The notes under the pieces: generated by a model
Told to the model about the DNA's origin: nothing
The model's input: the letters and a program-made list of their open reading frames with translations, nothing else
Databases searched by the model: none
Made by a program: the position numbers and the translations under genes
In this document: positions 1-57,711 of the stretch, piece after piece
How positions within the stretch are numbered: position 1 is the first letter of the stretch
Layout of the letters: the number at the start of each line of letters is the position of its first letter
Source: a virus
IMG/VR virus record: IMGVR_UViG_3300009506_000037
Location: 1 to 57,711 of that record
DNA length: 57,711 nt
Reading direction: 5' to 3' (one strand)

Positions 1-144
1 CTGGCACGGCAGGAACTGGCCCAGTTACGACTCGTACTGGGTGACCAACAAGTTCAAGGCCGGGGCAACAGTCTCGGTGCTGGACATTGCTGGTCAGCGG
101 ATCAATGCAACCGTCGTTCAAAATGGCCGCGGCTACAAGATTGA
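1..144. repeat. Terminal direct repeat, left copy
   Basis: These 144 bases are identical to 57568-57711. The repeat lies inside a coding sequence and the reading frame is continuous across the join, so the two ends belong together. It is either an assembly overlap of a circularly permuted genome or a short true terminal redundancy. The sequence alone cannot tell which. Confidence 0.97.
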
Positions 145-214
145 GGCAGAGAACGGCATCACTTACCGGGCGCACAAGAAGAATCCATTGCAGTATATCT
201 ATCGCCCGAACTGA
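1..214 (+). CDS. Conserved hypothetical phage protein, C-terminal part (gene spans the junction)
   Basis: This is the 3' part of the gene that starts at 57338. The frame enters from the right end of the window, with codons starting at base 2, and stops at TGA 212-214. The full protein is 147 residues. Its N-terminal half (SGHGWLSVP, then VYLEEDCDAG around residues 45-55) looks like a small conserved phage family of unknown function. The stop codon directly abuts hammerhead ribozyme 1. The family match is from memory and no function can be assigned. Confidence 0.9.
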   Translation, partial: WHGRNWPSYDSYWVTNKFKAGATVSVLDIAGQRINATVVQNGRGYKIEAENGITYRAHKKNPLQYIYRPN

Positions 215-278
215 GTCGAAACGCCCTCCGGGGCGTCTGGGTACCGGTGGCTCCGGGCCCACTGATGAGACAAGCCAC
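215..278 (+). ncRNA. Type II hammerhead ribozyme 1
   Basis: The order is GTC (215-217), GAAA (218-221), stem III CGCCC/GGGCG (222-226, 231-235) with loop TCCG, cleavage triplet GTC (235-237), stem I TGGG/CCCA (238-241, 258-261) with inner CCGG/CCGG, core CTGATGA (262-268), and GAC (269-271). GAC pairs with the opening GTC as open stem II. A221 and T236 form the A15.1-U16.1 pair. Predicted cleavage is after C237. The stem I loop GTGGCT (247-252) is complementary to AGCCAC (273-278), giving a pseudoknot. A Shine-Dalgarno AGGAG follows at 279-283. Confidence 0.94.
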
Positions 279-290
279 AGGAGAATCACC

Positions 291-473
291 ATGAGCGAAC
301 CGATTGTTCTAACCCTGAGCGGGGGCGTCATTGAGCTGCTCGATGCCCCGGCTGGCACCGTGATTATAGTCCGTGACTATGACATCGATGACCCGGCCAA
401 CTATTACCCGGAGCAGATCATCTGTGACGAGTCTGGCCGGTACGTTGAGCGCGGTTTTCAGGTTCCGGACTGA
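291..473 (+). CDS. Hypothetical small protein (60 aa)
   Basis: The gene begins at ATG 291 after AGGAG at 279-283. An upstream ATG at 87 in the same frame would run through the previous gene and the ribozyme, and is rejected as a start. The product is acidic and starts MSEPIVLTLSGG; it shows no motif I recognise. In the unprocessed transcript it lies between ribozyme 1 and the promoter at 494. If ribozyme 1 cuts, its mRNA has a 53-nt leader beginning with the stem I hairpin. Confidence 0.85.
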   Translation: MSEPIVLTLSGGVIELLDAPAGTVIIVRDYDIDDPANYYPEQIICDESGRYVERGFQVPD

Positions 474-493
474 CTCTGCAACCGACTGCGAAT

Positions 494-522
494 TTGACAA
501 ATGTTAAATTATCGTCTACACT
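494..522 (+). promoter_or_regulatory. Sigma70-like promoter
   Basis: TTGACA (494-499) is separated by 17 bases from TACACT (517-522). The -10 lies in the palindromic string TCTACACTTGTAG, which recurs at 12161. The promoter boosts transcription of the gene at 556 inside the ribozyme-punctuated operon. Confidence 0.85.
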
Positions 523-555
523 TGTAGAGAACTTGCGAAAAATGAGGTACGCACA

Positions 556-861
556 ATGTCCGATATCAATGTCCATTCCGATGAAGCCCTTCGGAATCTA
601 ATGAAACAGTACCGTGACGGCATCGAGGCCCACCTGAACAGCGAGATTAAGGTGATCGTCAATCGGGCCATCAACGCATCCAGTCCGGTCATTACCGCCA
701 GCGCGGCCTACAAGCAGGTCGCTCCGGAAGTGGTTAAGCTGCTGTACGCCTATGTCCGGTCCAACCGGGCAGAGTGGAGCGGCGGACCTGACGTCTCGTC
801 TAACGTCGTCGAGGCCATGTGGCGGGAAACAGCCCTCGCCATGATGGGGAAGTGGGTCTAA
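556..861 (+). CDS. Hypothetical protein (101 aa)
   Basis: The start at 556 follows a GAGGTACGCACA leader with a GAGG ribosome site and lies about 27 bases after the expected transcription start of the 494 promoter. The protein is mostly helical in appearance, with no recognised domain, signal peptide or membrane segment. TAA (859-861) is followed at once by GTC of ribozyme 2, as at most other ribozyme-bearing junctions of this operon. Confidence 0.88.
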   Translation: MSDINVHSDEALRNLMKQYRDGIEAHLNSEIKVIVNRAINASSPVITASAAYKQVAPEVVKLLYAYVRSNRAEWSGGPDVSSNVVEAMWRETALAMMGKWV

Positions 862-922
862 GTCGAAACGCCCCTCAGGGGGCGTCTGGCCGGGTGGTCC
901 CCGGTCACTGATGAGACAGCCA
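862..922 (+). ncRNA. Type II hammerhead ribozyme 2
   Basis: GTC (862-864), GAAA (865-868), stem III CGCCCC/GGGGCG (869-874, 879-884) with loop TCAG, cleavage triplet GTC (884-886), stem I TGGCCGGG/CCCGGTCA (887-894, 900-907, one G-U), CTGATGA (908-914), GAC (915-917). Cleavage is expected after C886. The stem I loop TGGT (895-898) can pair with GCCA (919-922), the weakest pseudoknot of the six. The ATG inside CTGATGAG opens a false start for the next gene. Confidence 0.93.
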
Positions 923-937
923 ACAACAGGAGGCACC

Positions 938-1180
938 ATGCAAGTCGTCAGATATCGAACCGACCACGGCACGTGCTGTGCACTGGTCGAATCCGGGCGC
1001 AAGTGGCTGCAAGTGATCCAGATGGACTCGTCTGGTATCCGGGTCCGCAAGGTCCCATGCAGCGACGAGCGATACATGACCCCGATGGACTACCCGCTGG
1101 CCAAGGCCAAGAAGCGCTTCAGGCTGGCCGGTAGACGATTCGGGATCACCAAGGGCGCCAAGCAGTTACTGCGCGGCTAA
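938..1180 (+). CDS. Hypothetical basic protein (80 aa)
   Basis: ATG 938 follows AGGAGG (928-933). The longer frame from 911 starts inside the CTGATGA core of ribozyme 2, has no ribosome site, and is rejected. The C-terminal half is strongly basic (KAKKRFRLAGRRFGITKGAK), suggesting nucleic-acid contact, but no family is recognised. The gene is followed by the hairpin at 1186 rather than another ribozyme. Confidence 0.87.
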   Translation: MQVVRYRTDHGTCCALVESGRKWLQVIQMDSSGIRVRKVPCSDERYMTPMDYPLAKAKKRFRLAGRRFGITKGAKQLLRG

Positions 1181-1185
1181 TCACC

Positions 1186-1202
1186 GGGGGGCATTGCCCC
1201 CC
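1186..1202 (+). terminator. GC-rich hairpin, weak terminator or processing hairpin
   Basis: GGGGGGC (1186-1192) and GCCCCCC (1196-1202) pair around an ATT loop. No T tract follows, so intrinsic termination would be weak. It may instead protect the 3' end of the preceding message. Confidence 0.5.
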
Positions 1203-1224
1203 CATCCTAAGAGAGGTAATCACA

Positions 1225-1599
1225 ATGAAATATACCGTCGTTTCTGTTGAAGATAATTGTGACGTGGTCCGATACATCGAGGCCAATAGCGTCGGCGAGG
1301 CCAAAGACAAGGTCCTGCGACTGATGGATAGCGTTGAGCTGTCCGACGCTCCAAAGACGAAGACCATTCGCATCTCCGCAGTGTTCGAGGGGGAGCAGAA
1401 AGATGTGGCTGACAACCCGTCGCTGGAGAGCGGCGCAGCTAAGATCGTTGTCACGCTCAGTCACGGGCACCTGTATGTCCATCATGGTTATACCAGTGAC
1501 ATGCTCTGGGAAGGCGAGCTGCCGCAGGGTGGATGGAATGAGCTGCTCTGCTCCATCAAGTCCGCCACCATGGAAGGCCGGGGGATTCTCGGGTCATAA
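1225..1599 (+). CDS. Hypothetical protein (124 aa)
   Basis: ATG 1225 follows a GAGAGG ribosome site used, with small changes, before most genes of this genome. The protein starts MKYTVVSVEDN and looks like mixed alpha/beta; I recognise no domain, signal peptide or metal site. It sits between two hairpins (1186 and 1605) that take the place ribozymes occupy further upstream in the same operon. Confidence 0.87.
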   Translation: MKYTVVSVEDNCDVVRYIEANSVGEAKDKVLRLMDSVELSDAPKTKTIRISAVFEGEQKDVADNPSLESGAAKIVVTLSHGHLYVHHGYTSDMLWEGELPQGGWNELLCSIKSATMEGRGILGS

Positions 1600-1604
1600 C
1601 TGCT

Positions 1605-1630
1605 ACTGGCCATTCGCAAGAGTGGCCAGT
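1605..1630 (+). other. Intergenic RNA hairpin
   Basis: ACTGGCCA (1605-1612) and TGGCCAGT (1623-1630) form a perfect 8-bp stem with a 10-base loop. No T tract follows, so it is more likely a processing or stability hairpin than a terminator. Confidence 0.5.
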
Positions 1631-1656
1631 GTCGGTTCAACGAGAGGAGCGAGCCA

Positions 1657-1821
1657 ATGTGGATACAAGCAACAGAAGTACCCAATGTTTACCCAGTCTA
1701 TGACTGGCAATATGGCGATGGGAGCGGCCGCTGGATGATTGTCGGCTGGAATGGCAACTACAATGTCACCCATTACTTCAGCAACGCGCATCTTGATCAA
1801 TACGCGCAGATCGGAGGTTAA
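1657..1821 (+). CDS. Hypothetical small protein (54 aa)
   Basis: The open frame MWIQATEVPNVYP... runs from ATG 1657 to TAA 1819-1821 after CGAGAGGAGCGAGCCA, which carries a good GAGAGGAG ribosome site. The product is rich in Trp, Tyr and Asn and has no recognised domain. Its last codons contain the GGAGG site of the next gene, so the two are probably translated together. Confidence 0.8.
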   Translation: MWIQATEVPNVYPVYDWQYGDGSGRWMIVGWNGNYNVTHYFSNAHLDQYAQIGG

Positions 1822-1826
1822 TCATT

Positions 1827-2036
1827 ATGGCCTTTATCCCGCACGGCAATTTGTACCAGCTGCGCACGAAGCTGGCTTATCCGGTTGGCAGTTCATTCGT
1901 GGTGAACGGCCCCGATATGTTCGGCTACGTGGTAAAGCACATTGAAACAAACGAGTCCGGCACCCTGCATCTGGTCCGCGGCACTGGGAAAGTGCAGGCC
2001 CGGGTAAATTCACGTGGCATGTTGGAGGTGATCTGA
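1827..2036 (+). CDS. Hypothetical small protein (69 aa)
   Basis: ATG 1827 uses GGAGG at 1813-1817, inside the end of the upstream gene. The stop TGA (2034-2036) overlaps the ATG of the next gene, a coupling typical of compact phage operons. The protein is short and beta-rich in appearance (FGYVVKHIETNESGTLHLV), perhaps an SH3-like or Tudor-like barrel. That idea rests on residue pattern only. Confidence 0.83.
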   Translation: MAFIPHGNLYQLRTKLAYPVGSSFVVNGPDMFGYVVKHIETNESGTLHLVRGTGKVQARVNSRGMLEVI

Positions 2037-2299
2037 TGAGCACTCGCTACGAGGACTGCCCGAGATGTGGCGGCAATGGTATCGAACCCGGTACCGACGA
2101 CGATATCTGCACCCTGTGTCAGGGCGAACAGGTCATCGAGCAGAAACCTCGTCGCGAGGAGGTTACCGAGCAGGGTTCTTGTGACCATTGCGGCTTCAAC
2201 GGTCCGGTGCACGTGCTGTTTGACGTGTACACGGAGGAGGATGGCCGGGAGAACTGGGAGCACAAGATCTCCCTGTGCCATTCCTGCTATAACACTTAA
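2036..2299 (+). CDS. Zinc-finger protein, DnaJ-like cysteine motifs (87 aa)
   Basis: The protein has CPRCGGNG (residues 8-15) and CTLC (26-29), the spacing of a DnaJ-type zinc centre, then CDHC (49-52) and CHSC (81-84), a second four-cysteine site. Two zinc-binding modules are therefore likely. Such proteins often contact nucleic acid or protein partners; the target here is unknown. The start overlaps the upstream stop. Confidence 0.85.
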   Translation: MSTRYEDCPRCGGNGIEPGTDDDICTLCQGEQVIEQKPRREEVTEQGSCDHCGFNGPVHVLFDVYTEEDGRENWEHKISLCHSCYNT

Positions 2300-2330
2300 C
2301 CGAATTCGAACTTGACTTCGGTTAAGTTTT
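2295..2330 (+). terminator. Intrinsic terminator overlapping a promoter
   Basis: CTTAACCGAA (2295-2304) and TTCGGTTAAG (2317-2326) form a perfect 10-bp stem followed by TTTT (2327-2330). The 3' arm and T tract lie within the -35 to -10 interval of the next promoter, so a single element both ends the upstream transcript and starts a new one. Confidence 0.7.
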
Positions 2331-2340
2331 CATCTACATT
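2312..2340 (+). promoter_or_regulatory. Sigma70-like promoter for the DUF932-like gene
   Basis: TTGACT (2312-2317), a 17-base spacer, and TACATT (2335-2340) in the context TCTACATTTTG. The same -10 string occurs on the minus strand at 9324-9329. The expected start lies about 25 bases before the gene at 2371. Confidence 0.82.
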
Positions 2341-2370
2341 TTGTTTATACCAACGAGAGAGGTAATTCCC

Positions 2371-3135
2371 ATGACAAGCAAAGTAAACCTGATGTTACAC
2401 ACCGGCGGCTTCCACGTTGAGCGGGAAGAGCTGCACGCCAAGGACAATACACCCGCGTCAACCGACTCATGGGTGCCCATACCGCACTGGATGTTGACCG
2501 ATGAGGTCGAGCGCTCCCTGATTGCGGCCGGGTACGAGATCGTGGCACAGGAGCATGCCTTGGCTCGTGGTGGCAACCGCTACTTCGGCCTGTTCGAGCT
2601 GGCCTCAGCCAATAGTGACTACAACATGATCATGGGCGTTCGTAACAGCCATGACAAGTCCTTCCCGGCGGGTCTGGTGGTTGGGTCTGGCGTGTTCGTC
2701 TGCGACAATCTCTGCTTCTCTGGCGAGGTGAAAGTGGGCCGTCGTCATACCAGCAACATCAATCGTGACCTGCCCGGTCTGATTGACGCCGCCATTGGCA
2801 AGGTCAACACCATGAAGGTGTCGCAGGAAGCACGCCTCGAGGCCTACAAGACTACCGAGTTCAGCCAGTACCTGTCCGACCACCTGCTGGTCGAGCTGCT
2901 GCGGACCCGGGTCGTGACCGCCACCAAGATTCCGAAGATTCTCAAGTCGTACGAGAGTCCGGAGCACCCGGAGTTTCTGGTGGACGGCTTCACCGCATGG
3001 CGTTTCTTCAATGCCGTGACCGAGCACCTGAAGGGTGGTCTGGCTGACCTGCCTCGTGTAGGACAATCCTTACACGGGATTCTGGATGGCCAGTGCGGCA
3101 TCACCATCGATGGCGAGGGTAATATCGTCAAGTAA
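2371..3135 (+). CDS. DUF932-like protein (254 aa)
   Basis: The core MGVRNSHDKSFPAG, then GSGVFVCDNLCFSGE and RDLPGLI (roughly residues 88-150), matches what I know of the DUF932 family found in phages and plasmids. Its biochemical role is unsettled; an association with anti-restriction or plasmid functions has been proposed. ATG 2371 has a GAGAGAGG ribosome site; the in-frame ATG at 2341 lies on the promoter and is rejected. The gene has its own promoter (2312) and terminator (3142). Confidence 0.85.
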   Translation: MTSKVNLMLHTGGFHVEREELHAKDNTPASTDSWVPIPHWMLTDEVERSLIAAGYEIVAQEHALARGGNRYFGLFELASANSDYNMIMGVRNSHDKSFPAGLVVGSGVFVCDNLCFSGEVKVGRRHTSNINRDLPGLIDAAIGKVNTMKVSQEARLEAYKTTEFSQYLSDHLLVELLRTRVVTATKIPKILKSYESPEHPEFLVDGFTAWRFFNAVTEHLKGGLADLPRVGQSLHGILDGQCGITIDGEGNIVK

Positions 3136-3141
3136 TTCACC

Positions 3142-3166
3142 GGGGGCTACGGCCCCCATTTTTTTT
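3142..3166 (+). terminator. Rho-independent terminator
   Basis: GGGGGC (3142-3147) and GCCCCC (3152-3157) form a stem with a TACG loop, a stable UNCG tetraloop, followed by eight T (3159-3166). It ends the DUF932-like transcript. Confidence 0.9.
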
Positions 3167-3180
3167 GAGAGGAGACCGAC

Positions 3181-3375
3181 ATGTACTGGGTATTCAAGCG
3201 CAAGGCATGGGTCCGCGATCCCACCTACCCGGGCGGCTGGAAACCGTTCGTCGGGAGAAAGACCCACGTGGCGTACGTCGATACGCCCGACGAGGCTCGT
3301 CGCATCTGCGGCGAGCATAACCGTAACCGCAAGAGCCGAGGTGAACCGTTCTGCGAATTCACCGCCGCTTATTGA
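3181..3375 (+). CDS. Hypothetical small basic protein (64 aa)
   Basis: ATG 3181 follows GAGAGGAG. The product begins MYWVFKRKAWVRDP and is rich in Arg, Lys and aromatic residues, with TPDEARRICGEHNRNRKSRG near the C terminus. I recognise no family. It lies just past a strong terminator, so expression depends on read-through or antitermination. Confidence 0.82.
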   Translation: MYWVFKRKAWVRDPTYPGGWKPFVGRKTHVAYVDTPDEARRICGEHNRNRKSRGEPFCEFTAAY

Positions 3376-3389
3376 GAGAGGAGAACACC

Positions 3390-3737
3390 GTGAGACAGAC
3401 AATAGAACTGCGACGTTACAATTCACACTACTACACCATGTTTGCCTATACCCCGACGCCGAAGGGCGTCAAGGGTGTGTCGCTGCTGTGCGAGAACCAC
3501 TTGACCGAGTTCATCGATATCCCGCGCAAGGCGCCGAGGCTGACGCTGGTGCTCTCTGACAAGCCCGTAAACAAGAACAGCTACTGGTTCGAATTCCGGA
3601 GGGGCCGGTTGTGGGTGCATTACGAGGGCAGCTGGCAAATGGTCCTGACTACCGTTGAATGTGACGAATGGGTCAAATGGAAGGGCCTGTATAACCGCCG
3701 CCTTTACGCTACGTTTTACTACCCGGTAGAGGCATAG
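3390..3737 (+). CDS. Hypothetical protein (115 aa)
   Basis: The likely start is GTG 3390, preceded by GAGAGAGGAG; the in-frame ATG at 3372 lies in that ribosome site. The protein is beta-rich with many Tyr and Arg residues and no recognised domain. Its 3' end overlaps the end of the convergent resolvase gene by 29 bases (3709-3737), so the plus and minus transcripts can form a short duplex here. Confidence 0.83.
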   Translation: MRQTIELRRYNSHYYTMFAYTPTPKGVKGVSLLCENHLTEFIDIPRKAPRLTLVLSDKPVNKNSYWFEFRRGRLWVHYEGSWQMVLTTVECDEWVKWKGLYNRRLYATFYYPVEA

Positions 3738-4143
3738 CCAGAATCCGCACCAGCGTGCGTTCGTGCTCGCCGTCCCCACAGATTGTCGGAAAGATTGTAG
3801 GGGTGGCGAGTATACATTCGACGGAATCGTCTTCGATTAACCCCACACCAGCAGGATGGCGCGCCGTCAGCGCGTCAATCAATCCCTTCATCCCCCCTAG
3901 CAAACCATCCCAGTCCCATGTCTGCACCTTGATCGGGTTCGCTTTGGCCCGGCGCTCAATGAACAGCAGGCACTGCTTCAGCGGTACCCGAGACCGGTCT
4001 ACCCCCACTGCTTGCATCACCATCCACGCCATGTCCTTGGTATGCTGCCGCTGCTTGGTCCAGTGCCACCGGATGAACTCATTGTTCATCGGGGTGACAC
4101 CGGGAAGCTCAAAGTCGTAGGCGTAATCGCCGTCGGTTAGCAT
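3709..4143 (-). CDS. RusA-like Holliday junction resolvase (144 aa)
   Basis: The motif DWDGLLGGMKGLIDAL (residues 77-92) followed by GLIEDDS (101-107) matches the RusA endonuclease pattern of spaced catalytic aspartates and a lysine: D77, D79, K86, D90, D105/D106. RusA cuts Holliday junctions and resolves branched DNA before packaging. The start at 4143 overlaps the upstream stop (TAATG). A longer frame from 4260 would run over the upstream small gene and is rejected. It is the last gene of the left operon. The family call is fairly firm. Confidence 0.8.
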   Translation of the reverse strand: MLTDGDYAYDFELPGVTPMNNEFIRWHWTKQRQHTKDMAWMVMQAVGVDRSRVPLKQCLLFIERRAKANPIKVQTWDWDGLLGGMKGLIDALTARHPAGVGLIEDDSVECILATPTIFPTICGDGEHERTLVRILAMPLPGSKT

Positions 4144-4316
4144 TACGCAGCCCCCAGCCTGCGCCAGAAGTGGAACAGGGCTTCTGCCCGGGGCTTCACT
4201 TCCTGACAAAAGTACCGGCGGAATTTGGTGCCACGGCGACGGGTGACAAGCACCACGCACCCCTTGTTGTCGTGAAACATCTCCAATTCGAACGGCGGTT
4301 TCGGCTCCAGCATCAT
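4143..4316 (-). CDS. Hypothetical small basic protein (57 aa)
   Basis: This short frame (MMLEPKPPFELEMF... ending WRRLGAA) starts at 4316, overlapping the methylase stop as ATGA, and ends at TAA 4143-4145, overlapping the resolvase ATG. Tight coupling on both sides is the main evidence that it is real. The middle is basic (VTRRRGTKFRRYF). No function is recognised. Confidence 0.75.
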   Translation of the reverse strand: MMLEPKPPFELEMFHDNKGCVVLVTRRRGTKFRRYFCQEVKPRAEALFHFWRRLGAA

Positions 4317-4897
4317 AAGTATGCCCTCATGGTGGTTAGCGATGGAAAAGGACTTGCGTCCGGATCCTGATATTTTGCCGGGTTCCAGACCGCTACCACA
4401 GAGTCGAAGTCCGGCGTGCTCAATGGCTGCAGCTTACCATCAATCGGGGCTTCAAACCGCAGCCTGCCCTCGACGATGATCAGGCTCTGGGCCTGCATCA
4501 CGTACTTGTGCCACCACTGCGTGCTCCACGAGGATGGAAGCAAACCGACGACGAAGGCGCCGTTGATTGAAGACAGCCATGCCTTCTCGACCCATGCTTC
4601 GATGCCCGGGATATAGGTATCGATGTGGTGACCCCGCTCCACGCAGCGTTTCTTTTTGCAGTTCTTCTTGCAGGGAAACTCCGGGTTCCCGTAGGGCGGG
4701 TTCATCCAGCACACCTCCTGTCCCCAGTCCTGCTGCAAGGCATCGTCCGCCTCAGTGAAATACTTCTCACACTTGGCAGTCAATGGCTCGGCGCAGACAT
4801 CCAGCGTGAACCCGAACACGTGGTTCAGCCGCTGGTAGAAACTCGCCGGCGTGCCGTGCTTGCGCTTGTCGATATTAATTGTTCTCTCTCTTGGCAT
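4313..4897 (-). CDS. Phage-type DNA N6-adenine methyltransferase (194 aa)
   Basis: The protein matches the phage Dam family (DNA_N-6-adenine-Mtfase): TLDVCAEP (residues 31-38), which in this family binds the cofactor, and the catalytic NPPYG (66-70). It would methylate adenine in DNA using S-adenosylmethionine, protecting phage DNA from host restriction. A Cys-rich insertion (residues about 74-90, CKKNCKKKRC) follows the catalytic motif and may bind zinc. It sits between a small unknown and the resolvase in the left operon. Confidence 0.9.
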   Translation of the reverse strand: MPRERTINIDKRKHGTPASFYQRLNHVFGFTLDVCAEPLTAKCEKYFTEADDALQQDWGQEVCWMNPPYGNPEFPCKKNCKKKRCVERGHHIDTYIPGIEAWVEKAWLSSINGAFVVGLLPSSWSTQWWHKYVMQAQSLIIVEGRLRFEAPIDGKLQPLSTPDFDSVVAVWNPAKYQDPDASPFPSLTTMRAYL

Positions 4898-5111
4898 GGA
4901 TAATTTTCCTTATGTCACGTCGTAGATTTTTACTGCCGCATCGATTGTCTGACGGAGTTACCGCGGCGAATATCTTCCGCAGCAATCCACATTTCAATCT
5001 GATCACGATTCGAAAATGTTTCTTGGTCTGTATCATCTGGATGATCTCGGCCCCTTCAGCCTCGATCATGGTCCTAATTTCTTTTTTCCACTTCCTGATT
5101 GTTGCCGCCAC
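4875..5111 (-). CDS. HicA-like small basic protein (78 aa)
   Basis: The start is GTG at 5111, eight bases after AAGGAG, inside the end of the upstream gene. The pattern of an N-terminal KEIRTMIEAEGAEI helix, a KHFRIVIRL strand, then VTPSDNRCGSKNLRRDIRK resembles small phage proteins with a HicA-like double-stranded RNA-binding fold. I infer RNA or protein binding from pattern only. It overlaps both neighbours. Confidence 0.72.
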   Translation of the reverse strand: MAATIRKWKKEIRTMIEAEGAEIIQMIQTKKHFRIVIRLKCGLLRKIFAAVTPSDNRCGSKNLRRDIRKIIHAKRENN

Positions 5112-5505
5112 GCTTGGTCTCCTTCACTAGGTGATTGAACTCCTCCTTCGGAATATAAACCTTGCCCTCGTGCGTCATCTCTTCGGGCTTGCCGGTCCGG
5201 CGAGATGTCAGACGGTACAACGTCGCGACATTCATCCAGATCTGGCGGTTACAGTAGCCCACTGCGACGATGGATGGTGCCTTGAAGAAATTCTCCAGCT
5301 GATACAGCCGCTTCACTATTTTCTCCTCCAGTACCACGTCCAGTGCTGCCTCATAATCTTCTTCGAAATTGAAGACGGCTATGATAGCCCGCGCTTCTGT
5401 GCTCCCCTCTGCAATATACACATGACAGTCAAGGTAATGCGTGTCCGGCAGCGGCATGGACCAGCCGCCCCAGATGGCCTTGATGTTGTCCATGATCTCG
5501 TTCAT
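5074..5505 (-). CDS. Hypothetical protein (143 aa)
   Basis: The start MNEIMDNIKAIWGG is coupled to the upstream gene, which ends at 5502. The C-terminal 40 residues are charged (MTHEGKVYIPKEEFNHLVKETK). No recognised domain. Its 3' end contains the AAGGAG ribosome site of the next gene. Confidence 0.82.
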   Translation of the reverse strand: MNEIMDNIKAIWGGWSMPLPDTHYLDCHVYIAEGSTEARAIIAVFNFEEDYEAALDVVLEEKIVKRLYQLENFFKAPSIVAVGYCNRQIWMNVATLYRLTSRRTGKPEEMTHEGKVYIPKEEFNHLVKETKRGGNNQEVEKRN

Positions 5506-5930
5506 AGAAATAAAAGCTCCTTGATTTTCAACAGGACCTGCTGGTTGAGTTGAGTGATCAGCTGCTCGTGTACCGTGACGCTGAATGTCGATACCAGCAT
5601 GGTAGTCTTGGCCACCGTGTATTGGTTTGGCATCATCCAGATTTGCATGGCGCAGGTTCTGGTGTGCTGGTTTTCATCCCGGGTCACGTCACCACCGAAG
5701 AACACCTTGATGCGGTGCTCAATCTCGAGTTGCGGTGCGGAAGGGACGCGGCCCGGGCCGCCAGAGGCTACCACTGAGTATTCTGCATGCCGCTCATCCT
5801 CGGTCATGTCCCAGAATGGCCGCTCGATGGTCATCCGTCCCATGATCGGCACCTTCCAGACATACTCTGGATACCGACACGCGAACCCATCGACCTTCAG
5901 CTCTTTGATACCGAAAGGGATCCTGCTCAC
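5502..5930 (-). CDS. Hypothetical protein (142 aa)
   Basis: The gene overlaps the gene before it (stop at 5927) and the one after it by 4 bases each, as expected inside an operon. It begins MSRIPFGIKELKVDGF and shows no signal peptide, metal motif or repeat. Function unknown. Confidence 0.82.
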   Translation of the reverse strand: MSRIPFGIKELKVDGFACRYPEYVWKVPIMGRMTIERPFWDMTEDERHAEYSVVASGGPGRVPSAPQLEIEHRIKVFFGGDVTRDENQHTRTCAMQIWMMPNQYTVAKTTMLVSTFSVTVHEQLITQLNQQVLLKIKELLFL

Positions 5931-6514
5931 TTGTCCAGCCCGTCCATGCGGAACTTCAGCTCGTCGTATGCCTTCTGCAGCTCGGCGGTCTTCTCTTCGT
6001 GCACCGCCTGCGCCGTTTCGGTAATGAGCTTCAGTGCTTTATCGGCCATCTCGGATACCCATGGGTGCCATCCATTATCGTCGTCAGATTGGTCGTCGTC
6101 TGGCTTATCGAGATGATTGTCAAAGTAAGTGCACAGGGCCACAGCCAGCGTGTCACTGCTATTCGCTTCCACATCGGACCAGCCGAGCCGGGACCTGAAG
6201 TCCTTCATCTCGGCGGCACGTTGGGGTTTCGGGGGCTCAGCGTACCCACCAGCCCAGCCGCAGGGCTCAGCTGTGCCCAGTCTGTCATTGTCCTGCGAGT
6301 CGTAGATCAGGTGCAGTCGCTGGTCGACATCGGCACACTTGAACATCCGCCATTTATCCGGGTTCTCTTCTACCATCCGGCGGGCTCGCTCTTCCGGGAA
6401 GCGCTCCGCGCCCTGAATATAGGCGGTATACCCGCTCCCATTCCGGGCGTACCACCTCGGGGAATTCCCCAGATACCCGGCTTCCTTGTTCTGAATGTAA
6501 TACAGGTCTGTCAT
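5927..6514 (-). CDS. Hypothetical protein (195 aa)
   Basis: ATG 6514 overlaps the helicase stop as ATGA; the longer in-frame start at 6547 lies inside the helicase and is rejected. The protein starts MTDLYYIQNKEAGYLGN. Residues near 130-145 are an acidic linker (KPDDDQSDDDN), followed by a predicted C-terminal helix with coiled-coil character. The N-terminal half resembles small phage proteins that carry an aromatic-rich module; no function is assigned. Confidence 0.82.
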   Translation of the reverse strand: MTDLYYIQNKEAGYLGNSPRWYARNGSGYTAYIQGAERFPEERARRMVEENPDKWRMFKCADVDQRLHLIYDSQDNDRLGTAEPCGWAGGYAEPPKPQRAAEMKDFRSRLGWSDVEANSSDTLAVALCTYFDNHLDKPDDDQSDDDNGWHPWVSEMADKALKLITETAQAVHEEKTAELQKAYDELKFRMDGLDK

Positions 6515-8055
6515 CGCTGCGCTCCTCTCTGTTTGTTTTTCGCCCATTTGATATTCAGGTACTTGATATAGTTGGTGAATTCAGGCGGGAACTCGCCGAC
6601 ATAGCGCCGATTCTCCAGCCCCCGGGGAGCCACCCCGAACTTTTCCTTGTACTTGTGGAAGGCCCAGCCGTGCTGATAGCCCTTGCGATTCGCCCACGTC
6701 AGGAAATAAGACCACCAGCGCTGCTTCTCTTCCTTGGTGGCCTTTTTCTTTTTCGGTTCCTTGGTCCCGGGCAGCTGTACCAGCTCGCCCCGGGCGGTTT
6801 CCATGTCCTTGGCAAACTTGGGTAGCGGGGTGCCACACTTCGGGCACAGCGCCTGCCTGCTGAAGACATACCCGCAGCTCTCGCAGATATATTCCTTGAC
6901 CGCCTTCTCCTGACCCTCTTCTTCTTCCTTGAGCTTGGCGTCCCGCTGCTGCACGGTCTCATTGATGGTCAGCGACCAGTCATGTTCCTCGTCGACCGGC
7001 CCATGGCGCAGGACATTCCCGGCATGGTCCAGTATCAGGCAGTCCCCGCCGTCCTCCTTCGGCCGCAACCCGCGCCCAGCCATCTGCAGGTACATGCGCA
7101 GGGACTTAGTGGGTCTGGCCAAGATCACCGCATCCACGGACGGCATGTCCACGCCCTCGGTGAACACCTCACAGTTACTGAGAATCTGGTATTTCCCTTC
7201 GATGTATTCCCGGATGATGCGCTCACGGTCATCCAGCTTGGTCTTACCGTCGATGTGAGCGGCCGGGATCCCGGCAGCGCTGAAGGCATTGGCGATATGT
7301 ACCGAGTGGGCCACGTTCACCGCGAAGACAATGCCCTTACGGTGCTCGGCGTGTTTCTTGTAATGATTGACGATGTCACCGACCAGCTTGGCGTCATCCA
7401 TCACCTCGGCCAGCTGGTCCTCCACATAATCACCACGGGCTACCCTGACCCCCTCCAGATCGGGGACGGCCGGCACAAAATAACTGGCCTCAGCCAGATA
7501 GCCAGCGTCCATCAGGTCCCGCACCCCGGCGCCATAGTCACGGGCCAGTATCAGGTCCTCGAAATATTCTCCCAGTCCCTTCCCGTCTTTACGGGTCGGC
7601 GTGGCGGTCACCGCCAGCACAAAGAAGTCGTCATAATATTTCAGGATTTCATCGAACATCTTGGAACCGACGTGATGTCCTTCGTCGATTACAACGAGGT
7701 CCGCCCGGGGAACCGGGATGAGGCCACGAGTGAAACATCGACTCCACAGGGTCTGGATACTGGCCAGCTGGTTGCGGTTATCGCGATCGGCCATGACTCC
7801 GGCCATGATAATGCCGTGCTCCACCGCCTCATTGTCGAGATGTTGCGATGCTTGGTTGATCAGCTCGCGACGGTGCACCAGAAACAGCATGTGCTTCTGT
7901 TTGGCATTCGAACCGCCGATGATTTTGGAGAAGATTACAGATTTACCGCCACCGGTTGGCAGTTGCACCAGAATCTTGCGGTTGCCGCGTCGATAGGACT
8001 CGCGGATGGCGTCTGTTATTCTGCCTTGGTATGGACGGAGAACTTTTGCACTCAT
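6511..8055 (-). CDS. SSL2/RadD-like superfamily 2 DNA helicase (514 aa)
   Basis: All main SF2 motifs are visible: Walker A PTGGGKS (residues 33-39), DEGH (124-127), TATPTR (150-155) and QMAGRGLRP (324-332). A C-terminal zinc ribbon follows: C391, C394, C404, C407. RadD-like helicases process branched DNA and assist recombination; here it pairs with RecT, the YqaJ nuclease, SSB and the RusA-like enzyme. The last ~100 residues (SSL2-type tail with WWSYFLTWANRKG) are typical of phage homologues. It is the only helicase in the genome. Confidence 0.92.
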   Translation of the reverse strand: MSAKVLRPYQGRITDAIRESYRRGNRKILVQLPTGGGKSVIFSKIIGGSNAKQKHMLFLVHRRELINQASQHLDNEAVEHGIIMAGVMADRDNRNQLASIQTLWSRCFTRGLIPVPRADLVVIDEGHHVGSKMFDEILKYYDDFFVLAVTATPTRKDGKGLGEYFEDLILARDYGAGVRDLMDAGYLAEASYFVPAVPDLEGVRVARGDYVEDQLAEVMDDAKLVGDIVNHYKKHAEHRKGIVFAVNVAHSVHIANAFSAAGIPAAHIDGKTKLDDRERIIREYIEGKYQILSNCEVFTEGVDMPSVDAVILARPTKSLRMYLQMAGRGLRPKEDGGDCLILDHAGNVLRHGPVDEEHDWSLTINETVQQRDAKLKEEEEGQEKAVKEYICESCGYVFSRQALCPKCGTPLPKFAKDMETARGELVQLPGTKEPKKKKATKEEKQRWWSYFLTWANRKGYQHGWAFHKYKEKFGVAPRGLENRRYVGEFPPEFTNYIKYLNIKWAKNKQRGAQR

Positions 8056-8267
8056 GGTTTGAAAATCCTCACTTCATAGCCGCGGTACCGGTTTAGACTA
8101 TCGCCGGGTTCGATACCCAGTTTCTTGCGCAGCGTATTGTATTGCGCTGGACTCAAGCGAATGGTGTCAGGTTTAATTTTCTTCTTATTCAGGCGGTCGA
8201 TGTATTTATCGAGCGCGTCGAGCATGTCCTGATCAGCCTTTGATATTTTCAATATTGGATTTTGCAT
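8052..8267 (-). CDS. Hypothetical small basic protein (71 aa)
   Basis: ATG 8267 lies 9 bases after GGAGG; the in-frame ATG at 8291 has no such site. The protein (MQNPILKISKADQDM...) has a basic centre (RLNKKKIKPDTIRL) and a short C-terminal strand region (YRGYEVRIF). It overlaps the helicase start by 4 bases, so the pair are co-translated. No family recognised. Confidence 0.78.
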   Translation of the reverse strand: MQNPILKISKADQDMLDALDKYIDRLNKKKIKPDTIRLSPAQYNTLRKKLGIEPGDSLNRYRGYEVRIFKP

Positions 8268-8637
8268 CCGCGTATTCCTCCAGCCAGCCATTTTCCATCA
8301 GCCAATCCCAGTCAGCCACGTCGCCATTGAGATGTAACCCGGAAACCCCGTGTGACGACTCCATCAGGGTGGTAAATTCCAGCACAATCTTCTTCGCCTT
8401 GTACAAGGCGACGCTCATTTCGTCGTCGCTTAGCTGGTCTTTGATGGCGCAGACCGGGCAATACCAGTTCGCCCGCAGGGTCTGGTCTGCCAGCGGGTTG
8501 CATCGCAGGCGCTCACCGTGCTGTGGGCAGGTCAGGGTGGGATAATCTTTACAGTCTCCAACCTGTCTGCGGCAGATGGTACCCTCCGGAACGACGGTAC
8601 AGTTTTCTGGGTCGGCGCAGTTGCATAGTCTATCCAT
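8233..8637 (-). CDS. Hypothetical zinc-binding protein (134 aa)
   Basis: The N-terminal half carries many cysteines (C5, C7, C13, C22, C29, C37 with nearby His, C46, CPVC at about 60-63), consistent with one or two zinc sites. The C-terminal half is acidic and helical. It overlaps its neighbours on both sides in the left operon. The function is unknown. Confidence 0.8.
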   Translation of the reverse strand: MDRLCNCADPENCTVVPEGTICRRQVGDCKDYPTLTCPQHGERLRCNPLADQTLRANWYCPVCAIKDQLSDDEMSVALYKAKKIVLEFTTLMESSHGVSGLHLNGDVADWDWLMENGWLEEYADAKSNIENIKG

Positions 8638-9124
8638 TTTGCAGCTCCACGATTTGTTTGCGGGCCCGGCCCAGCACTGCCACGATGTGGGAGACGTCCA
8701 CTTCTTGCGGCTTGCGGTTGATCAGTAGAATCAGATCTGTCAGGTAGGCGACCGAGTCATGGCGCTTCTGGAGGAATTCCAACAGTTCTCGCGGTGAACT
8801 CAGCTTGGCGGCCTTGCCTGAGGCTTTGGTTTTTTTGTACTTCCCGGTCGATGGCCACAGGTCGATGCCGTATTGCGGTAGACGCCAGTGATATTCTGAC
8901 AATTCGACAATGGTTACGCCGGCATCACGCAGGACTCTCCAGTAGCCTGCATGGGCATGGGCTCGCTTGGCCTGCTTCTCCATGCGCTTGATAGCCGCGG
9001 TATCGACGCTGCTTTCACCAACACAACCCGCACAGGAACGCGGGTAACCATCGCCTTCACCCAGATAGACACCGCACTCCTGACAGAGTGTGCCGTCCAG
9101 TATATCGTCAGCAACTTCGCCCAT
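8630..9124 (-). CDS. Hypothetical zinc-finger protein, first gene of left operon (164 aa)
   Basis: It starts MGEVADDILDGTLCQECG with C14xxC17 and later C31xxC34, a four-cysteine zinc module seen at the N terminus of a small phage protein family of unknown role. The remainder is helical with a basic centre (KYKKTKASGKAAK) and a C-terminal helix with coiled-coil character. ATG 9124 has GAGAGGA upstream and is the first coding sequence behind the promoter at 9324 and its structured leader. Confidence 0.85.
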   Translation of the reverse strand: MGEVADDILDGTLCQECGVYLGEGDGYPRSCAGCVGESSVDTAAIKRMEKQAKRAHAHAGYWRVLRDAGVTIVELSEYHWRLPQYGIDLWPSTGKYKKTKASGKAAKLSSPRELLEFLQKRHDSVAYLTDLILLINRKPQEVDVSHIVAVLGRARKQIVELQNG

Positions 9125-9148
9125 GATTCAGTCCTCTCAGAGTTATTA

Positions 9149-9311
9149 TGCCCTTAACGAGGAGGGCTGGCGATCAACCCCAGCCTTCCTCTAACCCCTC
9201 TTCCTACTCCGCCGTGGGAACACCGGCAGGGCTACGAGAGCTTAGATTTCGTGCGGCCTAGCAGGATGATCGTCTCCCCCTGAGTCGCACACATTCCCCT
9301 CGTTAAGGGCA
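9149..9311 (-). ncRNA. Structured 5' leader domain of the left operon
   Basis: TGCCCTTAACGAGG (9149-9162) is perfectly complementary to CCTCGTTAAGGGCA (9298-9311), closing a 163-nt domain that ends 24 bases before the first start codon. Inside, GGCTGG and CCAGCC (near 9166-9186) form a further stem, and a GCCG/CGGC stem with a GGAA loop lies near 9211-9228. The distance from the minus-strand promoter at 9324 makes this most likely a leader RNA (riboswitch-like, attenuator or protein-binding). Plus-strand transcription is not excluded, since one inner pair is G-U only on the plus strand. Confidence 0.65.
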
Positions 9312-9323
9312 CAGCGTCTTCAA

Positions 9324-9353
9324 AATGTAGAAGATGTTTCGACATTTTGCCAA
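9324..9353 (-). promoter_or_regulatory. Promoter of the left operon
   Basis: On the minus strand TTGGCA (9348-9353) is followed by an 18-base spacer and TACATT (9324-9329) in the string TCTACATTTTG, identical to the -10 string of the 2312 promoter. The spacer contains ATGTCGAAACAT, a possible operator. It faces the genes 9124 to 3709. Confidence 0.65.
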
Positions 9354-9399
9354 TCAAAATATTTTATGTGGCTATAAGCAAATACAAAACACATAGACA

Positions 9400-9679
9400 G
9401 ATCAGTCTTATTGACCGTTCGACATAGGGATCAGGTCAGGCCTGATACCTGTGTCGCGGAAAGGTCCGATTAATCCGCTTGCCTATCTACTGTCCACATA
9501 CTGGAATTGGGTGTTCGATTCCCACGGATCCAGCCACGCCGCTGAAGCATCCATGCCCCATGTCATAGTTGTGGTTTTAAGCGCCGGTCAAAGCGCAGGC
9601 TATTTCTTCTTCAAATTGTGACCCACGCAATCACCCTGCCGTTGGCTTACCCGTCGGGCTTGATATAGGGAATTCGAGG
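9400..9679. other. Non-coding stretch with strong hairpins
   Basis: I see no gene here. It contains a long hairpin at about 9419-9455 (CGACA, AGG and ATCAGG steps pairing with CCTGAT, CCT and TGTCG), a GCGGA/TCCGC hairpin at about 9456-9478, and a T-arm-like hairpin at 9501-9533. The last has CTGGA/TCCAG and TGGG/CCCA with loop TGTTCGATT and is followed by GCCA. These look like pieces of a structured RNA or a decayed tRNA 3' half, but no complete tRNA can be folded. Confidence 0.45.
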
Positions 9680-9707
9680 TTGACAGAACGTCGAGGTATG
9701 TAATAAT
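9680..9707 (+). promoter_or_regulatory. Promoter of a short untranslated RNA
   Basis: TTGACA (9680-9685), a 16-base spacer and AATAAT (9702-9707), with an extended -10 TG at 9699-9700. The spacer holds GAACGTCGAGG, related to the TTCGAC/GTCGAA half-sites near other promoters of this phage. Confidence 0.75.
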
Positions 9708-9713
9708 AGACGT

Positions 9714-9791
9714 GTCTAATCAACGGCTGGAACCCTGATCAAGACAATCAGAATAGCCCTTGCTCACTTCACGTGGCAAGGGCTTTTTTTT
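9714..9791 (+). ncRNA. Putative 78-nt small RNA
   Basis: The interval between the promoter at 9680 and the terminator at 9755-9791 holds no reading frame, so the transcript would be a small RNA of about 78 nt ending in a stem and a U tract, the usual form of Hfq-dependent sRNAs. It runs towards the 3' end of the Cro-like gene (9821), a position reminiscent of lambda OOP RNA. Target unknown. Confidence 0.6.
9755..9791 (+). terminator. Rho-independent terminator
   Basis: AGCCCTTGC (9755-9763) and GCAAGGGCT (9776-9784) form a perfect 9-bp stem with a 12-base loop, followed by T 9784-9791. Confidence 0.9.
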
Positions 9792-9820
9792 CTTTTCCTC
9801 TATAGAAATTTTTAATGGGG

Positions 9821-10114
9821 TTATAAGCGAAGCTCATGCCACGGCACGTCGCCGCGGAGCTCCTCACGAGGGATGCCGGACTCTTCCTCGACATCTTCCA
9901 GATATTCCAAAGGGATACCGCGCTTGTCACGGTTCAGCCATGCCCAGATCTTGCTCGGGTCTACCTTGTGCCGGATACCACGACTGCGAAACCGCTCTGT
10001 CAGAGTCCGGCCCGCTTCGGCGAGCCCGCCCATCTTTTTGATGGCCTCGGCGCCCTTCAGCTGGTTTTGTTCAAAGACCTCGGACTGGTCCAGTGGTTTC
10101 AATTCATCGTTCAT
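9821..10114 (-). CDS. Cro/YdaS-like transcriptional regulator (97 aa)
   Basis: The core AEAIKKMGGLAEAGRTL, then a helix ending in KIWAWLNRDKRGIP, and the tail EESGIPREELRGDVPW fit the YdaS/Cro family: a helix-turn-helix followed by the usual GIPxExxxxIExxTG-xxRExLRPDxxW-like ending. It should bind operators as a dimer and repress. The gene faces away from the promoter at 10159 and has its own promoter at 10145, both overlapping the palindrome at 10159, so it probably controls itself and the divergent RNA. No CI-like partner or integrase is present. Confidence 0.78.
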   Translation of the reverse strand: MNDELKPLDQSEVFEQNQLKGAEAIKKMGGLAEAGRTLTERFRSRGIRHKVDPSKIWAWLNRDKRGIPLEYLEDVEEESGIPREELRGDVPWHELRL

Positions 10115-10144
10115 TACTGCTTTTCCTCTGTTAGGGGTAAAAAA

Positions 10145-10173
10145 ATTGTAATCTACACTTGACGATTCGTCAA
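10145..10173 (-). promoter_or_regulatory. Promoter of the Cro-like gene
   Basis: On the minus strand TTGACG (10168-10173) precedes TACAAT (10145-10150) by exactly 17 bases. The -35 is one half of the palindrome at 10159-10173. Confidence 0.82.
10159..10173. promoter_or_regulatory. Palindromic operator between divergent promoters
   Basis: TTGACGA, one T, TCGTCAA is a perfect 7+1+7 palindrome. Each half is the -35 hexamer of one of two divergent promoters, so a bound repressor would block both. The adjacent Cro-like protein is the obvious candidate. Confidence 0.75.
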
Positions 10174-10187
10174 TCGTCGATTATTAT
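10159..10187 (+). promoter_or_regulatory. Strong promoter of the large structured RNA
   Basis: TTGACG (10159-10164), a 17-base spacer and TATTAT (10182-10187). The predicted start is near 10194, directly at the first helix of the structured RNA. A second TACACT element lies just upstream at 10153-10158. Confidence 0.85.
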
Positions 10188-10193
10188 TCCCAA

Positions 10194-11020
10194 CGTGCTC
10201 GGAACAATAAGCCATGGCGACATGGTGAATGGGGTAAAGCCAACATAGCCCCGCCTATTCGTAGGTGCCTCCGAGCAAGCTGAGTCCACGGGGTATGCCC
10301 CGGCCTTCGTTCCTGACGGGGGATAGTGACGAGTGATTAGGACTGCACTGGGCGTAATAATCAAAGGCCTTGGCCCATCGTGAGGTGGGCTGCAGTAGGA
10401 AAGCGAGTCATGATAGGACAAAGAGTAGGGCTGTAGTCAGAGCCGGCAGGTGAAGGCGAAGTCCAGACTGTTGCGGTCGAGGTCGAAGGATCTCAGTGGT
10501 CGCAGTAGAGCAGCTTAGTACCCGGCAGGAGAACAGCAGAAGGTGGGTGGCATATCGTCGGGGCAACCTGATGACACCACAGGGCAGCGCTCATCTTCGT
10601 TGGTTAGCAACGTAGCTCAATGGTAGAGCACACCCCTTGAAGGGTGCTGTTGCCGGTTCAAATCCGGTCGACGCATAAAAATGCAAAGACGCTGTCCGGC
10701 GTAGTGTGAAAGTGGCTTAAACCTGCGGCCTTCGGGTAACGCAGGGTCCCCAAAGTCGCAAGCTGAGGGGGCTCCGTGACGGAGAGCACTCGGGTCCTTT
10801 GGCCGGGAACCGGGGTATCGAGAGGGCGGAGTGGCGCTACGGAATAGGTCTATCGCCTGACCTGTAAACTAAACGGCAGTCATGATCTTGTACGCCAGCG
10901 TCACTTCGGTGGGTTGGCGTGGATAACCCGGCAACCGTGGGTCGCAAGCCTGCGGGTAATCTGGGGAAAGCGGGGCAATCGGAAATTGCTTAATCTCAGC
11001 ATTTCCATTTATACTAATCT
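10194..11020 (+). ncRNA. Large ornate structured RNA (GOLLD/ROOL-like candidate)
   Basis: About 830 nt carry no credible gene but many hairpins whose tetraloops are only sensible on this strand: GCTCGGA/TCCGAGC (10196, 10270); CCATG-GCGA-CATGG; CCTA-TTCG-TAGG; CGGGG/CCCCG; GCCCATC-GTGA-GGTGGGC; GAGGTC-GAAG-GATCTC; CCTGCG/CGCAGG with an inner TTCG loop; CTCCG/CGGAG; ACGCCA/TGGCGT with TTCG; GCAAT/ATTGC (10975). A tRNA-like fold lies at 10606-10675. Size, density of stable loops, a phage location and an embedded tRNA recall GOLLD and ROOL RNAs. A group I intron hosting the HNH gene is the main alternative, but I could not find its P7 core or exons. Confidence 0.68.
10606..10675 (+). tRNA. tRNA-like element, acceptor stem imperfect
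   Basis: The D arm GCTC/GAGC (10615-10618, 10626-10629) with loop AATGGTA and the T arm GCCGG/CCGGT (10652-10656, 10664-10668) with loop TTCAAAT are textbook. The anticodon stem CACCC/GGGTG (10631-10635, 10642-10646) encloses only six bases, CTTGAA. Acceptor strands AGCAACG and CGACGCA pair at four of seven positions. It is thus a tRNA mimic or decayed tRNA inside the large RNA rather than a plain tRNA; no amino acid is assigned. Confidence 0.5.
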
Positions 11021-11021
11021 C

Positions 11022-11549
11022 ATGGATAAATGTAAATCATCAATCTGTGAGAGAATGGCAGCGGCAGGATCTCGGGGGTATTGTAGGGGTCACTATCAGC
11101 GCCTACTACGCGGCACGTCACTGGATACGCCGGTAGGGAAAAACAACTATCAGCAGCCCGCGAGCACGCGCAGCTGCGAGGTCGATGGGTGCTCCCGCCC
11201 TCACTATGCGACCGGGTTATGCCGGCTACACTGGAGAAGGAAGCGGGAAGATAGAGATCTCAGCGCCCCGGTAAGGAAGTACGGGGAAGGCCGAAGCAAA
11301 ACAAGAGCCGGGTATATTTACGTGCTCGGCGACGACGGCAAGCGAGTTCTTGAACACCGCCTTGTGATGAGTCGGCATCTGGGTAGAGAGTTACTTGCCT
11401 CAGAAAACGTCCACCACATTAACGGAATCAAGGACGACAACAGGCTGGAGAACTTGGAGTTATGGACTACCTCCCAGCCATCTGGTCAGCGAGTCGCGGA
11501 TAGGCTTGAATGGGCTAAGAAATTCATCGAGCTGTATGACGTTTTTTGA
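11022..11549 (+). CDS. HNH homing endonuclease (175 aa)
   Basis: An HNH_3-type motif is clear: LEHRLVMSRHLGREL, then ENVHHINGIKDDNRLENLELW near residues 120-152. The N-terminal half has two CxxxxC...CxxH zinc modules (C4, C9, C21 and following H; CEVDGCSRPH...CRLHW). Such enzymes cut a specific site and mobilise themselves or a host intron. ATG 11022 is the natural start; in-frame codons from 10914 lie in the RNA structure. The gene lies between two structured RNA segments, and its TGA overlaps the 18-bp helix at 11549, as if inserted in a larger RNA. Confidence 0.9.
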   Translation: MDKCKSSICERMAAAGSRGYCRGHYQRLLRGTSLDTPVGKNNYQQPASTRSCEVDGCSRPHYATGLCRLHWRRKREDRDLSAPVRKYGEGRSKTRAGYIYVLGDDGKRVLEHRLVMSRHLGRELLASENVHHINGIKDDNRLENLELWTTSQPSGQRVADRLEWAKKFIELYDVF

Positions 11550-11700
11550 GTGTTTATGAAAGAGCGACGGGCACTGAAAAAAACCTTGTCCGCGCCATAC
11601 TACCGATAGCGCCCGGACGGCATGGCACACTTGGTGAGAGTTCTTCGGACAGCTCTGGCTAGGTAAACTCAAGGCGGGCAGCCGCTCTTTCATAAGCACT
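11549..11700 (+). ncRNA. RNA domain closed by an 18-bp helix
   Basis: The 18 bases from 11549 (AGTGTTTATGAAAGAGCG) pair with 11683-11700 (CGCTCTTTCATAAGCACT): 17 Watson-Crick pairs and one G-U that exists only in the plus-strand RNA. Inside are GTCCG/CGGAC (near 11589 and 11615) and AGAG/CTCT stems. The segment may be the 3' part of the large RNA split by the HNH gene, or the leader of the operon starting at 11863. Further stems follow, such as TGCAGGG/CCCTGCA near 11803-11834. Confidence 0.65.
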
Positions 11701-11862
11701 TAATAGTTCGGAAGGCTGGCTGACATTCCTACTGTCGTTAAATCTTCCCACGCACGTGGAGAGCCTAAAGCGTGCCGCTGAGCTGGTAGCGTAATGAGAT
11801 GGTGCAGGGCCACGAGACGACCGGCAACCCTGCAAAACCTTTACAGAGAGAGGAGAAGAGAA

Positions 11863-12126
11863 ATGTTTCTCAAGTTCCACATCAGCGACAACACCAAGGT
11901 ACTGGTGTCTCATCGGAACGGGTTCACCAACCCGCGGATGGTCGACGTCGTTCATGAAGGCGACATCAAGACCTTTAACAAATTCCGGCAGAACCTGAGT
12001 CAAGGTGACTTCTGGTTGAACCTGTTGAGCGAAGGCGAAGGCCTGAACATCAACATCCCGGTTACCTTCCGCAATCATCAGATGGAATTCCCGCTGGGTA
12101 ACATGCCCCCGACTGCCAAAGTTTAA
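11863..12126 (+). CDS. Hypothetical protein, first gene of the recombination operon (87 aa)
   Basis: ATG 11863 follows GAGAGAGGAG; the upstream in-frame ATG at 11794 lies in RNA structure without a ribosome site. The protein (MFLKFHISDNTK...) is mixed alpha/beta with no recognised motif. It precedes a promoter-like element at 12161 and is the first gene read after the RNA region. Confidence 0.82.
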   Translation: MFLKFHISDNTKVLVSHRNGFTNPRMVDVVHEGDIKTFNKFRQNLSQGDFWLNLLSEGEGLNINIPVTFRNHQMEFPLGNMPPTAKV

Positions 12127-12160
12127 TTTATACCCTCATAAAAAAATTTGGTTTGTATTA

Positions 12161-12173
12161 TCTACACTTGTAG
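12161..12173 (+). promoter_or_regulatory. TCTACACTTGTAG promoter element
   Basis: The 13-base string is identical to that around the -10 of the 494 promoter and contains TACACT (12163-12168) within a CTACA/TGTAG inverted repeat. No good -35 hexamer is found 16-18 bases upstream (the region is A-rich), so it may need an activator. It would start the RecT operon. Confidence 0.55.
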
Positions 12174-12213
12174 TACAGACTCAGAGGGTACTTAAACGAG
12201 AGAGGAGATCTAC

Positions 12214-12402
12214 ATGGCGCGTGCACGATATAAGACGTGGGGCGATTACCAGAAGCAGACCGTCCGCGAGTACAAACGAACCCCGACCCAGAGAAAAGCC
12301 AAACAGGTCATCATATCTCAGAATCGGGGGTCCGTGATTGTTAATCGAGAGGAGATCCCCAGCTTGATTAATGCTCTTCTCGCCATCGGAGATCTGAAAT
12401 AA
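12214..12402 (+). CDS. Hypothetical small basic protein (62 aa)
   Basis: ATG 12214 has GAGAGAGGAG. The first 30 residues are very basic (YKTWGDYQKQTVREYKRT), consistent with nucleic-acid contact. The stop overlaps the recT ATG (TAATG), so it is translationally coupled to recT and may assist it; that is inference. Confidence 0.8.
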   Translation: MARARYKTWGDYQKQTVREYKRTPTQRKAKQVIISQNRGSVIVNREEIPSLINALLAIGDLK

Positions 12403-13343
12403 TGGCAGGACAAATTGTAGGCTGGAAACAGTCCATCGGCAAAGCGAAGCAGCGCTTCAAAGACATCTCCAAGATGGCCAACACCGGGATGGTGTGGGAG
12501 CGTGAGAGCATGTTCGCCCTGCAGGCTGTCAAGAAGAGTGACTTCCTGCAGAAGTGTAACACCGAGTCCATCCGTGATGCTGTGCTGAACGTGGCCAGCA
12601 TCGGTCTCTCCTTGAACCCGGCAGAGAAGCTGGCGTATTTGGTCCCGCGTGACGGTATCGCGGTACTGGATGTCAGCTATCAGGGCCTGCTCAAGCTGGC
12701 CACCGATTCCGGTTCGGTTATGTGGGCCAAGGTTGAGCTGGTCTACGAGAACGACGAGTTCGAATACCTCGGCATGAATACCATGCCACACTTCAAACCG
12801 TCTGACCCCTTCGATACTCACCGCGGTAAGCTGCGCGGCGCCTTCTGTGCCGCCCGCCTGTCGAATCAGGAAATGCTTATCGAGCTGATGGGGGTCGATG
12901 AAATCCACAAGGTTCGCGAGAAGTCCAAGGCCTACACCCGGAAGAAGGACGGCAAGCACAAGCCGTCCGGCCCATGGGTGGACTGGTACGAGGAGATGGT
13001 CAAGAAGACCGTCATCAAGCGCGCCTACAAGTCGTGGCCGAAGAGTATTCGCATGAGCGAGGCTATCGAGATCCTGAACCAGCACGAGGGTATCGACTTT
13101 GATACCTCCCCGGCCAGCAAGACAGAGGAAGCTGCTGTGCTGCTGGTCAATGATGCGCAGGCCAAGGAACTGACTGACCTCATAAACGCATCTCATGTGG
13201 ACATAAATAAAATTTATAAGGCGTTCGAGATTGAGCACCTGACCGATCTGCCTGCCGAGAAGTTCGGCGAGTGCAAGGCCCGGTTAAATGCCGCCAAAGA
13301 CGCATACGATAAGAAACATGCCAACAAGGGAGAACGACTCTGA
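12402..13343 (+). CDS. recT: RecT-family single-strand annealing protein (313 aa)
   Basis: The protein fits the RecT family: the region CNTESIRDAVLNVASIGLSLNP (split around residues 52-70) and the strand AYLVPRDGIAVLDVSYQGLLKLA (about 78-100) correspond to its conserved core, with KKTVIKRAYKSWP near 205. RecT coats resected DNA and anneals complementary strands. It is coupled by TGATG to the YqaJ exonuclease gene, the usual partner that creates 3' tails. Length is typical. Confidence 0.92.
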   Translation: MAGQIVGWKQSIGKAKQRFKDISKMANTGMVWERESMFALQAVKKSDFLQKCNTESIRDAVLNVASIGLSLNPAEKLAYLVPRDGIAVLDVSYQGLLKLATDSGSVMWAKVELVYENDEFEYLGMNTMPHFKPSDPFDTHRGKLRGAFCAARLSNQEMLIELMGVDEIHKVREKSKAYTRKKDGKHKPSGPWVDWYEEMVKKTVIKRAYKSWPKSIRMSEAIEILNQHEGIDFDTSPASKTEEAAVLLVNDAQAKELTDLINASHVDINKIYKAFEIEHLTDLPAEKFGECKARLNAAKDAYDKKHANKGERL

Positions 13344-14002
13344 TGCGCCAGCTGCAGGCGAGCAATCACCCTCAGGGAACTGAGGAATGGTTTCGTGACC
13401 GGCGTGGTCGTCTGACCGGGTCGGATATGCGGACCATCATGAACGGCGGCAACAGGTCGTGGATCACCCTGTTGGAGCGGAAGAAGCACGAAATCGAATT
13501 CCCCGATGAGGCGCTGGGGGACGAGGCTGATGCTCCGTCCTTGCGCTGGGGGAATGAGAACGAGCCCCGGGCCATTGCTCACTATGAGTTGATCTACAAC
13601 GTGGACGTGGAGCGGGTCGGCTTTGTCCCACATCCGACCGTGCCGTATGTTGGCTGCAGCCCGGACTTTCTGAACCGTGACGAGGGCGTGGTCGGCGAGA
13701 CGAAGTGCCCGTACAACGAGGAAGTGCATGCCATGACCGTGGTGCACGGCGCCGGGGTGCAGGAGTACAAACCCCAGATCCAGTGTGAAATCTGGGTGAC
13801 CGGCGCTGATGTGCTGCACTTCATCAGCTACGACCCACGGTACAGGGACCCGGCCAAGCAGCTGATCGTGATACCGGTCCTACCTGACGCGGCATACATC
13901 GAGAAGATGGAAGAAAAATGTGCCAAGTTCTGGGACTATCTGACCACTGATACCCGGCCGGCCGACTTCGGCGGGCTGGATGAAATACCGAAGCTGTTCT
14001 GA
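13343..14002 (+). CDS. YqaJ/lambda-type 5'-3' exonuclease (219 aa)
   Basis: QGTEEWFRDRRGRLTGSD near the N terminus (residues 11-28) and the catalytic D108 (CSPDFL) with E119-x-K121 (GETKCP) and Q147 define the YqaJ viral recombinase nuclease fold of the PD-(D/E)xK superfamily. It digests the 5' strand of duplex ends, supplying single strands to RecT. The gene overlaps recT, and the two form the phage recombination pair. Confidence 0.92.
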   Translation: MRQLQASNHPQGTEEWFRDRRGRLTGSDMRTIMNGGNRSWITLLERKKHEIEFPDEALGDEADAPSLRWGNENEPRAIAHYELIYNVDVERVGFVPHPTVPYVGCSPDFLNRDEGVVGETKCPYNEEVHAMTVVHGAGVQEYKPQIQCEIWVTGADVLHFISYDPRYRDPAKQLIVIPVLPDAAYIEKMEEKCAKFWDYLTTDTRPADFGGLDEIPKLF

Positions 14003-14020
14003 AATCGAGAGGAGAGAAGA

Positions 14021-14713
14021 GTGGAAATTGTACCCCAAACGGCAGTAACCGAAGACCACGTGAACCCGCTGTCGGTGAATGCCGACCAGCTGGAAGAGCA
14101 GGTCAATCTGGCCGAAGTCAATAACGATGAGTCACTGTCCAAGGCTGGCGATCTGTACAAAATTATCGACACCCAGCTGAAGAAGGGTGAGGACGCACGC
14201 AAGAGTCTGGTGTCCCCGTTGAACAACCACGTGAAGTGGATCAACGCCCAGTTCAAGCCAATCAGTGACCGCCTGACCGCTATTAAGAATACCCTGAAGG
14301 GTAAGATGGACGGGTTCGTGGCCGAGCAGCGCAAGATCGCCGAGGCGAAGGCCGAAGAGGAGCGGCGCAAGGCTGAAGAAGAAGCCATGCAGCGGGCCTC
14401 CGAGCTCGAGCAACAGGGTGACGCTGAAGCCGCGGCCGCTGTGATTGACGCGGCCGCTGACCTGCCGACCACGGTTCCCAAGGGTGAAATCTCCCGCGGT
14501 AACTACGGCAGCTCCACATCCGCCCGGGTTGATTGGAAGGGCGAATGCGTGAACCTGCAAGAGATGTGTGCCGCCATTGGCCGTGGCGACCTGCCGACCG
14601 AGTTCGTGTCGGTGAATCAGGCCAAGCTGAATGCGTTTGCCACCAAGAAGAAGGTCGAGAAGACTAACTGGGGTGTGCGGTTGTACAAAAAGGTTTCCGC
14701 CTCTGTGCGGTAA
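14021..14713 (+). CDS. Coiled-coil phage protein of the recombination module (230 aa)
   Basis: GTG 14021 follows GAGAGGAGAGAAGA. Residues about 105-150 form a charged Ala/Glu/Lys-rich coiled coil (AEAKAEEERRKAEEEAMQRA). The C-terminal part (TNWGVRLYKK at the end) is seen in uncharacterised proteins that accompany RecT and exonuclease genes in many phages. It may scaffold recombination, but no activity is known. Confidence 0.82.
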   Translation: MEIVPQTAVTEDHVNPLSVNADQLEEQVNLAEVNNDESLSKAGDLYKIIDTQLKKGEDARKSLVSPLNNHVKWINAQFKPISDRLTAIKNTLKGKMDGFVAEQRKIAEAKAEEERRKAEEEAMQRASELEQQGDAEAAAAVIDAAADLPTTVPKGEISRGNYGSSTSARVDWKGECVNLQEMCAAIGRGDLPTEFVSVNQAKLNAFATKKKVEKTNWGVRLYKKVSASVR

Positions 14714-14859
14714 ATGGGTGTGTCGATTGTCTGGACCGAAAAACGAAGGGGTTCGAGTCCTCCGTCCTTGCTGAAGGTGAAGGGGTGAGTGTGAGCATTG
14801 CGCAACTATCACTCATCGGTATCAGCCCGGGCAATCGACCTTAATTTTGGAGAATATTA

Positions 14860-15204
14860 ATGCGTGAAGTAACGGTCGAATCCAGCGCTCTGTTGGCGTC
14901 ATTGAAAGAAAATCGTGGTCAGCACGAGAAAGAATTCCGCCGCCTGAAACATGTCTACGTGGATACGGTGAAAGGCATCCTGACAAAGGCACTGGAAGAG
15001 CTGGGTGTCGGCGACATGCCTGTGTTGACGATTCCTGAGCAGCCACGCAGCCATCTGCGTGAATATGATCAGGCCATCCGGATGGTAGAAATGTCCACGG
15101 ACACCAAGATCACGCTGTCCAATCGCGAATTCGCTGAGTTCGTGATGGATGAGTGGGACTGGAAGCAGCAGTTTGACCTGATGAAGACCGCCTACGGCGT
15201 ATAA
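14860..15204 (+). CDS. Conserved hypothetical phage protein (114 aa)
   Basis: ATG 14860 follows TTGGAGAATATTA. The sequence (MREVTVESSALLASLKENR, ending in DWKQQFDLMKTAYGV) resembles small helical proteins common next to recombination genes in podoviruses. No motif suggests a reaction. The 146-base gap before it contains a T-arm-like hairpin near 14746 but no complete tRNA. Confidence 0.82.
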   Translation: MREVTVESSALLASLKENRGQHEKEFRRLKHVYVDTVKGILTKALEELGVGDMPVLTIPEQPRSHLREYDQAIRMVEMSTDTKITLSNREFAEFVMDEWDWKQQFDLMKTAYGV

Positions 15205-15228
15205 GTATTTCATTAACTGGAGATATTC

Positions 15229-15687
15229 ATGACTACTAATGCAGATTTGCATGCCGCCTTGGAGCGTTTCGAAAGCGCCTATAACGAGGTGGCCGATATC
15301 ATCCACAGTACCGCCGTGGAAAAAGGCTGGTGGGAAAAGCCGCCGGGTTTCCATGAAATCGAACAGCTGATCATTGATGGGGCAGCAGATTCCAGCACCG
15401 CCAATCGGTTGCTCAAAGCGGTGCGCGACATGGCGGAGCGCAACGAGGCGGAAATGATTTGTCTGGAGCACTCAGAGCTGTCTGAGGCCCTCGAGGCAAT
15501 TCGTCATGGCAATCCCCCGGATGACAAGATCCCGGCCTTCACCAGCGTCTCCGTAGAGCTGGCGGATAACATCATCCGCATCATGGACCACGGTAAGGGC
15601 AAGGAACATGACGTCGCCGGTGCGCTGGTGGCCAAGATCCTGTTCAACATGACCCGTGCCTACAAGCATGGCGGGAAGAAATTCTGA
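15229..15687 (+). CDS. MazG-like nucleotide pyrophosphohydrolase (152 aa)
   Basis: The motif EHSELSEALEAIRHG (residues about 84-98) and ELADNIIRIMD (about 113-123) supply the EExxE and ExxD metal ligands of the all-alpha NTP pyrophosphatase (MazG-like) fold, and the terminal MTRAYKHGGKKF is typical of phage members. Such enzymes hydrolyse (d)NTPs to monophosphates, either clearing unusual nucleotides or lowering ppGpp-linked signals. It sits near ThyX and the DUF5664-like gene, a nucleotide-metabolism cluster. Confidence 0.88.
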   Translation: MTTNADLHAALERFESAYNEVADIIHSTAVEKGWWEKPPGFHEIEQLIIDGAADSSTANRLLKAVRDMAERNEAEMICLEHSELSEALEAIRHGNPPDDKIPAFTSVSVELADNIIRIMDHGKGKEHDVAGALVAKILFNMTRAYKHGGKKF

Positions 15688-15962
15688 TGGAACAGTCCCG
15701 TATTGAGTCAATAGTCGAGCAAGTTTTGAACGTCGGTTCGGGGTGGATTCTGGCCCTGTTTATCTGGTCGTTCATCATTGCTCCGCGCTGGGGGTTTGCG
15801 GTCCACTTCGGTGACAACCTTGGAATCACCAGCATTTTCACTGTCGTTTCTGTGGTGCGTGGGTATGCGTGGCGTCGGTTCTTCAATGCGGGACTGCACC
15901 GTCTGGTTCATAAATTCGTAGGAGGTTTTTTTAATGGCCGGCGATCGACACAACGACGGTAA
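15687..15962 (+). CDS. DUF7220-like small membrane protein (91 aa)
   Basis: The protein starts MEQSRIESIVEQVLNVGSG and has two hydrophobic segments (about residues 18-34 and 44-58) followed by RGYAWRRFFNAGLHR, the layout of a small phage membrane family (DUF7220 as I recall). The role is unknown. It overlaps the MazG-like stop (TGATG) and the start of the next gene by 29 bases. Confidence 0.8.
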   Translation: MEQSRIESIVEQVLNVGSGWILALFIWSFIIAPRWGFAVHFGDNLGITSIFTVVSVVRGYAWRRFFNAGLHRLVHKFVGGFFNGRRSTQRR

Positions 15963-16275
15963 GCCGCGGCTCAGTTACGTGCTGGAAGCGCCTGACGCGA
16001 TCTCCGGCATTGCTGAGGTGATGCACCACTCAACCCTGAGCGGAAAGTATGCCCGGGGAAACTGGAAGCAGGGGCTGTCATGGACCGAGACCGCAGATAG
16101 TTTGCTGCGGCATCTGACAGCATTCGTTAACGGTGAGGACATTGATCCGGATAGCGGCAAGCCGCACGTGGATCACATTAGCTGTAACGCTCTGTTTCTC
16201 GGGCAGTTCCATCGGACTCACCGCCAATTTGACGACAGGACAAAGGTAATCGAGCATGATTCAGCCGGCGATTAA
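15934..16275 (+). CDS. DUF5664-like (dATP/dGTP diphosphohydrolase-type) protein (113 aa)
   Basis: HNDGKPRLSYVLEAPDAISG at the N terminus, KYARGNWKQG (residues about 38-47), SLLRHLTAFVNGEDIDPDSG and HVDHISCNALFL match a phage family annotated as dATP/dGTP diphosphohydrolase-like (DUF5664). The helical His/Asp-rich core fits a MazG-type nucleotide hydrolase. It overlaps thyX by 20 bases. No purZ gene is present, so a 2-aminoadenine genome is not implied. Confidence 0.83.
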   Translation: MAGDRHNDGKPRLSYVLEAPDAISGIAEVMHHSTLSGKYARGNWKQGLSWTETADSLLRHLTAFVNGEDIDPDSGKPHVDHISCNALFLGQFHRTHRQFDDRTKVIEHDSAGD

Positions 16276-16951
16276 GGTACTGGACCACGGGCTGGTCCGA
16301 TTGGTGGACCATATGGGTAACGACCTGTCTATCGTGCGAAATGCACGAGTCTCCTACGACGCCGCGTGGCGGGCCGGGGAGAATAAGGACAGCGACACCC
16401 GTCTCATCAATTATCTGTACAAGAATGGGCACAATACCCCGTTCGAGGCGGTGACCTTCACCTTCGAAGTCAAGGCGCCGATCTTCGTATTCCGGCAATG
16501 GCATCGCCATCGGACCCAGTCCTATAACGAGGTGTCCGCCCGGTATAAGGAACTCCCTGAAGAGTTCTACGTGCCTGAACCGGAGAAGATCACCCATCAG
16601 TCCAGCGATAACAAGCAGATGCGTACCGACCAACCGGTCCAGCATGCTATTCAGGCGATGCAAATGATTCGCTTGCAGAACAAGAAGGCATTTGAGACAT
16701 ACCATGAGCTGCTGCAGCTGGGCGTGGCCCGAGAACTGGCCCGGTCCGTGCTACCGGTCGGCACATACTCGCACATGTTCGCTACCGTCAATCTGCACAA
16801 CCTGTTCAAGTTCATGCAGGAGCGCCTGCACGATCATGCGCAATACGAAATTCGGGTCTACGCCAAGGCGATGCTCGATCTCATCACGCCGATCGTCCCT
16901 GTGGCGACGAAGGCATTCATGGTACACACACTAGGCTGGAGGGAAAGCTAA
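16256..16951 (+). CDS. thyX: Flavin-dependent thymidylate synthase ThyX (231 aa)
   Basis: The ThyX signature RHRxxSxNExSxRY is complete: R84-H85-R86...S89-Y90-N91-E92...S94...R96-Y97. ThyX makes dTMP from dUMP using FAD, NADPH and methylenetetrahydrofolate, feeding phage DNA synthesis. Size is normal for the family. The stop overlaps the SSB start (TAATG). Together with the two nucleotide hydrolases it suggests active control of the dNTP pool. Confidence 0.96.
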
Positions 16952-17397
16952 TGGCACGTGGTGTCAACAAGGTAATTCTTATTGGAAATCTGGGGCAGGA
17001 CCCCGAAGTACGCTACACGCCAAATAACACGGCGGTTGCCAACCTCAGTCTGGCCACATCGGAAAGCTGGAAAGATAAGAACACCGGCGAGCAGATGGAA
17101 AGGACCGAGTGGCACAAGGTCGTTTTCTTTGGCCGGATGGGTGAAGTCGCCGGTGAGTACCTGAAAAAGGGCTCCAAGATCTACGTCGAAGGCAAGCTGA
17201 CCACCGAGAAGTGGACTGACAAGGATGGTAATGACCGCTGGACCACCAAGATTATTGGTCAGAGCATGCAGATGCTGGACTCCCGTGGTAACGGCGGCGA
17301 TTCTGGCGGCGGCTACGGTGGTGGTCAGTCTGGTGGCGGGCAGGCAAGCGGTGGCCCGCCCCCGCAAACCGACTTTGACGATGACATTCCGTTCTAG
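16951..17397 (+). CDS. ssb: Single-stranded DNA-binding protein (148 aa)
   Basis: The N-terminal OB fold is typical of bacterial SSB ([20 protein letters not shown], then [21 protein letters not shown]). A Gly/Gln-rich linker follows, and the acidic tip FDDDIPF that recruits partner enzymes is intact. It protects single strands during replication and recombination. The last codons contain the start of a membrane microprotein gene in another frame. Confidence 0.96.
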
Positions 17398-17542
17398 TCT
17401 TTGGTTAATCGCATTCACCATCACTGTTGTTTATCTGCTGTGGTGGTGGATGGGGTTATTCGGGGTGGTGTTCTCTTCCCCTGTGGTAGGGTTCACCGTC
17501 TCATATTTACTCACGAAGAGAGGTGACAATCATGTGGTTTAA
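17381..17542 (+). CDS. Small membrane protein overlapping ssb (53 aa)
   Basis: The frame [20 protein letters not shown]... starts at ATG 17381, inside the final codons of ssb, and has two hydrophobic segments (about residues 8-23 and 26-45). No strong ribosome site precedes it, but overlap starts are the rule in this operon. The end overlaps the next gene by 11 bases. Role unknown. Confidence 0.62.
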
Positions 17543-17963
17543 GAAGAAATTTGACTATGCAGAGCGCCAGCTCGAGCGGTTCTCTGCTCGCATCACAGAG
17601 CTGGAAGACATCGAGAAGGAGCGCGAGCGCCAGATCGATGAACTGATCGCCGAGAAGCGTAAGCTGAAAGAAGAAGTGGCCGGTCTCGAACTGCAGAAGA
17701 AGATTGAGCAGGAAGACATCGAGCACATGGTGACCATGCAGAAGGAAAAGCTCGAGCTCGAAAAAGAGCGGGCCATCATGGAATCCAAGCAGCAAGCGCA
17801 GGATGAAATCAAGTCCATCCGCGACGAATGCACAGAAAAACTGCAGGGTTATCTGGAGCAGTCCATCAAGCAGGGTGAAGAGCGTTACAAAGAAATCCTG
17901 TCCAAGCTGGCTGACGTAACCATCGCTGCCGACCTGTCGCCGGGCCGTCGCGACCGCGACTAA
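17532..17963 (+). CDS. Coiled-coil protein (143 aa)
   Basis: ATG 17532 has GAGAGG upstream; the ATG at 17523 overlaps that site. After [17 protein letters not shown] nearly the whole chain is heptad-rich and charged (residues about 20-125), a long coiled coil that should dimerise or trimerise. No enzymatic motif. The function is unknown. Confidence 0.85.
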   Translation: MWFKKKFDYAERQLERFSARITELEDIEKERERQIDELIAEKRKLKEEVAGLELQKKIEQEDIEHMVTMQKEKLELEKERAIMESKQQAQDEIKSIRDECTEKLQGYLEQSIKQGEERYKEILSKLADVTIAADLSPGRRDRD

Positions 17964-17966
17964 CCG

Positions 17967-18536
17967 ATGCCATTCGGCGCTATAGGGTTTGCTCTGGGGT
18001 TGGCTTCGGCCTTCCCCAGATCTTATGGGAGCTCGAAATCAATGGGATATAGTCATAATCGCAGGTTTCACGGCGACTCCAGAGACCCCAGAAATACTCA
18101 GGGGGTTGTCGCGGCATACCATGGCCGGCACGATAATTATGAAATGCGTATAGAACCAAGTCCGCAGACTCTTGGGCAAAAGTTGGTCGTCAGGTCACGG
18201 CGCTTCTCCCGGGTCATGACATTGGAATTACCCCCGTACATGTCCCCATATGAAATATTGCATGGCGCCACCCGGGAAGCCAAGCGTTTCGTGGAATATG
18301 CGTGCGACAGGATGGACCGTGATCTGGACAAACTGGAGATGGAATCTGCGCAGCACGTTCATATCAACATGTATATGGATGGCACTGAGCGAGTGGCCAA
18401 GGCGGAGACCAAGGCCCCGGGCAGGAAGGCAAAGTCCGTGGATTATGTAAAAAACGGCAGCGGATCCATACGAGAACGGCTACAGAAGAACACGGACCAC
18501 TGGCTGCGCGACGCCAAGAGGATGCTGCGTGGCTAA
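17967..18536 (+). CDS. Hypothetical protein (189 aa)
   Basis: The gene starts four bases after the previous stop. The N terminus (MPFGAIGFALGLASAFPRSYG) is mildly hydrophobic and Gly-rich, like head or internal virion proteins, but the operon is not structural. The C-terminal part (SIRERLQKNTDHWLRDAKRMLRG) shares the layout of the end of the next protein (QKLQQETDEWLADIQKI), suggesting related modules. No family recognised. Confidence 0.78.
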   Translation: MPFGAIGFALGLASAFPRSYGSSKSMGYSHNRRFHGDSRDPRNTQGVVAAYHGRHDNYEMRIEPSPQTLGQKLVVRSRRFSRVMTLELPPYMSPYEILHGATREAKRFVEYACDRMDRDLDKLEMESAQHVHINMYMDGTERVAKAETKAPGRKAKSVDYVKNGSGSIRERLQKNTDHWLRDAKRMLRG

Positions 18537-19125
18537 CTGGGGCGACCATCTGATGCGTGACCCGATGCACAAATTATCAGAGCAACTGATGGACCACTTT
18601 ATGACACCATCAACGGTTGGATCATGGTTGAAAGAGTTAAAGGAATCGACGCCAGCACCGTCAACGATTAGGCAAAAGCTGCAGCAGGAAACGGATGAAT
18701 GGCTGGCAGATATCCAGAAAATCACCAGACCGAAGAAGAAATCGGAGTCGGTTAAAATGAAGGCCGTGGACTGGGCAAAGATAAGTGACCTTCCCAGTCA
18801 TGATCATTGCAGCATGGCGGACAAATATCGGGATGATATCGCACGATTCCGTCGCGAAATGCTGGAGAGTGATTTTATGCGTGACGAGCTGGTGTACGGT
18901 AATGCAGCACGACATACCGGTACCTCCGCGTCCGCCATTAACATAGAACGACAGCGGGCCAAGATGGACATTGACCGGGCCCGGGCAATGCTCAACCAGC
19001 ATATACAGATGGAACAGATGCGGCTTGAGCAAGAGTATATGAGGGTACAACCCAGCATGATGTACGGGGCAAAGCCACTGAAACCCGATAATTATTTTCT
19101 GCGTAACTTATTGGATGTCACATGA
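18529..19125 (+). CDS. Hypothetical protein (198 aa)
   Basis: The GTG start at 18529 overlaps the upstream stop and has GAGG at the right distance; ATG 18553 is an alternative. The middle contains TIRQKLQQETDEWLADIQK, related to the tail of the upstream protein, and residues about 140-180 are a helical Met/Gln/Arg-rich segment with coiled-coil character. Function unknown. Confidence 0.78.
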   Translation: MANWGDHLMRDPMHKLSEQLMDHFMTPSTVGSWLKELKESTPAPSTIRQKLQQETDEWLADIQKITRPKKKSESVKMKAVDWAKISDLPSHDHCSMADKYRDDIARFRREMLESDFMRDELVYGNAARHTGTSASAINIERQRAKMDIDRARAMLNQHIQMEQMRLEQEYMRVQPSMMYGAKPLKPDNYFLRNLLDVT

Positions 19126-20048
19126 GCGAGAAGATTGAGCACTGGATTGGCGCAGCTGACCTGTCAGATTACGGGGAGTCCTCAGGAACTGGCCCGTGGA
19201 TCAAGCTACGCATGCAGATCGAGAGCATGCCGAAATGGCGTGGCGTCAAGGGAAACCTGTACCAGATACTGGCCTGCCTGCTGCGAGAAAACGCCGGCGG
19301 CGATCTGGAACTGGTGAAGGACATTATCTGGCGCAATGAAGGCCAGATGCTGGGGTTCGGCGAGTCAGACTCCAGCGGTTGCTGGATTAAATTCCGGGTC
19401 GACCCACGGGATCTGGACTTCTTCCGTGGCAACAAGGGTCAGGCCTACTTCTGGAAATTCATCGATACTGACAACCTCGAGGGGGTCGTGAATGCAGAAC
19501 GAGCTACGAAGACTGAGAAAGGTCCGTATGGCACAGAAGTTAAACGGCTGCACCAGTATGGTTTCTTTCGCGCCACGCCAGTATGGGAAGTACTTGGCAC
19601 AGATGAGTCTTATCAAAGCTGGACTCGCCGCCAACCGTGTATTGTTACTGGTGGCGTCGACTGGGATGAGAAAAAGGGTGAGGGCCGAACTGAGTACGCT
19701 CATGTCCGAAGGAGTAGTGATTCGGGAACGGCCTATAAACCCAGATATCGTGGGGTTCCTCTTGTCCATGAGATACACTCCCAGTACCAGCACCAGCATG
19801 GGGAAACGGCCGCCTACAAATACTACATCAACCGTAAGAGGCGGAAACTGGCGGTCACCCCTGAGTTGGCAAAAGCGTGGTTTGACAAAAAAGCTATCGA
19901 GAACGTGGAAGCATGGGCCCACGAGGCGCTCTGCAAGGAACTGGGCGTCCCGTCTCTCACGATGGCGTCGCCGGTGATGGTGCGCAAATGGGCCGAGGAG
20001 CACAACCTCACCCAGTACCTGCCGAAGGTGTACCGGGAAGCGCGATGA
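19122..20048 (+). CDS. Hypothetical protein with an internal repeat (308 aa)
   Basis: Two related stretches, GESSGTGPWIKLRMQ (about residues 18-32) and GESDSSGCWIKFRVD (about 79-93), suggest a duplicated domain in the N-terminal half. The C-terminal part is helical and basic (KYYINRKRRKLAVTPELAKAWF) and may contact DNA. The start overlaps the upstream stop (ATGA). I do not recognise a family. Confidence 0.82.
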   Translation: MSEKIEHWIGAADLSDYGESSGTGPWIKLRMQIESMPKWRGVKGNLYQILACLLRENAGGDLELVKDIIWRNEGQMLGFGESDSSGCWIKFRVDPRDLDFFRGNKGQAYFWKFIDTDNLEGVVNAERATKTEKGPYGTEVKRLHQYGFFRATPVWEVLGTDESYQSWTRRQPCIVTGGVDWDEKKGEGRTEYAHVRRSSDSGTAYKPRYRGVPLVHEIHSQYQHQHGETAAYKYYINRKRRKLAVTPELAKAWFDKKAIENVEAWAHEALCKELGVPSLTMASPVMVRKWAEEHNLTQYLPKVYREAR

Positions 20049-20437
20049 ACAAACGGGATCCGCAGGACAGCTGGATGATGTTCGCCTGTGAATGCGGTCA
20101 TATGCAGGTTTTTGATGCGGACTTCGAGGACCCGACCACGACGTCGGGTGCCTGCAAAGCCTGTGGTGGTACGAAATGGCAGATGCTCCCCCGGGATGAG
20201 TACAAGACATCAGACCATTGGCGGATGCAGTGTCTGGCGGATTATGTCCTGAAGATGGGCAGCTTCGAACGGATGCGCGCCTTCCTCGACCGGTTCGAGA
20301 AACGTAACGGCAAGGCAATCGGCGGTCGGTTACGTCAGATGTGCCGCCAGCAGTACGACTCGGCTAAAGGTAAGGGTCAGACGTCCCGAACAGGCGAACG
20401 ACAAACAGCAAGGCCAAGAACCCCCACAACGAAATAG
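20045..20437 (+). CDS. Zinc-ribbon protein, last gene of the recombination operon (130 aa)
   Basis: ATG 20045 overlaps the upstream stop. CECGHM (residues 14-19) and CKACGG (37-42) form a four-cysteine zinc ribbon; the C-terminal 60 residues are basic and of low complexity. Nucleic-acid binding is likely. Its last 74 bases are antisense to a small minus-strand gene. Confidence 0.8.
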   Translation: MNKRDPQDSWMMFACECGHMQVFDADFEDPTTTSGACKACGGTKWQMLPRDEYKTSDHWRMQCLADYVLKMGSFERMRAFLDRFEKRNGKAIGGRLRQMCRQQYDSAKGKGQTSRTGERQTARPRTPTTK

Positions 20438-20486
20438 TCCAGACCTTGCGCCACATGGTGGTCCGCTTGAATTTTTTCACCCGCAT
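20364..20486 (-). CDS. Small membrane protein downstream of the ejection protein (40 aa)
   Basis: The frame MRVKKFKRTTMWRKVWTISL... ends ...RLFGTSDPYL. Its ATG (20486) overlaps the stop of the 3006-residue gene as TAATG. A basic N terminus is followed by one hydrophobic segment (about residues 17-33). It runs antisense into the end of the convergent zinc-ribbon gene. The coupling and membrane pattern support it, but it is short. Confidence 0.58.
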   Translation of the reverse strand: MRVKKFKRTTMWRKVWTISLWGFLALLFVVRLFGTSDPYL

Positions 20487-23400
20487 TATTTGCTCAACCT
20501 CTCGTACCGTTTCTTCTTCATCTTGTTATAGATCCGGCTGAATTCCTGCATTACCTTCTCCCGGCGGGCTTTCAATGCCTTGATACGGTCATGCTTGACC
20601 CGCTTCGGCATGTCTTCCTTATTCTGCAGGTAGTGGATCTCAGTGTTCAGCTTCTTGATCTGCTCGTTAAACCGCTTCATCTGGTGCTCGCCCATCCAGA
20701 TCAGCTCGTAGTTATTGCGCTCGAAGTCCCGCACCAGCAGCGCGTCCTCCTTGCTGGCGACCTCCTTCTTCATTTTCTGGTGGGCCTTGGTGATCTGCTC
20801 GACCTCGGTGCGCTGGTCGTAGAAGGCACGCGGCACATCCCATTCGGTACGCTCGCCGATAACCTTCCGAGCAAATGGCACCTTGTTGTAGGGAATCTCA
20901 TCCCCATAGGCCAGCTTATTGTACATCAGGGTCGGGTATTCCACGCCCATGCGGGAAATGAATGCCCCGGCGCCACCGGTCACGAAGTTGATCCAGTGAT
21001 CCATTGTCTCCGGCGAGATATCGATGAGCCCGGATTCGTACTTGCTGCCACCGGTGAGGCTGTTCAGCTGCTCGGCGAACCACTTGGTGGCCGGGTTGAC
21101 GCTGCTCCAGTACCGCTGGCTGTCCGGAATCTGGGGACCGAAGGCCGGCTGGTCCGGCATGATCGGGGACCCCATGAAGTTCTCGTTGGTAGCCAAGTCG
21201 ACAATCGGGTCGGTGATGGTCGGGGAAATCATCTTCGCCAGCATGACCTCCATGTAGTCACTGTCCGAGTTGCCGATCGGGTTGAAGGAATCGATGAGAG
21301 TTACGGCGATGTTTACAGCTACCTTACCCAGTTTTTCGGGCGGCGCATGGATGGCGTCGCTGATGCTCATGCCGACCACGTGCGGTACGTTGTACCCGTA
21401 CGGCAGCGGGAACTGGAACCGGTCCTGACATTCTCCCAACGGGTTCATGACAATCAGGTTGCGGCGCTTAATCCAGTCCGGGATCTTGTCGTAGCAGTTC
21501 TCCCCGTCCTTATCGATGCCGGCCATCAGGCGGTTCAGCTCGGTCAGGCCGAACGCGGCGACCGCGATTCCGGCCAGCACTTTCTGCACCCGGGGGCTTT
21601 TGGCCGCCTTCCACATGGTGGCGGTGCCCTGAACGCTGGCGTTATAGAACAGGTACAGGGCGTTTGCCAGCGTACCCAGCTCGCCCTTCCGGTTGAAGTT
21701 CACGGTCAGGTTCTTGGCGATCGTGGCCGCCTGCTGGTCTGACATACCCATCTCAATGGCATTCTTGAATACAGCCAACCGGGCCGCATTTTCCACAGAG
21801 GCGTTGACATCCATGACATAGTCCTTAACGCCTTTCACGACGCGCAGGACCTTGGCGTAGTTGTCACCCTCCAGCATACGGATATCATTGTTCAGCCGGG
21901 CCCGCTTGGACTCAATAGTTTCCAGCCCGAAGAACCCGATCTTGCCACCAGACTCAGAGAACCGACGGAACCACTGGACCCACTCAGACCCATGCTCGGG
22001 GTTACGCAACCCCTGATAGATGCCCTTCACAGAACTCGGAATGTCCTTGATCATGCGCTTGGCCAGCTCTGACGGGTCCACTTCGGTACGAGCCTGCAGG
22101 TTGATCAGCGCGGTCTGGATGTCTCGGGCCGCGTTGGAGATAACGAACTCGGGGTTGTAAGCGGTATTAACCGCAGCGAGGAACCGGTTGAAGGCAGCCA
22201 GTGTCTGGACAATGGCGCCAGCTTTTTCGACGCCAACATTGGTCATCGCCCGGGCCAGCAGCGGGTCCTTGATTTTGATGTACTTTTCCTGCCCGTCGAT
22301 TTTCACGGACATAACGTCATCTGCCAGCTTGAAGAACGGGTCGCGACGGTAGGCCACCTCAGCGGTTCGCTCGTCATAGACCGGGCGAGTCGGCACGTCT
22401 TCAGGGTTTTCGATAACCTGCCACAGGTCCGGGTTAGGGTTATCCCGTACAAAATTCAGGAAAGCCTGACCGACGGTATTCTTTTCTGCCCGGATGATGG
22501 TCTCCTCCATCTGCAGAATACTGTAGATGATGGGGCTGTCAGCCCGTGAGCGGCGACCCAGAGCCCGTTTGGACTCCCGGCCCTTGATACTGAAGCCGCG
22601 ACCGATGCGCTGGAACAGGCCACCGTCTTCCTCGTAGAAGCCACGCAGCGGGACATAGTGGCCGTATTTCTCGCTCCACATGTCGATATTCTTCTGGGGT
22701 TCCAGTCCCGCTTTCTTCAGCAGCTTGAGGCGGGCGTTGTTGATCCGGTAGACCAGCTTGGCCAACTCCATCTTCTCGTTGTAGGTTCCGTCATTCTTGG
22801 CGATCTGGATGATGGCCTCGGCCTCGGCGTCGGTCATCCCGGATCCCATGACGCCCTGTTCGCGCAGGGTCGGGTTAATTTCCTGAATGTGCGCGTTACG
22901 TTCTGGGGCGTGCATGGCGTACAGAAACTCATCGAGCTGGTCCAGCGTGATGTCAGACTCACTGACAGCCTGCAGGAGCGGTTTCACGTACAGGTCCTCG
23001 AACTTCTCCAGCTCGTACTCTACTTTCCCGTGATACAGCTCCTCCTTCAGGTAGGCGTCGGTTTCTGGGTCAACGGTTACGTCCGGAAGCTCCTGTATCA
23101 CCCGGAGGCGGTCGTATTTGTCCTGCAGCTTGCGTACCAGAGAGCGCCACAATGTTTCACGTGGAACAGCGAACGGACCGTCTGACAGGTTGCCGCCCTC
23201 CTTGGAGCGGGACGCCATGGCCCGGCCTTCCTGCATCGCCTTGTTCCGGCCGGCACGTACCGCCAGTTTCATCCGGCCCAGAAGCCCGGTGATTTCGGTG
23301 TCGGTTACCTTCAGGCTTGGGAAAAACTTCCGCAGGAACTGGCGTACCAATGAGATGGCACGCTGTACCCACGAAGCGCGGGGATTGATTTCGGCTTCAT

Positions 23401-26400
23401 GGGCCAGAAATTCTTCGGCGGCGACCAGCCGTCCTTCCCGGGTGCGCAAGTCCAGATCATATTCCCGGGCAATCGAGCGCAGGCGCGGCTTGTTGACTTC
23501 CGCATTGAAGATCTGGAGCAGCAACGGCTCGATCTGCTTCGGTTCCAGCAGCTGGCGCAGGCCATAATGACCAATCATTTCATGGAACAGCAGGCGCTGC
23601 GCATGTTCAGGACTGCCAATCCGGTCGGCGATCATATAGACCTTGCCGGTATTGGTATCGAACAGGCCGTCGGTTTCGTCCTCGGCATTCTGAGACCGCA
23701 AGAAATCCTGCAAATGGTTGGGCAGCTGGTCGAAGCTATCCAGCACCTCAATGTCCGGGATATTGGTCCACGTGTTCATGATGTGACGCAGCGAGTCATA
23801 GATCTTGGAGACGCTCATGCCACGCTTGGCAGCCTTGCGGGCCATTTTCGGCTGATTCAGCCGCTGGGCATTGATGGCAGCCTGCAGCTCTTCACGGGAG
23901 GTCCGCTTCCAGCTGGTCAGGTCCACGCCCTTGGTGGGTTGGCGACCCTGCGTGCGAGCCATGTCCTGCTCGGTTGACTCCAGCATCTGCAGAATAGCTT
24001 TGACCTCTGGCAGCTTCCCGGACGGGTCGAAGCCAAATTCACCCGGGTCACCAAAATCTCCGGTCAGCACCCGGTACAGAGCATCGCTGATGTTCGTGTT
24101 GTATTCCCGGGCAAAATCCACCGGATTCACGTCGATGCCGAGCTCTTCCATCAGCATCCGTTGTACGCGGAAGGTGACGTCTTCCCATTCGACGGCGCGC
24201 TGTGCCTGAGCCAGTGTCAGCGGGGCCACCTCGAAGTCGATCTGTTTGGGCGGCTTGCCACGCTTTGAGACCCACGTGCGGCCCATACGGCCTTCACGGC
24301 GGCCATCGCCGTACTTGGCCTGCATGATGTCCTCGGTGATGCCGTGCGCCAGTTCGTGGACGATACGCCACTGACGGGTGTACTCGGTATCCTTGAAGGA
24401 CCCGTGCGCCACCCGGGGGTCGTAAATCCACAGTACCCCGTCCTTGTAGCCCTGTTTCTTCAGCTTGGGAATAGCAAATTCCACACCGGCCTCAGGGTCT
24501 TCGTGGAAGGCGAAGTATTTCACCTGATACCCGAAATCGTTCAGCAGATTTTCGACGAGGGTCGGGTCATCTACCAGCGTGTCGAGGTTGTAGATCTTGA
24601 GTGAGTCGGTGGAATCTTTCCCGGGATTGATGGCGCCGAACCGGCCATACACATCGGTCAGCGCGGCGTCCGGGTTGTTCAGTCGAGATAGGGGTACTGG
24701 TGCGGCAAGCGGCCCTTGGTACGACGTGTTCCATCCGTACTTTCTTGCGACGGTTTGGCCTGCTTCGATTGCGGCTTGGCGCCGATCACGAATCCACGGG
24801 AGTAAATCGGGTCGTCCGAGCTCGCTGATTTTAGCGGCGTATTCCTGACCTTCGGTAGCTTTTGTCCAGTCATTTGAGTGGTACCCTCCTTCTGCCTTGA
24901 ATTGTGTGAATTCAGGGATATCGAAACCAGTGAAAGTATGCACCACCTTGGTCATTTTGTCGATAAAATCTTTATCTGACGTCAGGAACGGCTTACCGTT
25001 TTCGTTCCGGAAATTGATAAACCGCAGCTTACCGTCGACCAAAGTGAATTCGACTCCGGGCAGGAACTGGTTTGAGTGGTCATAGAATTCCATCGCCATC
25101 TGGTCAGTAATCGGACGGTCGGCAGTAATTTGCAGACCGACGGCAGCTTTCTTACCAGTTAGCGTGGGGTCAGCGCGGTGCCACGGCACAGCGTCTTGGG
25201 TGAAAATCATGCCCACAATGTTGGCGTACAGGTCGGCCAGCTGAGGATCGTAGGCGCCTTCAATCTTCTCGGCCACGATGTGGGTCAACATGTTCGGGCT
25301 CACGGCCAGTTCGAAGCTGCCCATGGACTGCTCAGTCCGGGCCAGTGGTGCGCCCAGCTTCTCGATAACCATGTCCTGCCCATCACGGCCGGTGATCACA
25401 TCCAGCATAGCCTGATTGAAGTCAACGACTTCGTCGGTGCTGGCGGTATGGATACCCGGGAACATTCCGGATGAGACCGACGGACGGGCCTCCCATGTCA
25501 CGCTTTCGGTGGCACGGTTCAGGTATGTCGCAAAATCGACCGGCGCCGGCGGGACAAACTTGCCCTTAACCTTCTTGGCGGCATCGCTATTCCGGGCATA
25601 GAACCACAGCCCAGCCTGTACCTCACGCGGCAGATAGCTGGTGCCATGCTTGGCATTGTAGGCCTCGGTGATATCGATGGTCAGATCGTGGGCAAACGCA
25701 TACTGCCCGGCCCCGGCCCTGACACCGTCAGCGCTTTCCGGATAACCGAACAGGCGCAGCATCCAGCGGTCCTGCGTGCTGGCGTTGTCGAAATAATTGG
25801 TGCCGAAGGTGGCGTCGTGCAGGTTCATATAGAACGACATCAGCTTGTTATCGACGCCGGGCACAGAGACGTCCATGGTGGGCGCTTCCAGAATGCCACG
25901 CACCAGCTTTTTGGTGCGGTTCGGGAACCGTCCAGCCTCAGGCTCCATGTTGCCCCGGGAGATCTCGTAGATGGATTTTACGGCCGCGGTGGTATTACCG
26001 CCGACCTGATTGGCCTGTGAGTACAAGGACATCAGGCGCACCAGATTCTCAGCGGTCTGGCGATCGCCGTTGGCGGCCTTGCGGATGGCTTCCCCGGAAC
26101 GGTCGTACCACTCCATGGTGAACGGGGTCTGGGCCAGCGGGTCTTCCAGAATATTCAGCATGCGGCGAACCAGCCCGGCGCGCTTCTGCATCGAGTTGAT
26201 GCCCGGGGGAGCCCCTGACAGGTCGCCCTTCGCGTTGAACTTGCGGGGCTTGGCAGTGCGCCGGTAAAGGGTGTCTGCCTGAGATTTGGCGTGCTTCTCC
26301 GGAACGATCGTGATGCCCTCGGGACTGAACATAATCACGTCACCGGTGTCATCGGATATGGCAGCGTCGTAACCCTGCCGTTTCAGCTTCTTCAGCAGCT

Positions 26401-29400
26401 CCGGCTTGTCACGAAGCGTCCGCCAGTCCTCATCCATAATGGTGACCGGGTTCTTGTAGTCCAGCTTGGCCTTAATGACCCGCTTGCCATGCTGTTTCGC
26501 AACCGACCGGCTCCGGGTGAAGTGGCCAGCCACCCCTTCCTGAGTCTTAAACTGGTCAAATTCGGCGTTGGTTCCGTGATAGTAGGCCTTGTTGCCGCGG
26601 CTCATGCGCACGCCCACATCCTGACTAGCTTCGCCGAACTGCTGCTTGATGGCCTCGGAATTCGGGTAGGTGATATCAATCAGGCCGCTAATGAACGGGG
26701 ACTTCCCGGGCTGTTCCGCGTTGCGCTGGTCATACGACTGCGGCTGCAGATATGTTTCAGTAAAGCCCATGGTCTTGGTGCCATATTTGGCATCGACATT
26801 CTTGATAACAACCGGGACTTCCTTGATGCCGGCCCGGGCCAGTGCAGCCATACGGTGGCGGCCTTCATGCCCGACAATCTTCGGGATACCGCCATCCTCG
26901 GTGCTGATATGCAGGAACGGAGTCTGGATCTCGTTGGCCAGCTCCTCGGTATCTAGCGGGCCAGTTTCGCCATATATGGTTCGCGGGTTACCGGTGGCGC
27001 GTACAAAGTCATCCGGGTTGATGTAGGCCATTCCTGCGATCACCCGGCCGTCCGGGTACGCATATTCAGAAAAGATGTTCCGGATCCGGTCATCGGTCAG
27101 GCCTACCTTGTCCTGCCCCATCTGGATATTTTCTTCGGTGGTGCGCTGGGCGCCACGAGACAGCTTCGGTTCCTGCAGGCCATACTCGGCAGCAACGGGC
27201 TCAGTCTTCTGGCCGGTTTGCACCCAGTTCTTGAATTCCTCGATGGGCATGGCAACGATGGAGTCCAGCCCCTTCCAGTCCTTCGAGTAATTGTTCATGT
27301 AGACCTGACGGGCCTCTTCCTCACTGTTCACGCCGAGGACGGCCTTGTGCTCATCGAACTTCCCGGTGGTCGGGTTCTTCTGGTCCACCACGTATACGGT
27401 GTCAGTGTTCTCGGCATTCGGACCAAGGAAAACGTCGACCTCTTCGCCGTCGGCTCCCTTGGTCATCTTGATATGGCCGTAGGGATTCTCCATGGTGTTG
27501 TCCCAGACATTGCCATTCTTGTCAGAACCGGTGCGCACGGTGCCACGCGGGTTCTCAATGGCGATATCCAGTCCCTGCACGTTCACGACGCCGGGTTCCT
27601 GCGGGTTGGCTTTGGTCTGTTCCTCGGCCTTGGCGATGTTCAAGCCATATTTCTGTTCAGCTTGCTGGAAGGCAGCTTCCATGGCGGTCGGCTCTTTGCC
27701 GGTGACCTGACGCTCTGCGGCACGGTTTTCCAGCGCTGACTGGACCTTGTCCGGCGCGGTCTCAGGCCGGGCGTTGTCCTTCTCCAGCTGGGAGAATCCG
27801 AGGTCCTGCTCCAGCGCCTTCATGGTTTTCTGGTCAGCCTCGTAGATATCAAAGGCTTCTTTCACGGAGCGGCTATAGTCCTGCTGCGCTTCGCCAGCCG
27901 CATCGGTGGCCTGCTGCAGCTCGGAGTCTGGCGCATTCTCCTCGGCCAGCTTGTTCAGGCGGTCAATCGCTGCCTTCAGCCGGTTCCGGGAGGTATTGAT
28001 GCGCTGCTCATGGATGCCACCAACTGAGGCGGCAACCATGTCAACCGGGGCAGTGATCGCCTCGCCGGCTGCTTCAGCCAAAATCTGGCCCCATTCCAGC
28101 GGGCGGCCAGCAGCGAGCTCTCCACCACCTTCGCCGATAGCACCCATGGTGCCTTGCACGGCAGTCTGGACCGGGACATTAATGACATGGCGCGCAACCA
28201 CATTCGCAACAGCCTTCGGTACTAGGGTGCGGCCAGCCAAACCGAAGCTCAGGCCGTCCAGCAAACCAACAACGGCAGCATGGGCTCGAGCTTCCTTGGT
28301 GATCTGCTTGTACATCTGAGGGTCAAGCAGCGCGTTTCGGACAGCTTCAATATTGTTCGTGTCGACCCCGTTACGCTGCAGAGCTCCCTGCAATTCAGCG
28401 GCAAAGTCGACATTGTAGGAGCCTTGACCTGTGGCCAGCATGCCAAGCCACGGTCCACCAAGAGCGGCAGCCACGGAGCCCTTGGCCAGCGGCTCAGCCA
28501 TCATCGGCAAGGAGGTGGTTCCCACTTCACCGACAAACGAGACAGGGTCGCGCTTCACATAACCCCATGCGGTTTTGAAGTCGTTTGCTTTGAAGGCTTC
28601 TTCCGCTACGGGAGCGGTCTGGATCTTGGCGGCCTCAGCCCCCTTCTTCGTAGAAATAGTCAGCAGGCGGTCAATCTTGTCACGCTCACGCTGCAGGGCC
28701 TCACCCATAACCCGAGGGTTGGATGACATGGTCTTGCCGGTTTCACTGATTAGCGGACGGCCAGCTTCATCAGAAGGCTCGCCCGGGCGCGCACTAATGG
28801 CGCTGCGCATCAGTGGTTGGTTACGTTGTACGTCAGGCATTTGCGGGGCCAGCGAGGCGGAGCGGGTCTTCGCTGAGGTCTCGGCCTCATCAATCGAATT
28901 GAATCCCTCCAGCTTGCGACCGGTTTCCGGATCCACCCCACCATTCTCAATAATGATGCGTTCCGCTTCGCGCTGCGTAACCTGCTTCCCATTGTACATG
29001 GACGGGATATTGGTCGGCTTACCGCCATTAATTTTTGGGTTGGTTACCGTGATGGTGCGTTCGGTCGAGAACGACCCGTCCGGGTTGCGGACAATCGGGC
29101 GTCCTTCTGAGGTGTATTTCCCGGTCGGGACATCCTCAGCGGTCATGCGGTCGGTATAGTCTTCGCGCAGGCCGTGGTAACGGCTGGCAATATCCGCAGC
29201 GCCGCTCATGGCCTTGGCGCTTTCCAGCTGTTTCATACCGCGGGTCAGGCGCTCGTCGACCACCTCACCGGTCGGGCGGGCTTCATACTGTGCCTGACGA
29301 TAATCGAAGTCAGCATAACGGGTGTCCGCGTCGAACTTCTCCCGGACCAGATCCATCGACATCGGTTTCCCGGTCTGTTTCTGGAGTTCCTGTACCCGGG

Positions 29401-29506
29401 GAGCGACTACATCCTCGAAGTATTTCTGGCGGACTTTTTCTTTTGTCGCAGAATCGAGCTTCTGAAACCGCTCATCCTGCACCACTTCTGCCCAAGTTTT
29501 GGACAT
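20486..29506 (-). CDS. Giant polyvalent protein, probable DNA-ejection and co-injected effector (3006 aa)
   Basis: Domains seen in order: an N-terminal phage module (VVQDERFQKLDSATKEKVRQ); an InPase-like polyvalent domain (about residues 630-770, with YGHIKMTKGADGEEVDVFLG); a ParB-like segment around 880 (GHEGRHRMAALARAG); an ADP-ribosyltransferase-like domain from about 972 (YYHGTNAEFDQF); a zincin with HELAHG near 1719; a second metallopeptidase with HEMIGH near 1975; and an LPD38-type C-terminal region (about 2350-2990). Polyvalent proteins travel with phage DNA and act early against the host. It occupies the internal virion protein position after the tail genes. Which domains are active is not known. 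Confidence 0.88.
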   Translation of the reverse strand: MSKTWAEVVQDERFQKLDSATKEKVRQKYFEDVVAPRVQELQKQTGKPMSMDLVREKFDADTRYADFDYRQAQYEARPTGEVVDERLTRGMKQLESAKAMSGAADIASRYHGLREDYTDRMTAEDVPTGKYTSEGRPIVRNPDGSFSTERTITVTNPKINGGKPTNIPSMYNGKQVTQREAERIIIENGGVDPETGRKLEGFNSIDEAETSAKTRSASLAPQMPDVQRNQPLMRSAISARPGEPSDEAGRPLISETGKTMSSNPRVMGEALQRERDKIDRLLTISTKKGAEAAKIQTAPVAEEAFKANDFKTAWGYVKRDPVSFVGEVGTTSLPMMAEPLAKGSVAAALGGPWLGMLATGQGSYNVDFAAELQGALQRNGVDTNNIEAVRNALLDPQMYKQITKEARAHAAVVGLLDGLSFGLAGRTLVPKAVANVVARHVINVPVQTAVQGTMGAIGEGGGELAAGRPLEWGQILAEAAGEAITAPVDMVAASVGGIHEQRINTSRNRLKAAIDRLNKLAEENAPDSELQQATDAAGEAQQDYSRSVKEAFDIYEADQKTMKALEQDLGFSQLEKDNARPETAPDKVQSALENRAAERQVTGKEPTAMEAAFQQAEQKYGLNIAKAEEQTKANPQEPGVVNVQGLDIAIENPRGTVRTGSDKNGNVWDNTMENPYGHIKMTKGADGEEVDVFLGPNAENTDTVYVVDQKNPTTGKFDEHKAVLGVNSEEEARQVYMNNYSKDWKGLDSIVAMPIEEFKNWVQTGQKTEPVAAEYGLQEPKLSRGAQRTTEENIQMGQDKVGLTDDRIRNIFSEYAYPDGRVIAGMAYINPDDFVRATGNPRTIYGETGPLDTEELANEIQTPFLHISTEDGGIPKIVGHEGRHRMAALARAGIKEVPVVIKNVDAKYGTKTMGFTETYLQPQSYDQRNAEQPGKSPFISGLIDITYPNSEAIKQQFGEASQDVGVRMSRGNKAYYHGTNAEFDQFKTQEGVAGHFTRSRSVAKQHGKRVIKAKLDYKNPVTIMDEDWRTLRDKPELLKKLKRQGYDAAISDDTGDVIMFSPEGITIVPEKHAKSQADTLYRRTAKPRKFNAKGDLSGAPPGINSMQKRAGLVRRMLNILEDPLAQTPFTMEWYDRSGEAIRKAANGDRQTAENLVRLMSLYSQANQVGGNTTAAVKSIYEISRGNMEPEAGRFPNRTKKLVRGILEAPTMDVSVPGVDNKLMSFYMNLHDATFGTNYFDNASTQDRWMLRLFGYPESADGVRAGAGQYAFAHDLTIDITEAYNAKHGTSYLPREVQAGLWFYARNSDAAKKVKGKFVPPAPVDFATYLNRATESVTWEARPSVSSGMFPGIHTASTDEVVDFNQAMLDVITGRDGQDMVIEKLGAPLARTEQSMGSFELAVSPNMLTHIVAEKIEGAYDPQLADLYANIVGMIFTQDAVPWHRADPTLTGKKAAVGLQITADRPITDQMAMEFYDHSNQFLPGVEFTLVDGKLRFINFRNENGKPFLTSDKDFIDKMTKVVHTFTGFDIPEFTQFKAEGGYHSNDWTKATEGQEYAAKISELGRPDLLPWIRDRRQAAIEAGQTVARKYGWNTSYQGPLAAPVPLSRLNNPDAALTDVYGRFGAINPGKDSTDSLKIYNLDTLVDDPTLVENLLNDFGYQVKYFAFHEDPEAGVEFAIPKLKKQGYKDGVLWIYDPRVAHGSFKDTEYTRQWRIVHELAHGITEDIMQAKYGDGRREGRMGRTWVSKRGKPPKQIDFEVAPLTLAQAQRAVEWEDVTFRVQRMLMEELGIDVNPVDFAREYNTNISDALYRVLTGDFGDPGEFGFDPSGKLPEVKAILQMLESTEQDMARTQGRQPTKGVDLTSWKRTSREELQAAINAQRLNQPKMARKAAKRGMSVSKIYDSLRHIMNTWTNIPDIEVLDSFDQLPNHLQDFLRSQNAEDETDGLFDTNTGKVYMIADRIGSPEHAQRLLFHEMIGHYGLRQLLEPKQIEPLLLQIFNAEVNKPRLRSIAREYDLDLRTREGRLVAAEEFLAHEAEINPRASWVQRAISLVRQFLRKFFPSLKVTDTEITGLLGRMKLAVRAGRNKAMQEGRAMASRSKEGGNLSDGPFAVPRETLWRSLVRKLQDKYDRLRVIQELPDVTVDPETDAYLKEELYHGKVEYELEKFEDLYVKPLLQAVSESDITLDQLDEFLYAMHAPERNAHIQEINPTLREQGVMGSGMTDAEAEAIIQIAKNDGTYNEKMELAKLVYRINNARLKLLKKAGLEPQKNIDMWSEKYGHYVPLRGFYEEDGGLFQRIGRGFSIKGRESKRALGRRSRADSPIIYSILQMEETIIRAEKNTVGQAFLNFVRDNPNPDLWQVIENPEDVPTRPVYDERTAEVAYRRDPFFKLADDVMSVKIDGQEKYIKIKDPLLARAMTNVGVEKAGAIVQTLAAFNRFLAAVNTAYNPEFVISNAARDIQTALINLQARTEVDPSELAKRMIKDIPSSVKGIYQGLRNPEHGSEWVQWFRRFSESGGKIGFFGLETIESKRARLNNDIRMLEGDNYAKVLRVVKGVKDYVMDVNASVENAARLAVFKNAIEMGMSDQQAATIAKNLTVNFNRKGELGTLANALYLFYNASVQGTATMWKAAKSPRVQKVLAGIAVAAFGLTELNRLMAGIDKDGENCYDKIPDWIKRRNLIVMNPLGECQDRFQFPLPYGYNVPHVVGMSISDAIHAPPEKLGKVAVNIAVTLIDSFNPIGNSDSDYMEVMLAKMISPTITDPIVDLATNENFMGSPIMPDQPAFGPQIPDSQRYWSSVNPATKWFAEQLNSLTGGSKYESGLIDISPETMDHWINFVTGGAGAFISRMGVEYPTLMYNKLAYGDEIPYNKVPFARKVIGERTEWDVPRAFYDQRTEVEQITKAHQKMKKEVASKEDALLVRDFERNNYELIWMGEHQMKRFNEQIKKLNTEIHYLQNKEDMPKRVKHDRIKALKARREKVMQEFSRIYNKMKKKRYERLSK

Positions 29507-29518
29507 GACCTACTCCTG

Positions 29519-30346
29519 TTACCAGAGATTGCCCCATGTAGCCGGGTCATCCGGAATAATCGGTTTTGATTCTTGTGCTACGCCACCTGCGCCACCAGCG
29601 TCCGCGCCCGGTGCGGGTACCGGTGCCGGGGTCCCGTCATCAATACCGTACATGGACTTGCCGACGGCCTTTTGTGCGTCGATTACCATTTCCTTCGCTT
29701 TTGCCCACAGCTGATCTTCTGTCATTTTGTCAGGGGCATCGAACATCTTGGCCTCATTAGCCTTAGCCAGAGTAGCATAAACCCGGGCGGTAGCTGCAGC
29801 GGGATTGGTCTTCGACATGTTCAGAATGTAAGCGGCTTTCTTCCGGTCCCCGAAGATTTCCGTGTACCGGTCCAGCAACTGGATGGAAGCCGGAGCCTGC
29901 CCACTCTTTCCGGTGGCGTCAGTCCAGCGTACGCCGGCGATCGCCGCCAGCATCTTGTCCTTGGCTTCGCCCGGGATTTCTTCCCCATTCGGGCCGACCT
30001 CGGTCCAGCGCACAATCCCGGTCTTCTGGTTGTAGTTCAGGCTGCCCGGTTTGATTTTCTGGCTACCACGGGAATTCCATGCAGCTTCGGCGTCGCTTAA
30101 GCGACCCGACAGAAGGAGCTTGGTGGCTTCGGTCATCCCTTCGGCGGCAGCCTTGCGACGCATCGCGTCCAGCTGCTGTTTGCGGGCTTCCATGGTTACG
30201 CCATGCAGGTCGGTGGTGCGCTGCTCTTGTGCTTGAGCACGTTGTTCCTGCGCATCGTAACGGCGCTGGCCTTCGGCCTCCTTCTCGGCGCCACGAATAC
30301 CGGCGGTCACGTCGGCTGCGGCTTGTCCCAGTCCATACTGTGCCAT
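29519..30346 (-). CDS. Probable internal virion/ejection protein (275 aa)
   Basis: It begins MAQYGLGQAAADVTAGIRG and is Ala/Gln-rich with a long helical first third (EAEGQRRYDAQEQRAQAQEQ), the composition of podovirus internal core proteins. The C terminus is a Pro/Gly/Ala linker ending PATWGNLW. It lies between another Ala-rich protein and the giant polyvalent gene, an arrangement seen for ejection proteins. Role by context. Confidence 0.72.
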   Translation of the reverse strand: MAQYGLGQAAADVTAGIRGAEKEAEGQRRYDAQEQRAQAQEQRTTDLHGVTMEARKQQLDAMRRKAAAEGMTEATKLLLSGRLSDAEAAWNSRGSQKIKPGSLNYNQKTGIVRWTEVGPNGEEIPGEAKDKMLAAIAGVRWTDATGKSGQAPASIQLLDRYTEIFGDRKKAAYILNMSKTNPAAATARVYATLAKANEAKMFDAPDKMTEDQLWAKAKEMVIDAQKAVGKSMYGIDDGTPAPVPAPGADAGGAGGVAQESKPIIPDDPATWGNLW

Positions 30347-30360
30347 GTCAGTTCTCCTGA

Positions 30361-31149
30361 TTAATAATTGAGGCCGTAATTCTGCTCGGCCAGCTGCAGA
30401 TCCTGCTGGGATCCGGTGTCGACACCAGAGATACCGCTGACATTTTGGCCAGTGTTGTCTCCGTAGCTGTCAACTGCCCGGCCTGCCCAGTACCCGGCGG
30501 CGCCCATGGCGTTGCCTGCTTGCATTCCGTACTGAGTCGCTTGTTCTCCGTAGGTCTTAGCCTGCTCCCCATAGGTCTGTCCGGCCTGACCCAGCGTGGA
30601 GGTAGCGGTTGCCGGCAAGCCACGCCCCAGACTGGATGCGGCGATCTTTCGCGCCCACATCTTATCGTCTTCCTGTTGTCGGGCGGCGTTTCGTGCCCCG
30701 ACCTCTGCCTTGGCCCGGTCCAGCTCGGTGACCCGACGCATGTCGGAGTAACGACCGGATGACGGGTCCAGACCATAACGTCCCGCTGCGCGGGCCGTGG
30801 CGGCTTCACTCTGAGCGAATGCCTTGTTGACATCCGATGTTGCCCAGCCTTCAGCCTTGGCGTAGTCAGGCGCCTGCTGCGCTTCAGCGACAATCTGGTC
30901 TTCAAGTGGCGCATAAACATCCAAGAACCGTTGCCATTGCTCATCGGCGATATTCTGTTGCTTCTCAGCGACCGCGGTTTGCCGGTCCATGTATTGTCCC
31001 TGCTGGGCCTGCGCCGACTTACTGGCATCGGAGGCCTGCTTCGCCCCGATCAGTGAGAGAGCCCCACCAATTACGGCGCCCCAGAACCCGAACTCAATCA
31101 GCGTATGAGGAAAGATCAGGTACTGAAACAGTTTCTTTGTGGTCAACAT
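30361..31149 (-). CDS. Probable internal virion/ejection protein (262 aa)
   Basis: A Gly/Ala hydrophobic segment near the N terminus (FGFWGAVIGGALSLIGAKQAS) followed by long Ala/Gln-rich helices and Gly/Tyr/Gln repeats (TYGEQAKTYGEQATQYGMQA) is the pattern of podovirus proteins that sit inside the capsid and form the ejection channel. Located directly before two further core proteins. The start could be a few codons downstream. Confidence 0.72.
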   Translation of the reverse strand: MLTTKKLFQYLIFPHTLIEFGFWGAVIGGALSLIGAKQASDASKSAQAQQGQYMDRQTAVAEKQQNIADEQWQRFLDVYAPLEDQIVAEAQQAPDYAKAEGWATSDVNKAFAQSEAATARAAGRYGLDPSSGRYSDMRRVTELDRAKAEVGARNAARQQEDDKMWARKIAASSLGRGLPATATSTLGQAGQTYGEQAKTYGEQATQYGMQAGNAMGAAGYWAGRAVDSYGDNTGQNVSGISGVDTGSQQDLQLAEQNYGLNY

Positions 31150-31157
31150 TGCGCTTC

Positions 31158-31352
31158 CTACCTTGGGATATCTGTTTCATTAATTAAACCCAGATCGACG
31201 AGGTCCTGATACGTCACTACCGCATCAGTCTTCCTGCCGGTCACTTTCCTCTCTCCTCGCCAGACCTCGAGCGTTTCTTTTATCGGGTCCAGAATATCTT
31301 TCTGTGGAGTACCAAGCGGTATCTCCGGTATCGATGGCAGCTTAAGGGCCAT
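31158..31352 (-). CDS. Small virion-module protein (64 aa)
   Basis: MALKLPSIPEIPLGTPQ and the end YQDLVDLGLINETDIPR resemble short proteins found after the tail nozzle in podoviruses, where the final helix may bind virion proteins. It overlaps the tail gene by 11 bases. Function unknown. Confidence 0.78.
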   Translation of the reverse strand: MALKLPSIPEIPLGTPQKDILDPIKETLEVWRGERKVTGRKTDAVVTYQDLVDLGLINETDIPR

Positions 31353-33381
31353 TGTCCATTAACTCCCTGATTGAGGTCGCCAGTGTCACGGTCTGAATCG
31401 GGTAGATCCCTGACAGTTCGACCTCGTATTCGTCGTATCGCGTAATCGACGGCAGCCTCAGCGGCAGATTATTCGATACAGTAACATTATGAATGAGGTT
31501 ACCATTCCCGTATACCTTCAAGATGTATTCTGCTGACTGCGGAATATCCGGCAGCAGGTACAGCTCGTCACCATTCACTGGCAGCGTATTGATCGCGGTG
31601 GCATTGATGGCACCATTCACCTCACCGGCGGCGATCTTGTCGGCGTTTAAGCCGCTCAGGTAGGCGCGCTCAGCGTTGATGGCGTCAATTTCAGCCTGTG
31701 TCAGGGCGGCATCGAAAGTAGCGTATATCCGGGCCGCCGTGAATTTCATCTTGGTCGGCAGCTTGAAGACCTTCGACCGCCATGTGTACACCAGCCGGCT
31801 ACCGCCGCTATTGAATTTCTTGATGTTGGTCTGATTCGTCGCCGCGTCGTAGATGGCGAAATACATCAGGTCCGTTTCAGGATCCACCCAGACCGCCACC
31901 ACGGAATACTGCAGCGTGGTCGGGCCAGACAGCTCCGGGTCGAACACCATGCCAATGTCGCTGTTTTCGAAGAAGATTACATACTTTTCGTCATACTGTT
32001 CCGCAACCGTGGCCAATGGGGTCAGGTCCTGCCACTCTTCCCGGGTAAACAGCTTGTCAGTGATCAGCTTGGTGCCGCTCTGGCCAACGTAGAACAGGCC
32101 ATCTGGGCAGGCATAGGTCACCCCGTCCCCCATGTTGACCATGCTCCGCTTGGAGATACAGGGCTGGCGATGCGGGATCTTGATAACCGACATCGACCCC
32201 GGCGTCAGACCGGTAACAAGGTACGGGTTTGACGTGGTGGTCACGACCAGAGAACTACCGAAAGACTTGATGGCGACAATGTCATACGGGAAGGTTAGGC
32301 GGTACTTGCTGGGCCACGCATACGGAAGGTACGGCTCGCTGAACATGACCTCGTTTCCGTAGAATCCGGCCATGATGCCGTTCGCCATTGAGTCCAGCCC
32401 AATCATATTGGTATCAGGCGGCGCCCAGTCTGTCGTGATCAGCGCCTCACCGAGACTGCCATTGGCGATGGCGTCATTATACTGCGGGGTGGATCCGTTG
32501 ATGGTCACCTCGGCAACGAACAAATATTCTGCCCCGGTCACACCAGATGACACGCGGTAAATGCGCCATTTTGTGATGTTCTTGTAATATCCGACCCACG
32601 TCTGGTCCATGGTGGTCAGGTCCACGGAACCGGTGGAGAAGTCGGCGGCCACGATATTGGATACCGGGCTCGGTGCGCTTTCCTCGCCCCACTCGTTGAC
32701 GAAGGTGTACACGTAAGCGGTGTTGACTGGGGTGGTATGGGTACCGCTCAGCGCAGCAGTAGGTGCCGTGGTTGGCGTCGGTACGCCAGCAAGGTAAGAC
32801 TCGGTCGGGTATTCGGCCGCATTCCGGGACCATGTGCCACCACTGGTGTATGCGGTATACGTGGTGCCATCTTCATTATCAAGGGTGAAGTTGTCTTCAT
32901 CCACATAGGTAATCGTGAACCAGCGCCCATTGAGCTCTGTCATTCCGACAATCCCGGAAATATAGACATGGCACCCGGTGTACAGGCCGTGCTTGGCGCT
33001 GGTGATCTTTACCGGGTTAGTGGTGGTGGCGGCGGTAATGCTGCCAGTTCGTGTAGCCGCATTAACCAGCGTATTATCAGTAACGCGCATCCCCGGGGCC
33101 AGCCCGGTAAAATAGGTACGCTCAGTCAGGTCGCCGGCAATCGGGGTCTTTTCGATGTCCAGTTCCTGATTCCACTGCAGCCAGTACCCGGCAAGGTTGT
33201 AGATGGAACGGACTTCGCCAGTGATAGCGAGTGTGGTTTCTTGGGAGTTATTTTTCCAAGAATGCAGGGCGCCAGACGTCAGCTTGCAATTTTCTGCCAG
33301 CTGCGCCTGATTCGAATTGAGGTACTGCGGGTCTACCTTCGGAGCAATCCCGCTAAACCCCCTCACCTTTATCACTGCCAT
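31342..33381 (-). CDS. Tail nozzle-like protein (679 aa)
   Basis: It starts MAVIKVRGFSGIAPKVDPQ. Residues from about 110 are beta-rich with Thr/Gly repeats and a fibronectin-like stretch (VYTFVNEWGEESAPSP), and the middle has NGIMAGFYGNEVMFSEPYLP, features common to podovirus nozzle or tail tubular B-type proteins. These extend the short tail below the adaptor ring. The position between fibre genes and ejection proteins supports this. Confidence 0.75.
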   Translation of the reverse strand: MAVIKVRGFSGIAPKVDPQYLNSNQAQLAENCKLTSGALHSWKNNSQETTLAITGEVRSIYNLAGYWLQWNQELDIEKTPIAGDLTERTYFTGLAPGMRVTDNTLVNAATRTGSITAATTTNPVKITSAKHGLYTGCHVYISGIVGMTELNGRWFTITYVDEDNFTLDNEDGTTYTAYTSGGTWSRNAAEYPTESYLAGVPTPTTAPTAALSGTHTTPVNTAYVYTFVNEWGEESAPSPVSNIVAADFSTGSVDLTTMDQTWVGYYKNITKWRIYRVSSGVTGAEYLFVAEVTINGSTPQYNDAIANGSLGEALITTDWAPPDTNMIGLDSMANGIMAGFYGNEVMFSEPYLPYAWPSKYRLTFPYDIVAIKSFGSSLVVTTTSNPYLVTGLTPGSMSVIKIPHRQPCISKRSMVNMGDGVTYACPDGLFYVGQSGTKLITDKLFTREEWQDLTPLATVAEQYDEKYVIFFENSDIGMVFDPELSGPTTLQYSVVAVWVDPETDLMYFAIYDAATNQTNIKKFNSGGSRLVYTWRSKVFKLPTKMKFTAARIYATFDAALTQAEIDAINAERAYLSGLNADKIAAGEVNGAINATAINTLPVNGDELYLLPDIPQSAEYILKVYGNGNLIHNVTVSNNLPLRLPSITRYDEYEVELSGIYPIQTVTLATSIRELMDNGP

Positions 33382-33685
33382 CTTTTGTCAGCGCCTTCTT
33401 AATAGATTCGTTGCCGATCATCAGGCCGTCCCCGATAACCGCTGCCAATTTGGTGACGTTATCCGATACCTGATCCCGCATCGCGCTAATTTCTTCAGCG
33501 GGACGGTTGGCCGCCCTGATCACTTCTGTCAGGAACACAGGCAATGCCGCCTTGCCGCATTGCTTCTGCACCCGCTCTTCCCCGGTCTGGAGGTTCGTTT
33601 GGACAAACTCCCACCACCACGGGCACCCGTTCTCATCATTTGATTTCGGGCATTTATGGCACTTCTCCGCATTCTTGTAGATCAT
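33353..33685 (-). CDS. Hypothetical zinc-binding protein (110 aa)
   Basis: ATG 33685 follows GAGAGAGG; the in-frame start at 33712 lies in the upstream gene. The N terminus carries CHKC (9-12), C21 and C43, likely metal ligands, with WWWEFV between. The C-terminal half is helical. It sits among tail genes, overlapping both neighbours. Its role is unknown. Confidence 0.78.
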   Translation of the reverse strand: MIYKNAEKCHKCPKSNDENGCPWWWEFVQTNLQTGEERVQKQCGKAALPVFLTEVIRAANRPAEEISAMRDQVSDNVTKLAAVIGDGLMIGNESIKKALTKDGSDKGEGV

Positions 33686-34263
33686 GCGCTTTTCCTCTCT
33701 CTCGATTCCCACTCTTCAACTGGCACATGCAGGCGATAAATCCACATATACCGATTCTTTGTGCCAGTATTCTCTGACACCCGGTGACGATTCAGGCATG
33801 GGTTATAGGCATGCAGGTCGCCCTCATCACAAACCCGGTCGGTATCATTTAATTCCAGAATACCGCCGCCACCAGAGTCCTGAATCAGGATATTAAATGT
33901 CACGATATCTTCACCGGGATCCTGATGCAGGTAGGTGTCTCCACCGGGCATGGTCGCCACAGCAATCATGCCATCTTTGGCTCCGTACCCGGGGTTCGTG
34001 ACCTGATGTCTCTTGTCCTGATAGCCGTATAAATATTTGATTCTGTTAAAAACATCATACGCGACTGGCGGAAAATCCATATCGCTCCAGTCTGCATTGC
34101 GCCGGGTTGTCTTCCTGAAAGTTGCATCCTGTGTCCGCCCATTAATTTTGGTTATCCCATCGACGAGATTCTTGCCGTCACGCAGGCTCGCCTCGAACCA
34201 GCTCAGAAACTGCAATCGTTCATCTTCGGTAATAAATCCCTTAATCAGGTCAAACCGGCACAT
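33682..34263 (-). CDS. 2-oxoglutarate/Fe(II)-dependent oxygenase-like protein (193 aa)
   Basis: The iron triad is visible: H113-x-D115 (YLHQDPGED) and H160 (NRHRV), with R171 in position to bind 2-oxoglutarate. The surrounding strands (NILIQDSGGGGILEL) fit the double-stranded beta helix of prolyl-hydroxylase-type enzymes. It could hydroxylate a virion protein or another substrate; its place in the tail module beside a cupin-like gene is unusual. Substrate unknown. Confidence 0.75.
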   Translation of the reverse strand: MCRFDLIKGFITEDERLQFLSWFEASLRDGKNLVDGITKINGRTQDATFRKTTRRNADWSDMDFPPVAYDVFNRIKYLYGYQDKRHQVTNPGYGAKDGMIAVATMPGGDTYLHQDPGEDIVTFNILIQDSGGGGILELNDTDRVCDEGDLHAYNPCLNRHRVSENTGTKNRYMWIYRLHVPVEEWESRERKSA

Positions 34264-34265
34264 TG

Positions 34266-34829
34266 TTATACCTTCAGTTTTTTCACCACGAACTGCCGTT
34301 CACGTGGGGCATCACTTCCCCATGCCAGACGCCGCAATTCCGCTGGGTCCGCATTCGGGTCGAATGGCAGCGGGACGCCATCAATGAACTCAGGGATTTC
34401 CCCATTCTCGTCACGTATAGCCCAGACACAAAACTGCGTGGTGCCATCTTCCAGCGCCACGAAGGAATGCTCCAGACCCTTATGTACCGGGATAAACTGG
34501 CCGGCATGATAGACCTGCGGTTCCTGTCCCTCGATGTACGCCATCACCGACCCATGTCCAATCAGGCTCTGGTGGTGGTGATGGTGGGTATGGGTTTCCA
34601 TCTGGTCCCCGGCCTTCTTATAAATATGACCGTGCACCCAGACATTACCGTAGACACCGCTCAGCCCGGTCAGGCTGACATTCCGGGCCTCGATAAACTG
34701 CGCAGCCTCAACCAGCTGTTCCGGTGTCAGGTCCGGGTTGCTGACCGCGGCCCCCAACATAACCATCCGCAGAGAGAACGGCATATCTGGGGTGACCAGC
34801 AGGTCATACAGGTCTTCTTTCCTGCTCAT
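34266..34829 (-). CDS. Cupin-like protein with a histidine cluster (187 aa)
   Basis: The stretch METHTHHHHHQS (residues about 76-87), then GSVMAYIEGQEPQVYHAGQF and KGLEHSF, follows the two cupin motifs, with His residues as metal ligands and a Glu in GQE. Cupins bind metals or small ligands and can be enzymes or fold modules. The N-terminal 50 residues are helical. It lies directly before the oxygenase gene, and the two may act on the same substrate. Confidence 0.7.
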   Translation of the reverse strand: MSRKEDLYDLLVTPDMPFSLRMVMLGAAVSNPDLTPEQLVEAAQFIEARNVSLTGLSGVYGNVWVHGHIYKKAGDQMETHTHHHHHQSLIGHGSVMAYIEGQEPQVYHAGQFIPVHKGLEHSFVALEDGTTQFCVWAIRDENGEIPEFIDGVPLPFDPNADPAELRRLAWGSDAPRERQFVVKKLKV

Positions 34830-35146
34830 CAGACTACCTCGGTCCAGACTGGCAGGGTCTCACCAATCTGCAGAGGATGGCCAAACGAGATGACGTCCTT
34901 CTTGGATCCCTGCAGCCATGACCATGCCGCCGCCTTGACGGAATCGTACACATTCGCTGCTGCGGCCGCTGAGGCCAGCTGAGCAAATTCTGCCGGGGTC
35001 GTAATGAAGGTCATCCGCTCAATACCGAACGTGGCCTTGTTGGTTTTGGCGATATCGACGGTAATATTTTGCTCCATCAGGTCGATGTTGATGGCGGTCA
35101 CGGCTACATGGAAATCATCCGCGCCGACTGTGAACTGGTAAGCCAT
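34829..35146 (-). CDS. Hypothetical tail-module protein (105 aa)
   Basis: It starts MAYQFTVGADDFHVAVTAIN and has an Ala-rich helix near residue 60. There is no recognised motif. It overlaps the cupin-like start by one base and follows the fibre gene; probably a minor virion or assembly protein by context. Confidence 0.75.
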   Translation of the reverse strand: MAYQFTVGADDFHVAVTAINIDLMEQNITVDIAKTNKATFGIERMTFITTPAEFAQLASAAAAANVYDSVKAAAWSWLQGSKKDVISFGHPLQIGETLPVWTEVV

Positions 35147-35162
35147 TGTTTTATCTCCTTAA

Positions 35163-35948
35163 TTAATCTTTGCTGCACGCAATGACATCAACGTAAGCCG
35201 GACGCCATGCGCTACCAATGGTCATGGTATGGCTATGACCACCACCACTACCAGCATTATTCACCGTAATGGTATGGGTATGAGCCCCGGCATTGGACAT
35301 ATCCGTGCCGGGGTCAACAACACTCACCGTGCTGATCAAGTCAGTCATCTGGATGAAGGTATCAGAGGTCTTACCTGAGCTATTCCGCTTCGCAACATTG
35401 TGCCGGTGAGACCCATCGGATGACGTACTGGCAACGTGAGTATGGACCGGCATTTCCGCGGACGTCAGGGTATGACTGTCGACACTGATGCCGCTGATGG
35501 TCCAGCTACCCCCGGTGCCGGCGCCGGCGCTATTAACCACACGCAACACCTTATCGTTGAGCGTGGTGTCCTGCGTCCAGCCCTGCGGCGCCGCGGCTTG
35601 CGGGAAGATCATCTTGGTCGTGGACGGGATGTTGTCATAGCTCTGCATGAAGGAGTTCAGCACCCCTTGGGTAACGCGCAGCTCGATGGAATCCCCGGCC
35701 GCAAAGGCCCGCTGGGTGGTACTCTCTTGCCCACGGGTCACCGTCAGGGTGTCCCCGGTTCGCGACGTACAGTACGCGATTTCGAGGTTCCCGGCGGAGT
35801 CCTTCAGTGTGACAGGGAATTGCTGTCCAGCTGCCGGGCTCGGAAACAGTGCGCCATCCCCAGTATTGAGGAAGATCGAGGTCGCCGTGCTGGTGATGCC
35901 AGAGGCAAGCGTGGATGACCCATTATTGGCAAATAGGAACTTCGGCAT
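35163..35948 (-). CDS. Tail fibre/collar-domain protein (261 aa)
   Basis: The C-terminal half has repeated His-x-His metal sites (HTLTSAEMPVHTH, SHRH, AGAHTHTI, GGGHSHTM) and ends GSAWRPAYVDVIACSKD, the pattern of phage tail collar and short-fibre receptor domains that trimerise around metal ions. The N terminus (MPKFLFANNGSSTLASGIT) is a common tail-attachment module. Receptor binding is likely. Confidence 0.85.
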   Translation of the reverse strand: MPKFLFANNGSSTLASGITSTATSIFLNTGDGALFPSPAAGQQFPVTLKDSAGNLEIAYCTSRTGDTLTVTRGQESTTQRAFAAGDSIELRVTQGVLNSFMQSYDNIPSTTKMIFPQAAAPQGWTQDTTLNDKVLRVVNSAGAGTGGSWTISGISVDSHTLTSAEMPVHTHVASTSSDGSHRHNVAKRNSSGKTSDTFIQMTDLISTVSVVDPGTDMSNAGAHTHTITVNNAGSGGGHSHTMTIGSAWRPAYVDVIACSKD

Positions 35949-35956
35949 GTGTCACC

Positions 35957-36406
35957 TCAGGTTACAGTGATATCCCAGTCGATTGACAGGGTGTCGCCGG
36001 CCGCCTTGTTGACCACGGAGAAAGTAACCCGTGACAGCAGGGTGCCGCCGGTGACGTTATTGAAAATACCGGCCTCGACAATGGCGCCAGTCCCTGTGCC
36101 AGCCCCGAAGGTAGCAGAGAAGGTGACAACTGCTCCGGCGCGTACCGTGCCGCTGAGGGATACGCGAGCCGCCTCAGCGCCAAGCGTGGTATCGCCTACG
36201 GCGGGGGCCGTGCTGCTGGTCCCAATGGCCATGTGGCTCATCTTGGCCAGCGAGCTGACGTCGTCCATCTGGTCGGCGACCCATTGCTTTCCGGCGGTCA
36301 CCACAAGGTTGGGGATAGTGAACTTGCCCTTGACCTTGCCATCCTTGTCACGGTGCGTGACGTGCACGGTGCCCTTGATCTTGATGTCTTCTTTGATCTT
36401 GCTCAT
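35957..36406 (-). CDS. Probable tail fibre-associated structural protein (149 aa)
   Basis: The sequence has KIKGTVHVTHRDKDGKV at the start, then LVVTAGKQWVADQM and MAIGTSSTAPAVGDT, a pattern I associate with phage fibre or baseplate-attached beta proteins. The C-terminal half is beta-rich with many Val, Thr and Gly. It lies between the repeat protein and the collar-domain fibre. Confidence 0.72.
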   Translation of the reverse strand: MSKIKEDIKIKGTVHVTHRDKDGKVKGKFTIPNLVVTAGKQWVADQMDDVSSLAKMSHMAIGTSSTAPAVGDTTLGAEAARVSLSGTVRAGAVVTFSATFGAGTGTGAIVEAGIFNNVTGGTLLSRVTFSVVNKAAGDTLSIDWDITVT

Positions 36407-37221
36407 ATTACATATACCTCAGCGATTTCGCCGTTGACTGCTTTTGTATTGATACTAGAGCCATTCAGGGCCCCGCTTCCTACCTGCTGCAGCACCATCA
36501 ACAGGCCTTCACTAAATGCCACAGTGTCGCCAGAGATGGGCTTATTAATCGTTTTGTAGATCCCTTCACTCAGCACGAACGATTCACTGATCGCCTTGTT
36601 GACGCTGAAGGTCTGGGCCTCAGTAAACGACACTGAATCCGAAGCCGCTTTCGTGAATGTCTTGTGCAAAACATCGTTACCGACCGAGAAACTATCTGCG
36701 AACGGTTTGTTAACGGTCTTGTAAACGACGTCGGTTATACCAAACGAGTCAGCCAGCGGCTTATTCATATTCATCACCAATGACTCACTGAACCCGATAC
36801 TGTCCGTCAGCGCCTTGCCAAAGCTGAACACAGTGGCTTCCGTAAAGCCGACACTGTCACCAGTAATCGACTTGTTCAGCGTCAAATAGGCCTGATCCGA
36901 GAGCGGTACATCATCTGCCAGCGCCTTGTTGAAGTTGAATGTCAGCGACTCCAAGAAGGCGATGACATCATCCGGCTTCACCCGCAGCGCGTTCTTCAGG
37001 TACAGGTCCTGTACCGTCAGTTTGCGATAGTTAATGTCAGCATACAGGCGGGTGTATCCCACCAGCCGGCGCGCATTCGGGACCACGGCGTACACCGCCC
37101 GCGGGTTGCGGTAAGTCACGAACGGCCGCGGATCCACGGTCGTCGCCACAACCGGAATAACGTCTGTTGCCAGAGGTTTCCGGTAGGTGATGACAGCCTT
37201 AAGCAGCCTGCTAGAACTCAT
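36403..37221 (-). CDS. Tail protein with tandem NKxxxDS repeats (272 aa)
   Basis: After about 90 residues containing two YRNP/YRKP motifs, residues 93-240 hold about eight copies of an 18-residue unit with the consensus hydrophobic-x-hydrophobic-NKxhxDSh-x-h-x-E. Examples are FNFNKALADDVPLSD, FSFGKALTDSIGFSE and KTVNKPFADSFSVGN. Such short repeats often build beta-solenoid shafts. By position it is a tail fibre or appendage component. Confidence 0.8.
   Translation of the reverse strand: MSSSRLLKAVITYRKPLATDVIPVVATTVDPRPFVTYRNPRAVYAVVPNARRLVGYTRLYADINYRKLTVQDLYLKNALRVKPDDVIAFLESLTFNFNKALADDVPLSDQAYLTLNKSITGDSVGFTEATVFSFGKALTDSIGFSESLVMNMNKPLADSFGITDVVYKTVNKPFADSFSVGNDVLHKTFTKAASDSVSFTEAQTFSVNKAISESFVLSEGIYKTINKPISGDTVAFSEGLLMVLQQVGSGALNGSSINTKAVNGEIAEVYVI
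36495..36945 (-). repeat. Tandem coding repeat, about eight units of 54 bases
   Basis: The repeat encodes the NKxxxDS units of the tail protein. The units are diverged at DNA level but regular in length, consistent with old duplication and selection for a repeating fold. Confidence 0.7.
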
Positions 37222-37564
37222 CTGCGATCCTGAATGTTAAAACCTCGGTCACGGTCTGCACCGTGCCATTCTCGTCGATACTGATTTCGCCTTCATACAC
37301 CCCGGCGTCCACGCTCAAGCTGAGCGGGTTCCACGTATGCAGCAATTTTCCCGTGCTACCGCCGTCAACCTTGGCGAGGGTAAACGTCTCCAGCACCGTG
37401 GTGCTGCCACGCAACCGAAACTTCATGGTGACGGTCGTGGTGCCCGGGGACAGGTCTATCGGGTCCCATGAGTCCGGATCAGCCGGGTCACCGGTATTCG
37501 CGTCTTTCAGCGTGATGTTCAGGTCCGGGCCGCTGTCACCCTTTACCAGCCGGATAATGCTCAT
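37211..37564 (-). CDS. Tail fibre N-terminal domain-like protein (117 aa)
   Basis: IRLVKGDSGPDLNITLKD followed by a beta-sandwich pattern with VTMKFRLRG and GVYEGEISIDENG resembles BppU/fibre N-terminal domains that attach appendages to the tail. It overlaps the repeat protein by 11 bases, so the two are probably made and assembled together. Confidence 0.73.
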   Translation of the reverse strand: MSIIRLVKGDSGPDLNITLKDANTGDPADPDSWDPIDLSPGTTTVTMKFRLRGSTTVLETFTLAKVDGGSTGKLLHTWNPLSLSVDAGVYEGEISIDENGTVQTVTEVLTFRIADEF

Positions 37565-38211
37565 GCCATGGGCCTCATTGCTACGCTACGCTGCGCCCGG
37601 GTATGGCTACGGGTCGCAGCATTACGAATGGTCTGAATGGAGTCATAGAACTTCTGTTTCTCAAGCAGCGCCTTATTCGGGTCGTACCACGGGCGGCCCT
37701 TCATATCCAACAGCTTGGAGATGGCGCCCTGTGCGACCTTGTCGTGGTACTGGTTGTAAATAAAGTCCGGAGCCTCATACGAATCCGGCGTCGGTTTCAG
37801 CACCACGCCCACGTAGGCGGTGTATGCTGCTTCCGGAATCTTGACCAGTCGGAGCGTCTCCGGGTTCGACATGTAGAAAAACGCCGGGGCACCGGTCATG
37901 GTGCGCCAGCCCTGTAGCCGGTACTGGGCGTCAAGGTGATCCTCGGAGGTGTCCACCAGATCCAACTGGTTGCCATTGGCATCAATCAGGGTGACGTAAT
38001 TCACCATGGACAGCTGCTGCCCGGTATCGAAGATGAGCGGGTATTCGGCGACATTAATCGATACCACAAACGGCAGCAGTTCGGTACGCCACACGGTAGT
38101 GGCCTGACACAGGTCGATGACCGCGTCCCGGATCTTCTCAACCACGACGATCTCGGGGCAGTTATCCACCTCTGATAGGACGTCAGGAATATAGCGTTCG
38201 TACTCAATCAC
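37561..38211 (-). CDS. Head-tail adaptor or tail tube protein (216 aa)
   Basis: The protein begins MIEYERYIPDVLSEVDNCP and has the helix IRDAVIDLCQATTVW (about residues 28-42), a pattern typical of gp11-like podovirus adaptors. It is adjacent to a second connector-like gene, matching the usual portal-coat-adaptor-nozzle order. Call by pattern and position. Confidence 0.72.
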   Translation of the reverse strand: MIEYERYIPDVLSEVDNCPEIVVVEKIRDAVIDLCQATTVWRTELLPFVVSINVAEYPLIFDTGQQLSMVNYVTLIDANGNQLDLVDTSEDHLDAQYRLQGWRTMTGAPAFFYMSNPETLRLVKIPEAAYTAYVGVVLKPTPDSYEAPDFIYNQYHDKVAQGAISKLLDMKGRPWYDPNKALLEKQKFYDSIQTIRNAATRSHTRAQRSVAMRPMA

Positions 38212-38870
38212 TTAATACCTTCCTGTTTCAGTTCGACGCTTGGCGAGGCGGACACGTCCACCTTGGTCTTGATGCCAAGCGCGGCATAAAAGGCCTGACG
38301 ATGACTCGCAGCTAATGACCGACTTTCTGAGGAGTCAGTTTCCTTGCTGTAAGCACGGTGCAACATCCAGTCACGGATGGGGGAGATGTACACATCGTTC
38401 AGGGAAATGGCGTCAATGTCGACGTTGGTTATCTCGGTCGGGTTGTTCGCCAGCTTGGCTTCAACCACGGTCCCGACCACCGCCGGTGGGTAGACATAAA
38501 ATGTGTCCGGGGTCCGCTCATCGTAGGTGTAGTTCTTGATGACGGATTTTTCGGTGTCAGAGTGCCATGTCGGCCGGAACAGATTGAGACTTTCCTCTTC
38601 GACGACACGAATGGGTTTGCCCGGGGTAGCGCCGGCGCCCATATTGCGCACAATATCAAGCAGCCGACGAGCAGTGGTCGGGATAGCTTGCTTAGTCCCA
38701 GCCACCAAAGTGATGTTCTCGATGGAGCTTGCTGCATCCGGGCGTACCAGCGCAATCTGGCGCTGGGCGTCGTTAAGGTATTCCGTCAATTCAGCCTTTG
38801 ACCACAAAATATATGTGGAATCTGACAGTTCAGAGGCTACCTCTACAACAATATCGATTGCCTGCGCCAA
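38208..38870 (-). CDS. Head-tail connector-like protein, DUF6682 type (220 aa)
   Basis: It has a helical start (IDIVVEVASELSDS, then WSKAELTEYLNDAQRQIALVRP) and a strand region with TPDTFYVYPPAVV and VYISPIRDWMLHRAYSKET. These features occur in phage connector proteins annotated DUF6682, which bind the portal ring. It overlaps the next adaptor gene by 4 bases. Confidence 0.77.
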   Translation of the reverse strand: MAQAIDIVVEVASELSDSTYILWSKAELTEYLNDAQRQIALVRPDAASSIENITLVAGTKQAIPTTARRLLDIVRNMGAGATPGKPIRVVEEESLNLFRPTWHSDTEKSVIKNYTYDERTPDTFYVYPPAVVGTVVEAKLANNPTEITNVDIDAISLNDVYISPIRDWMLHRAYSKETDSSESRSLAASHRQAFYAALGIKTKVDVSASPSVELKQEGIK

Positions 38871-38892
38871 GTTGTTCCCCTATGGCCGGGGA

Positions 38893-39204
38893 TTATTCTC
38901 CGGCCTCTGCTACCTGTTTCTCCTGCAGGCGTTTGAATTCGCTGCGGAGTTCCTTCAGATCCGATGTCGGATCCAGCTCAAAGTCGAATAACTCTTTCGC
39001 CTTTTTCACGATCTGCACCTTGGTGGCCTTCTTGTAGTCGAACGGCGCCGGTGCGGCTGCCTTGTTCGGGTTGTCAGCAGGGACCAAATCCCCACGGGCC
39101 AGCAGTGCATCAGTGGTCACAAATACTTTGCCGGTTGCCGGGTTCTTCAAAAACGCCGGGCGGACGGTGTATTGCTGTTCACCTTCTTTGTCGCGTAAAG
39201 CCAT
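38893..39204 (-). CDS. Hypothetical structural-module protein with HeH/LEM-like helices (103 aa)
   Basis: The C-terminal half DYKKATKVQIVKKAKELFDFELD followed by LKELRSEFKRLQ resembles short HeH/LEM helix-extension-helix modules. The N-terminal half has AFLKNPATGKVFVTTDALLARG, seen in small proteins downstream of coat genes. It lies directly after the coat terminator, so it needs read-through. Confidence 0.72.
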   Translation of the reverse strand: MALRDKEGEQQYTVRPAFLKNPATGKVFVTTDALLARGDLVPADNPNKAAAPAPFDYKKATKVQIVKKAKELFDFELDPTSDLKELRSEFKRLQEKQVAEAGE

Positions 39205-39221
39205 AACTCACCTCTCTCGTT

Positions 39222-39254
39222 AAATTAAAAAGGGTGGGTCAAAATGACCCACCC
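39222..39254 (-). terminator. Rho-independent terminator after the coat gene
   Basis: On the minus strand GGGTGGGTCA and TGACCCACCC (39245-39254 and 39232-39241) form a 10-bp stem with a TTT loop, followed by TTTTTAATTT. It would keep coat and scaffold mRNA high relative to the tail genes. Confidence 0.88.
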
Positions 39255-39263
39255 CATCAGGGC

Positions 39264-40205
39264 TTAGCCCTTGTAGGCGTACAGGTGAGCGAGGTACTTG
39301 CCCTCGATTACCTTGTAGCCGTAGACGTTCAACCCGCGAACCAGCTGCCCGAAGGAGTTCGGGTTCTTCAGGGTTTCCATCTTGGTCATCTGAGCGGCGA
39401 AGGCCAAACCAGCCTTGTGACCCGCCAGAATGTTGTACACGGTGAACGAGCCGTCAGTGGTGGTGGCCACGTTATTGCTCAGGTACAGCGTGAACCGGTC
39501 GATCATGCCGACGCGGCCGTTACGCATGATAGACTGACCGTCACCAGACAGGCTGGCATCTTTCAGGTCAGACTTCTTGATCATGCCGATGGCCCATGCC
39601 GGCAGTACCAGCCAGCGACCAGCTTCCGGCAGGTTCTGTTCGTCAAGAACCGTGCCCAGATCGACGATGTAGTCGAGGATGTTGGCCTTGTTCAGCGCAA
39701 CCGGGGTGCCAGTGGTACCCAGATTGAAGGCGCTGGACTTACGACCGGCGGTAGCACCAGAGTTCTGGGTGCTGACGTCAGCGTAAATGGCGGCCAACAT
39801 GTCGGTATCGACGGCGATCTTCATCTGTTCGCCACCGTCACCGGCCCAGTCGTCCATGATGTCGATATCAGCCTGATATTCGTCGACATCATCCACTTCG
39901 AAGGCAAAATACTTGCCCTTGTCGATCTGCAGCTCAACTGCAGGATTGGTCGGCTGTTCGTAGTTCAGAGAAGCGCCAATCTTGTAGTCACGAATGGTCA
40001 GTGACGGGGTGGTACGAATGTGGACGGTATCGCCCATATTCTTGATTTCGCCTTCGTAGTCGGTATTCGCGATTTCACCGAAGACGGTCGCGTCGTAGAA
40101 CTTCTCGACGAGCTTCCCAGACCAGATCTGGGGAATAAACTTACCGGTACTGGTAGAACTGAGGTCAGTATAACCAGTCTGACGAGTAATGCCGTTCATT
40201 GTCAT
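39264..40205 (-). CDS. Major capsid protein (313 aa)
   Basis: It starts MTMNGITRQTGYTDLSSTSTG with FIPQIWSGKLVEKFYDATVFG, then the coat-like middle DTVHIRTTPSLTIRDYKIG and DMLAAIYADVS; this is the layout of HK97-fold coat proteins of podoviruses in the P22-like and N4-unrelated group. It follows the scaffold gene and precedes a strong terminator, as expected for the most abundant virion protein. Confidence 0.9.
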   Translation of the reverse strand: MTMNGITRQTGYTDLSSTSTGKFIPQIWSGKLVEKFYDATVFGEIANTDYEGEIKNMGDTVHIRTTPSLTIRDYKIGASLNYEQPTNPAVELQIDKGKYFAFEVDDVDEYQADIDIMDDWAGDGGEQMKIAVDTDMLAAIYADVSTQNSGATAGRKSSAFNLGTTGTPVALNKANILDYIVDLGTVLDEQNLPEAGRWLVLPAWAIGMIKKSDLKDASLSGDGQSIMRNGRVGMIDRFTLYLSNNVATTTDGSFTVYNILAGHKAGLAFAAQMTKMETLKNPNSFGQLVRGLNVYGYKVIEGKYLAHLYAYKG

Positions 40206-40241
40206 GTCTCCTTAACAACAGAGACATCCGTCGGTTCTTAT

Positions 40242-41339
40242 TTAGGCGGAAGCGAATCGCGGTTTGTCGTCAACGATCCGGCCTTCGCGGCCTGCAGCGA
40301 GGATGTCTTTCTCAATATCTCTCGCTTCTTTTTCACGGCCCTTGTACTTCCCGCGGCGTTTGTCCTGATAGAACTGGTTAATATACGCAGAGGTATAAAC
40401 TTCCTTCTCACCAGCCAGTGGCGCCCCAGCTCCCGTGGAAGCTGGCATGACAATCTCATCCGGGACAGCGTCGGGGCCTTCATTAGAAGCGCCCGTGTCC
40501 GTAGATGGCTTTTTCGGGGTTACCGTGCCCGCAAAGTCAATGAAGAACTGTGCTGCCCGGTTGACATCAAGGTTATCCCGCGCCTCGTTCAGGTAATGCT
40601 GGCGCTCATGCTGTGTGTACGGCACAGTTTCAGCCAAAAAGACATGAAACTCAGGGTCCTTATTGATGTCCCGCCAGTTTTTCCCGGTGGCATCTTGTAC
40701 CACCCGTTCCAACTGCGACCAGAAATCACGGTCGGTTGTGACCTTGACGGTCTCAATCACCTGCTTCTGGTTTTCTTGCAGTGAAGCTACTGTGTTCTGC
40801 AGGGCCATAATCTGCTTGGCCAGATCCGCGTTTGATTGAGCAGAAATCTTGGAAACGAGTTCGATATACCCTTCTCCGTACTGCTCGATTTCCTCATCGG
40901 AAATCTCAATCTTCGGTACTGGCGCCGGCGTATTCTGTTGCGCCTGCTGTGACCGGAGCTGATTCTGCAGATCTTCAAGCTGCGCAGCTAACCAGTCATT
41001 GCGCTGGAGCGATTCATCCAGCTGTCCGCGGAGCTTCGGCAATTCACGGTCATAGAGCTGTTTCATGCCCTTGAACCGTTTTTCCCAGTCCGTGGCCTGA
41101 TCCGGAGTAAGTTCCTCACTTATCTCGGGGGCCGTCAGTCCGGGCTGTGCAGTACCAGCTTCTGCTGTCTGCTGCTCTACAGCCTTCTGGCGGGCTTCTT
41201 CTGCCGCCTTCTGCGCTGCTGCCTGTTCTTCCGGGGTTTGGACCTGTGCCGGACCGGTGTCTTCCGGTGATTGGTTCAGGGCCGTTTGAAGCCGTACGGC
41301 TTCGCTCGCTTGTTTCTTCACTGCCTTTGGTAAAGCCAT
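40242..41339 (-). CDS. Capsid scaffolding protein (365 aa)
   Basis: ATG 41339 has GAGAGG; the in-frame start at 41444 lies in the promoter leader and is rejected. The protein is highly charged and helical with an Ala/Gln/Glu-rich N terminus, a coiled coil around residues 110-150 and the end GKYKGREKEARDIEKDILAAGREG. It precedes the coat gene. Scaffolds guide procapsid assembly and leave before DNA packaging. Confidence 0.85.
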   Translation of the reverse strand: MALPKAVKKQASEAVRLQTALNQSPEDTGPAQVQTPEEQAAAQKAAEEARQKAVEQQTAEAGTAQPGLTAPEISEELTPDQATDWEKRFKGMKQLYDRELPKLRGQLDESLQRNDWLAAQLEDLQNQLRSQQAQQNTPAPVPKIEISDEEIEQYGEGYIELVSKISAQSNADLAKQIMALQNTVASLQENQKQVIETVKVTTDRDFWSQLERVVQDATGKNWRDINKDPEFHVFLAETVPYTQHERQHYLNEARDNLDVNRAAQFFIDFAGTVTPKKPSTDTGASNEGPDAVPDEIVMPASTGAGAPLAGEKEVYTSAYINQFYQDKRRGKYKGREKEARDIEKDILAAGREGRIVDDKPRFASA

Positions 41340-41454
41340 CGTTTTCCTCTCGGTCTGCAAACCGTCTGATGGTGAGCTTTCGCGCCATAGAGCGGGACTT
41401 GCGGTTGAACCTACAAAGCGACATAACTCGGTTCTATAGGCCAATAAAATTCAC

Positions 41455-41667
41455 TTATGTTGAGTGTAGACGTTCCCGGCTGTTTTTTGCAAGTGCTACC
41501 AGCTCTTTTAATTCCAGAGCCGCACCTTGCGCCCGGTACACGCCGGGGACATCGGTCTCCAATGCCTCGGCCATCTTGGCGTCCAGACACTCCTGCAGGA
41601 ACTGCTGGATCATAATTCCATCCAACGAGGCGAATGCCTGCATCACTCGGTCGCCCGCTTTAACCAT
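41455..41667 (-). CDS. Hypothetical small protein (70 aa)
   Basis: MVKAGDRVMQAFASLDGIMIQQFLQECLDA then a helical end. No motif is recognised beyond helices. It lies between two virion genes, and its last codons contain the scaffold-coat promoter (41463). Confidence 0.78.
   Translation of the reverse strand: MVKAGDRVMQAFASLDGIMIQQFLQECLDAKMAEALETDVPGVYRAQGAALELKELVALAKNSRERLHST
41463..41492 (-). promoter_or_regulatory. Promoter for scaffold and coat
   Basis: On the minus strand TTGCAA (41487-41492) is 18 bases before TACACT (41463-41468) in the string GTCTACACTCAA, matching the phage-wide TCTACACT -10 motif. The leader to the scaffold start is about 115 bases. Confidence 0.68.
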
Positions 41668-41687
41668 CCCCTCTCTCCTTGTGCGCG

Positions 41688-41954
41688 TTAGTTAACGTCG
41701 ACAGAAATATCACTGCCCGAGGTCAACGTGACCCGCAGCTGGTACCCAGCTTCCGGGGCCAAGAACTGCGTGGTGAAATTGTTACTGCCGCTGAACTGTA
41801 CGACCTGTTCCCACGTGGTACCGCCGTCCGGGCTGATTTCCAGCGCAGCGTTGGTAAATGTTCCCCACGCCAGCACCATGTAATTCCGGGCTTCACCGTT
41901 ATCAAACGGGACAGCGGCGCTGCTGCCGGAAGCGAGATTAATTGCGATGTGCAT
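41688..41954 (-). CDS. Probable minor head protein (88 aa)
   Basis: A beta-rich protein (MHIAINLASGSSAAVPFDNG, ISPDGGTTWEQVV, SGSDISVDVN), similar in pattern to small immunoglobulin-like decoration or fibre-attached domains. It overlaps the portal stop by one base. Role by context only. Confidence 0.72.
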   Translation of the reverse strand: MHIAINLASGSSAAVPFDNGEARNYMVLAWGTFTNAALEISPDGGTTWEQVVQFSGSNNFTTQFLAPEAGYQLRVTLTSGSDISVDVN

Positions 41955-44293
41955 CAGGTTTCTCCTGAGTTCATGTCGACCTGCTCTTTCTTGACGGTGC
42001 CATTTTGAGCGTCGATATACAGATTGATAATCGGGGCTTTCTCTGTTTCGGTCTCCCCGGCGTTGGTTTTGGATTCGGTCTGTGCCCGGATCTTCTCGAT
42101 TTCCAGTTCCCGCTTGCGCTGTTCCGCTTCACGCTGGATGTCGGCCTGCAGCTCATCGGTCCGAGCCTGCTCTTCCATAAGCTGACGCTTATATTCGTAC
42201 TCGCGTGACAGCTTGGCCATGTCGTAGCGTTCCTTGATGGCGGTCTTCTCTTTCTCTGCCTGCATCTCGGCCTGCAGCTTCTTCTGGAAATTGGCCTCTT
42301 CCTGCGCCAGCCTGTCCTTGTCGGTCTGGGCTTTCAGCTTGGCGGCGATAACCTCGGGCGGTTCCTTCTGGCTCTGCTGTGCCTGCTCCTGCTGGCGCCG
42401 TGCGAACTCGTCTTGGTCCGGCACAATCTTGTCGACGTTCAGGTCCAGCAGGTCGGCAGCGGCGCGCAGAATCTCGATGCGGCCCTCGGATCCGATAATC
42501 TGCATGTCAATCGGGTTGTTGGTCATGTTCAGGAACTCGGCCCGGCGCATCTGTGCCTGCTCACGGGTGAGCATGGCGGTGGCGCCACGAGCCACGATCT
42601 GGACGTCGCCCTTGATGGTGATGTCCGGGTCGTACAGCATGTTGAAGGTGAAGGTCTGCTCAATCACTGGCTGAATGACCCCGGTGTCGATACTGGAGAT
42701 GGCCAGCTTGATGCCCTTGGAGGCGTTGTTCATCAGCATGGACAGGCCTGAAGCGGTGTTACCGGCGCCCCCAACCCGTTCATTACCATAGGCGTAGCGC
42801 GGGATACTGGTCGCGTCGTCGGCCCGGCGCTCGAATTGCTCGTAGACTGCCAGCAGCTCATTCGCGTTCGACTTCGGTTGGAAAAACCTTACCGCTTCGC
42901 GGCCACGGCCACTGACATCCGACTTGGTCTGGATGATCTTCCACGGGTACAGCTGCTCCACCACTTCCCCGTCAGCCAGACGATTGGCCTCGACCTCGAT
43001 CATTGGCCCGGAGGCAATACCGAGGTTATTCGACAGGGCGCGGGCGGTGGCATTACACATCCGCTGGTGGTCACGCATCAGTTTCGGGATAGAGATACCC
43101 CAGAACCCGCCCGGGATCTTCTGGAAGCAGGCCTTGTGGTACCCACGGCGACGCAGCGGGTCACGGTTCAGCACCGCACGCACCACGTGCCGGCCGATCT
43201 TGATGGCGTCAATCTCATACTCGGCCAGCGGGTCCGGGATCTGGTCGGGGTTTACGCCCCATTCCAGCAGGGACAGGCCGATCGCGCTACCGAAATAGTG
43301 CAGGCCGTCGATTGTGCCGTCACTCTGGCGCATCCAGTATTTGTCCTTGCCTTCGACCCGGGCGCGTTCGTAGTCGCGCCACAGCCAGTCTCGCAGTCCG
43401 CCACGGCCGTATTCTTCCAGCACGGCCCGTAGGGCGTCGTCGTTATAGCCTTTCATCCCAATCAGGTTGTGGATTTCGCGACGGCTGAACCGGATACGCT
43501 CGATGAAATCGCCGTCGTTTACGTCGCTGGCATGCGGTGCCGGGTAGACATCAAACGGGGACACCCGCTTGTATTCGAGGATGACCTCCTGCGACACGAT
43601 CGGCTGGCCACCCGGACCCCATTTCAGGCGGGTCTTCTTGCGCGGAATGGGCCCCTTCATGATGGCGGCCGGGAAGGTACAGAAGTCCTCGATGAATTCA
43701 CCCATAGATTCTTCCCAGTTCCCTTCGGTCAGCTGATCCTCAATCTTATTCTCCATACGTTCGGCGGAGTCGTCAGCGATTTCCTTGAGAGATTTCATGA
43801 TCTCATCGCGCATTTTGGCGGCGCGCTGGGTGATGTAGGCATCGTAGCCCTGTTCAGGGGGCTGTTCCGGCAGGGTCTGGGCGATGCGGTCAGATATCGC
43901 GCCAATCAGTTCCTCGGGGAGGTCTGGCATTGGTGTCGGGCTCAGGCCCCATGCCTTGTCGCCGGACGGCAGCAGGATGTCACGGATCCACGACACAGCG
44001 GCCCGGATCTTGGTGGCCGTCAGCATCATGTAAATTTCGGAACCACCCTGTGACCGGATGGCGGTCAGGGTTTCGTTGTCGTACTCGCCATTGCGCTGGC
44101 GCATGCACTCCAGCATCTCATCCATCCAGACCTCTTTGGCCCAGCGGTTGAGTTCCCACGCCTTGGAAATGTGGGCAGCTAGTTGGGATTCATATTCTGA
44201 GATGTCACGGTTGTCGGCTTCGGTTTTGGCCGCTTCTTCTTTGTTGATTTCCTCGTTACTTTTTACCCGGATCAGTCCGTAACTCGCCATCAT
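41954..44293 (-). CDS. Portal protein (779 aa)
   Basis: The size and pattern fit podovirus portals: GSEIYMMLTATKIRAAVSWIRDIL near residue 90, then KRVSPFDVYPAPHASDVNDG around 240 and GYHKACFQKIPGGFWG around 400, typical of the P22/Bcep22-type group. The last 170 residues are a long Lys/Glu/Gln coiled coil. The dodecameric portal is the DNA channel of the capsid and docks the terminase. ATGATG start; it overlaps the upstream gene by 38 bases. Confidence 0.92.
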   Translation of the reverse strand: MMASYGLIRVKSNEEINKEEAAKTEADNRDISEYESQLAAHISKAWELNRWAKEVWMDEMLECMRQRNGEYDNETLTAIRSQGGSEIYMMLTATKIRAAVSWIRDILLPSGDKAWGLSPTPMPDLPEELIGAISDRIAQTLPEQPPEQGYDAYITQRAAKMRDEIMKSLKEIADDSAERMENKIEDQLTEGNWEESMGEFIEDFCTFPAAIMKGPIPRKKTRLKWGPGGQPIVSQEVILEYKRVSPFDVYPAPHASDVNDGDFIERIRFSRREIHNLIGMKGYNDDALRAVLEEYGRGGLRDWLWRDYERARVEGKDKYWMRQSDGTIDGLHYFGSAIGLSLLEWGVNPDQIPDPLAEYEIDAIKIGRHVVRAVLNRDPLRRRGYHKACFQKIPGGFWGISIPKLMRDHQRMCNATARALSNNLGIASGPMIEVEANRLADGEVVEQLYPWKIIQTKSDVSGRGREAVRFFQPKSNANELLAVYEQFERRADDATSIPRYAYGNERVGGAGNTASGLSMLMNNASKGIKLAISSIDTGVIQPVIEQTFTFNMLYDPDITIKGDVQIVARGATAMLTREQAQMRRAEFLNMTNNPIDMQIIGSEGRIEILRAAADLLDLNVDKIVPDQDEFARRQQEQAQQSQKEPPEVIAAKLKAQTDKDRLAQEEANFQKKLQAEMQAEKEKTAIKERYDMAKLSREYEYKRQLMEEQARTDELQADIQREAEQRKRELEIEKIRAQTESKTNAGETETEKAPIINLYIDAQNGTVKKEQVDMNSGET

Positions 44294-44531
44294 TTACCCC
44301 TGTGTCCTTCACTTCGGACTCAATGTGGTCTGCGAGCGCTCGCAGACCTACCACGAAATCGTCTGGCGGCATTCCGTTCATGAAGGTCATATTGACAGTG
44401 CGGCCATTGGCAATAATGTTATGGCCTTTCCCGTCAACGATCGGGCTACCAAATACCATGGAGAGCTGATACATCATCGTCCCTTCCATGTTGGTAGCAC
44501 GCTCCATCTTCGCGTGCACCAGTTCGCTCAT
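44256..44531 (-). CDS. Hypothetical protein (91 aa)
   Basis: ATG 44531 has GAGAGAGGAG. The protein is a short mixed alpha/beta chain (MSELVHAKMERATNMEG, then GLRALADHIESEVKD). No recognised family. Located between terminase and portal; it overlaps the portal start. Confidence 0.78.
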   Translation of the reverse strand: MSELVHAKMERATNMEGTMMYQLSMVFGSPIVDGKGHNIIANGRTVNMTFMNGMPPDDFVVGLRALADHIESEVKDTGVNDGELRTDPGKK

Positions 44532-44557
44532 AAATTCTCTCCTCTCTCGTGATAAAA

Positions 44558-44896
44558 TTATTTTATCAGGTTGTCGGTCAATTTATATACCAAATCCATG
44601 GCCCTGTCATTATTCTTCCGCAAATCATCAATATGCGAAAGCAGGGCGTTCTGTGGCAATTCGCGGCCTTCTGACGGGCGGATCCCATGCCGCCAGAGCT
44701 CGTTCATCAGCTCCTGCATGTCGTCCCGGGACAGGTCCAGACCGTGCGCAACCGGGTCGGCGATAACGTGCCCGGGCTCAATCCGGACAAATTTCGGCAC
44801 TTCCATCACGTTATAGGAATGGTCATCGTTGCGGATATAGGGCGTCATGCGGTACGTCCCATTGAAGTTCAATTCATCGAAGATCTTGAATAACAT
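44558..44896 (-). CDS. Hypothetical protein (112 aa)
   Basis: It begins MLFKIFDELNFNGTYRMTPYIRN. The C-terminal half is helical and charged (SHIDDLRKNNDRAMDLVYKLT), consistent with oligomerisation. It sits directly after terL. Function unknown. Confidence 0.78.
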   Translation of the reverse strand: MLFKIFDELNFNGTYRMTPYIRNDDHSYNVMEVPKFVRIEPGHVIADPVAHGLDLSRDDMQELMNELWRHGIRPSEGRELPQNALLSHIDDLRKNNDRAMDLVYKLTDNLIK

Positions 44897-44909
44897 GGTG
44901 TTTCCTCTC

Positions 44910-46397
44910 TCAGGCTGCCCAGCCTTTAGAGCTGCGGCGTTGCACGGGTTTGGCGGAGACCCGCTCGATCTTGAGACCCTCCAGCGTTTCCATCACGCCA
45001 TACTGCAGGCCCTCGTGGATATGGGAATAGATGTTCTTTTTCGGCGCGTCCTTGTAGCGCTCCTCACTGGCGACCTGTACCCGTTCGTACTGGTAGGCAC
45101 CATTGAATCCCTTCCGCAAATAACGGCACCGAGGGCTCAGCAGGAAGGCTGGCTCGCCGTCGGAGTCGTAGGTGGTCAGATACTTGGCCACAGACTCCCG
45201 GCGCTTCACGTATTCCTGCGTGCTGGCGGGTTCGGTGGGAACCCCCTCCTCTGCCAGAATCTCCATGCAGGTGTCTTCCGTGGACTGAGCGCGCTGCGTT
45301 CCCGCTGGGTCGCCCCATGCCCGGATGGACATGCCGGCGTACTCGTTGTTCAGCTTGGGTCGCAGTACCTCGGTAACAAAACGACGCACCCCCATGTCCA
45401 GCGCGACGACTTCATCAAGGACACGGATCTGGCCCTTGGGCGATATCTGGAAGATTGCACAGGCTGGCGTTAGCCCGAAATCGAATCCCAGCATCAGCGG
45501 CATGCCGCGCATCGGCTCAATGTCTTCGGTTGCGCAATGGAGGTGGTCGTTATACTCAGGATATACCGGCTTGCCATCGTAGACGGTGGCGTACTCACCC
45601 ATGATGTAGCCCCGGATCCAGTCCTCAGACTTGCCCGGGACGAGGTTCAGCCAGTAATCGTATCCAAGTTGCTGGTTGCCTACGTTCTCCGCCCGCGGGT
45701 TCGGCACATATAGCGTCATCCCGTTGGCGTCCATGGTCTTCAGGAGGGCGCCGGGTTGGCGGAAAAAGGCGTGGTTGCTGGGCTTCTCGACCTCAGCGAG
45801 GTTATACCACCAGTGGTCATCGTCTGGCGGGTTGGTGTCCATGATCAAACCGGTGAAGGTAATCGGTGCCCCGTCACGTTTGGAGGGGTAACGAGCCAGA
45901 CGAGAGCTAACCGCCTCCACAATCGCGTACGGTATCTCTCGAGCTTCGTTGATCCACGCCATGGTCAGCTCCATGGATAGGACCTTTTTCACGTCCTTGG
46001 GTTTATCCAGTGACATGAATAGGACTTCGAATTCCAGCAGCGTGCCGTTCGGGAAGTCTTCGGTCGGCGGGGCAGGGAGCTTGGCGGTACCGGTGATCGG
46101 CGCACCCCAGTTGATATTGACGACATTCGGCGGGAACCATTCCTGCCATGTCTTGATGGTCGTCGACTTCAATTCTGGGTAAGAGTTACGAATCACCGCG
46201 CAGCGGAACTTGCGAATCCCGTGGCGGTTGGGGGCCTGCTGCATACCGCGAGCCATCAGCTCGATGCAGCAGGCGACGGACTTGCCGGACCCGATGGGGC
46301 CCATGAGCCCCCTCACATAGGCATTGGAGGAGTGAAACTGCGCCGGGGTGTGCTCGGCGACATAAGTAATATCTATGGGCTCTGGGGCTTCACTCAC
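44910..46397 (-). CDS. terL: Terminase large subunit (495 aa)
   Basis: Walker A is GPIGSGKS (residues 33-40), Walker B and catalytic Glu are MAWINEARE (146-154), and the C-terminal nuclease has LMLGFDFGLTP near residue 300 with its Asp metal ligand. The enzyme pumps DNA into the procapsid and cuts concatemers. It is separated from the small subunit (50251) by the lysis cassette. The headful or cohesive-end mode cannot be judged from this. Confidence 0.95.
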   Translation of the reverse strand: MSEAPEPIDITYVAEHTPAQFHSSNAYVRGLMGPIGSGKSVACCIELMARGMQQAPNRHGIRKFRCAVIRNSYPELKSTTIKTWQEWFPPNVVNINWGAPITGTAKLPAPPTEDFPNGTLLEFEVLFMSLDKPKDVKKVLSMELTMAWINEAREIPYAIVEAVSSRLARYPSKRDGAPITFTGLIMDTNPPDDDHWWYNLAEVEKPSNHAFFRQPGALLKTMDANGMTLYVPNPRAENVGNQQLGYDYWLNLVPGKSEDWIRGYIMGEYATVYDGKPVYPEYNDHLHCATEDIEPMRGMPLMLGFDFGLTPACAIFQISPKGQIRVLDEVVALDMGVRRFVTEVLRPKLNNEYAGMSIRAWGDPAGTQRAQSTEDTCMEILAEEGVPTEPASTQEYVKRRESVAKYLTTYDSDGEPAFLLSPRCRYLRKGFNGAYQYERVQVASEERYKDAPKKNIYSHIHEGLQYGVMETLEGLKIERVSAKPVQRRSSKGWAA

Positions 46398-46705
46398 AAC
46401 AGACCATGCTTTATCAGCTCACCCGGTGATGCGGTCACCGTGGGCTGACGGACGCCCTCACAGATCACGACCGGCAGGCCGTTGACGCTATCCCGGTCGG
46501 AGTTATGGCGGGCAGCAGTGAACTGCTCAGCATAGTCTACCATCCGATGATAGTCTGCGACGTTCATCAGCACGTACTGCGGTTCGATATTGTGCTCACG
46601 GAACCGCTCCATCTGTGCGCGGATTGCTTCCAACATGTCTTCACCCTTGCAGCCGTAACAAACCCCATTTCCGAAGTTTTTTACCTCACGAATTTGCGGT
46701 TGCAT
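46394..46705 (-). CDS. Hypothetical protein (103 aa)
   Basis: It overlaps the terL start by 4 bases and begins MQPQIREVKNFGNGVCYGCKGED, with CYGC as a possible metal or redox site. The middle (AIRAQMERFREHNIEPQYVLMNVADYHRM) looks like an alpha/beta fold. It is the first gene behind the strong promoter at 46742. Function unknown. Confidence 0.8.
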   Translation of the reverse strand: MQPQIREVKNFGNGVCYGCKGEDMLEAIRAQMERFREHNIEPQYVLMNVADYHRMVDYAEQFTAARHNSDRDSVNGLPVVICEGVRQPTVTASPGELIKHGLL

Positions 46706-46741
46706 TTGGCTCTCCAGTTCTACAGGTGTCTATTTGTTGGA

Positions 46742-46770
46742 AGTATAGAATCTGTTTATGGGTATATCAA
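46742..46770 (-). promoter_or_regulatory. Strong promoter for terL, portal and downstream genes
   Basis: On the minus strand TTGATA (46765-46770), a 17-base spacer, and TATACT (46742-46747). One of the best sigma70 matches in the genome, it lies at the end of the upstream gene and faces terL. Confidence 0.85.
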
Positions 46771-47075
46771 TGAATTTTTATCAACAGGTGTCGAATTCCG
46801 AGCACAATCCCAAAGAACAGTACGCTGAAAATCAGGAAGAAAATCAATGGGTGGTCATTGCTTTTCAGGTTGTCGATCTTCTCCCGGGCCTCCGCGCAGT
46901 GGTCCTTGGTGAAGAAGATGACGTTCAGGATCTTGCAGGTCAGCAGGATGGCGCCCTTGCGTGACTGGCGGCCTAAGCGGGAGCTGATAGTTTCACGTGG
47001 GTCCCCGAGCAGTAACCAGTTCGCCAGCTGGTCCAGTGCAAGAAATGGTTGTAACAACAGTTCTTTGGCTTTCAT
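46767..47075 (-). CDS. Small membrane protein (102 aa)
   Basis: ATG 47075 has GAGAGAGGG. The N-terminal two thirds contain LALDQLANWLLLGDPRETISSRLGR and DHCAEAREKIDNL, a pattern common in short phage proteins that carry a conserved HC site; a C-terminal hydrophobic segment (about residues 76-95) suggests a membrane anchor. It lies beside the lysis genes, but a direct role in lysis is not shown. Confidence 0.78.
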   Translation of the reverse strand: MKAKELLLQPFLALDQLANWLLLGDPRETISSRLGRQSRKGAILLTCKILNVIFFTKDHCAEAREKIDNLKSNDHPLIFFLIFSVLFFGIVLGIRHLLIKIH

Positions 47076-47087
47076 AGTCCCTCTCTC

Positions 47088-47121
47088 AAAATTGAAGGGT
47101 GGGCAGCGTTAACTGCCCACC
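47088..47121 (-). terminator. Rho-independent terminator
   Basis: On the minus strand GGTGGGCAG and CTGCCCACC (47113-47121 and 47098-47106) form a 9-bp stem followed by CTTCAATTTT. It ends the transcript of the beta-rich protein at 47135. Confidence 0.75.
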
Positions 47122-47134
47122 GACAGGACGATTA

Positions 47135-47554
47135 TTACGCGAAGGTAATAGCGCCTGAGATTGCCAGACCACCGGTCGGTAATACCAGAACCAGATAGAA
47201 GGTCGGGGTGCCCACGTCAGTCAATGCGACATTGACCACGCCATTGGCATCCGTTACCAGCTTCCCTGACAAATCAGCGACCGATTCGATGATGGCACCA
47301 GCTGCGCCTGCAGCTACACCACCGGTCGGCGCGACGGTACTGGGGGTGGCCCCAGCCGCGTCATCTGCCAGATAGAAGTCAAGAACAGCGACTTCGCTCA
47401 GGTTCTTCCCTTCGGCGTCCTTCAGCTGAACAGCAACGTCAATCACATTCGTAGCTTCCGCGCCTACGGTCTGAACCGCTTTGACGGGCTTCATCTGAAT
47501 GGATTCGTTGCCAAAGAACAGCTGACCTACGTTTAACACTTCACGCCATGACAT
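47135..47554 (-). CDS. Probable minor virion protein (139 aa)
   Basis: The protein starts MSWREVLNVGQLFFGNESIQ and contains Ala/Gly-rich stretches and a carbohydrate-binding-like beta pattern (VAVQLKDAEGKNLSEVAVLDF, ANGVVNVALTD). Such domains occur in phage decoration and structural proteins. It has its own flanking hairpins (47617 and 47098), suggesting a discrete transcript end. Confidence 0.7.
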   Translation of the reverse strand: MSWREVLNVGQLFFGNESIQMKPVKAVQTVGAEATNVIDVAVQLKDAEGKNLSEVAVLDFYLADDAAGATPSTVAPTGGVAAGAAGAIIESVADLSGKLVTDANGVVNVALTDVGTPTFYLVLVLPTGGLAISGAITFA

Positions 47555-47616
47555 AGCGATTCTCCTGTAGGTTGCTCACCAGCCAATCCATGGCCCCTTT
47601 GGTAAGATTAAACACG

Positions 47617-47638
47617 GAAGCGGGACTCAGCCCGCTTC
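47617..47638 (-). other. Intergenic hairpin
   Basis: GAAGCGGG (47617-47624) and CCCGCTTC (47631-47638) pair perfectly around a six-base loop. No T tract follows on the minus strand, so it is a weak terminator or mRNA stabiliser. Confidence 0.5.
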
Positions 47639-47640
47639 AA

Positions 47641-47835
47641 TTACGATACGATTGCGCCAGTATCTGCCCGCAGCCAGTTGGTGCCGTTGCTAAATGCCAA
47701 GCAGGCATTGGTAGCAGCATCACTGACCATGATCACCGGGGTATAACCATCGGTGACGGCAGGTACGGTAGGCAAAGTCGCAACGGTGTAGACAGGAACC
47801 AGATTCCCGCCCTTGCTTTCGTTAAACAGTCCCAT
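47641..47835 (-). CDS. Small virion-like protein (64 aa)
   Basis: ATG 47835 has AGGAGA upstream, whereas the in-frame start at 47958 lies past the spacer. The protein (MGLFNESKGGNLVPVY..., ending NWLRADTGAIVS) matches the layout of short head or fibre-linked beta proteins, where SNGTNWLRADTG is common. Role by pattern only. Confidence 0.75.
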   Translation of the reverse strand: MGLFNESKGGNLVPVYTVATLPTVPAVTDGYTPVIMVSDAATNACLAFSNGTNWLRADTGAIVS

Positions 47836-47970
47836 TCGACTATCTCCTATAACGACGTTGAAGTTCCCATACGGGTCCCATTCCACTCTCGATAGGGTGG
47901 CCCTTGTTGTTCCACCCACCGGCCTCGAGAGAGGAGAAGAGAAACCAGCGTGCGGCAAGGGCCATAAAAT

Positions 47971-48213
47971 CTACTCATTAACTGAGTTTATAACATCCTC
48001 AAGCGTTTTAATACGCTCACGACACAGGGTGTCACGCCACACCAGCCGCTCATAGGCTGACTGTGACAGGCAGGACAGCTCGCTCGCCTTGACCGACGGG
48101 TAGGCCGGCTCCGGCGGGATCTTGTCCTTCAGGTTCGGGAGCTCGCTGACATGGCAGCAAGCGCTACTCAAAATGGCGGCGGTCGCCAGTACGAGCACGT
48201 TTAACGGCTTCAC
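47971..48213 (-). CDS. Outer-membrane spanin lipoprotein, Rz1-like (80 aa)
   Basis: GTG 48213 follows GGAGGAGAAGG. The N terminus (residues 5-18) is a hydrophobic signal sequence ending SSAC, a lipobox-like site at C19, followed by a Pro-rich segment (KDKIPPEPAYP). It overlaps the end of the Rz-like gene in another frame by 50 bases, the classic Rz/Rz1 arrangement. With Rz it fuses inner and outer membranes at lysis. Confidence 0.82.
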   Translation of the reverse strand: MKPLNVLVLATAAILSSACCHVSELPNLKDKIPPEPAYPSVKASELSCLSQSAYERLVWRDTLCRERIKTLEDVINSVNE

Positions 48214-48403
48214 GGACCTTCTCCTCCTCCCGGCGCAGGCCATGCTTGATGGCGACGTCTGCGCGATGCTCAGCCGCTCTGGCGGCCTTCTGGCGCTGTG
48301 TGGCCTCCTTGGCCCGCTTCAGCTGCTCAGAGCGCAGCAGGAAGCCGAGGAGACCGATGATAGCCGCGATGGCGGCGTAGAAATAAACCTTAAGTTGTCC
48401 CAC
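48164..48403 (-). CDS. Inner-membrane spanin, Rz-like (79 aa)
   Basis: An N-terminal membrane anchor (residues 5-22, VYFYAAIAAIIGLLGFLL) precedes a long charged helix (residues 24-75), as in i-spanins. The overlap with the lipoprotein gene supports the assignment. It starts inside the end of the holin-like gene. Confidence 0.83.
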   Translation of the reverse strand: MGQLKVYFYAAIAAIIGLLGFLLRSEQLKRAKEATQRQKAARAAEHRADVAIKHGLRREEEKVREAVKRARTGDRRHFE

Positions 48404-48626
48404 TGACTTTGACCTGTGGCGCCTTGCGTTTCTTTTCGCCCAGCGGGGTGGTGGTCACCCGGCGCAGGACATAGAAGACCACGGCCAACACGACGTAGCT
48501 CAGGCCATACCACTTGCCCAGCAGGTCCTGCAGCAGGTGGAAATTGGCCTCAAGCAGCCCCAGTGCCCCCACGATCACGGTGACGTCCACGGTGCGGGAC
48601 CCCTGTACAATACCGGTATATTTCAT
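48390..48626 (-). CDS. Probable holin (78 aa)
   Basis: ATG 48626 overlaps the upstream stop (ATGA); the long frame from 48842 is antisense to nothing but crosses another gene and is rejected. There are two hydrophobic segments (about residues 14-25 and 38-54) and a basic C-terminal tail (GEKKRKAPQVKV), as in small holins that form pores for endolysin release. Confidence 0.72.
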   Translation of the reverse strand: MKYTGIVQGSRTVDVTVIVGALGLLEANFHLLQDLLGKWYGLSYVVLAVVFYVLRRVTTTPLGEKKRKAPQVKVSGTT

Positions 48627-48922
48627 GTCATCTCCTCGATGTGCCGGACCAGCCCGCAGCGGATGCACTGGCAGCGCTGTTCCGGTAATACGTAATGGGC
48701 GTCGCCGCCACAGGTACAGACCCATCGGGTATCGTCCACGGCCGCCGTGCGGTAGTGCCAGACGCCCTTGTTCGTGCCACAGTTCGGACAGTCCATGTAA
48801 TCGACGCCAACCGGCACGACGGCTGTCCAGCGATGTTGGCATTCCAGACAGACCGCTTCCCCACTCAGGTGGTGGTCATTGTCCTTGATGCGTTGGAACT
48901 TGATGATCTCCGCCAAGCTCAC
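48623..48922 (-). CDS. Zinc-ribbon protein in the lysis module (99 aa)
   Basis: The start is GTG 48922. CLEC (25-28) and CPNC (45-48), then CTCG (69-72) and CQCIRC near 84-89, give two or three zinc ribbons. Such small ribbons occur in phage proteins of unknown role. It is placed between membrane proteins and coupled to the holin start. Confidence 0.76.
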   Translation of the reverse strand: MSLAEIIKFQRIKDNDHHLSGEAVCLECQHRWTAVVPVGVDYMDCPNCGTNKGVWHYRTAAVDDTRWVCTCGGDAHYVLPEQRCQCIRCGLVRHIEEMT

Positions 48923-49091
48923 ACCCCGAGTAGTAGTAATTGACCACCGTGGTCAGTTGTTTCTTGTTTGCCGCGATCTGCTCGCTCTTGTCGACACTGT
49001 CATACCCCAGATACCCGGCCAATGCGGTAATCAGGGCCAGTAACATGCCCATCAGCTTGACCGCGTCAATCCAGTCAGTCAGTGCTGACAT
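48876..49091 (-). CDS. Small membrane protein, alternative holin candidate (71 aa)
   Basis: MSALTDWIDAVKLMGMLLALITALAGYLGY gives one strong N-terminal membrane segment (about residues 10-29), followed by a charged helix and a variable tail. Single-segment proteins next to endolysins can act as holins or antiholins. It overlaps the amidase and ribbon genes. Confidence 0.72.
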   Translation of the reverse strand: MSALTDWIDAVKLMGMLLALITALAGYLGYDSVDKSEQIAANKKQLTTVVNYYYSGCELGGDHQVPTHQGQ

Positions 49092-49563
49092 GGCCCTGTA
49101 ACTCGCTGTAGTACCACTCCCGCACGTCGAAGCTGGGGCAGGCCTTCATCCACTCGTTTTCCTCGATCACGCCATCGTGATTCAGGTCCGGGGATAGGTC
49201 GCGGTGGCCCAGTAACTGGGCATTTGGGAAGATTTCGAGCAGAGTTTGCAGGTAAGCGCGCAAAGTCGCCATTTGTGGGGGCTCAAAGTTATTCTCCGGG
49301 TCCCCGCTCTCGTTAATACCGCCCACCACGCAGATACCAATGCTGTTGGTATTGTAGCCGTGGACGTGGGCACCGATGCGGCGCATGTCGCGGCCGTGCT
49401 CCAGTACCCCGTTACGACGAATCACGCTCTGGTAGCCGATGTCGCTCCAGCCTCGGCCGACCGGCTTGGGGTCGGTATGCCATTTGCGGATTTCGGCGGC
49501 GCCGATGTCCATGCTGGGGGGTGTGGCGCTGCAATGCACCACTATCAGGTCAATCTCTCTCAT
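49075..49563 (-). CDS. Endolysin, N-acetylmuramoyl-L-alanine amidase (162 aa)
   Basis: The T7-lysozyme-type amidase residues are in place: H10 (VVHCSATP), Y44, H120 (GHRDLSPD), and K140 with C142 (KACPSFDV). It cuts the bond between MurNAc and L-Ala in peptidoglycan. A perfect EF-hand-like loop (D126, N128, D130, G131, I133, E137) lies between the last metal ligands, suggesting calcium-dependent stability; such a loop occurs in related phage amidases. Confidence 0.93.
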   Translation of the reverse strand: MREIDLIVVHCSATPPSMDIGAAEIRKWHTDPKPVGRGWSDIGYQSVIRRNGVLEHGRDMRRIGAHVHGYNTNSIGICVVGGINESGDPENNFEPPQMATLRAYLQTLLEIFPNAQLLGHRDLSPDLNHDGVIEENEWMKACPSFDVREWYYSELQGHVSTD

Positions 49564-49880
49564 TATTTTGGCCAGTGTCCGTTACTCAGTAGGTACCAGA
49601 AGGAACCCAGAACCGCCCCGACGGCGGTGATCCACTTCGCGGCGGTGCCTATCCAGCCCAGTACACGGAAAAATCCCCGCGCCGACCGGAAGATGTGAAG
49701 CATGTCGCTGAAATCTTCGCGGAACTTTTGCCAGTCTTGGTTCATCTGGTCGAAGGCCGTCATGTGGTCCTCGACCTTGATGTTCAGCTTCTCGACTTGC
49801 TGCCCGACTTCGGTCTTACACTCCAGTAGATCCTTGGCCACACTTTCCGCTGTATGCACGGCTTTCTCCGACTCACCCAT
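49563..49880 (-). CDS. Membrane-anchored coiled-coil protein (105 aa)
   Basis: The first 65 residues are helical and charged; a C-terminal hydrophobic segment (about 72-98, with ITAVGAVLGSFWYLL) anchors the chain. The layout is that of phage holin-like or lysis-accessory proteins beside endolysins. The start overlaps the next upstream gene by 8 bases. Confidence 0.74.
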   Translation of the reverse strand: MGESEKAVHTAESVAKDLLECKTEVGQQVEKLNIKVEDHMTAFDQMNQDWQKFREDFSDMLHIFRSARGFFRVLGWIGTAAKWITAVGAVLGSFWYLLSNGHWPK

Positions 49881-50040
49881 TGCTCGACTTTTTGTGTTTA
49901 TGGCCGCGGAACATCCTGTCCCCCAGAAAGCACACCTTGATGAACTCTCCGGCCTCTAAGTTGAACTGCTTACTGGGGCCAGATATCGTTCGGACCCGAT
50001 GTCCCTTGGTGTTTAAGCAGCGCTCAAAGTCTCTCGGCAT
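49873..50040 (-). CDS. Conserved small phage protein (55 aa)
   Basis: ATG 50040 has GAGAAGG; the ATG at 50073 lies inside the upstream gene. MPRDFERCLNTKGHRVRTISGPS and VCFLGDRMFRGHKHKK are typical of a tiny conserved phage protein in which a KG-x-RVRTI strand and a VC-x-x-x-G strand recur. Function unknown. Confidence 0.75.
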   Translation of the reverse strand: MPRDFERCLNTKGHRVRTISGPSKQFNLEAGEFIKVCFLGDRMFRGHKHKKSSNG

Positions 50041-50254
50041 CGCCCTTCTCCCGGGGTACCAGTTTGCTATCAATTTCCTTCATAAGCAAGCCTAATACCC
50101 CTATAGGAAATGTCAATGACAATAACACCGTTTCGGCATAGGTTTTGCTATCTGCGTCCAGCAGGTACAGGATCAGCAGACCGAGGCACCCCCATAACGA
50201 AAAAGCGGCCAGAAGGCCGACCATGAACATCACACCCATCATAAAATCAATCAC
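50024..50254 (-). CDS. Small two-segment membrane protein (76 aa)
   Basis: The start is GTG 50254, overlapping the terminase stop as GTGA, with GGAGGAGAG before it. Hydrophobic segments lie at about residues 5-29 and 41-55. It may be a further holin or a membrane-anchored accessory, encoded between the small terminase and the endolysin. Confidence 0.73.
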   Translation of the reverse strand: MIDFMMGVMFMVGLLAAFSLWGCLGLLILYLLDADSKTYAETVLLSLTFPIGVLGLLMKEIDSKLVPREKGDAERL

Positions 50255-50883
50255 TTGCTCTCTCCTCCCATGTCGATGGTCACGCCGGCGATCTTCTCGC
50301 CCTGTACCGTCTTCGGTTGTGGCGCCGGTTGTACCGGGCCACCCATGTTGAAATTCAGGTTGACGATGAGCTTGTCCCCGGCGCTCTCGGTCTTCTCGTT
50401 CCACATGGCCAGCGCGTGGTATTTGCCCAGCTGTTCCAGTGCCTGCTTGGCGACGGGCAGATTGGCGACGGCGACGGAGCGCTCTTCGATGATATTGCCG
50501 TTCTTGTCGACGGTGTAGACCGGGGTGTCCTTGCGGCCCATGGCCATTTCCTTGACCTCGATGAGGTCGCGGATGATGTCTTCCTGCTTCAGCTCCAGTT
50601 TCTCGGATAACTGCTTGGAGCGCAGGTGGATGTAGCGGCGGACTTTGGCTTGCTTGAAGAACCGGGTGGCAGCGGCACTGGCAGACTCGTTGCTCTTGTA
50701 GGTACGCACGGCCTGCACGGCGCAGCGCTGGTCAAACTGGCACTCGCCCAGATAGATATCGCAGATTTCTTTTTGCTGCTGGTTTAGCCACCACTCGGAA
50801 TTGAACGGCTCGATGGTCTCCGGGAAGGGCGCCTCTTCGATGTTGGCGTCGGCGATGGTCGGGATCTTGTACTCGCCCGTCAC
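50251..50883 (-). CDS. terS: Terminase small subunit (210 aa)
   Basis: The sequence has the Terminase_2 pattern: QKEICDIYLGECQFDQRCAVQAVR (about residues 36-60), SASAAATRFFKQAKVRRYIHLR (67-88), and LSEKLELKQEDIIRDLIEVKEMAMG (92-116). It recognises the packaging site and feeds TerL. Upstream coupling to 50880 and downstream to 50254 is by 4-base overlaps. Confidence 0.88.
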   Translation of the reverse strand: MTGEYKIPTIADANIEEAPFPETIEPFNSEWWLNQQQKEICDIYLGECQFDQRCAVQAVRTYKSNESASAAATRFFKQAKVRRYIHLRSKQLSEKLELKQEDIIRDLIEVKEMAMGRKDTPVYTVDKNGNIIEERSVAVANLPVAKQALEQLGKYHALAMWNEKTESAGDKLIVNLNFNMGGPVQPAPQPKTVQGEKIAGVTIDMGGESK

Positions 50884-51146
50884 TGCATCATCGCGGGCGC
50901 TTCGAGCAGCCCGGCCCCCGTGATATCCAAGCCAATCCCCCCGGTAATATTATGCGGGTTCAGAGTTTCCTGCTGGATGGGCATGGACAACACGGTGACC
51001 ATGGGGATGGCGTCATTCTCATCCTCACCTTGGAGGTGCGGCTGCATCTCCATCTGTGACATGAAGTAGACGATCAGCTTGAGCAGCGCCTCGTCCGGAC
51101 TGCGGGCCTCGAAACTCATGTCGCCCTTAACGGAGAATGTCATCAT
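50880..51146 (-). CDS. Hypothetical protein (88 aa)
   Basis: ATG 51146 lies after GGAAG; the frame from 51254 crosses another gene and is rejected. MMTFSVKGDMSFEARSPDEALL then a short helix. The sequence has an unusually even acidic/hydrophobic mix. No recognised domain. Confidence 0.75.
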   Translation of the reverse strand: MMTFSVKGDMSFEARSPDEALLKLIVYFMSQMEMQPHLQGEDENDAIPMVTVLSMPIQQETLNPHNITGGIGLDITGAGLLEAPAMMQ

Positions 51147-51312
51147 TTTCTGTGCTTCCTTCCAGCTCTTTCTCACAGTATACAACATTCTGTTTACCGC
51201 ATTTGCGACAGGTATGGCAACAGGCAGTGACGTGAATCGCGGCGCAGTCGCCATGGTGACAACTGCAGTTGCAGGGGATATCCCGGTCGCAGCGGGTCAG
51301 GTTCTGGGTCAT
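51127..51312 (-). CDS. Cys/His-rich small protein (61 aa)
   Basis: Eight to ten Cys and four His (CNCSCHHGDC, CCHTCRKCG) in 61 residues strongly suggest a zinc-binding module. Starts overlap neighbours by 4 bases (ATGA). Role unknown; nucleic-acid or host-protein binding is possible. Confidence 0.8.
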   Translation of the reverse strand: MTQNLTRCDRDIPCNCSCHHGDCAAIHVTACCHTCRKCGKQNVVYCEKELEGSTENDDILR

Positions 51313-51569
51313 GCGAACAGGTCAAGCGGCCATTCGTTGATGTCTTCCGGCAGTCGCTCATAGCCACGGTGCTGGAGCAGGCTGGTCAGGTCGCCCCCAT
51401 TGCGGGGCCATGACACCGTGGCAAAGTACCCGCCCCGGGGCATCCCTTCGATGGCGCGCTCATCCCGGGCCCAGCGGATATTGCTGTGGCGCAGCAGGTC
51501 GATCTGGTGCGCCCGGGCCCAGTTGCGGATGTGCTGCAGGTTCTCGGCGAGCAGGAAGATCGGCTTCAT
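51309..51569 (-). CDS. Hypothetical protein (86 aa)
   Basis: The sequence MKPIFLLAENLQHIRNWARAHQID suggests a Rossmann-like or helical start, and the mid-part is RWARDERAIEGMPRGGYFATVSWPR. It overlaps both neighbours by 4 bases in the right operon. No family recognised. Confidence 0.77.
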   Translation of the reverse strand: MKPIFLLAENLQHIRNWARAHQIDLLRHSNIRWARDERAIEGMPRGGYFATVSWPRNGGDLTSLLQHRGYERLPEDINEWPLDLFA

Positions 51570-51886
51570 GCGGCCGCTCCATCCGGGGACGGGGTCTGCG
51601 GTGGCGTGCCTTCCGGCAGCAGCTTGTAGCCGCTCTCGAACGGCTGGCTGTGGGAATAGGAGCAGTACCCGTCCGAGTAGCTCACCAGATAGCCGCCTTC
51701 CTCGGGCTGGTGCTTGGCCAGAAAGGTGCGGTCCGGGGTGACCTGCATCGGGCCCTGTTGGCCTTCGACGGTCATTCGCACCATACGGCTCGCCTTGTCC
51801 AGTGTGATGGACAGTATCTTCGCTGCCCGGACGATCTTGTGGCTCTGGTAGGGGGCCATGTTTTTAATCTGCGCCATGCTCAGCAT
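51566..51886 (-). CDS. Conserved phage protein (106 aa)
   Basis: The segment GGYLVSYSDGYCSYSHSQPFESGY near residues 74-97 is a pattern common in short phage proteins (a conserved GGY-x-V-x-Y-x-DGY strand motif). Its function is unknown. The start is MLSMAQIKNMAP; the second Met is also possible. Confidence 0.8.
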   Translation of the reverse strand: MLSMAQIKNMAPYQSHKIVRAAKILSITLDKASRMVRMTVEGQQGPMQVTPDRTFLAKHQPEEGGYLVSYSDGYCSYSHSQPFESGYKLLPEGTPPQTPSPDGAAA

Positions 51887-51893
51887 CGGTTCG

Positions 51894-52139
51894 TTATCCT
51901 CGTTGTTGTTGGATGAGATCGCCCATGGTGGGATAGGGCTTGTCGTGGGGGAGGGCCAGTTTCTTCAGCACTGCCAGCACAAAGGCTTGGCTCATCCCCT
52001 CGGTGTCGAAGCCGTCTTCCTCGCTGAAGGTCAGCTGCCCGAAACCGATACCCTGACAGGACCAGCCAATCGTCATGCCGGTGTCCCAGTGGTTGAGGTA
52101 CTCGATCTCGATGTTTTCGTAGTGCTGAGACAGGTTCAT
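51894..52139 (-). CDS. Hypothetical protein (81 aa)
   Basis: ATG 52139 shares a TAATG with the upstream stop; the longer frame from 52376 crosses that gene and is rejected. MNLSQHYENIEIEYLNHWDTG then a mixed alpha/beta chain. No recognised family. Confidence 0.77.
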   Translation of the reverse strand: MNLSQHYENIEIEYLNHWDTGMTIGWSCQGIGFGQLTFSEEDGFDTEGMSQAFVLAVLKKLALPHDKPYPTMGDLIQQQRG

Positions 52140-52312
52140 TACATCAGACCCTTCAGCCACAAAATGACGGCCAGTATCTTTGCGCCATCGAAAATGCCCT
52201 GTAAAACAGACCAGAGCCCCGGTTGCATGGTCGGGCCAAAGCCCACCAGCATACGCACCAGACTCCAGTGGTCGTGCGTGTAGTTCAGTCGCATGAATGT
52301 CTCCCGCGCCAT
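52139..52312 (-). CDS. Small membrane-like protein (57 aa)
   Basis: This short frame (MARETFMRLNYTHD... ending AVILWLKGLM) starts at 52312, sharing its A with the upstream TGA, and ends at TAA 52139-52141, sharing bases with the next ATG. A moderately hydrophobic C-terminal segment (residues 36-56) may sit in the membrane. Double overlap is the main support. Confidence 0.7.
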   Translation of the reverse strand: MARETFMRLNYTHDHWSLVRMLVGFGPTMQPGLWSVLQGIFDGAKILAVILWLKGLM

Positions 52313-52860
52313 CACGTCGTGCCCTCGTCGTTGGTCGGCGCAGGCTTACGCGGCGCATTTGGGTTCGGTAACACACTGCCCCGGGTTGTCATTTCGTCGT
52401 TCTCGCCCTTGATATCGTAAAACGCAAAAGGCAGGACGGCGGTGTGGGTGTAGGTGGGGTCGGCTACGCCCATGAGGATTCCGGCACAGTCCCATTCGTG
52501 GCCCGGGCCGCAAGAATTCGGATATGCCAGCCCATAGCCACAGTCACAGCGCTTGTCACGGGAAAAGTATAGCTCATCTTCTGTGTACGGCTGCAAGCCC
52601 TTGCGGTAGCGCTCGTGCCGCGCTTCGAAGGCGGACTGCTGCTGCACGTGCCAGCGTTGTATCACCTCCCGGGTGTCCCGCTCGAACTGGTTGGCAAGGT
52701 CCACGTCCATCTGGACGATCATGTCATCCTTGGGAATCTTCAGGACGTTCATCCCTGCCACGAAGGCGTCTTCCAGCTGGGACCGGCTGAAGGCTTGCCC
52801 GGTTTCTTTGCACCATCGCTCGAGCCAGCGCTCGAACATGACTTCCTGCGTTTTGGTCAT
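52312..52860 (-). CDS. Hypothetical protein (182 aa)
   Basis: Helical charged N-terminal two thirds (MTKTQEVMFERWLERWCKETGQ), then CDCGYG near residue 104 and a low-complexity Pro/Asn tail. The CDCGYGLAYPNSCG segment could bind zinc. Located mid-operon; no family recognised. Confidence 0.79.
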   Translation of the reverse strand: MTKTQEVMFERWLERWCKETGQAFSRSQLEDAFVAGMNVLKIPKDDMIVQMDVDLANQFERDTREVIQRWHVQQQSAFEARHERYRKGLQPYTEDELYFSRDKRCDCGYGLAYPNSCGPGHEWDCAGILMGVADPTYTHTAVLPFAFYDIKGENDEMTTRGSVLPNPNAPRKPAPTNDEGTT

Positions 52861-53006
52861 AGTTGTGATTCCTTGAACCGTTCCACGACGTTATCAGCCC
52901 ATTGCTGCATGCTGAAGTCTACCGCGTCGTTGTGGGTCCGGTAAATCGTTCCGGTGCCCGTGCTCTGCCAGAGAGTACCGTCGTCCAGCATGCCGGCCCA
53001 GATCAT
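52857..53006 (-). CDS. Small hypothetical protein, possible continuation of a frame-shifted gene (49 aa)
   Basis: The frame MIWAGMLDDGTLWQSTGTG... ends VVERFKESQL with its TGA overlapping the next ATG, as is normal here. It lies entirely inside, but out of frame with, the 3' half of the 53085 gene. The composition looks more protein-like than the second half of that gene. It may be a separate gene with a weak ribosome site or the true C terminus reached by a +1 shift. Confidence 0.55.
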   Translation of the reverse strand: MIWAGMLDDGTLWQSTGTGTIYRTHNDAVDFSMQQWADNVVERFKESQL

Positions 53007-53085
53007 CCGGTTTAACCAGCAGGCGCGGGGCCACCCCCACGAGGGGCAGAGTGGCCAGTGCCTTGAGGAACCCGCGACGGTTCAT
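52894..53085 (-). CDS. Small protein with Tat-like signal sequence (63 aa)
   Basis: ATG 53085 overlaps the upstream TGA. MNRRGFLKALATLPLVGVAP is a good twin-arginine-type signal (RRGFLK) with a hydrophobic core. After residue 24 the chain turns into Arg/His-rich, unlikely sequence while another frame (52857-53006) becomes protein-like, so the gene may be frame-shifted. Export and role are unproven. Confidence 0.58.
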   Translation of the reverse strand: MNRRGFLKALATLPLVGVAPRLLVKPDDLGRHAGRRYSLAEHGHRNDLPDPQRRGRLQHAAMG

Positions 53086-53279
53086 CGCAGGATCAGGTCC
53101 ACAACGCTGCCCTGACTCGGCAACCCGTCGGGAATCTGCTTGATGGTCCCGTTACGCAGGCGACGGCGCAGACGTTTGCGCAGACGGCGGGACAGAGCCA
53201 CTTGGTGGTAGCTATGCCCGGCCCGGTAGAACCGGGTGGAGCGGATGTACTGGCGTACCAGTTGTTCGTTAGACTGCAT
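53082..53279 (-). CDS. Small basic protein (65 aa)
   Basis: ATG 53279 follows GGAGGAAAAG; the frame from 53423 is rejected as it crosses another gene. The middle (VALSRRLRKRLRRRLRNG) is extremely basic, suggesting nucleic-acid binding. Overlaps the next ATG by 4 bases. No family recognised. Confidence 0.75.
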   Translation of the reverse strand: MQSNEQLVRQYIRSTRFYRAGHSYHQVALSRRLRKRLRRRLRNGTIKQIPDGLPSQGSVVDLILR

Positions 53280-53304
53280 CTTTTCCTCCGTGTAGGTCCT
53301 TTCT

Positions 53305-53493
53305 CTATCCCAGCCCGCAGTTGTAGTTCTTGCCGTCCGGCCCGGGTGGGTAAGGGTAACAACCGGTCGGCATGGGAATGGTGACCGGCTCGGCCTGCGC
53401 GGGGGTGGAAACCGCCAGCGCAAACAAGGCCAGCCCGGCGATAATCAACAGGATGGCGGCGACATGCACCATGGCACCATACCAGCGCCTCAT
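53305..53493 (-). CDS. Small secreted or membrane protein (62 aa)
   Basis: ATG 53493 overlaps the upstream stop. Residues 8-29 (MVHVAAILLIIAGLALFAL) form a membrane segment or signal sequence ending AQA, a likely signal-peptidase site, followed by a short m ature part with Pro, Tyr and two Cys (GCYPYPPGPDGKNYNCG). A small periplasmic protein is possible. Confidence 0.72.
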   Translation of the reverse strand: MRRWYGAMVHVAAILLIIAGLALFALAVSTPAQAEPVTIPMPTGCYPYPPGPDGKNYNCGLG

Positions 53494-54032
53494 GATGACA
53501 TCCCCCTGCCAGCGCCACAGTGCACCGTCAGCAGGCCTGCAAGGTGCTTGGCTTCGCATTCCCGGGCTTCCCATGACACGGTTTTCGGGTATTTCAGGGC
53601 GCGCTCATGCAGCCAGTCAATGCGGGCCTTCAGGGCTTCCATGTAGGCGTCGATGCGGTCCAGACTAATCGTGGGGCCTGCTGCCTCAACAGCGTTGAAC
53701 ATTTCGGCCTCGCGCTGTCCCCAGCCCTTGTCGAACCCGGCCATGAAGGACTTGTGGTCGTACTGCTCGGGCACGGCGTCAAGGCGGTCCATGCGGTCCT
53801 TGGCCTTGGCCAGTGAGGCGGTCATCTCGTCCACGTCAATGCCGCTCACGCTGTTCCAGTCAGCGAGACTGACGACAATCCCGAAGGCGATTAGGTCCAT
53901 CGGGTCGCTCAGGTCGATGGCCTCGGTCATCTCTTCAACCCGGAAGTCAATGATGCGCTTGGCATCTCCGGGCAGCTCGGCGGCGATGCCCTTGAGCATA
54001 TAGCCCAGCATCTTCATGTCGGTATCGGTCAT
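53490..54032 (-). CDS. Hypothetical protein (180 aa)
   Basis: ATG 54032 has GAGAGGAG. It is mostly helical and acidic (MTDTDMKMLGYMLKGIAAELPG) with a C-terminal CEAKHLAGLLTVHCG that could bind metal. No recognised family. It is the second gene behind the promoter at 54791. Confidence 0.8.
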   Translation of the reverse strand: MTDTDMKMLGYMLKGIAAELPGDAKRIIDFRVEEMTEAIDLSDPMDLIAFGIVVSLADWNSVSGIDVDEMTASLAKAKDRMDRLDAVPEQYDHKSFMAGFDKGWGQREAEMFNAVEAAGPTISLDRIDAYMEALKARIDWLHERALKYPKTVSWEARECEAKHLAGLLTVHCGAGRGMSS

Positions 54033-54056
54033 GTGGCTCTCCTCTCTCTGGTGGAC

Positions 54057-54548
54057 CTAGTCCTTGGTGTCGTGGCGGTTGGTGGTCTCGGTCTCGCTGC
54101 TCTGGTGCTGGCTGATGCCGTATTGGTCAGCGACCGGGACGTTGCCTGACTTGTAGGTCGTCACGCTCACACCCGGGTGGCCGAAGACCTTCTCGACCAG
54201 CCGCTCGATGGTGTCAATGTGGCTCTTCATCATGTCCATCTTGGTGGTATTGACCGCCATGTCGATGCGGTCCTCGCGCTTCTTGAGCTGGTGGTCCAGC
54301 GTGTCCAGTTCGATGGCCTTGGCCTCGAGATCGTCGGCCAGTCTCAGGTTCTCCTGCAACAGGTCTACCTGTGCCCGCAGGTCGGCAACCTGAATGTCAC
54401 GCTGCTCGATGGCGACACGGCGTTCCTCGGCGACTTGCTCCAGATGTTCCAGACGGTCCAGCGCGGCTTTCAGTTGCCCGGCGGTCTGGGATGGCAGGTG
54501 CTTGCGGATAACCTCAAGCATGTCTTGCGTCAGTTCCAGTGATGACAT
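54057..54548 (-). CDS. Coiled-coil protein (163 aa)
   Basis: Nearly all of residues 20-115 form heptad repeats (LEHLEQVAEERRVAIEQRD, QVDLLQENLRLADDLEAK). The C-terminal tail is polar and low complexity (HQSSETETTNRHDTKD). First gene behind the structured leader at 54579. Probably oligomeric; role unknown. Confidence 0.83.
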   Translation of the reverse strand: MSSLELTQDMLEVIRKHLPSQTAGQLKAALDRLEHLEQVAEERRVAIEQRDIQVADLRAQVDLLQENLRLADDLEAKAIELDTLDHQLKKREDRIDMAVNTTKMDMMKSHIDTIERLVEKVFGHPGVSVTTYKSGNVPVADQYGISQHQSSETETTNRHDTKD

Positions 54549-54578
54549 GTAGCGTTCCTCTCTCTGTGTGTAAGGTTT

Positions 54579-54767
54579 GAGTAGTCCCGGCCTGACGGAC
54601 CGCGCAGCAACGCGGTTTGATGGACAGGTGGAGCAGGTTCTCAGCGCCTCCCAGCACGTCGCTACACGTGCCGCTGCTCTGCCGACTACTCTCGGCCGCT
54701 CTCGGGGTGTATCAGAAACCTAAAGCCACCCCACCGGTCCCATGCAGACCGGTGCCGTACTGGGTGG
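54579..54767 (-). ncRNA. Structured 5' leader of the right operon
   Basis: GAGTAGTC and GACTACTC (54579-54586, 54684-54691) close a 113-nt domain with inner hairpins ACCGCG/CGCGGT (loop of six) and GCACGT/ACGTGC. Upstream in the same leader CCACCC/GGGTGG and CACCGGTC/GACCGGTG (54726-54767) form a further long stem. The whole lies between the promoter at 54791 and the first start codon at 54548, so the RNA is a leader with probable regulatory or protective role. Confidence 0.62.
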
Positions 54768-54790
54768 CCACCTATGGTTAAGGTTCACAG

Positions 54791-54819
54791 AGTATAGGTG
54801 ATTCTCAACAATCTGTCGA
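54791..54819 (-). promoter_or_regulatory. Promoter of the right operon
   Basis: On the minus strand TCGACA (54814-54819), 17 bases, then TATACT (54791-54796). The -35 carries the GTCGA half-site seen near other phage promoters. Confidence 0.75.
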
Positions 54820-54869
54820 GAAAAACCTGAGAAAAATCACTCAGTTACCGACGCCAAGAGCGACGTCGA

Positions 54870-55127
54870 TTACTCGTCGTGATGCTGGTCTCGGGGCCCG
54901 TAGATATCTTCTCGCGGACCGCGTGCGGGCTCTACTGCCCGGCCCATGCCGTCATCCTTGTTGCACAGCCCCATGGACCGCAGCTCGGGGTTGTTGCACG
55001 GGTCGCTCTGTTCCCGGCCCTGTCGCAGCATACCGGCTGCAGAATCCGGCCCGGCGACTTGGTCAACGTCGCGCTCACCCTGCCATGTTTCGCCGGTTTC
55101 TTCATCTTTGTACGTGGTACTGCCCAT
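54870..55127 (-). CDS. Hypothetical acidic/Gly-rich protein (85 aa)
   Basis: ATG 55127 follows AGGAGAGAA; the in-frame ATG at 55169 is upstream of that site. The chain is polar and mostly disordered in appearance (MGSTTYKDEETGETWQGE, with PCNNPELRSMGLCNKDD). It stands alone between two divergent promoters and may be an early regulator, but nothing in the sequence proves it. A TACACT-like -10 lies near 55160. Confidence 0.73.
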   Translation of the reverse strand: MGSTTYKDEETGETWQGERDVDQVAGPDSAAGMLRQGREQSDPCNNPELRSMGLCNKDDGMGRAVEPARGPREDIYGPRDQHHDE

Positions 55128-55257
55128 CGTGTTCTCTCCTATGTCGGGCCCTCTCTCATCTATGGCCATAAGTGTAGCTTATTCCTTCCCGGGACGTCGT
55201 CATAAATTGAACTTATCCTGCTATAAAAAACTTTCATGAACATTTGTCGATAATTTC
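55128..55257. promoter_or_regulatory. Upstream control region with TACACT and GTCGA elements
   Basis: No gene is present. On the minus strand a TACACT -10-like element (about 55160-55165) has only a poor -35. A GTCGA half-site lies at 55246-55250, next to the plus promoter at 55258. The rest is A/T-rich spacer. Confidence 0.4.
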
Positions 55258-55286
55258 TTGACTTCGACAAAACGTCGAACTATCGT
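55258..55286 (+). promoter_or_regulatory. Main promoter of the ribozyme-punctuated early operon
   Basis: TTGACT (55258-55263), a 17-base spacer and TATCGT (55281-55286). The spacer contains the inverted repeat TTCGAC-AAAAC-GTCGAA, probably an operator. The string TTGACTTCGA recurs 50 bases downstream at 55308. Confidence 0.72.
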
Positions 55287-55289
55287 TAC

Positions 55290-55554
55290 ACCATACCGAC
55301 GACGAAATTGACTTCGATTAGGACAGTCGGAAACAGGGAAGTCCAGCAGGAAGCTGGCGATTGAAAGGGATGAACCGCACGGCCCGGTATAAGAGTCGGC
55401 ACCCAGAGATACTGCACGAAGGGGCAGAAGCAACGGGGGCAAGCCAAAGGGCTTTCGCTGAGAGTCCTTTGCCTTGTCAACCAATGGGACGCGATTGACA
55501 GTGCACGCTGAGTCAACACTCAGTCACCACTGAGTTCACACTGAGAGCCAACTA
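55290..55554 (+). other. Long untranslated leader with hairpins
   Basis: About 265 bases without a credible reading frame follow the promoter. Hairpins include CCAGC/GCTGG near 55345-55360 and AAAGG/CCTTT with inner CT/AG near 55447-55471. The end is the CTGAGT repeat array, then ribozyme 3. If ribozyme 3 cuts, this leader is released as a separate RNA of about 285 nt. Confidence 0.5.
55508..55545 (+). repeat. CTGAGT/ACTCAG inverted and direct repeat array
   Basis: CTGAGT at 55508, ACTCAG at 55518, CTGAGT at 55530 and CTGAG at 55541. The single ACTCAG can pair with any of the three CTGAG copies, giving mutually exclusive short hairpins just upstream of ribozyme 3. Confidence 0.75.
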
Positions 55555-55616
55555 GTCGAAACCCCGGGCGACCGGGGTCAGCAGGAACTGGCCTACCTGC
55601 TCTGATGAGACAGGCC
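55555..55616 (+). ncRNA. Type II hammerhead ribozyme 3
   Basis: GTC (55555-55557), GAAA (55558-55561), stem III CCCCGG/CCGGGG (55562-55567, 55572-55577) with a GCGA tetraloop, cleavage triplet GTC (55577-55579), stem I AGCAGG/CCTGCT (55580-55585, 55596-55601), CTGATGA (55602-55608), GAC (55609-55611). Cleavage is after C55579. GGCCT (55590-55594) of the stem I loop pairs with AGGCC (55612-55616). This copy follows the untranslated leader, not a gene. Confidence 0.95.
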
Positions 55617-55635
55617 CAACCAACAGGAGATCGAC

Positions 55636-55779
55636 ATGTACGCATCTATCGCAGACATCATCGCTAATGCCAACGCCAGCGCAGAAGAGTCCATGGAATC
55701 CATGGACGACGACATGCTGGAGCGCTGGGAAAGCTGGGAAATCGACGCCGAATCCGAGCTCGATTTTAACTCACATTAA
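55636..55779 (+). CDS. Small acidic protein (47 aa)
   Basis: ATG 55636 follows CAGGAGATCGAC. MYASIADIIANANASAEESM and then Asp/Glu/Trp-rich sequence (DDDMLERWESWEIDAESELD) give a very acidic, mostly helical chain. Small acidic early phage proteins often mimic DNA or inhibit host enzymes; that is inference. It is the first gene of the operon. Confidence 0.82.
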   Translation: MYASIADIIANANASAEESMESMDDDMLERWESWEIDAESELDFNSH

Positions 55780-55816
55780 TCATCAATCGTTCACACCCGA
55801 TTGATAGGAGGTACCT

Positions 55817-56083
55817 ATGAATCCACATTACTGGAGAGTAGAGCGGGTTGAGTTCCAACGGCTCAATGACTATGGGCTGACCAAGGTCAAGCTGGTGGGG
55901 GATATTCTGAACCCGGAGGACCACAGTCCCCTGTATCTATGCCGCACCCTGCAGACGGCGCTGTTTCCCACTACGGAGGCAGCTGACCTATGGGCGCGTA
56001 ACGCAGCGGTCATCCATGGCCTCAAGGCGGTCCACGAGATACAACGTCCAGCCAAGCGAGGTCCAGCATGGTCACGTTCCTGA
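55817..56083 (+). CDS. Hypothetical basic protein (88 aa)
   Basis: ATG 55817 has ATAGGAGGTA. MNPHYWRVERVEFQRLNDYG and the tail IQRPAKRGPAWSRS are basic; TTEAADLWARNAAVIHG forms a helix. No recognised family. Its end overlaps the microprotein at 56068 in another frame. Confidence 0.82.
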   Translation: MNPHYWRVERVEFQRLNDYGLTKVKLVGDILNPEDHSPLYLCRTLQTALFPTTEAADLWARNAAVIHGLKAVHEIQRPAKRGPAWSRS

Positions 56084-56124
56084 TTGTCTGGGCCCTGTCC
56101 CTTGGTGTCATCGCATTCCTGTAA
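56068..56124 (+). CDS. Transmembrane microprotein (18 aa)
   Basis: ATG 56068 with GAGG eight to ten bases upstream opens MVTFLIVWALSLGVIAFL and stops at TAA 56122-56124. The chain is one hydrophobic helix. Its stop directly abuts ribozyme 4, exactly as the stops of the accepted genes before ribozymes 1, 2 and 5 do, which is the strongest argument that it is translated. Confidence 0.6.
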   Translation: MVTFLIVWALSLGVIAFL

Positions 56125-56185
56125 GTCGAAACGCCCTTCGGGGCGTCTTCCCGGGGTAGGTTCCCGGGAACTGATGAGACAACCT
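56125..56185 (+). ncRNA. Type II hammerhead ribozyme 4
   Basis: GTC (56125-56127), GAAA (56128-56131), stem III CGCCC-TTCG-GGGCG (56132-56145), cleavage triplet GTC (56145-56147), stem I TTCCCGGG/CCCGGGAA (56148-56155, 56163-56170), CTGATGA (56171-56177), GAC (56178-56180). Cleavage is after C56147. Loop AGGTT (56158-56162) pairs with AACCT (56181-56185). The UUCG loop makes stem III very stable. A GAGAGAGGAG ribosome site starts at 56186. Confidence 0.96.
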
Positions 56186-56202
56186 GAGAGAGGAGACCCA
56201 TC

Positions 56203-56631
56203 ATGACCAAGCGTTACGATAAACTGTGCCGCTCAGTTACCAAGCGGCAAAAGCGAGACTGTTCGGTCGTCGCGGTAGCCATCGCCGGTCGCGTGTCCTA
56301 CCAGAAGGCGGAGGCGGCGCTGACTCAGGCCGGTAAACGCATCAATGGCGGTGCCTATGACCATGAAATCCGCAACGCCCTGATCTTTCTAGGCTGTGAG
56401 GTTACCGTGGTCCGTGACACGCACGGCTCGCCGTTCCTGAGCCAGCCCAACGATTCACGCTACACCATGTCCACCATTGGCAAGCTCTGCAAGCGCGGCT
56501 ATTACGTCGCCTTTGTTCGCGGTCACGTGGCTGCCGTGGTGAATGGCGAAGTCGAAGACTGGACCGATGGTCGACGCCATCAAGTCTACATGGCCTACAA
56601 GGTCACCGTTCCAAAGGGCTCACGCTCATAG
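56203..56631 (+). CDS. Papain-like cysteine peptidase-fold protein (142 aa)
   Basis: The pattern RDCSVVAVAIAGRVSYQKAEA with C20, then FVRGHVAAVVNGEVEDW with H108 and D119, matches the Cys-His-Asp order of papain/C39-like peptidases or related acyltransferases seen in small phage proteins. It could cleave or modify a host protein early in infection. ATG 56203 has GAGAGGAG directly after ribozyme 4. The fold call is inference from motif order. Confidence 0.72.
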   Translation: MTKRYDKLCRSVTKRQKRDCSVVAVAIAGRVSYQKAEAALTQAGKRINGGAYDHEIRNALIFLGCEVTVVRDTHGSPFLSQPNDSRYTMSTIGKLCKRGYYVAFVRGHVAAVVNGEVEDWTDGRRHQVYMAYKVTVPKGSRS

Positions 56632-56641
56632 GAGGCAAGCC

Positions 56642-56839
56642 ATGCACCATCCATCCAATAAACCGAACTGCGACTACCCCACCCCGGACTGGCAGCTCTT
56701 CAGCATGATGAGTGAGCTGTCACCCATCCGGCGCCAGCAGGCCAAGGCCCGTCACATGCGTCGCTGGGGTCACGTGTTCGCCACCAAGGTTCACCTGCAC
56801 CATGCAGACTACCTGCGTGAATACGAGCGCTCCCTATAG
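56642..56839 (+). CDS. Hypothetical basic protein (65 aa)
   Basis: ATG 56642 has AGGAGG; the in-frame ATG at 56543 lies inside the previous gene and is rejected. MHHPSNKPNCDYPTPDWQLF and a basic helical second half (RRQQAKARHMRRWGH). TAG (56837-56839) shares its G with ribozyme 5. No family recognised. Confidence 0.8.
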   Translation: MHHPSNKPNCDYPTPDWQLFSMMSELSPIRRQQAKARHMRRWGHVFATKVHLHHADYLREYERSL

Positions 56840-56901
56840 TCGAAACCGGCTCCGGCCGGTCTGCGGGATCCCGGTCCTACCCGCACTGATGAGACAGGAC
56901 C
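56839..56901 (+). ncRNA. Type II hammerhead ribozyme 5
   Basis: GTC (56839-56841), GAAA (56842-56845), stem III CCGGC/GCCGG (56846-56850, 56855-56859) with loop TCCG, cleavage triplet GTC (56859-56861), stem I TGCGGG/CCCGCA (56862-56867, 56880-56885), CTGATGA (56886-56892), GAC (56893-56895). Cleavage is after C56861. GGTCCT (56873-56878) pairs with AGGACC (56896-56901), six perfect pairs. Confidence 0.96.
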
Positions 56902-56921
56902 CACAACATAGGAGCAACATC

Positions 56922-57230
56922 ATGGCCAACATATCTACCTCCAACCTCATCGACCAGCTGGGCGAACTGAAAGCCCAGATCGCGGACCTCGAAAACCAGA
57001 AGAAGGTCATCGAGGGACGCCTGAAGAAGAGAATCCTGCCCCATGGCGAGGGCGAGGGCGAGCTCTTCAGGGTGGTCCGTGTCATCCAGAACAACACCCG
57101 CGTCAACTGGAAGGGTATTGCCATCAAGCTGAAGGCATCCAAGCAGCTGATAGAGAGCTTCACGGAGCACCACGATGACAAGGACTTCTTCAAGGTGTCC
57201 GCCCGTCGAGGCCTCGAAAAGGTTGCGTAA
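56922..57230 (+). CDS. Coiled-coil/helical early protein (102 aa)
   Basis: ATG 56922 follows TAGGAGCAACATC. MANISTSNLIDQLGELKAQIADLENQKKV is a coiled coil of about 35 residues; the second half (VNWKGIAIKLKASKQLIESF, then HHDDKDFFKVSARRG) is basic and resembles small phage proteins of unknown function. It ends at TAA 57228-57230, three bases before ribozyme 6. Confidence 0.83.
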   Translation: MANISTSNLIDQLGELKAQIADLENQKKVIEGRLKKRILPHGEGEGELFRVVRVIQNNTRVNWKGIAIKLKASKQLIESFTEHHDDKDFFKVSARRGLEKVA

Positions 57231-57233
57231 TCC

Positions 57234-57296
57234 GTCGAAACCGGGCTCCGGCCCGGTCCATGGGACCTTACCTACCCATGCTGATGAGACAGGTAA
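57234..57296 (+). ncRNA. Type II hammerhead ribozyme 6
   Basis: GTC (57234-57236), GAAA (57237-57240), stem III CCGGGC/GCCCGG (57241-57246, 57251-57256) with loop TCCG, cleavage triplet GTC (57256-57258), stem I CATGGG/CCCATG (57259-57264, 57275-57280), CTGATGA (57281-57287), GAC (57288-57290). Cleavage is after C57258. TTACCT (57268-57273) pairs with AGGTAA (57291-57296), six perfect pairs. Confidence 0.96.
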
Positions 57297-57337
57297 AATC
57301 CTTTCAATTCAGACATTTAACTATAGCACAGGAGGCC

Positions 57338-57711
57338 ATGATGGTCACTAAAAATCGCACCATGATCAGCGATTCTGGCCATGGCTGGTTGTCGGTCCCG
57401 ATCGACGATCTGGTCAAGCTGGACATCGTCGACAAGATCACCCGGTACAGCTATATCAGCCCCACCCGGGTCTATCTCGAGGAAGACTGCGACGCCGGTA
57501 CCTACCTGCGGGCAGCTGAGGAGATCGGCTGGAAGGTCAATGTGAAGCACTCCTTCACTGGTGACCACTGGCACGGCAGGAACTGGCCCAGTTACGACTC
57601 GTACTGGGTGACCAACAAGTTCAAGGCCGGGGCAACAGTCTCGGTGCTGGACATTGCTGGTCAGCGGATCAATGCAACCGTCGTTCAAAATGGCCGCGGC
57701 TACAAGATTGA
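57338..57711 (+). CDS. Conserved hypothetical phage protein, N-terminal part (gene spans the junction)
   Basis: ATG 57338 (or the adjacent ATG 57341) follows AGGAGG. The frame runs through the repeat and closes at 214 on the other side of the junction, giving 147 residues in all. The segment GHGWLSVPIDDLVKLDIVD then VYLEEDCDAG is a recurrent phage pattern with unknown function. Its message would be cut on both sides, by ribozymes 6 and 1. Confidence 0.88.
   Translation, partial: MMVTKNRTMISDSGHGWLSVPIDDLVKLDIVDKITRYSYISPTRVYLEEDCDAGTYLRAAEEIGWKVNVKHSFTGDHWHGRNWPSYDSYWVTNKFKAGATVSVLDIAGQRINATVVQNGRGYKI
57568..57711. repeat. Terminal direct repeat, right copy
   Basis: Identical to 1-144. Joining the copies gives a circular or permuted map of 57567 bp. 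Confidence 0.97.

Follow-up and report, generated by a model that had tools for sequence, protein, structure and literature searches.

Few known structured RNAs are as large as GOLLD and ROOL, and both form cages made of RNA only; transcription is a trait of the GOLLD family and rises during lysis, and, to our knowledge, neither RNA has a known function. Cryo-EM of the GOLLD RNA env-38 showed 14 copies forming a hollow cage, with a disordered linker that points into its interior, and the linker also points inward in the cage of ROOL, another phage-linked giant RNA (PMC12286853). Phage tRNAs are sometimes present in the GOLLD linker (Kretsch et al., PMC12286853), and both the family and the tRNA in its linker are already known. 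The accessible parts of the open-access GOLLD papers contain no description of a linker tRNA that lacks an acceptor and switches its anticodon; an earlier notice elsewhere, for instance in the 2009 discovery paper, is possible. Here, we describe such an RNA from a 57,711-nucleotide stretch of viral DNA (IMG/VR record IMGVR_UViG_3300009506_000037, hereafter the window) and compare it with its relatives, designated by L numbers.

A divergent member of the GOLLD family

The RNA encoded at 10194 to about 11004 (Table 1) is almost certainly a GOLLD RNA, a divergent member of the known family. The full RF02032 model, positions 1–416, matched the window at 10538–11002 with 112.7 bits (E = 3.4e-30; E = 1.6e-32 against the whole window genome), starting with the last hairpin of the 5′ region. 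As this score lies below the RF02032 gathering score of 150, standard annotation misses the RNA: under Rfam's default thresholds only the inner tRNA is reported, and GOLLD appears with an E-value threshold. The gathering cut-off, however, is an inclusion setting of the database and not a property of the molecule, and RNAs with the same kind of linker tRNA pass it in a cultured-phage relative (186.6 bits) and in a bacterial-genome relative (190.3 bits). The layout is that of the family, with a conserved 3′ domain ending in GUGGAUAA...UAAUC...UAAUCUCA elements, a less conserved 5′ domain, a variable linker joining the two and a length of about 810 nt, and the phage origin of the window is evident from its terminase, capsid, portal/adaptor and RecT genes. 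It differs from other members in its low score, in a 5′ domain of a type common to only about ten sampled RNAs and in its place upstream of recT, not in a tRNA array.

Table 1. Positions of the GOLLD RNA, its parts and its neighbours in the window
Feature	Position	Strand	Basis or remark
YdaS-like (Cro-type) regulator gene, divergent from GOLLD	9821–10114	−	PF15943, E = 6e-6, just under Pfam's cut-off
Divergent promoter-like site TTGACG-17-TACAAT	10145–10173	−	Shares inverted repeat, faces YdaS-like gene
Sigma-70-type promoter TTGACG-17-TATTAT for GOLLD	10159–10187	+	10/12 consensus matches
GOLLD RNA, whole element, about 810 nt	about 10194–11004	+	Rfam match, fold, covariation
GOLLD 5′ region: cap-type domain and last hairpin ahead of the linker	10194–10601	+	Relatives, covariation
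tRNA-like domain in the GOLLD linker	10606–10676	+	Rfam tRNA match, arm parsing
GOLLD 3′ domain (ring)	10677–11004	+	RF02032 match, covariation
HNH endonuclease gene, ATG at 11022	11022–11549	+	PF13392, E = 9e-10
Second structured RNA, about 150 nt, long closing helix	11548–11705	+	Conserved in L212 and L213
Recombination operon (recT, YqaJ-type exonuclease gene), downstream of GOLLD	12402–14002	+	

The initial annotation had proposed a GOLLD or ROOL RNA or a new class, kept a group I intron as the other option and suggested a search of Rfam models, for which it gave the GOLLD accession wrongly as RF01998. Length and structure alone would be compatible with a self-splicing intron or a new class, as would a score under the automatic cut-off; yet GOLLD was matched over its full length at E = 3e-30, the models of ROOL, OLE, HEARO and group I and II introns gave no match up to E = 5 within 9100–11900, and the relatives grade smoothly into RNAs that score over the cut-off. 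We leave an intron or a new class next to no chance.

The same annotation had described 10194–11020 as a stretch free of genes with at least ten hairpins, several of them capped by GNRA or UUCG loops in the plus-strand RNA only. There is indeed no convincing gene: apart from a minus-strand TTG frame of 83 aa, the only ORF within 10194–11004 is the start of a TTG-extended HNH ORF, which proper belongs further right. The RNA itself, however, stops at about 11004, and 11020 is the edge of the HNH gene. For the plus strand, the folding energy is −327.5 kcal/mol and the z-score relative to dinucleotide shuffles −4.3; for the minus strand, z is −0.22. The structure is therefore confined to one strand, and dozens of its helices covary in relatives.

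Those relatives came from several searches. Scanning viral contigs with three conserved GOLLD 3′ motifs returned many loci, and RF02032 matched 23 of 28 test records (27 from the motif scan and the window's own) with 102 to 338 bits and none of 14 control genomes; because the remaining five records (L002, L005, L009, L041 and L058) had no GOLLD match, pattern-found loci were filtered with the profile before counting. The 5′ region was matched end to end in L215, L216, L212, L128, L106 and L213 and partially in L201, and the L106 RNA aligned with that of the window over 873 nt with 62% identity. A scan of genome contigs with a linker pattern gave mostly chance matches, along with GOLLD loci in Thalassospira (L319), Pseudaminobacter (L396), Verrucomicrobiales (L305) and Woeseiaceae (L377). 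Among named phages, DNA similar to the window query was confined to HNH genes and tRNAs, and further queries likewise matched HNH genes or tRNAs, mostly tRNAs. One linker-tRNA GOLLD used as query matched Sinorhizobium phage Phosso (L537, PV764938.1, 32016–35380), whose GOLLD scores 186.6 bits, contains a linker tRNA and lies in an annotation gap, missed by ARAGORN.

An end-to-end alignment of seven RNAs across both domains yielded 168 consensus pairs, and in 112 of these a double compensatory change occurred at least once. The null consisted of alignments whose columns had been shuffled within classes of gap content and variability; against it, the consensus fold of the 5′ domain reached −64.2 kcal/mol (shuffled −6.7, sd 3.0) with 43 doubly compensated pairs (at most 15 in shuffles), and that of the 3′ domain −66.0 kcal/mol (shuffled −7.4, sd 2.4) with 53 such pairs (at most 19). 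Lack of conserved pairs in related phages had been named beforehand as grounds for abandoning the assignment; conserved, compensated pairs are what we found, and the membership in GOLLD stands.

An optional cassette in the early region

The promoter noted in the initial annotation is present at the expected edge of the RNA, and the corresponding site in L212 and L213 reads TTGACA-17-TAATAT/TAGTAT. In the window, the −35 element of this promoter sits in an inverted repeat of 7 bp without mismatches, TTGACGA-T-TCGTCAA (10159–10173), which is a likely operator. Searching with the window's RecT uncovered phages with RecT proteins 44–48% identical, and L212, L213, L215 and L216 carry GOLLD upstream of recT with scores of 122–132 bits; L214 and L217–L219 (RecT 42–46% identical) are without it at that place. 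All eight phages, L212–L219, have the YdaS-like gene but only four have the RNA, so GOLLD is optional there, a cassette in an early region that is itself conserved.

The HNH gene is not present at this point in L212, L213, L215 or L216 and probably inserted later, separating GOLLD from the next RNA element. The conserved 3′ end of GOLLD, TAATCTCA, recurs just before the HNH start codon (CTAATCTCATGG; window 10990–11024), a repeat that may mark the manner of the insertion. That next element is a second structured RNA, which contains the GCCCGGACGGC motif and is without an Rfam match at 11548–11705; it lies directly downstream of GOLLD in the relatives (L212 5447–5635, L213 5734–5866) and is separated from it by the HNH gene in the window. 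No terminator was found on the plus strand directly after GOLLD, which makes the RNA probably the leader of an early operon, its 3′ end made by processing, and the second structured RNA could be a processing site. A strong promoter beside a Cro-type regulator and ahead of recT and exonuclease genes suggests, as far as promoter and gene context can tell, that GOLLD is expressed early in the lytic cycle.

Several further features of the window are recorded here in their own right. Upstream of the YdaS-like gene, 9680–9797 (+) has a near-perfect promoter (TTGACA-16-AATAAT, 11/12) and, no more than about 100 nt beyond it, a hairpin rich in G+C and a run of T, likely a small RNA gene of about 80 nt. 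A tRNA-like stretch at 9427–9537 (+), ending in GTTCGATTCCCACGGATCCAGCCA and called by no tRNA finder, is possibly an attachment site or a tRNA remnant. Three type II hammerhead ribozymes lie near the two contig ends, at 861–925, 55554–55619 and 56124–56188 (+), with 60.1, 39.2 and 51.8 bits, all over Rfam's cut-off; in the first and the third, the CUGAUGA and GAAAC core is kept in the alignments. At 20486–29506 (−), a polyvalent protein of 3006 aa combines a pyrophosphatase domain with an LPD38 domain and also shows weak similarity to an ADP-ribosyltransferase.

A linker tRNA with a degraded amino-acid end

The embedded tRNA-like fold that the initial annotation had pointed out is borne out by a gathering-level Rfam tRNA match (43.3 bits), and it occupies the position of the variable linker in the Rfam GOLLD model, as the tRNAs of some other GOLLD RNAs do (PMC12286853). 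Its D stem (4/4), anticodon stem (5/5) and T stem (5/5) are fully paired, whereas the acceptor has four of seven pairs; the anticodon loop, CUUGAA, has 6 nt, and AAA follows in place of CCA. It thus departs from a functional tRNA in all of acceptor length (7 bp), loop length (7 nt) and CCA, and because the loop is short, ARAGORN calls it "tRNA-???"; neither this loop nor the lack of a working acceptor stem is a trait of GOLLD in general. Loops of 6 nt recur in L201, L305, L377 and elsewhere. Among close relatives, the acceptor has 7/7 pairs in L215, L216, L106 and L128, 6/7 in L212, 3/7 in L213 and 2/7 in L201, a range showing that the acceptor end is without steady constraint in the window's clade. 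Such unsteadiness fits a non-translating domain and leaves room for occasional working tRNAs; some of the linker tRNAs with complete acceptors (L215, L216, L106 and L128) might be released or charged.

To place this single copy in a wider frame, we compared linker tRNAs across the family. A recognisable one was present in 13 of 77 GOLLD RNAs found without selection for tRNAs, and a second search pattern, a T-loop followed by the GCAAAG element, added many more. The resulting sample comprises 83 distinct well-formed linker tRNAs from 208 GOLLD loci, most of them from the search that fixes part of the T arm, so that the sample is partly chosen by its T-loop. Ordinary tRNAs of the same loci or contigs, 610 distinct ones, were the controls; one parser served both sets, with the acceptor scored only as a tie-breaker. 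The acceptor stem is complete in 12% of the linker tRNAs and 81% of the ordinary ones, CCA is encoded in 2% against 73%, and the anticodon loop deviates from 7 nt in 11% against 0.8%. The first two contrasts persist at redundancy cut-offs of 90%, 75% and 70%; that in loop length weakens as the samples shrink.

The decay is selective: the elbow and the anticodon arm are kept, and the amino-acid end is usually degraded. With a fixed geometry and a shuffled null, the anticodon stem was fully paired in 79 of 105 linker tRNAs (null 0.5%) and, of the 82 whose anticodon stem was good, 75 had all four D-stem pairs (null 8.5%). Within the acceptor, the inner four pairs are kept at 0.87–0.98, and the outer three, at 0.44–0.59 (null about 0.37), are nearing chance. 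We consider it probable that the linker tRNA is a retained, non-translating tRNA domain.

Two other readings bear directly on these numbers. The tRNA could be an ordinary phage gene within a long precursor, released by RNase P and merely carried by GOLLD; GOLLD is often near tRNA islands (PMC12286853), and about one linker tRNA in eight has a complete acceptor stem. Set against this are the outer acceptor pairs, the scarcity of CCA and the frequent abnormal loops, as well as the window's own copy, and release would moreover cut GOLLD between its two domains; we regard the reading as very unlikely. Alternatively, phages with tRNA arrays may have gained a tRNA in a permissive linker, known to be variable and disordered (PMC12286853), and then lost the parts that were not needed, the remainder being mere filler. 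The range of acceptor integrity, from two to seven pairs even between close relatives, agrees with capture of this kind. Neutral decay should, however, hit all arms, and the D and anticodon arms are near-perfect, with 36 distinct, covarying anticodon stems among the linker tRNAs; in one pair of relatives (L198 and L199), the tRNA body is also more conserved than the GOLLD around it. Capture followed by decay is, in our judgement, unlikely, if less so than an ordinary tRNA gene, and a retained non-translating domain is the reading that we carry forward.

Turnover of the anticodon loop

The retained part of the tRNA is not uniformly conserved. Among pairs of relatives with tRNA bodies (the tRNA without anticodon loop and acceptor) at least 90% identical, which are not independent of each other, the anticodon differs in 15 of 27 linker pairs and in 5 of 153 ordinary pairs; counted by cluster, it differs in 6 of 9 and 5 of 68, respectively. 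Position 34 differs in 0.43 of the close linker pairs against 0.03 in the controls, U33 never changes in the linker pairs and body sites differ at 4.7%. In L198 and L199, the tRNA bodies are identical and the anticodon loop has been mostly replaced, from CTGTTAA to ATATGAA, while the GOLLD RNAs outside the tRNA are 83–85% identical, about 16% of the other aligned sites differing; L139 and L200 have GOLLD RNAs 99.5% identical and one anticodon base different. Lys and Asn anticodons account for about half of the linker tRNAs and 9% of the controls. A kissing interaction of the loop with its own GOLLD is not convincing, 6-mer complements being found for 34 of 83 loops and for 24 of 83 when shuffled.

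The turnover of the anticodon loop suggests that a host factor recognises this loop, and since conflict between phages and hosts over tRNAs is established (PMC10264068, PMC11455837), anticodon nucleases are the leading candidate. The main rival to a bait for such nucleases is docking, in which the elbow and the anticodon arm would guide the cage to the ribosome or to enzymes that bind or modify tRNAs and the anticodon would follow the codon use of the host. Preservation of the elbow and anticodon arm but not of the amino-acid end agrees with docking, as does the finding of GOLLD with ribosomes in a pull-down, as cited in PMC12286853. Docking alone, however, leaves the complete replacement of a loop between near-identical tRNA bodies unexplained, and loops of 6, 8 or 9 nt should not decode; we think it somewhat unlikely.

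A caged tRNA as possible bait

By analogy with env-38, the best-supported function of these RNAs would be that of a cage holding tRNA look-alikes. In the explanation that we prefer, a strong promoter, which faces away from a Cro-type regulator gene and has the recombination genes downstream, would drive the window's GOLLD, which would form an env-38-type cage and hold up to 14 tRNA domains, neither charged nor used in translation. The anticodon loops may then, with less certainty, act as bait for host factors recognising such loops, above all anti-phage anticodon nucleases; the bait would spare the real tRNAs, and an arms race with host defences would explain the turnover of the loops. As a whole, a caged, non-translating tRNA domain whose fast-evolving anticodon loop likely baits tRNA-cutting defences is our best explanation, though its chances fall somewhat short of even. 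That the linker tRNA is bait for anticodon-reading host factors is possible, and we propose it tentatively. The broader claim, that GOLLD cages of this kind are anti-defence devices in which up to 14 uncharged look-alikes with fast-swapped loops, Lys and Asn being favoured, occupy or absorb anticodon nucleases, is more doubtful.

The favouring of Lys can be set beside the PARIS defence, of which tRNA-Lys is the target (PMC11455837). Phage tRNAs that evade anticodon nucleases (PMC10264068), and the T5 tRNA-Lys in the case of PARIS (PMC11455837), are similar in being phage-encoded folds with unusual anticodon loops; they work and resist, however, whereas the linker tRNAs mostly cannot work and form part of a giant RNA. 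The evolution of resistance to anticodon nucleases by phage tRNAs (PMC10264068) follows a different logic from that of bait and counts against it, and nucleases might be unable to enter a closed cage. Nor can serving as tRNA bait be central to every GOLLD RNA, given a linker tRNA in 13 of 77.

Whatever the function, Rfam's cut-off conceals an entire GOLLD clade, and Phosso (PV764938), a sequenced and isolated phage with a linker-tRNA GOLLD, offers a route to experiments. The loss of the amino-acid end, the retention of the elbow and anticodon arm and the replacement of the loop argue that the captive tRNA does not work as a tRNA and is not filler either. This pattern makes the function of GOLLD testable and names the part to test.
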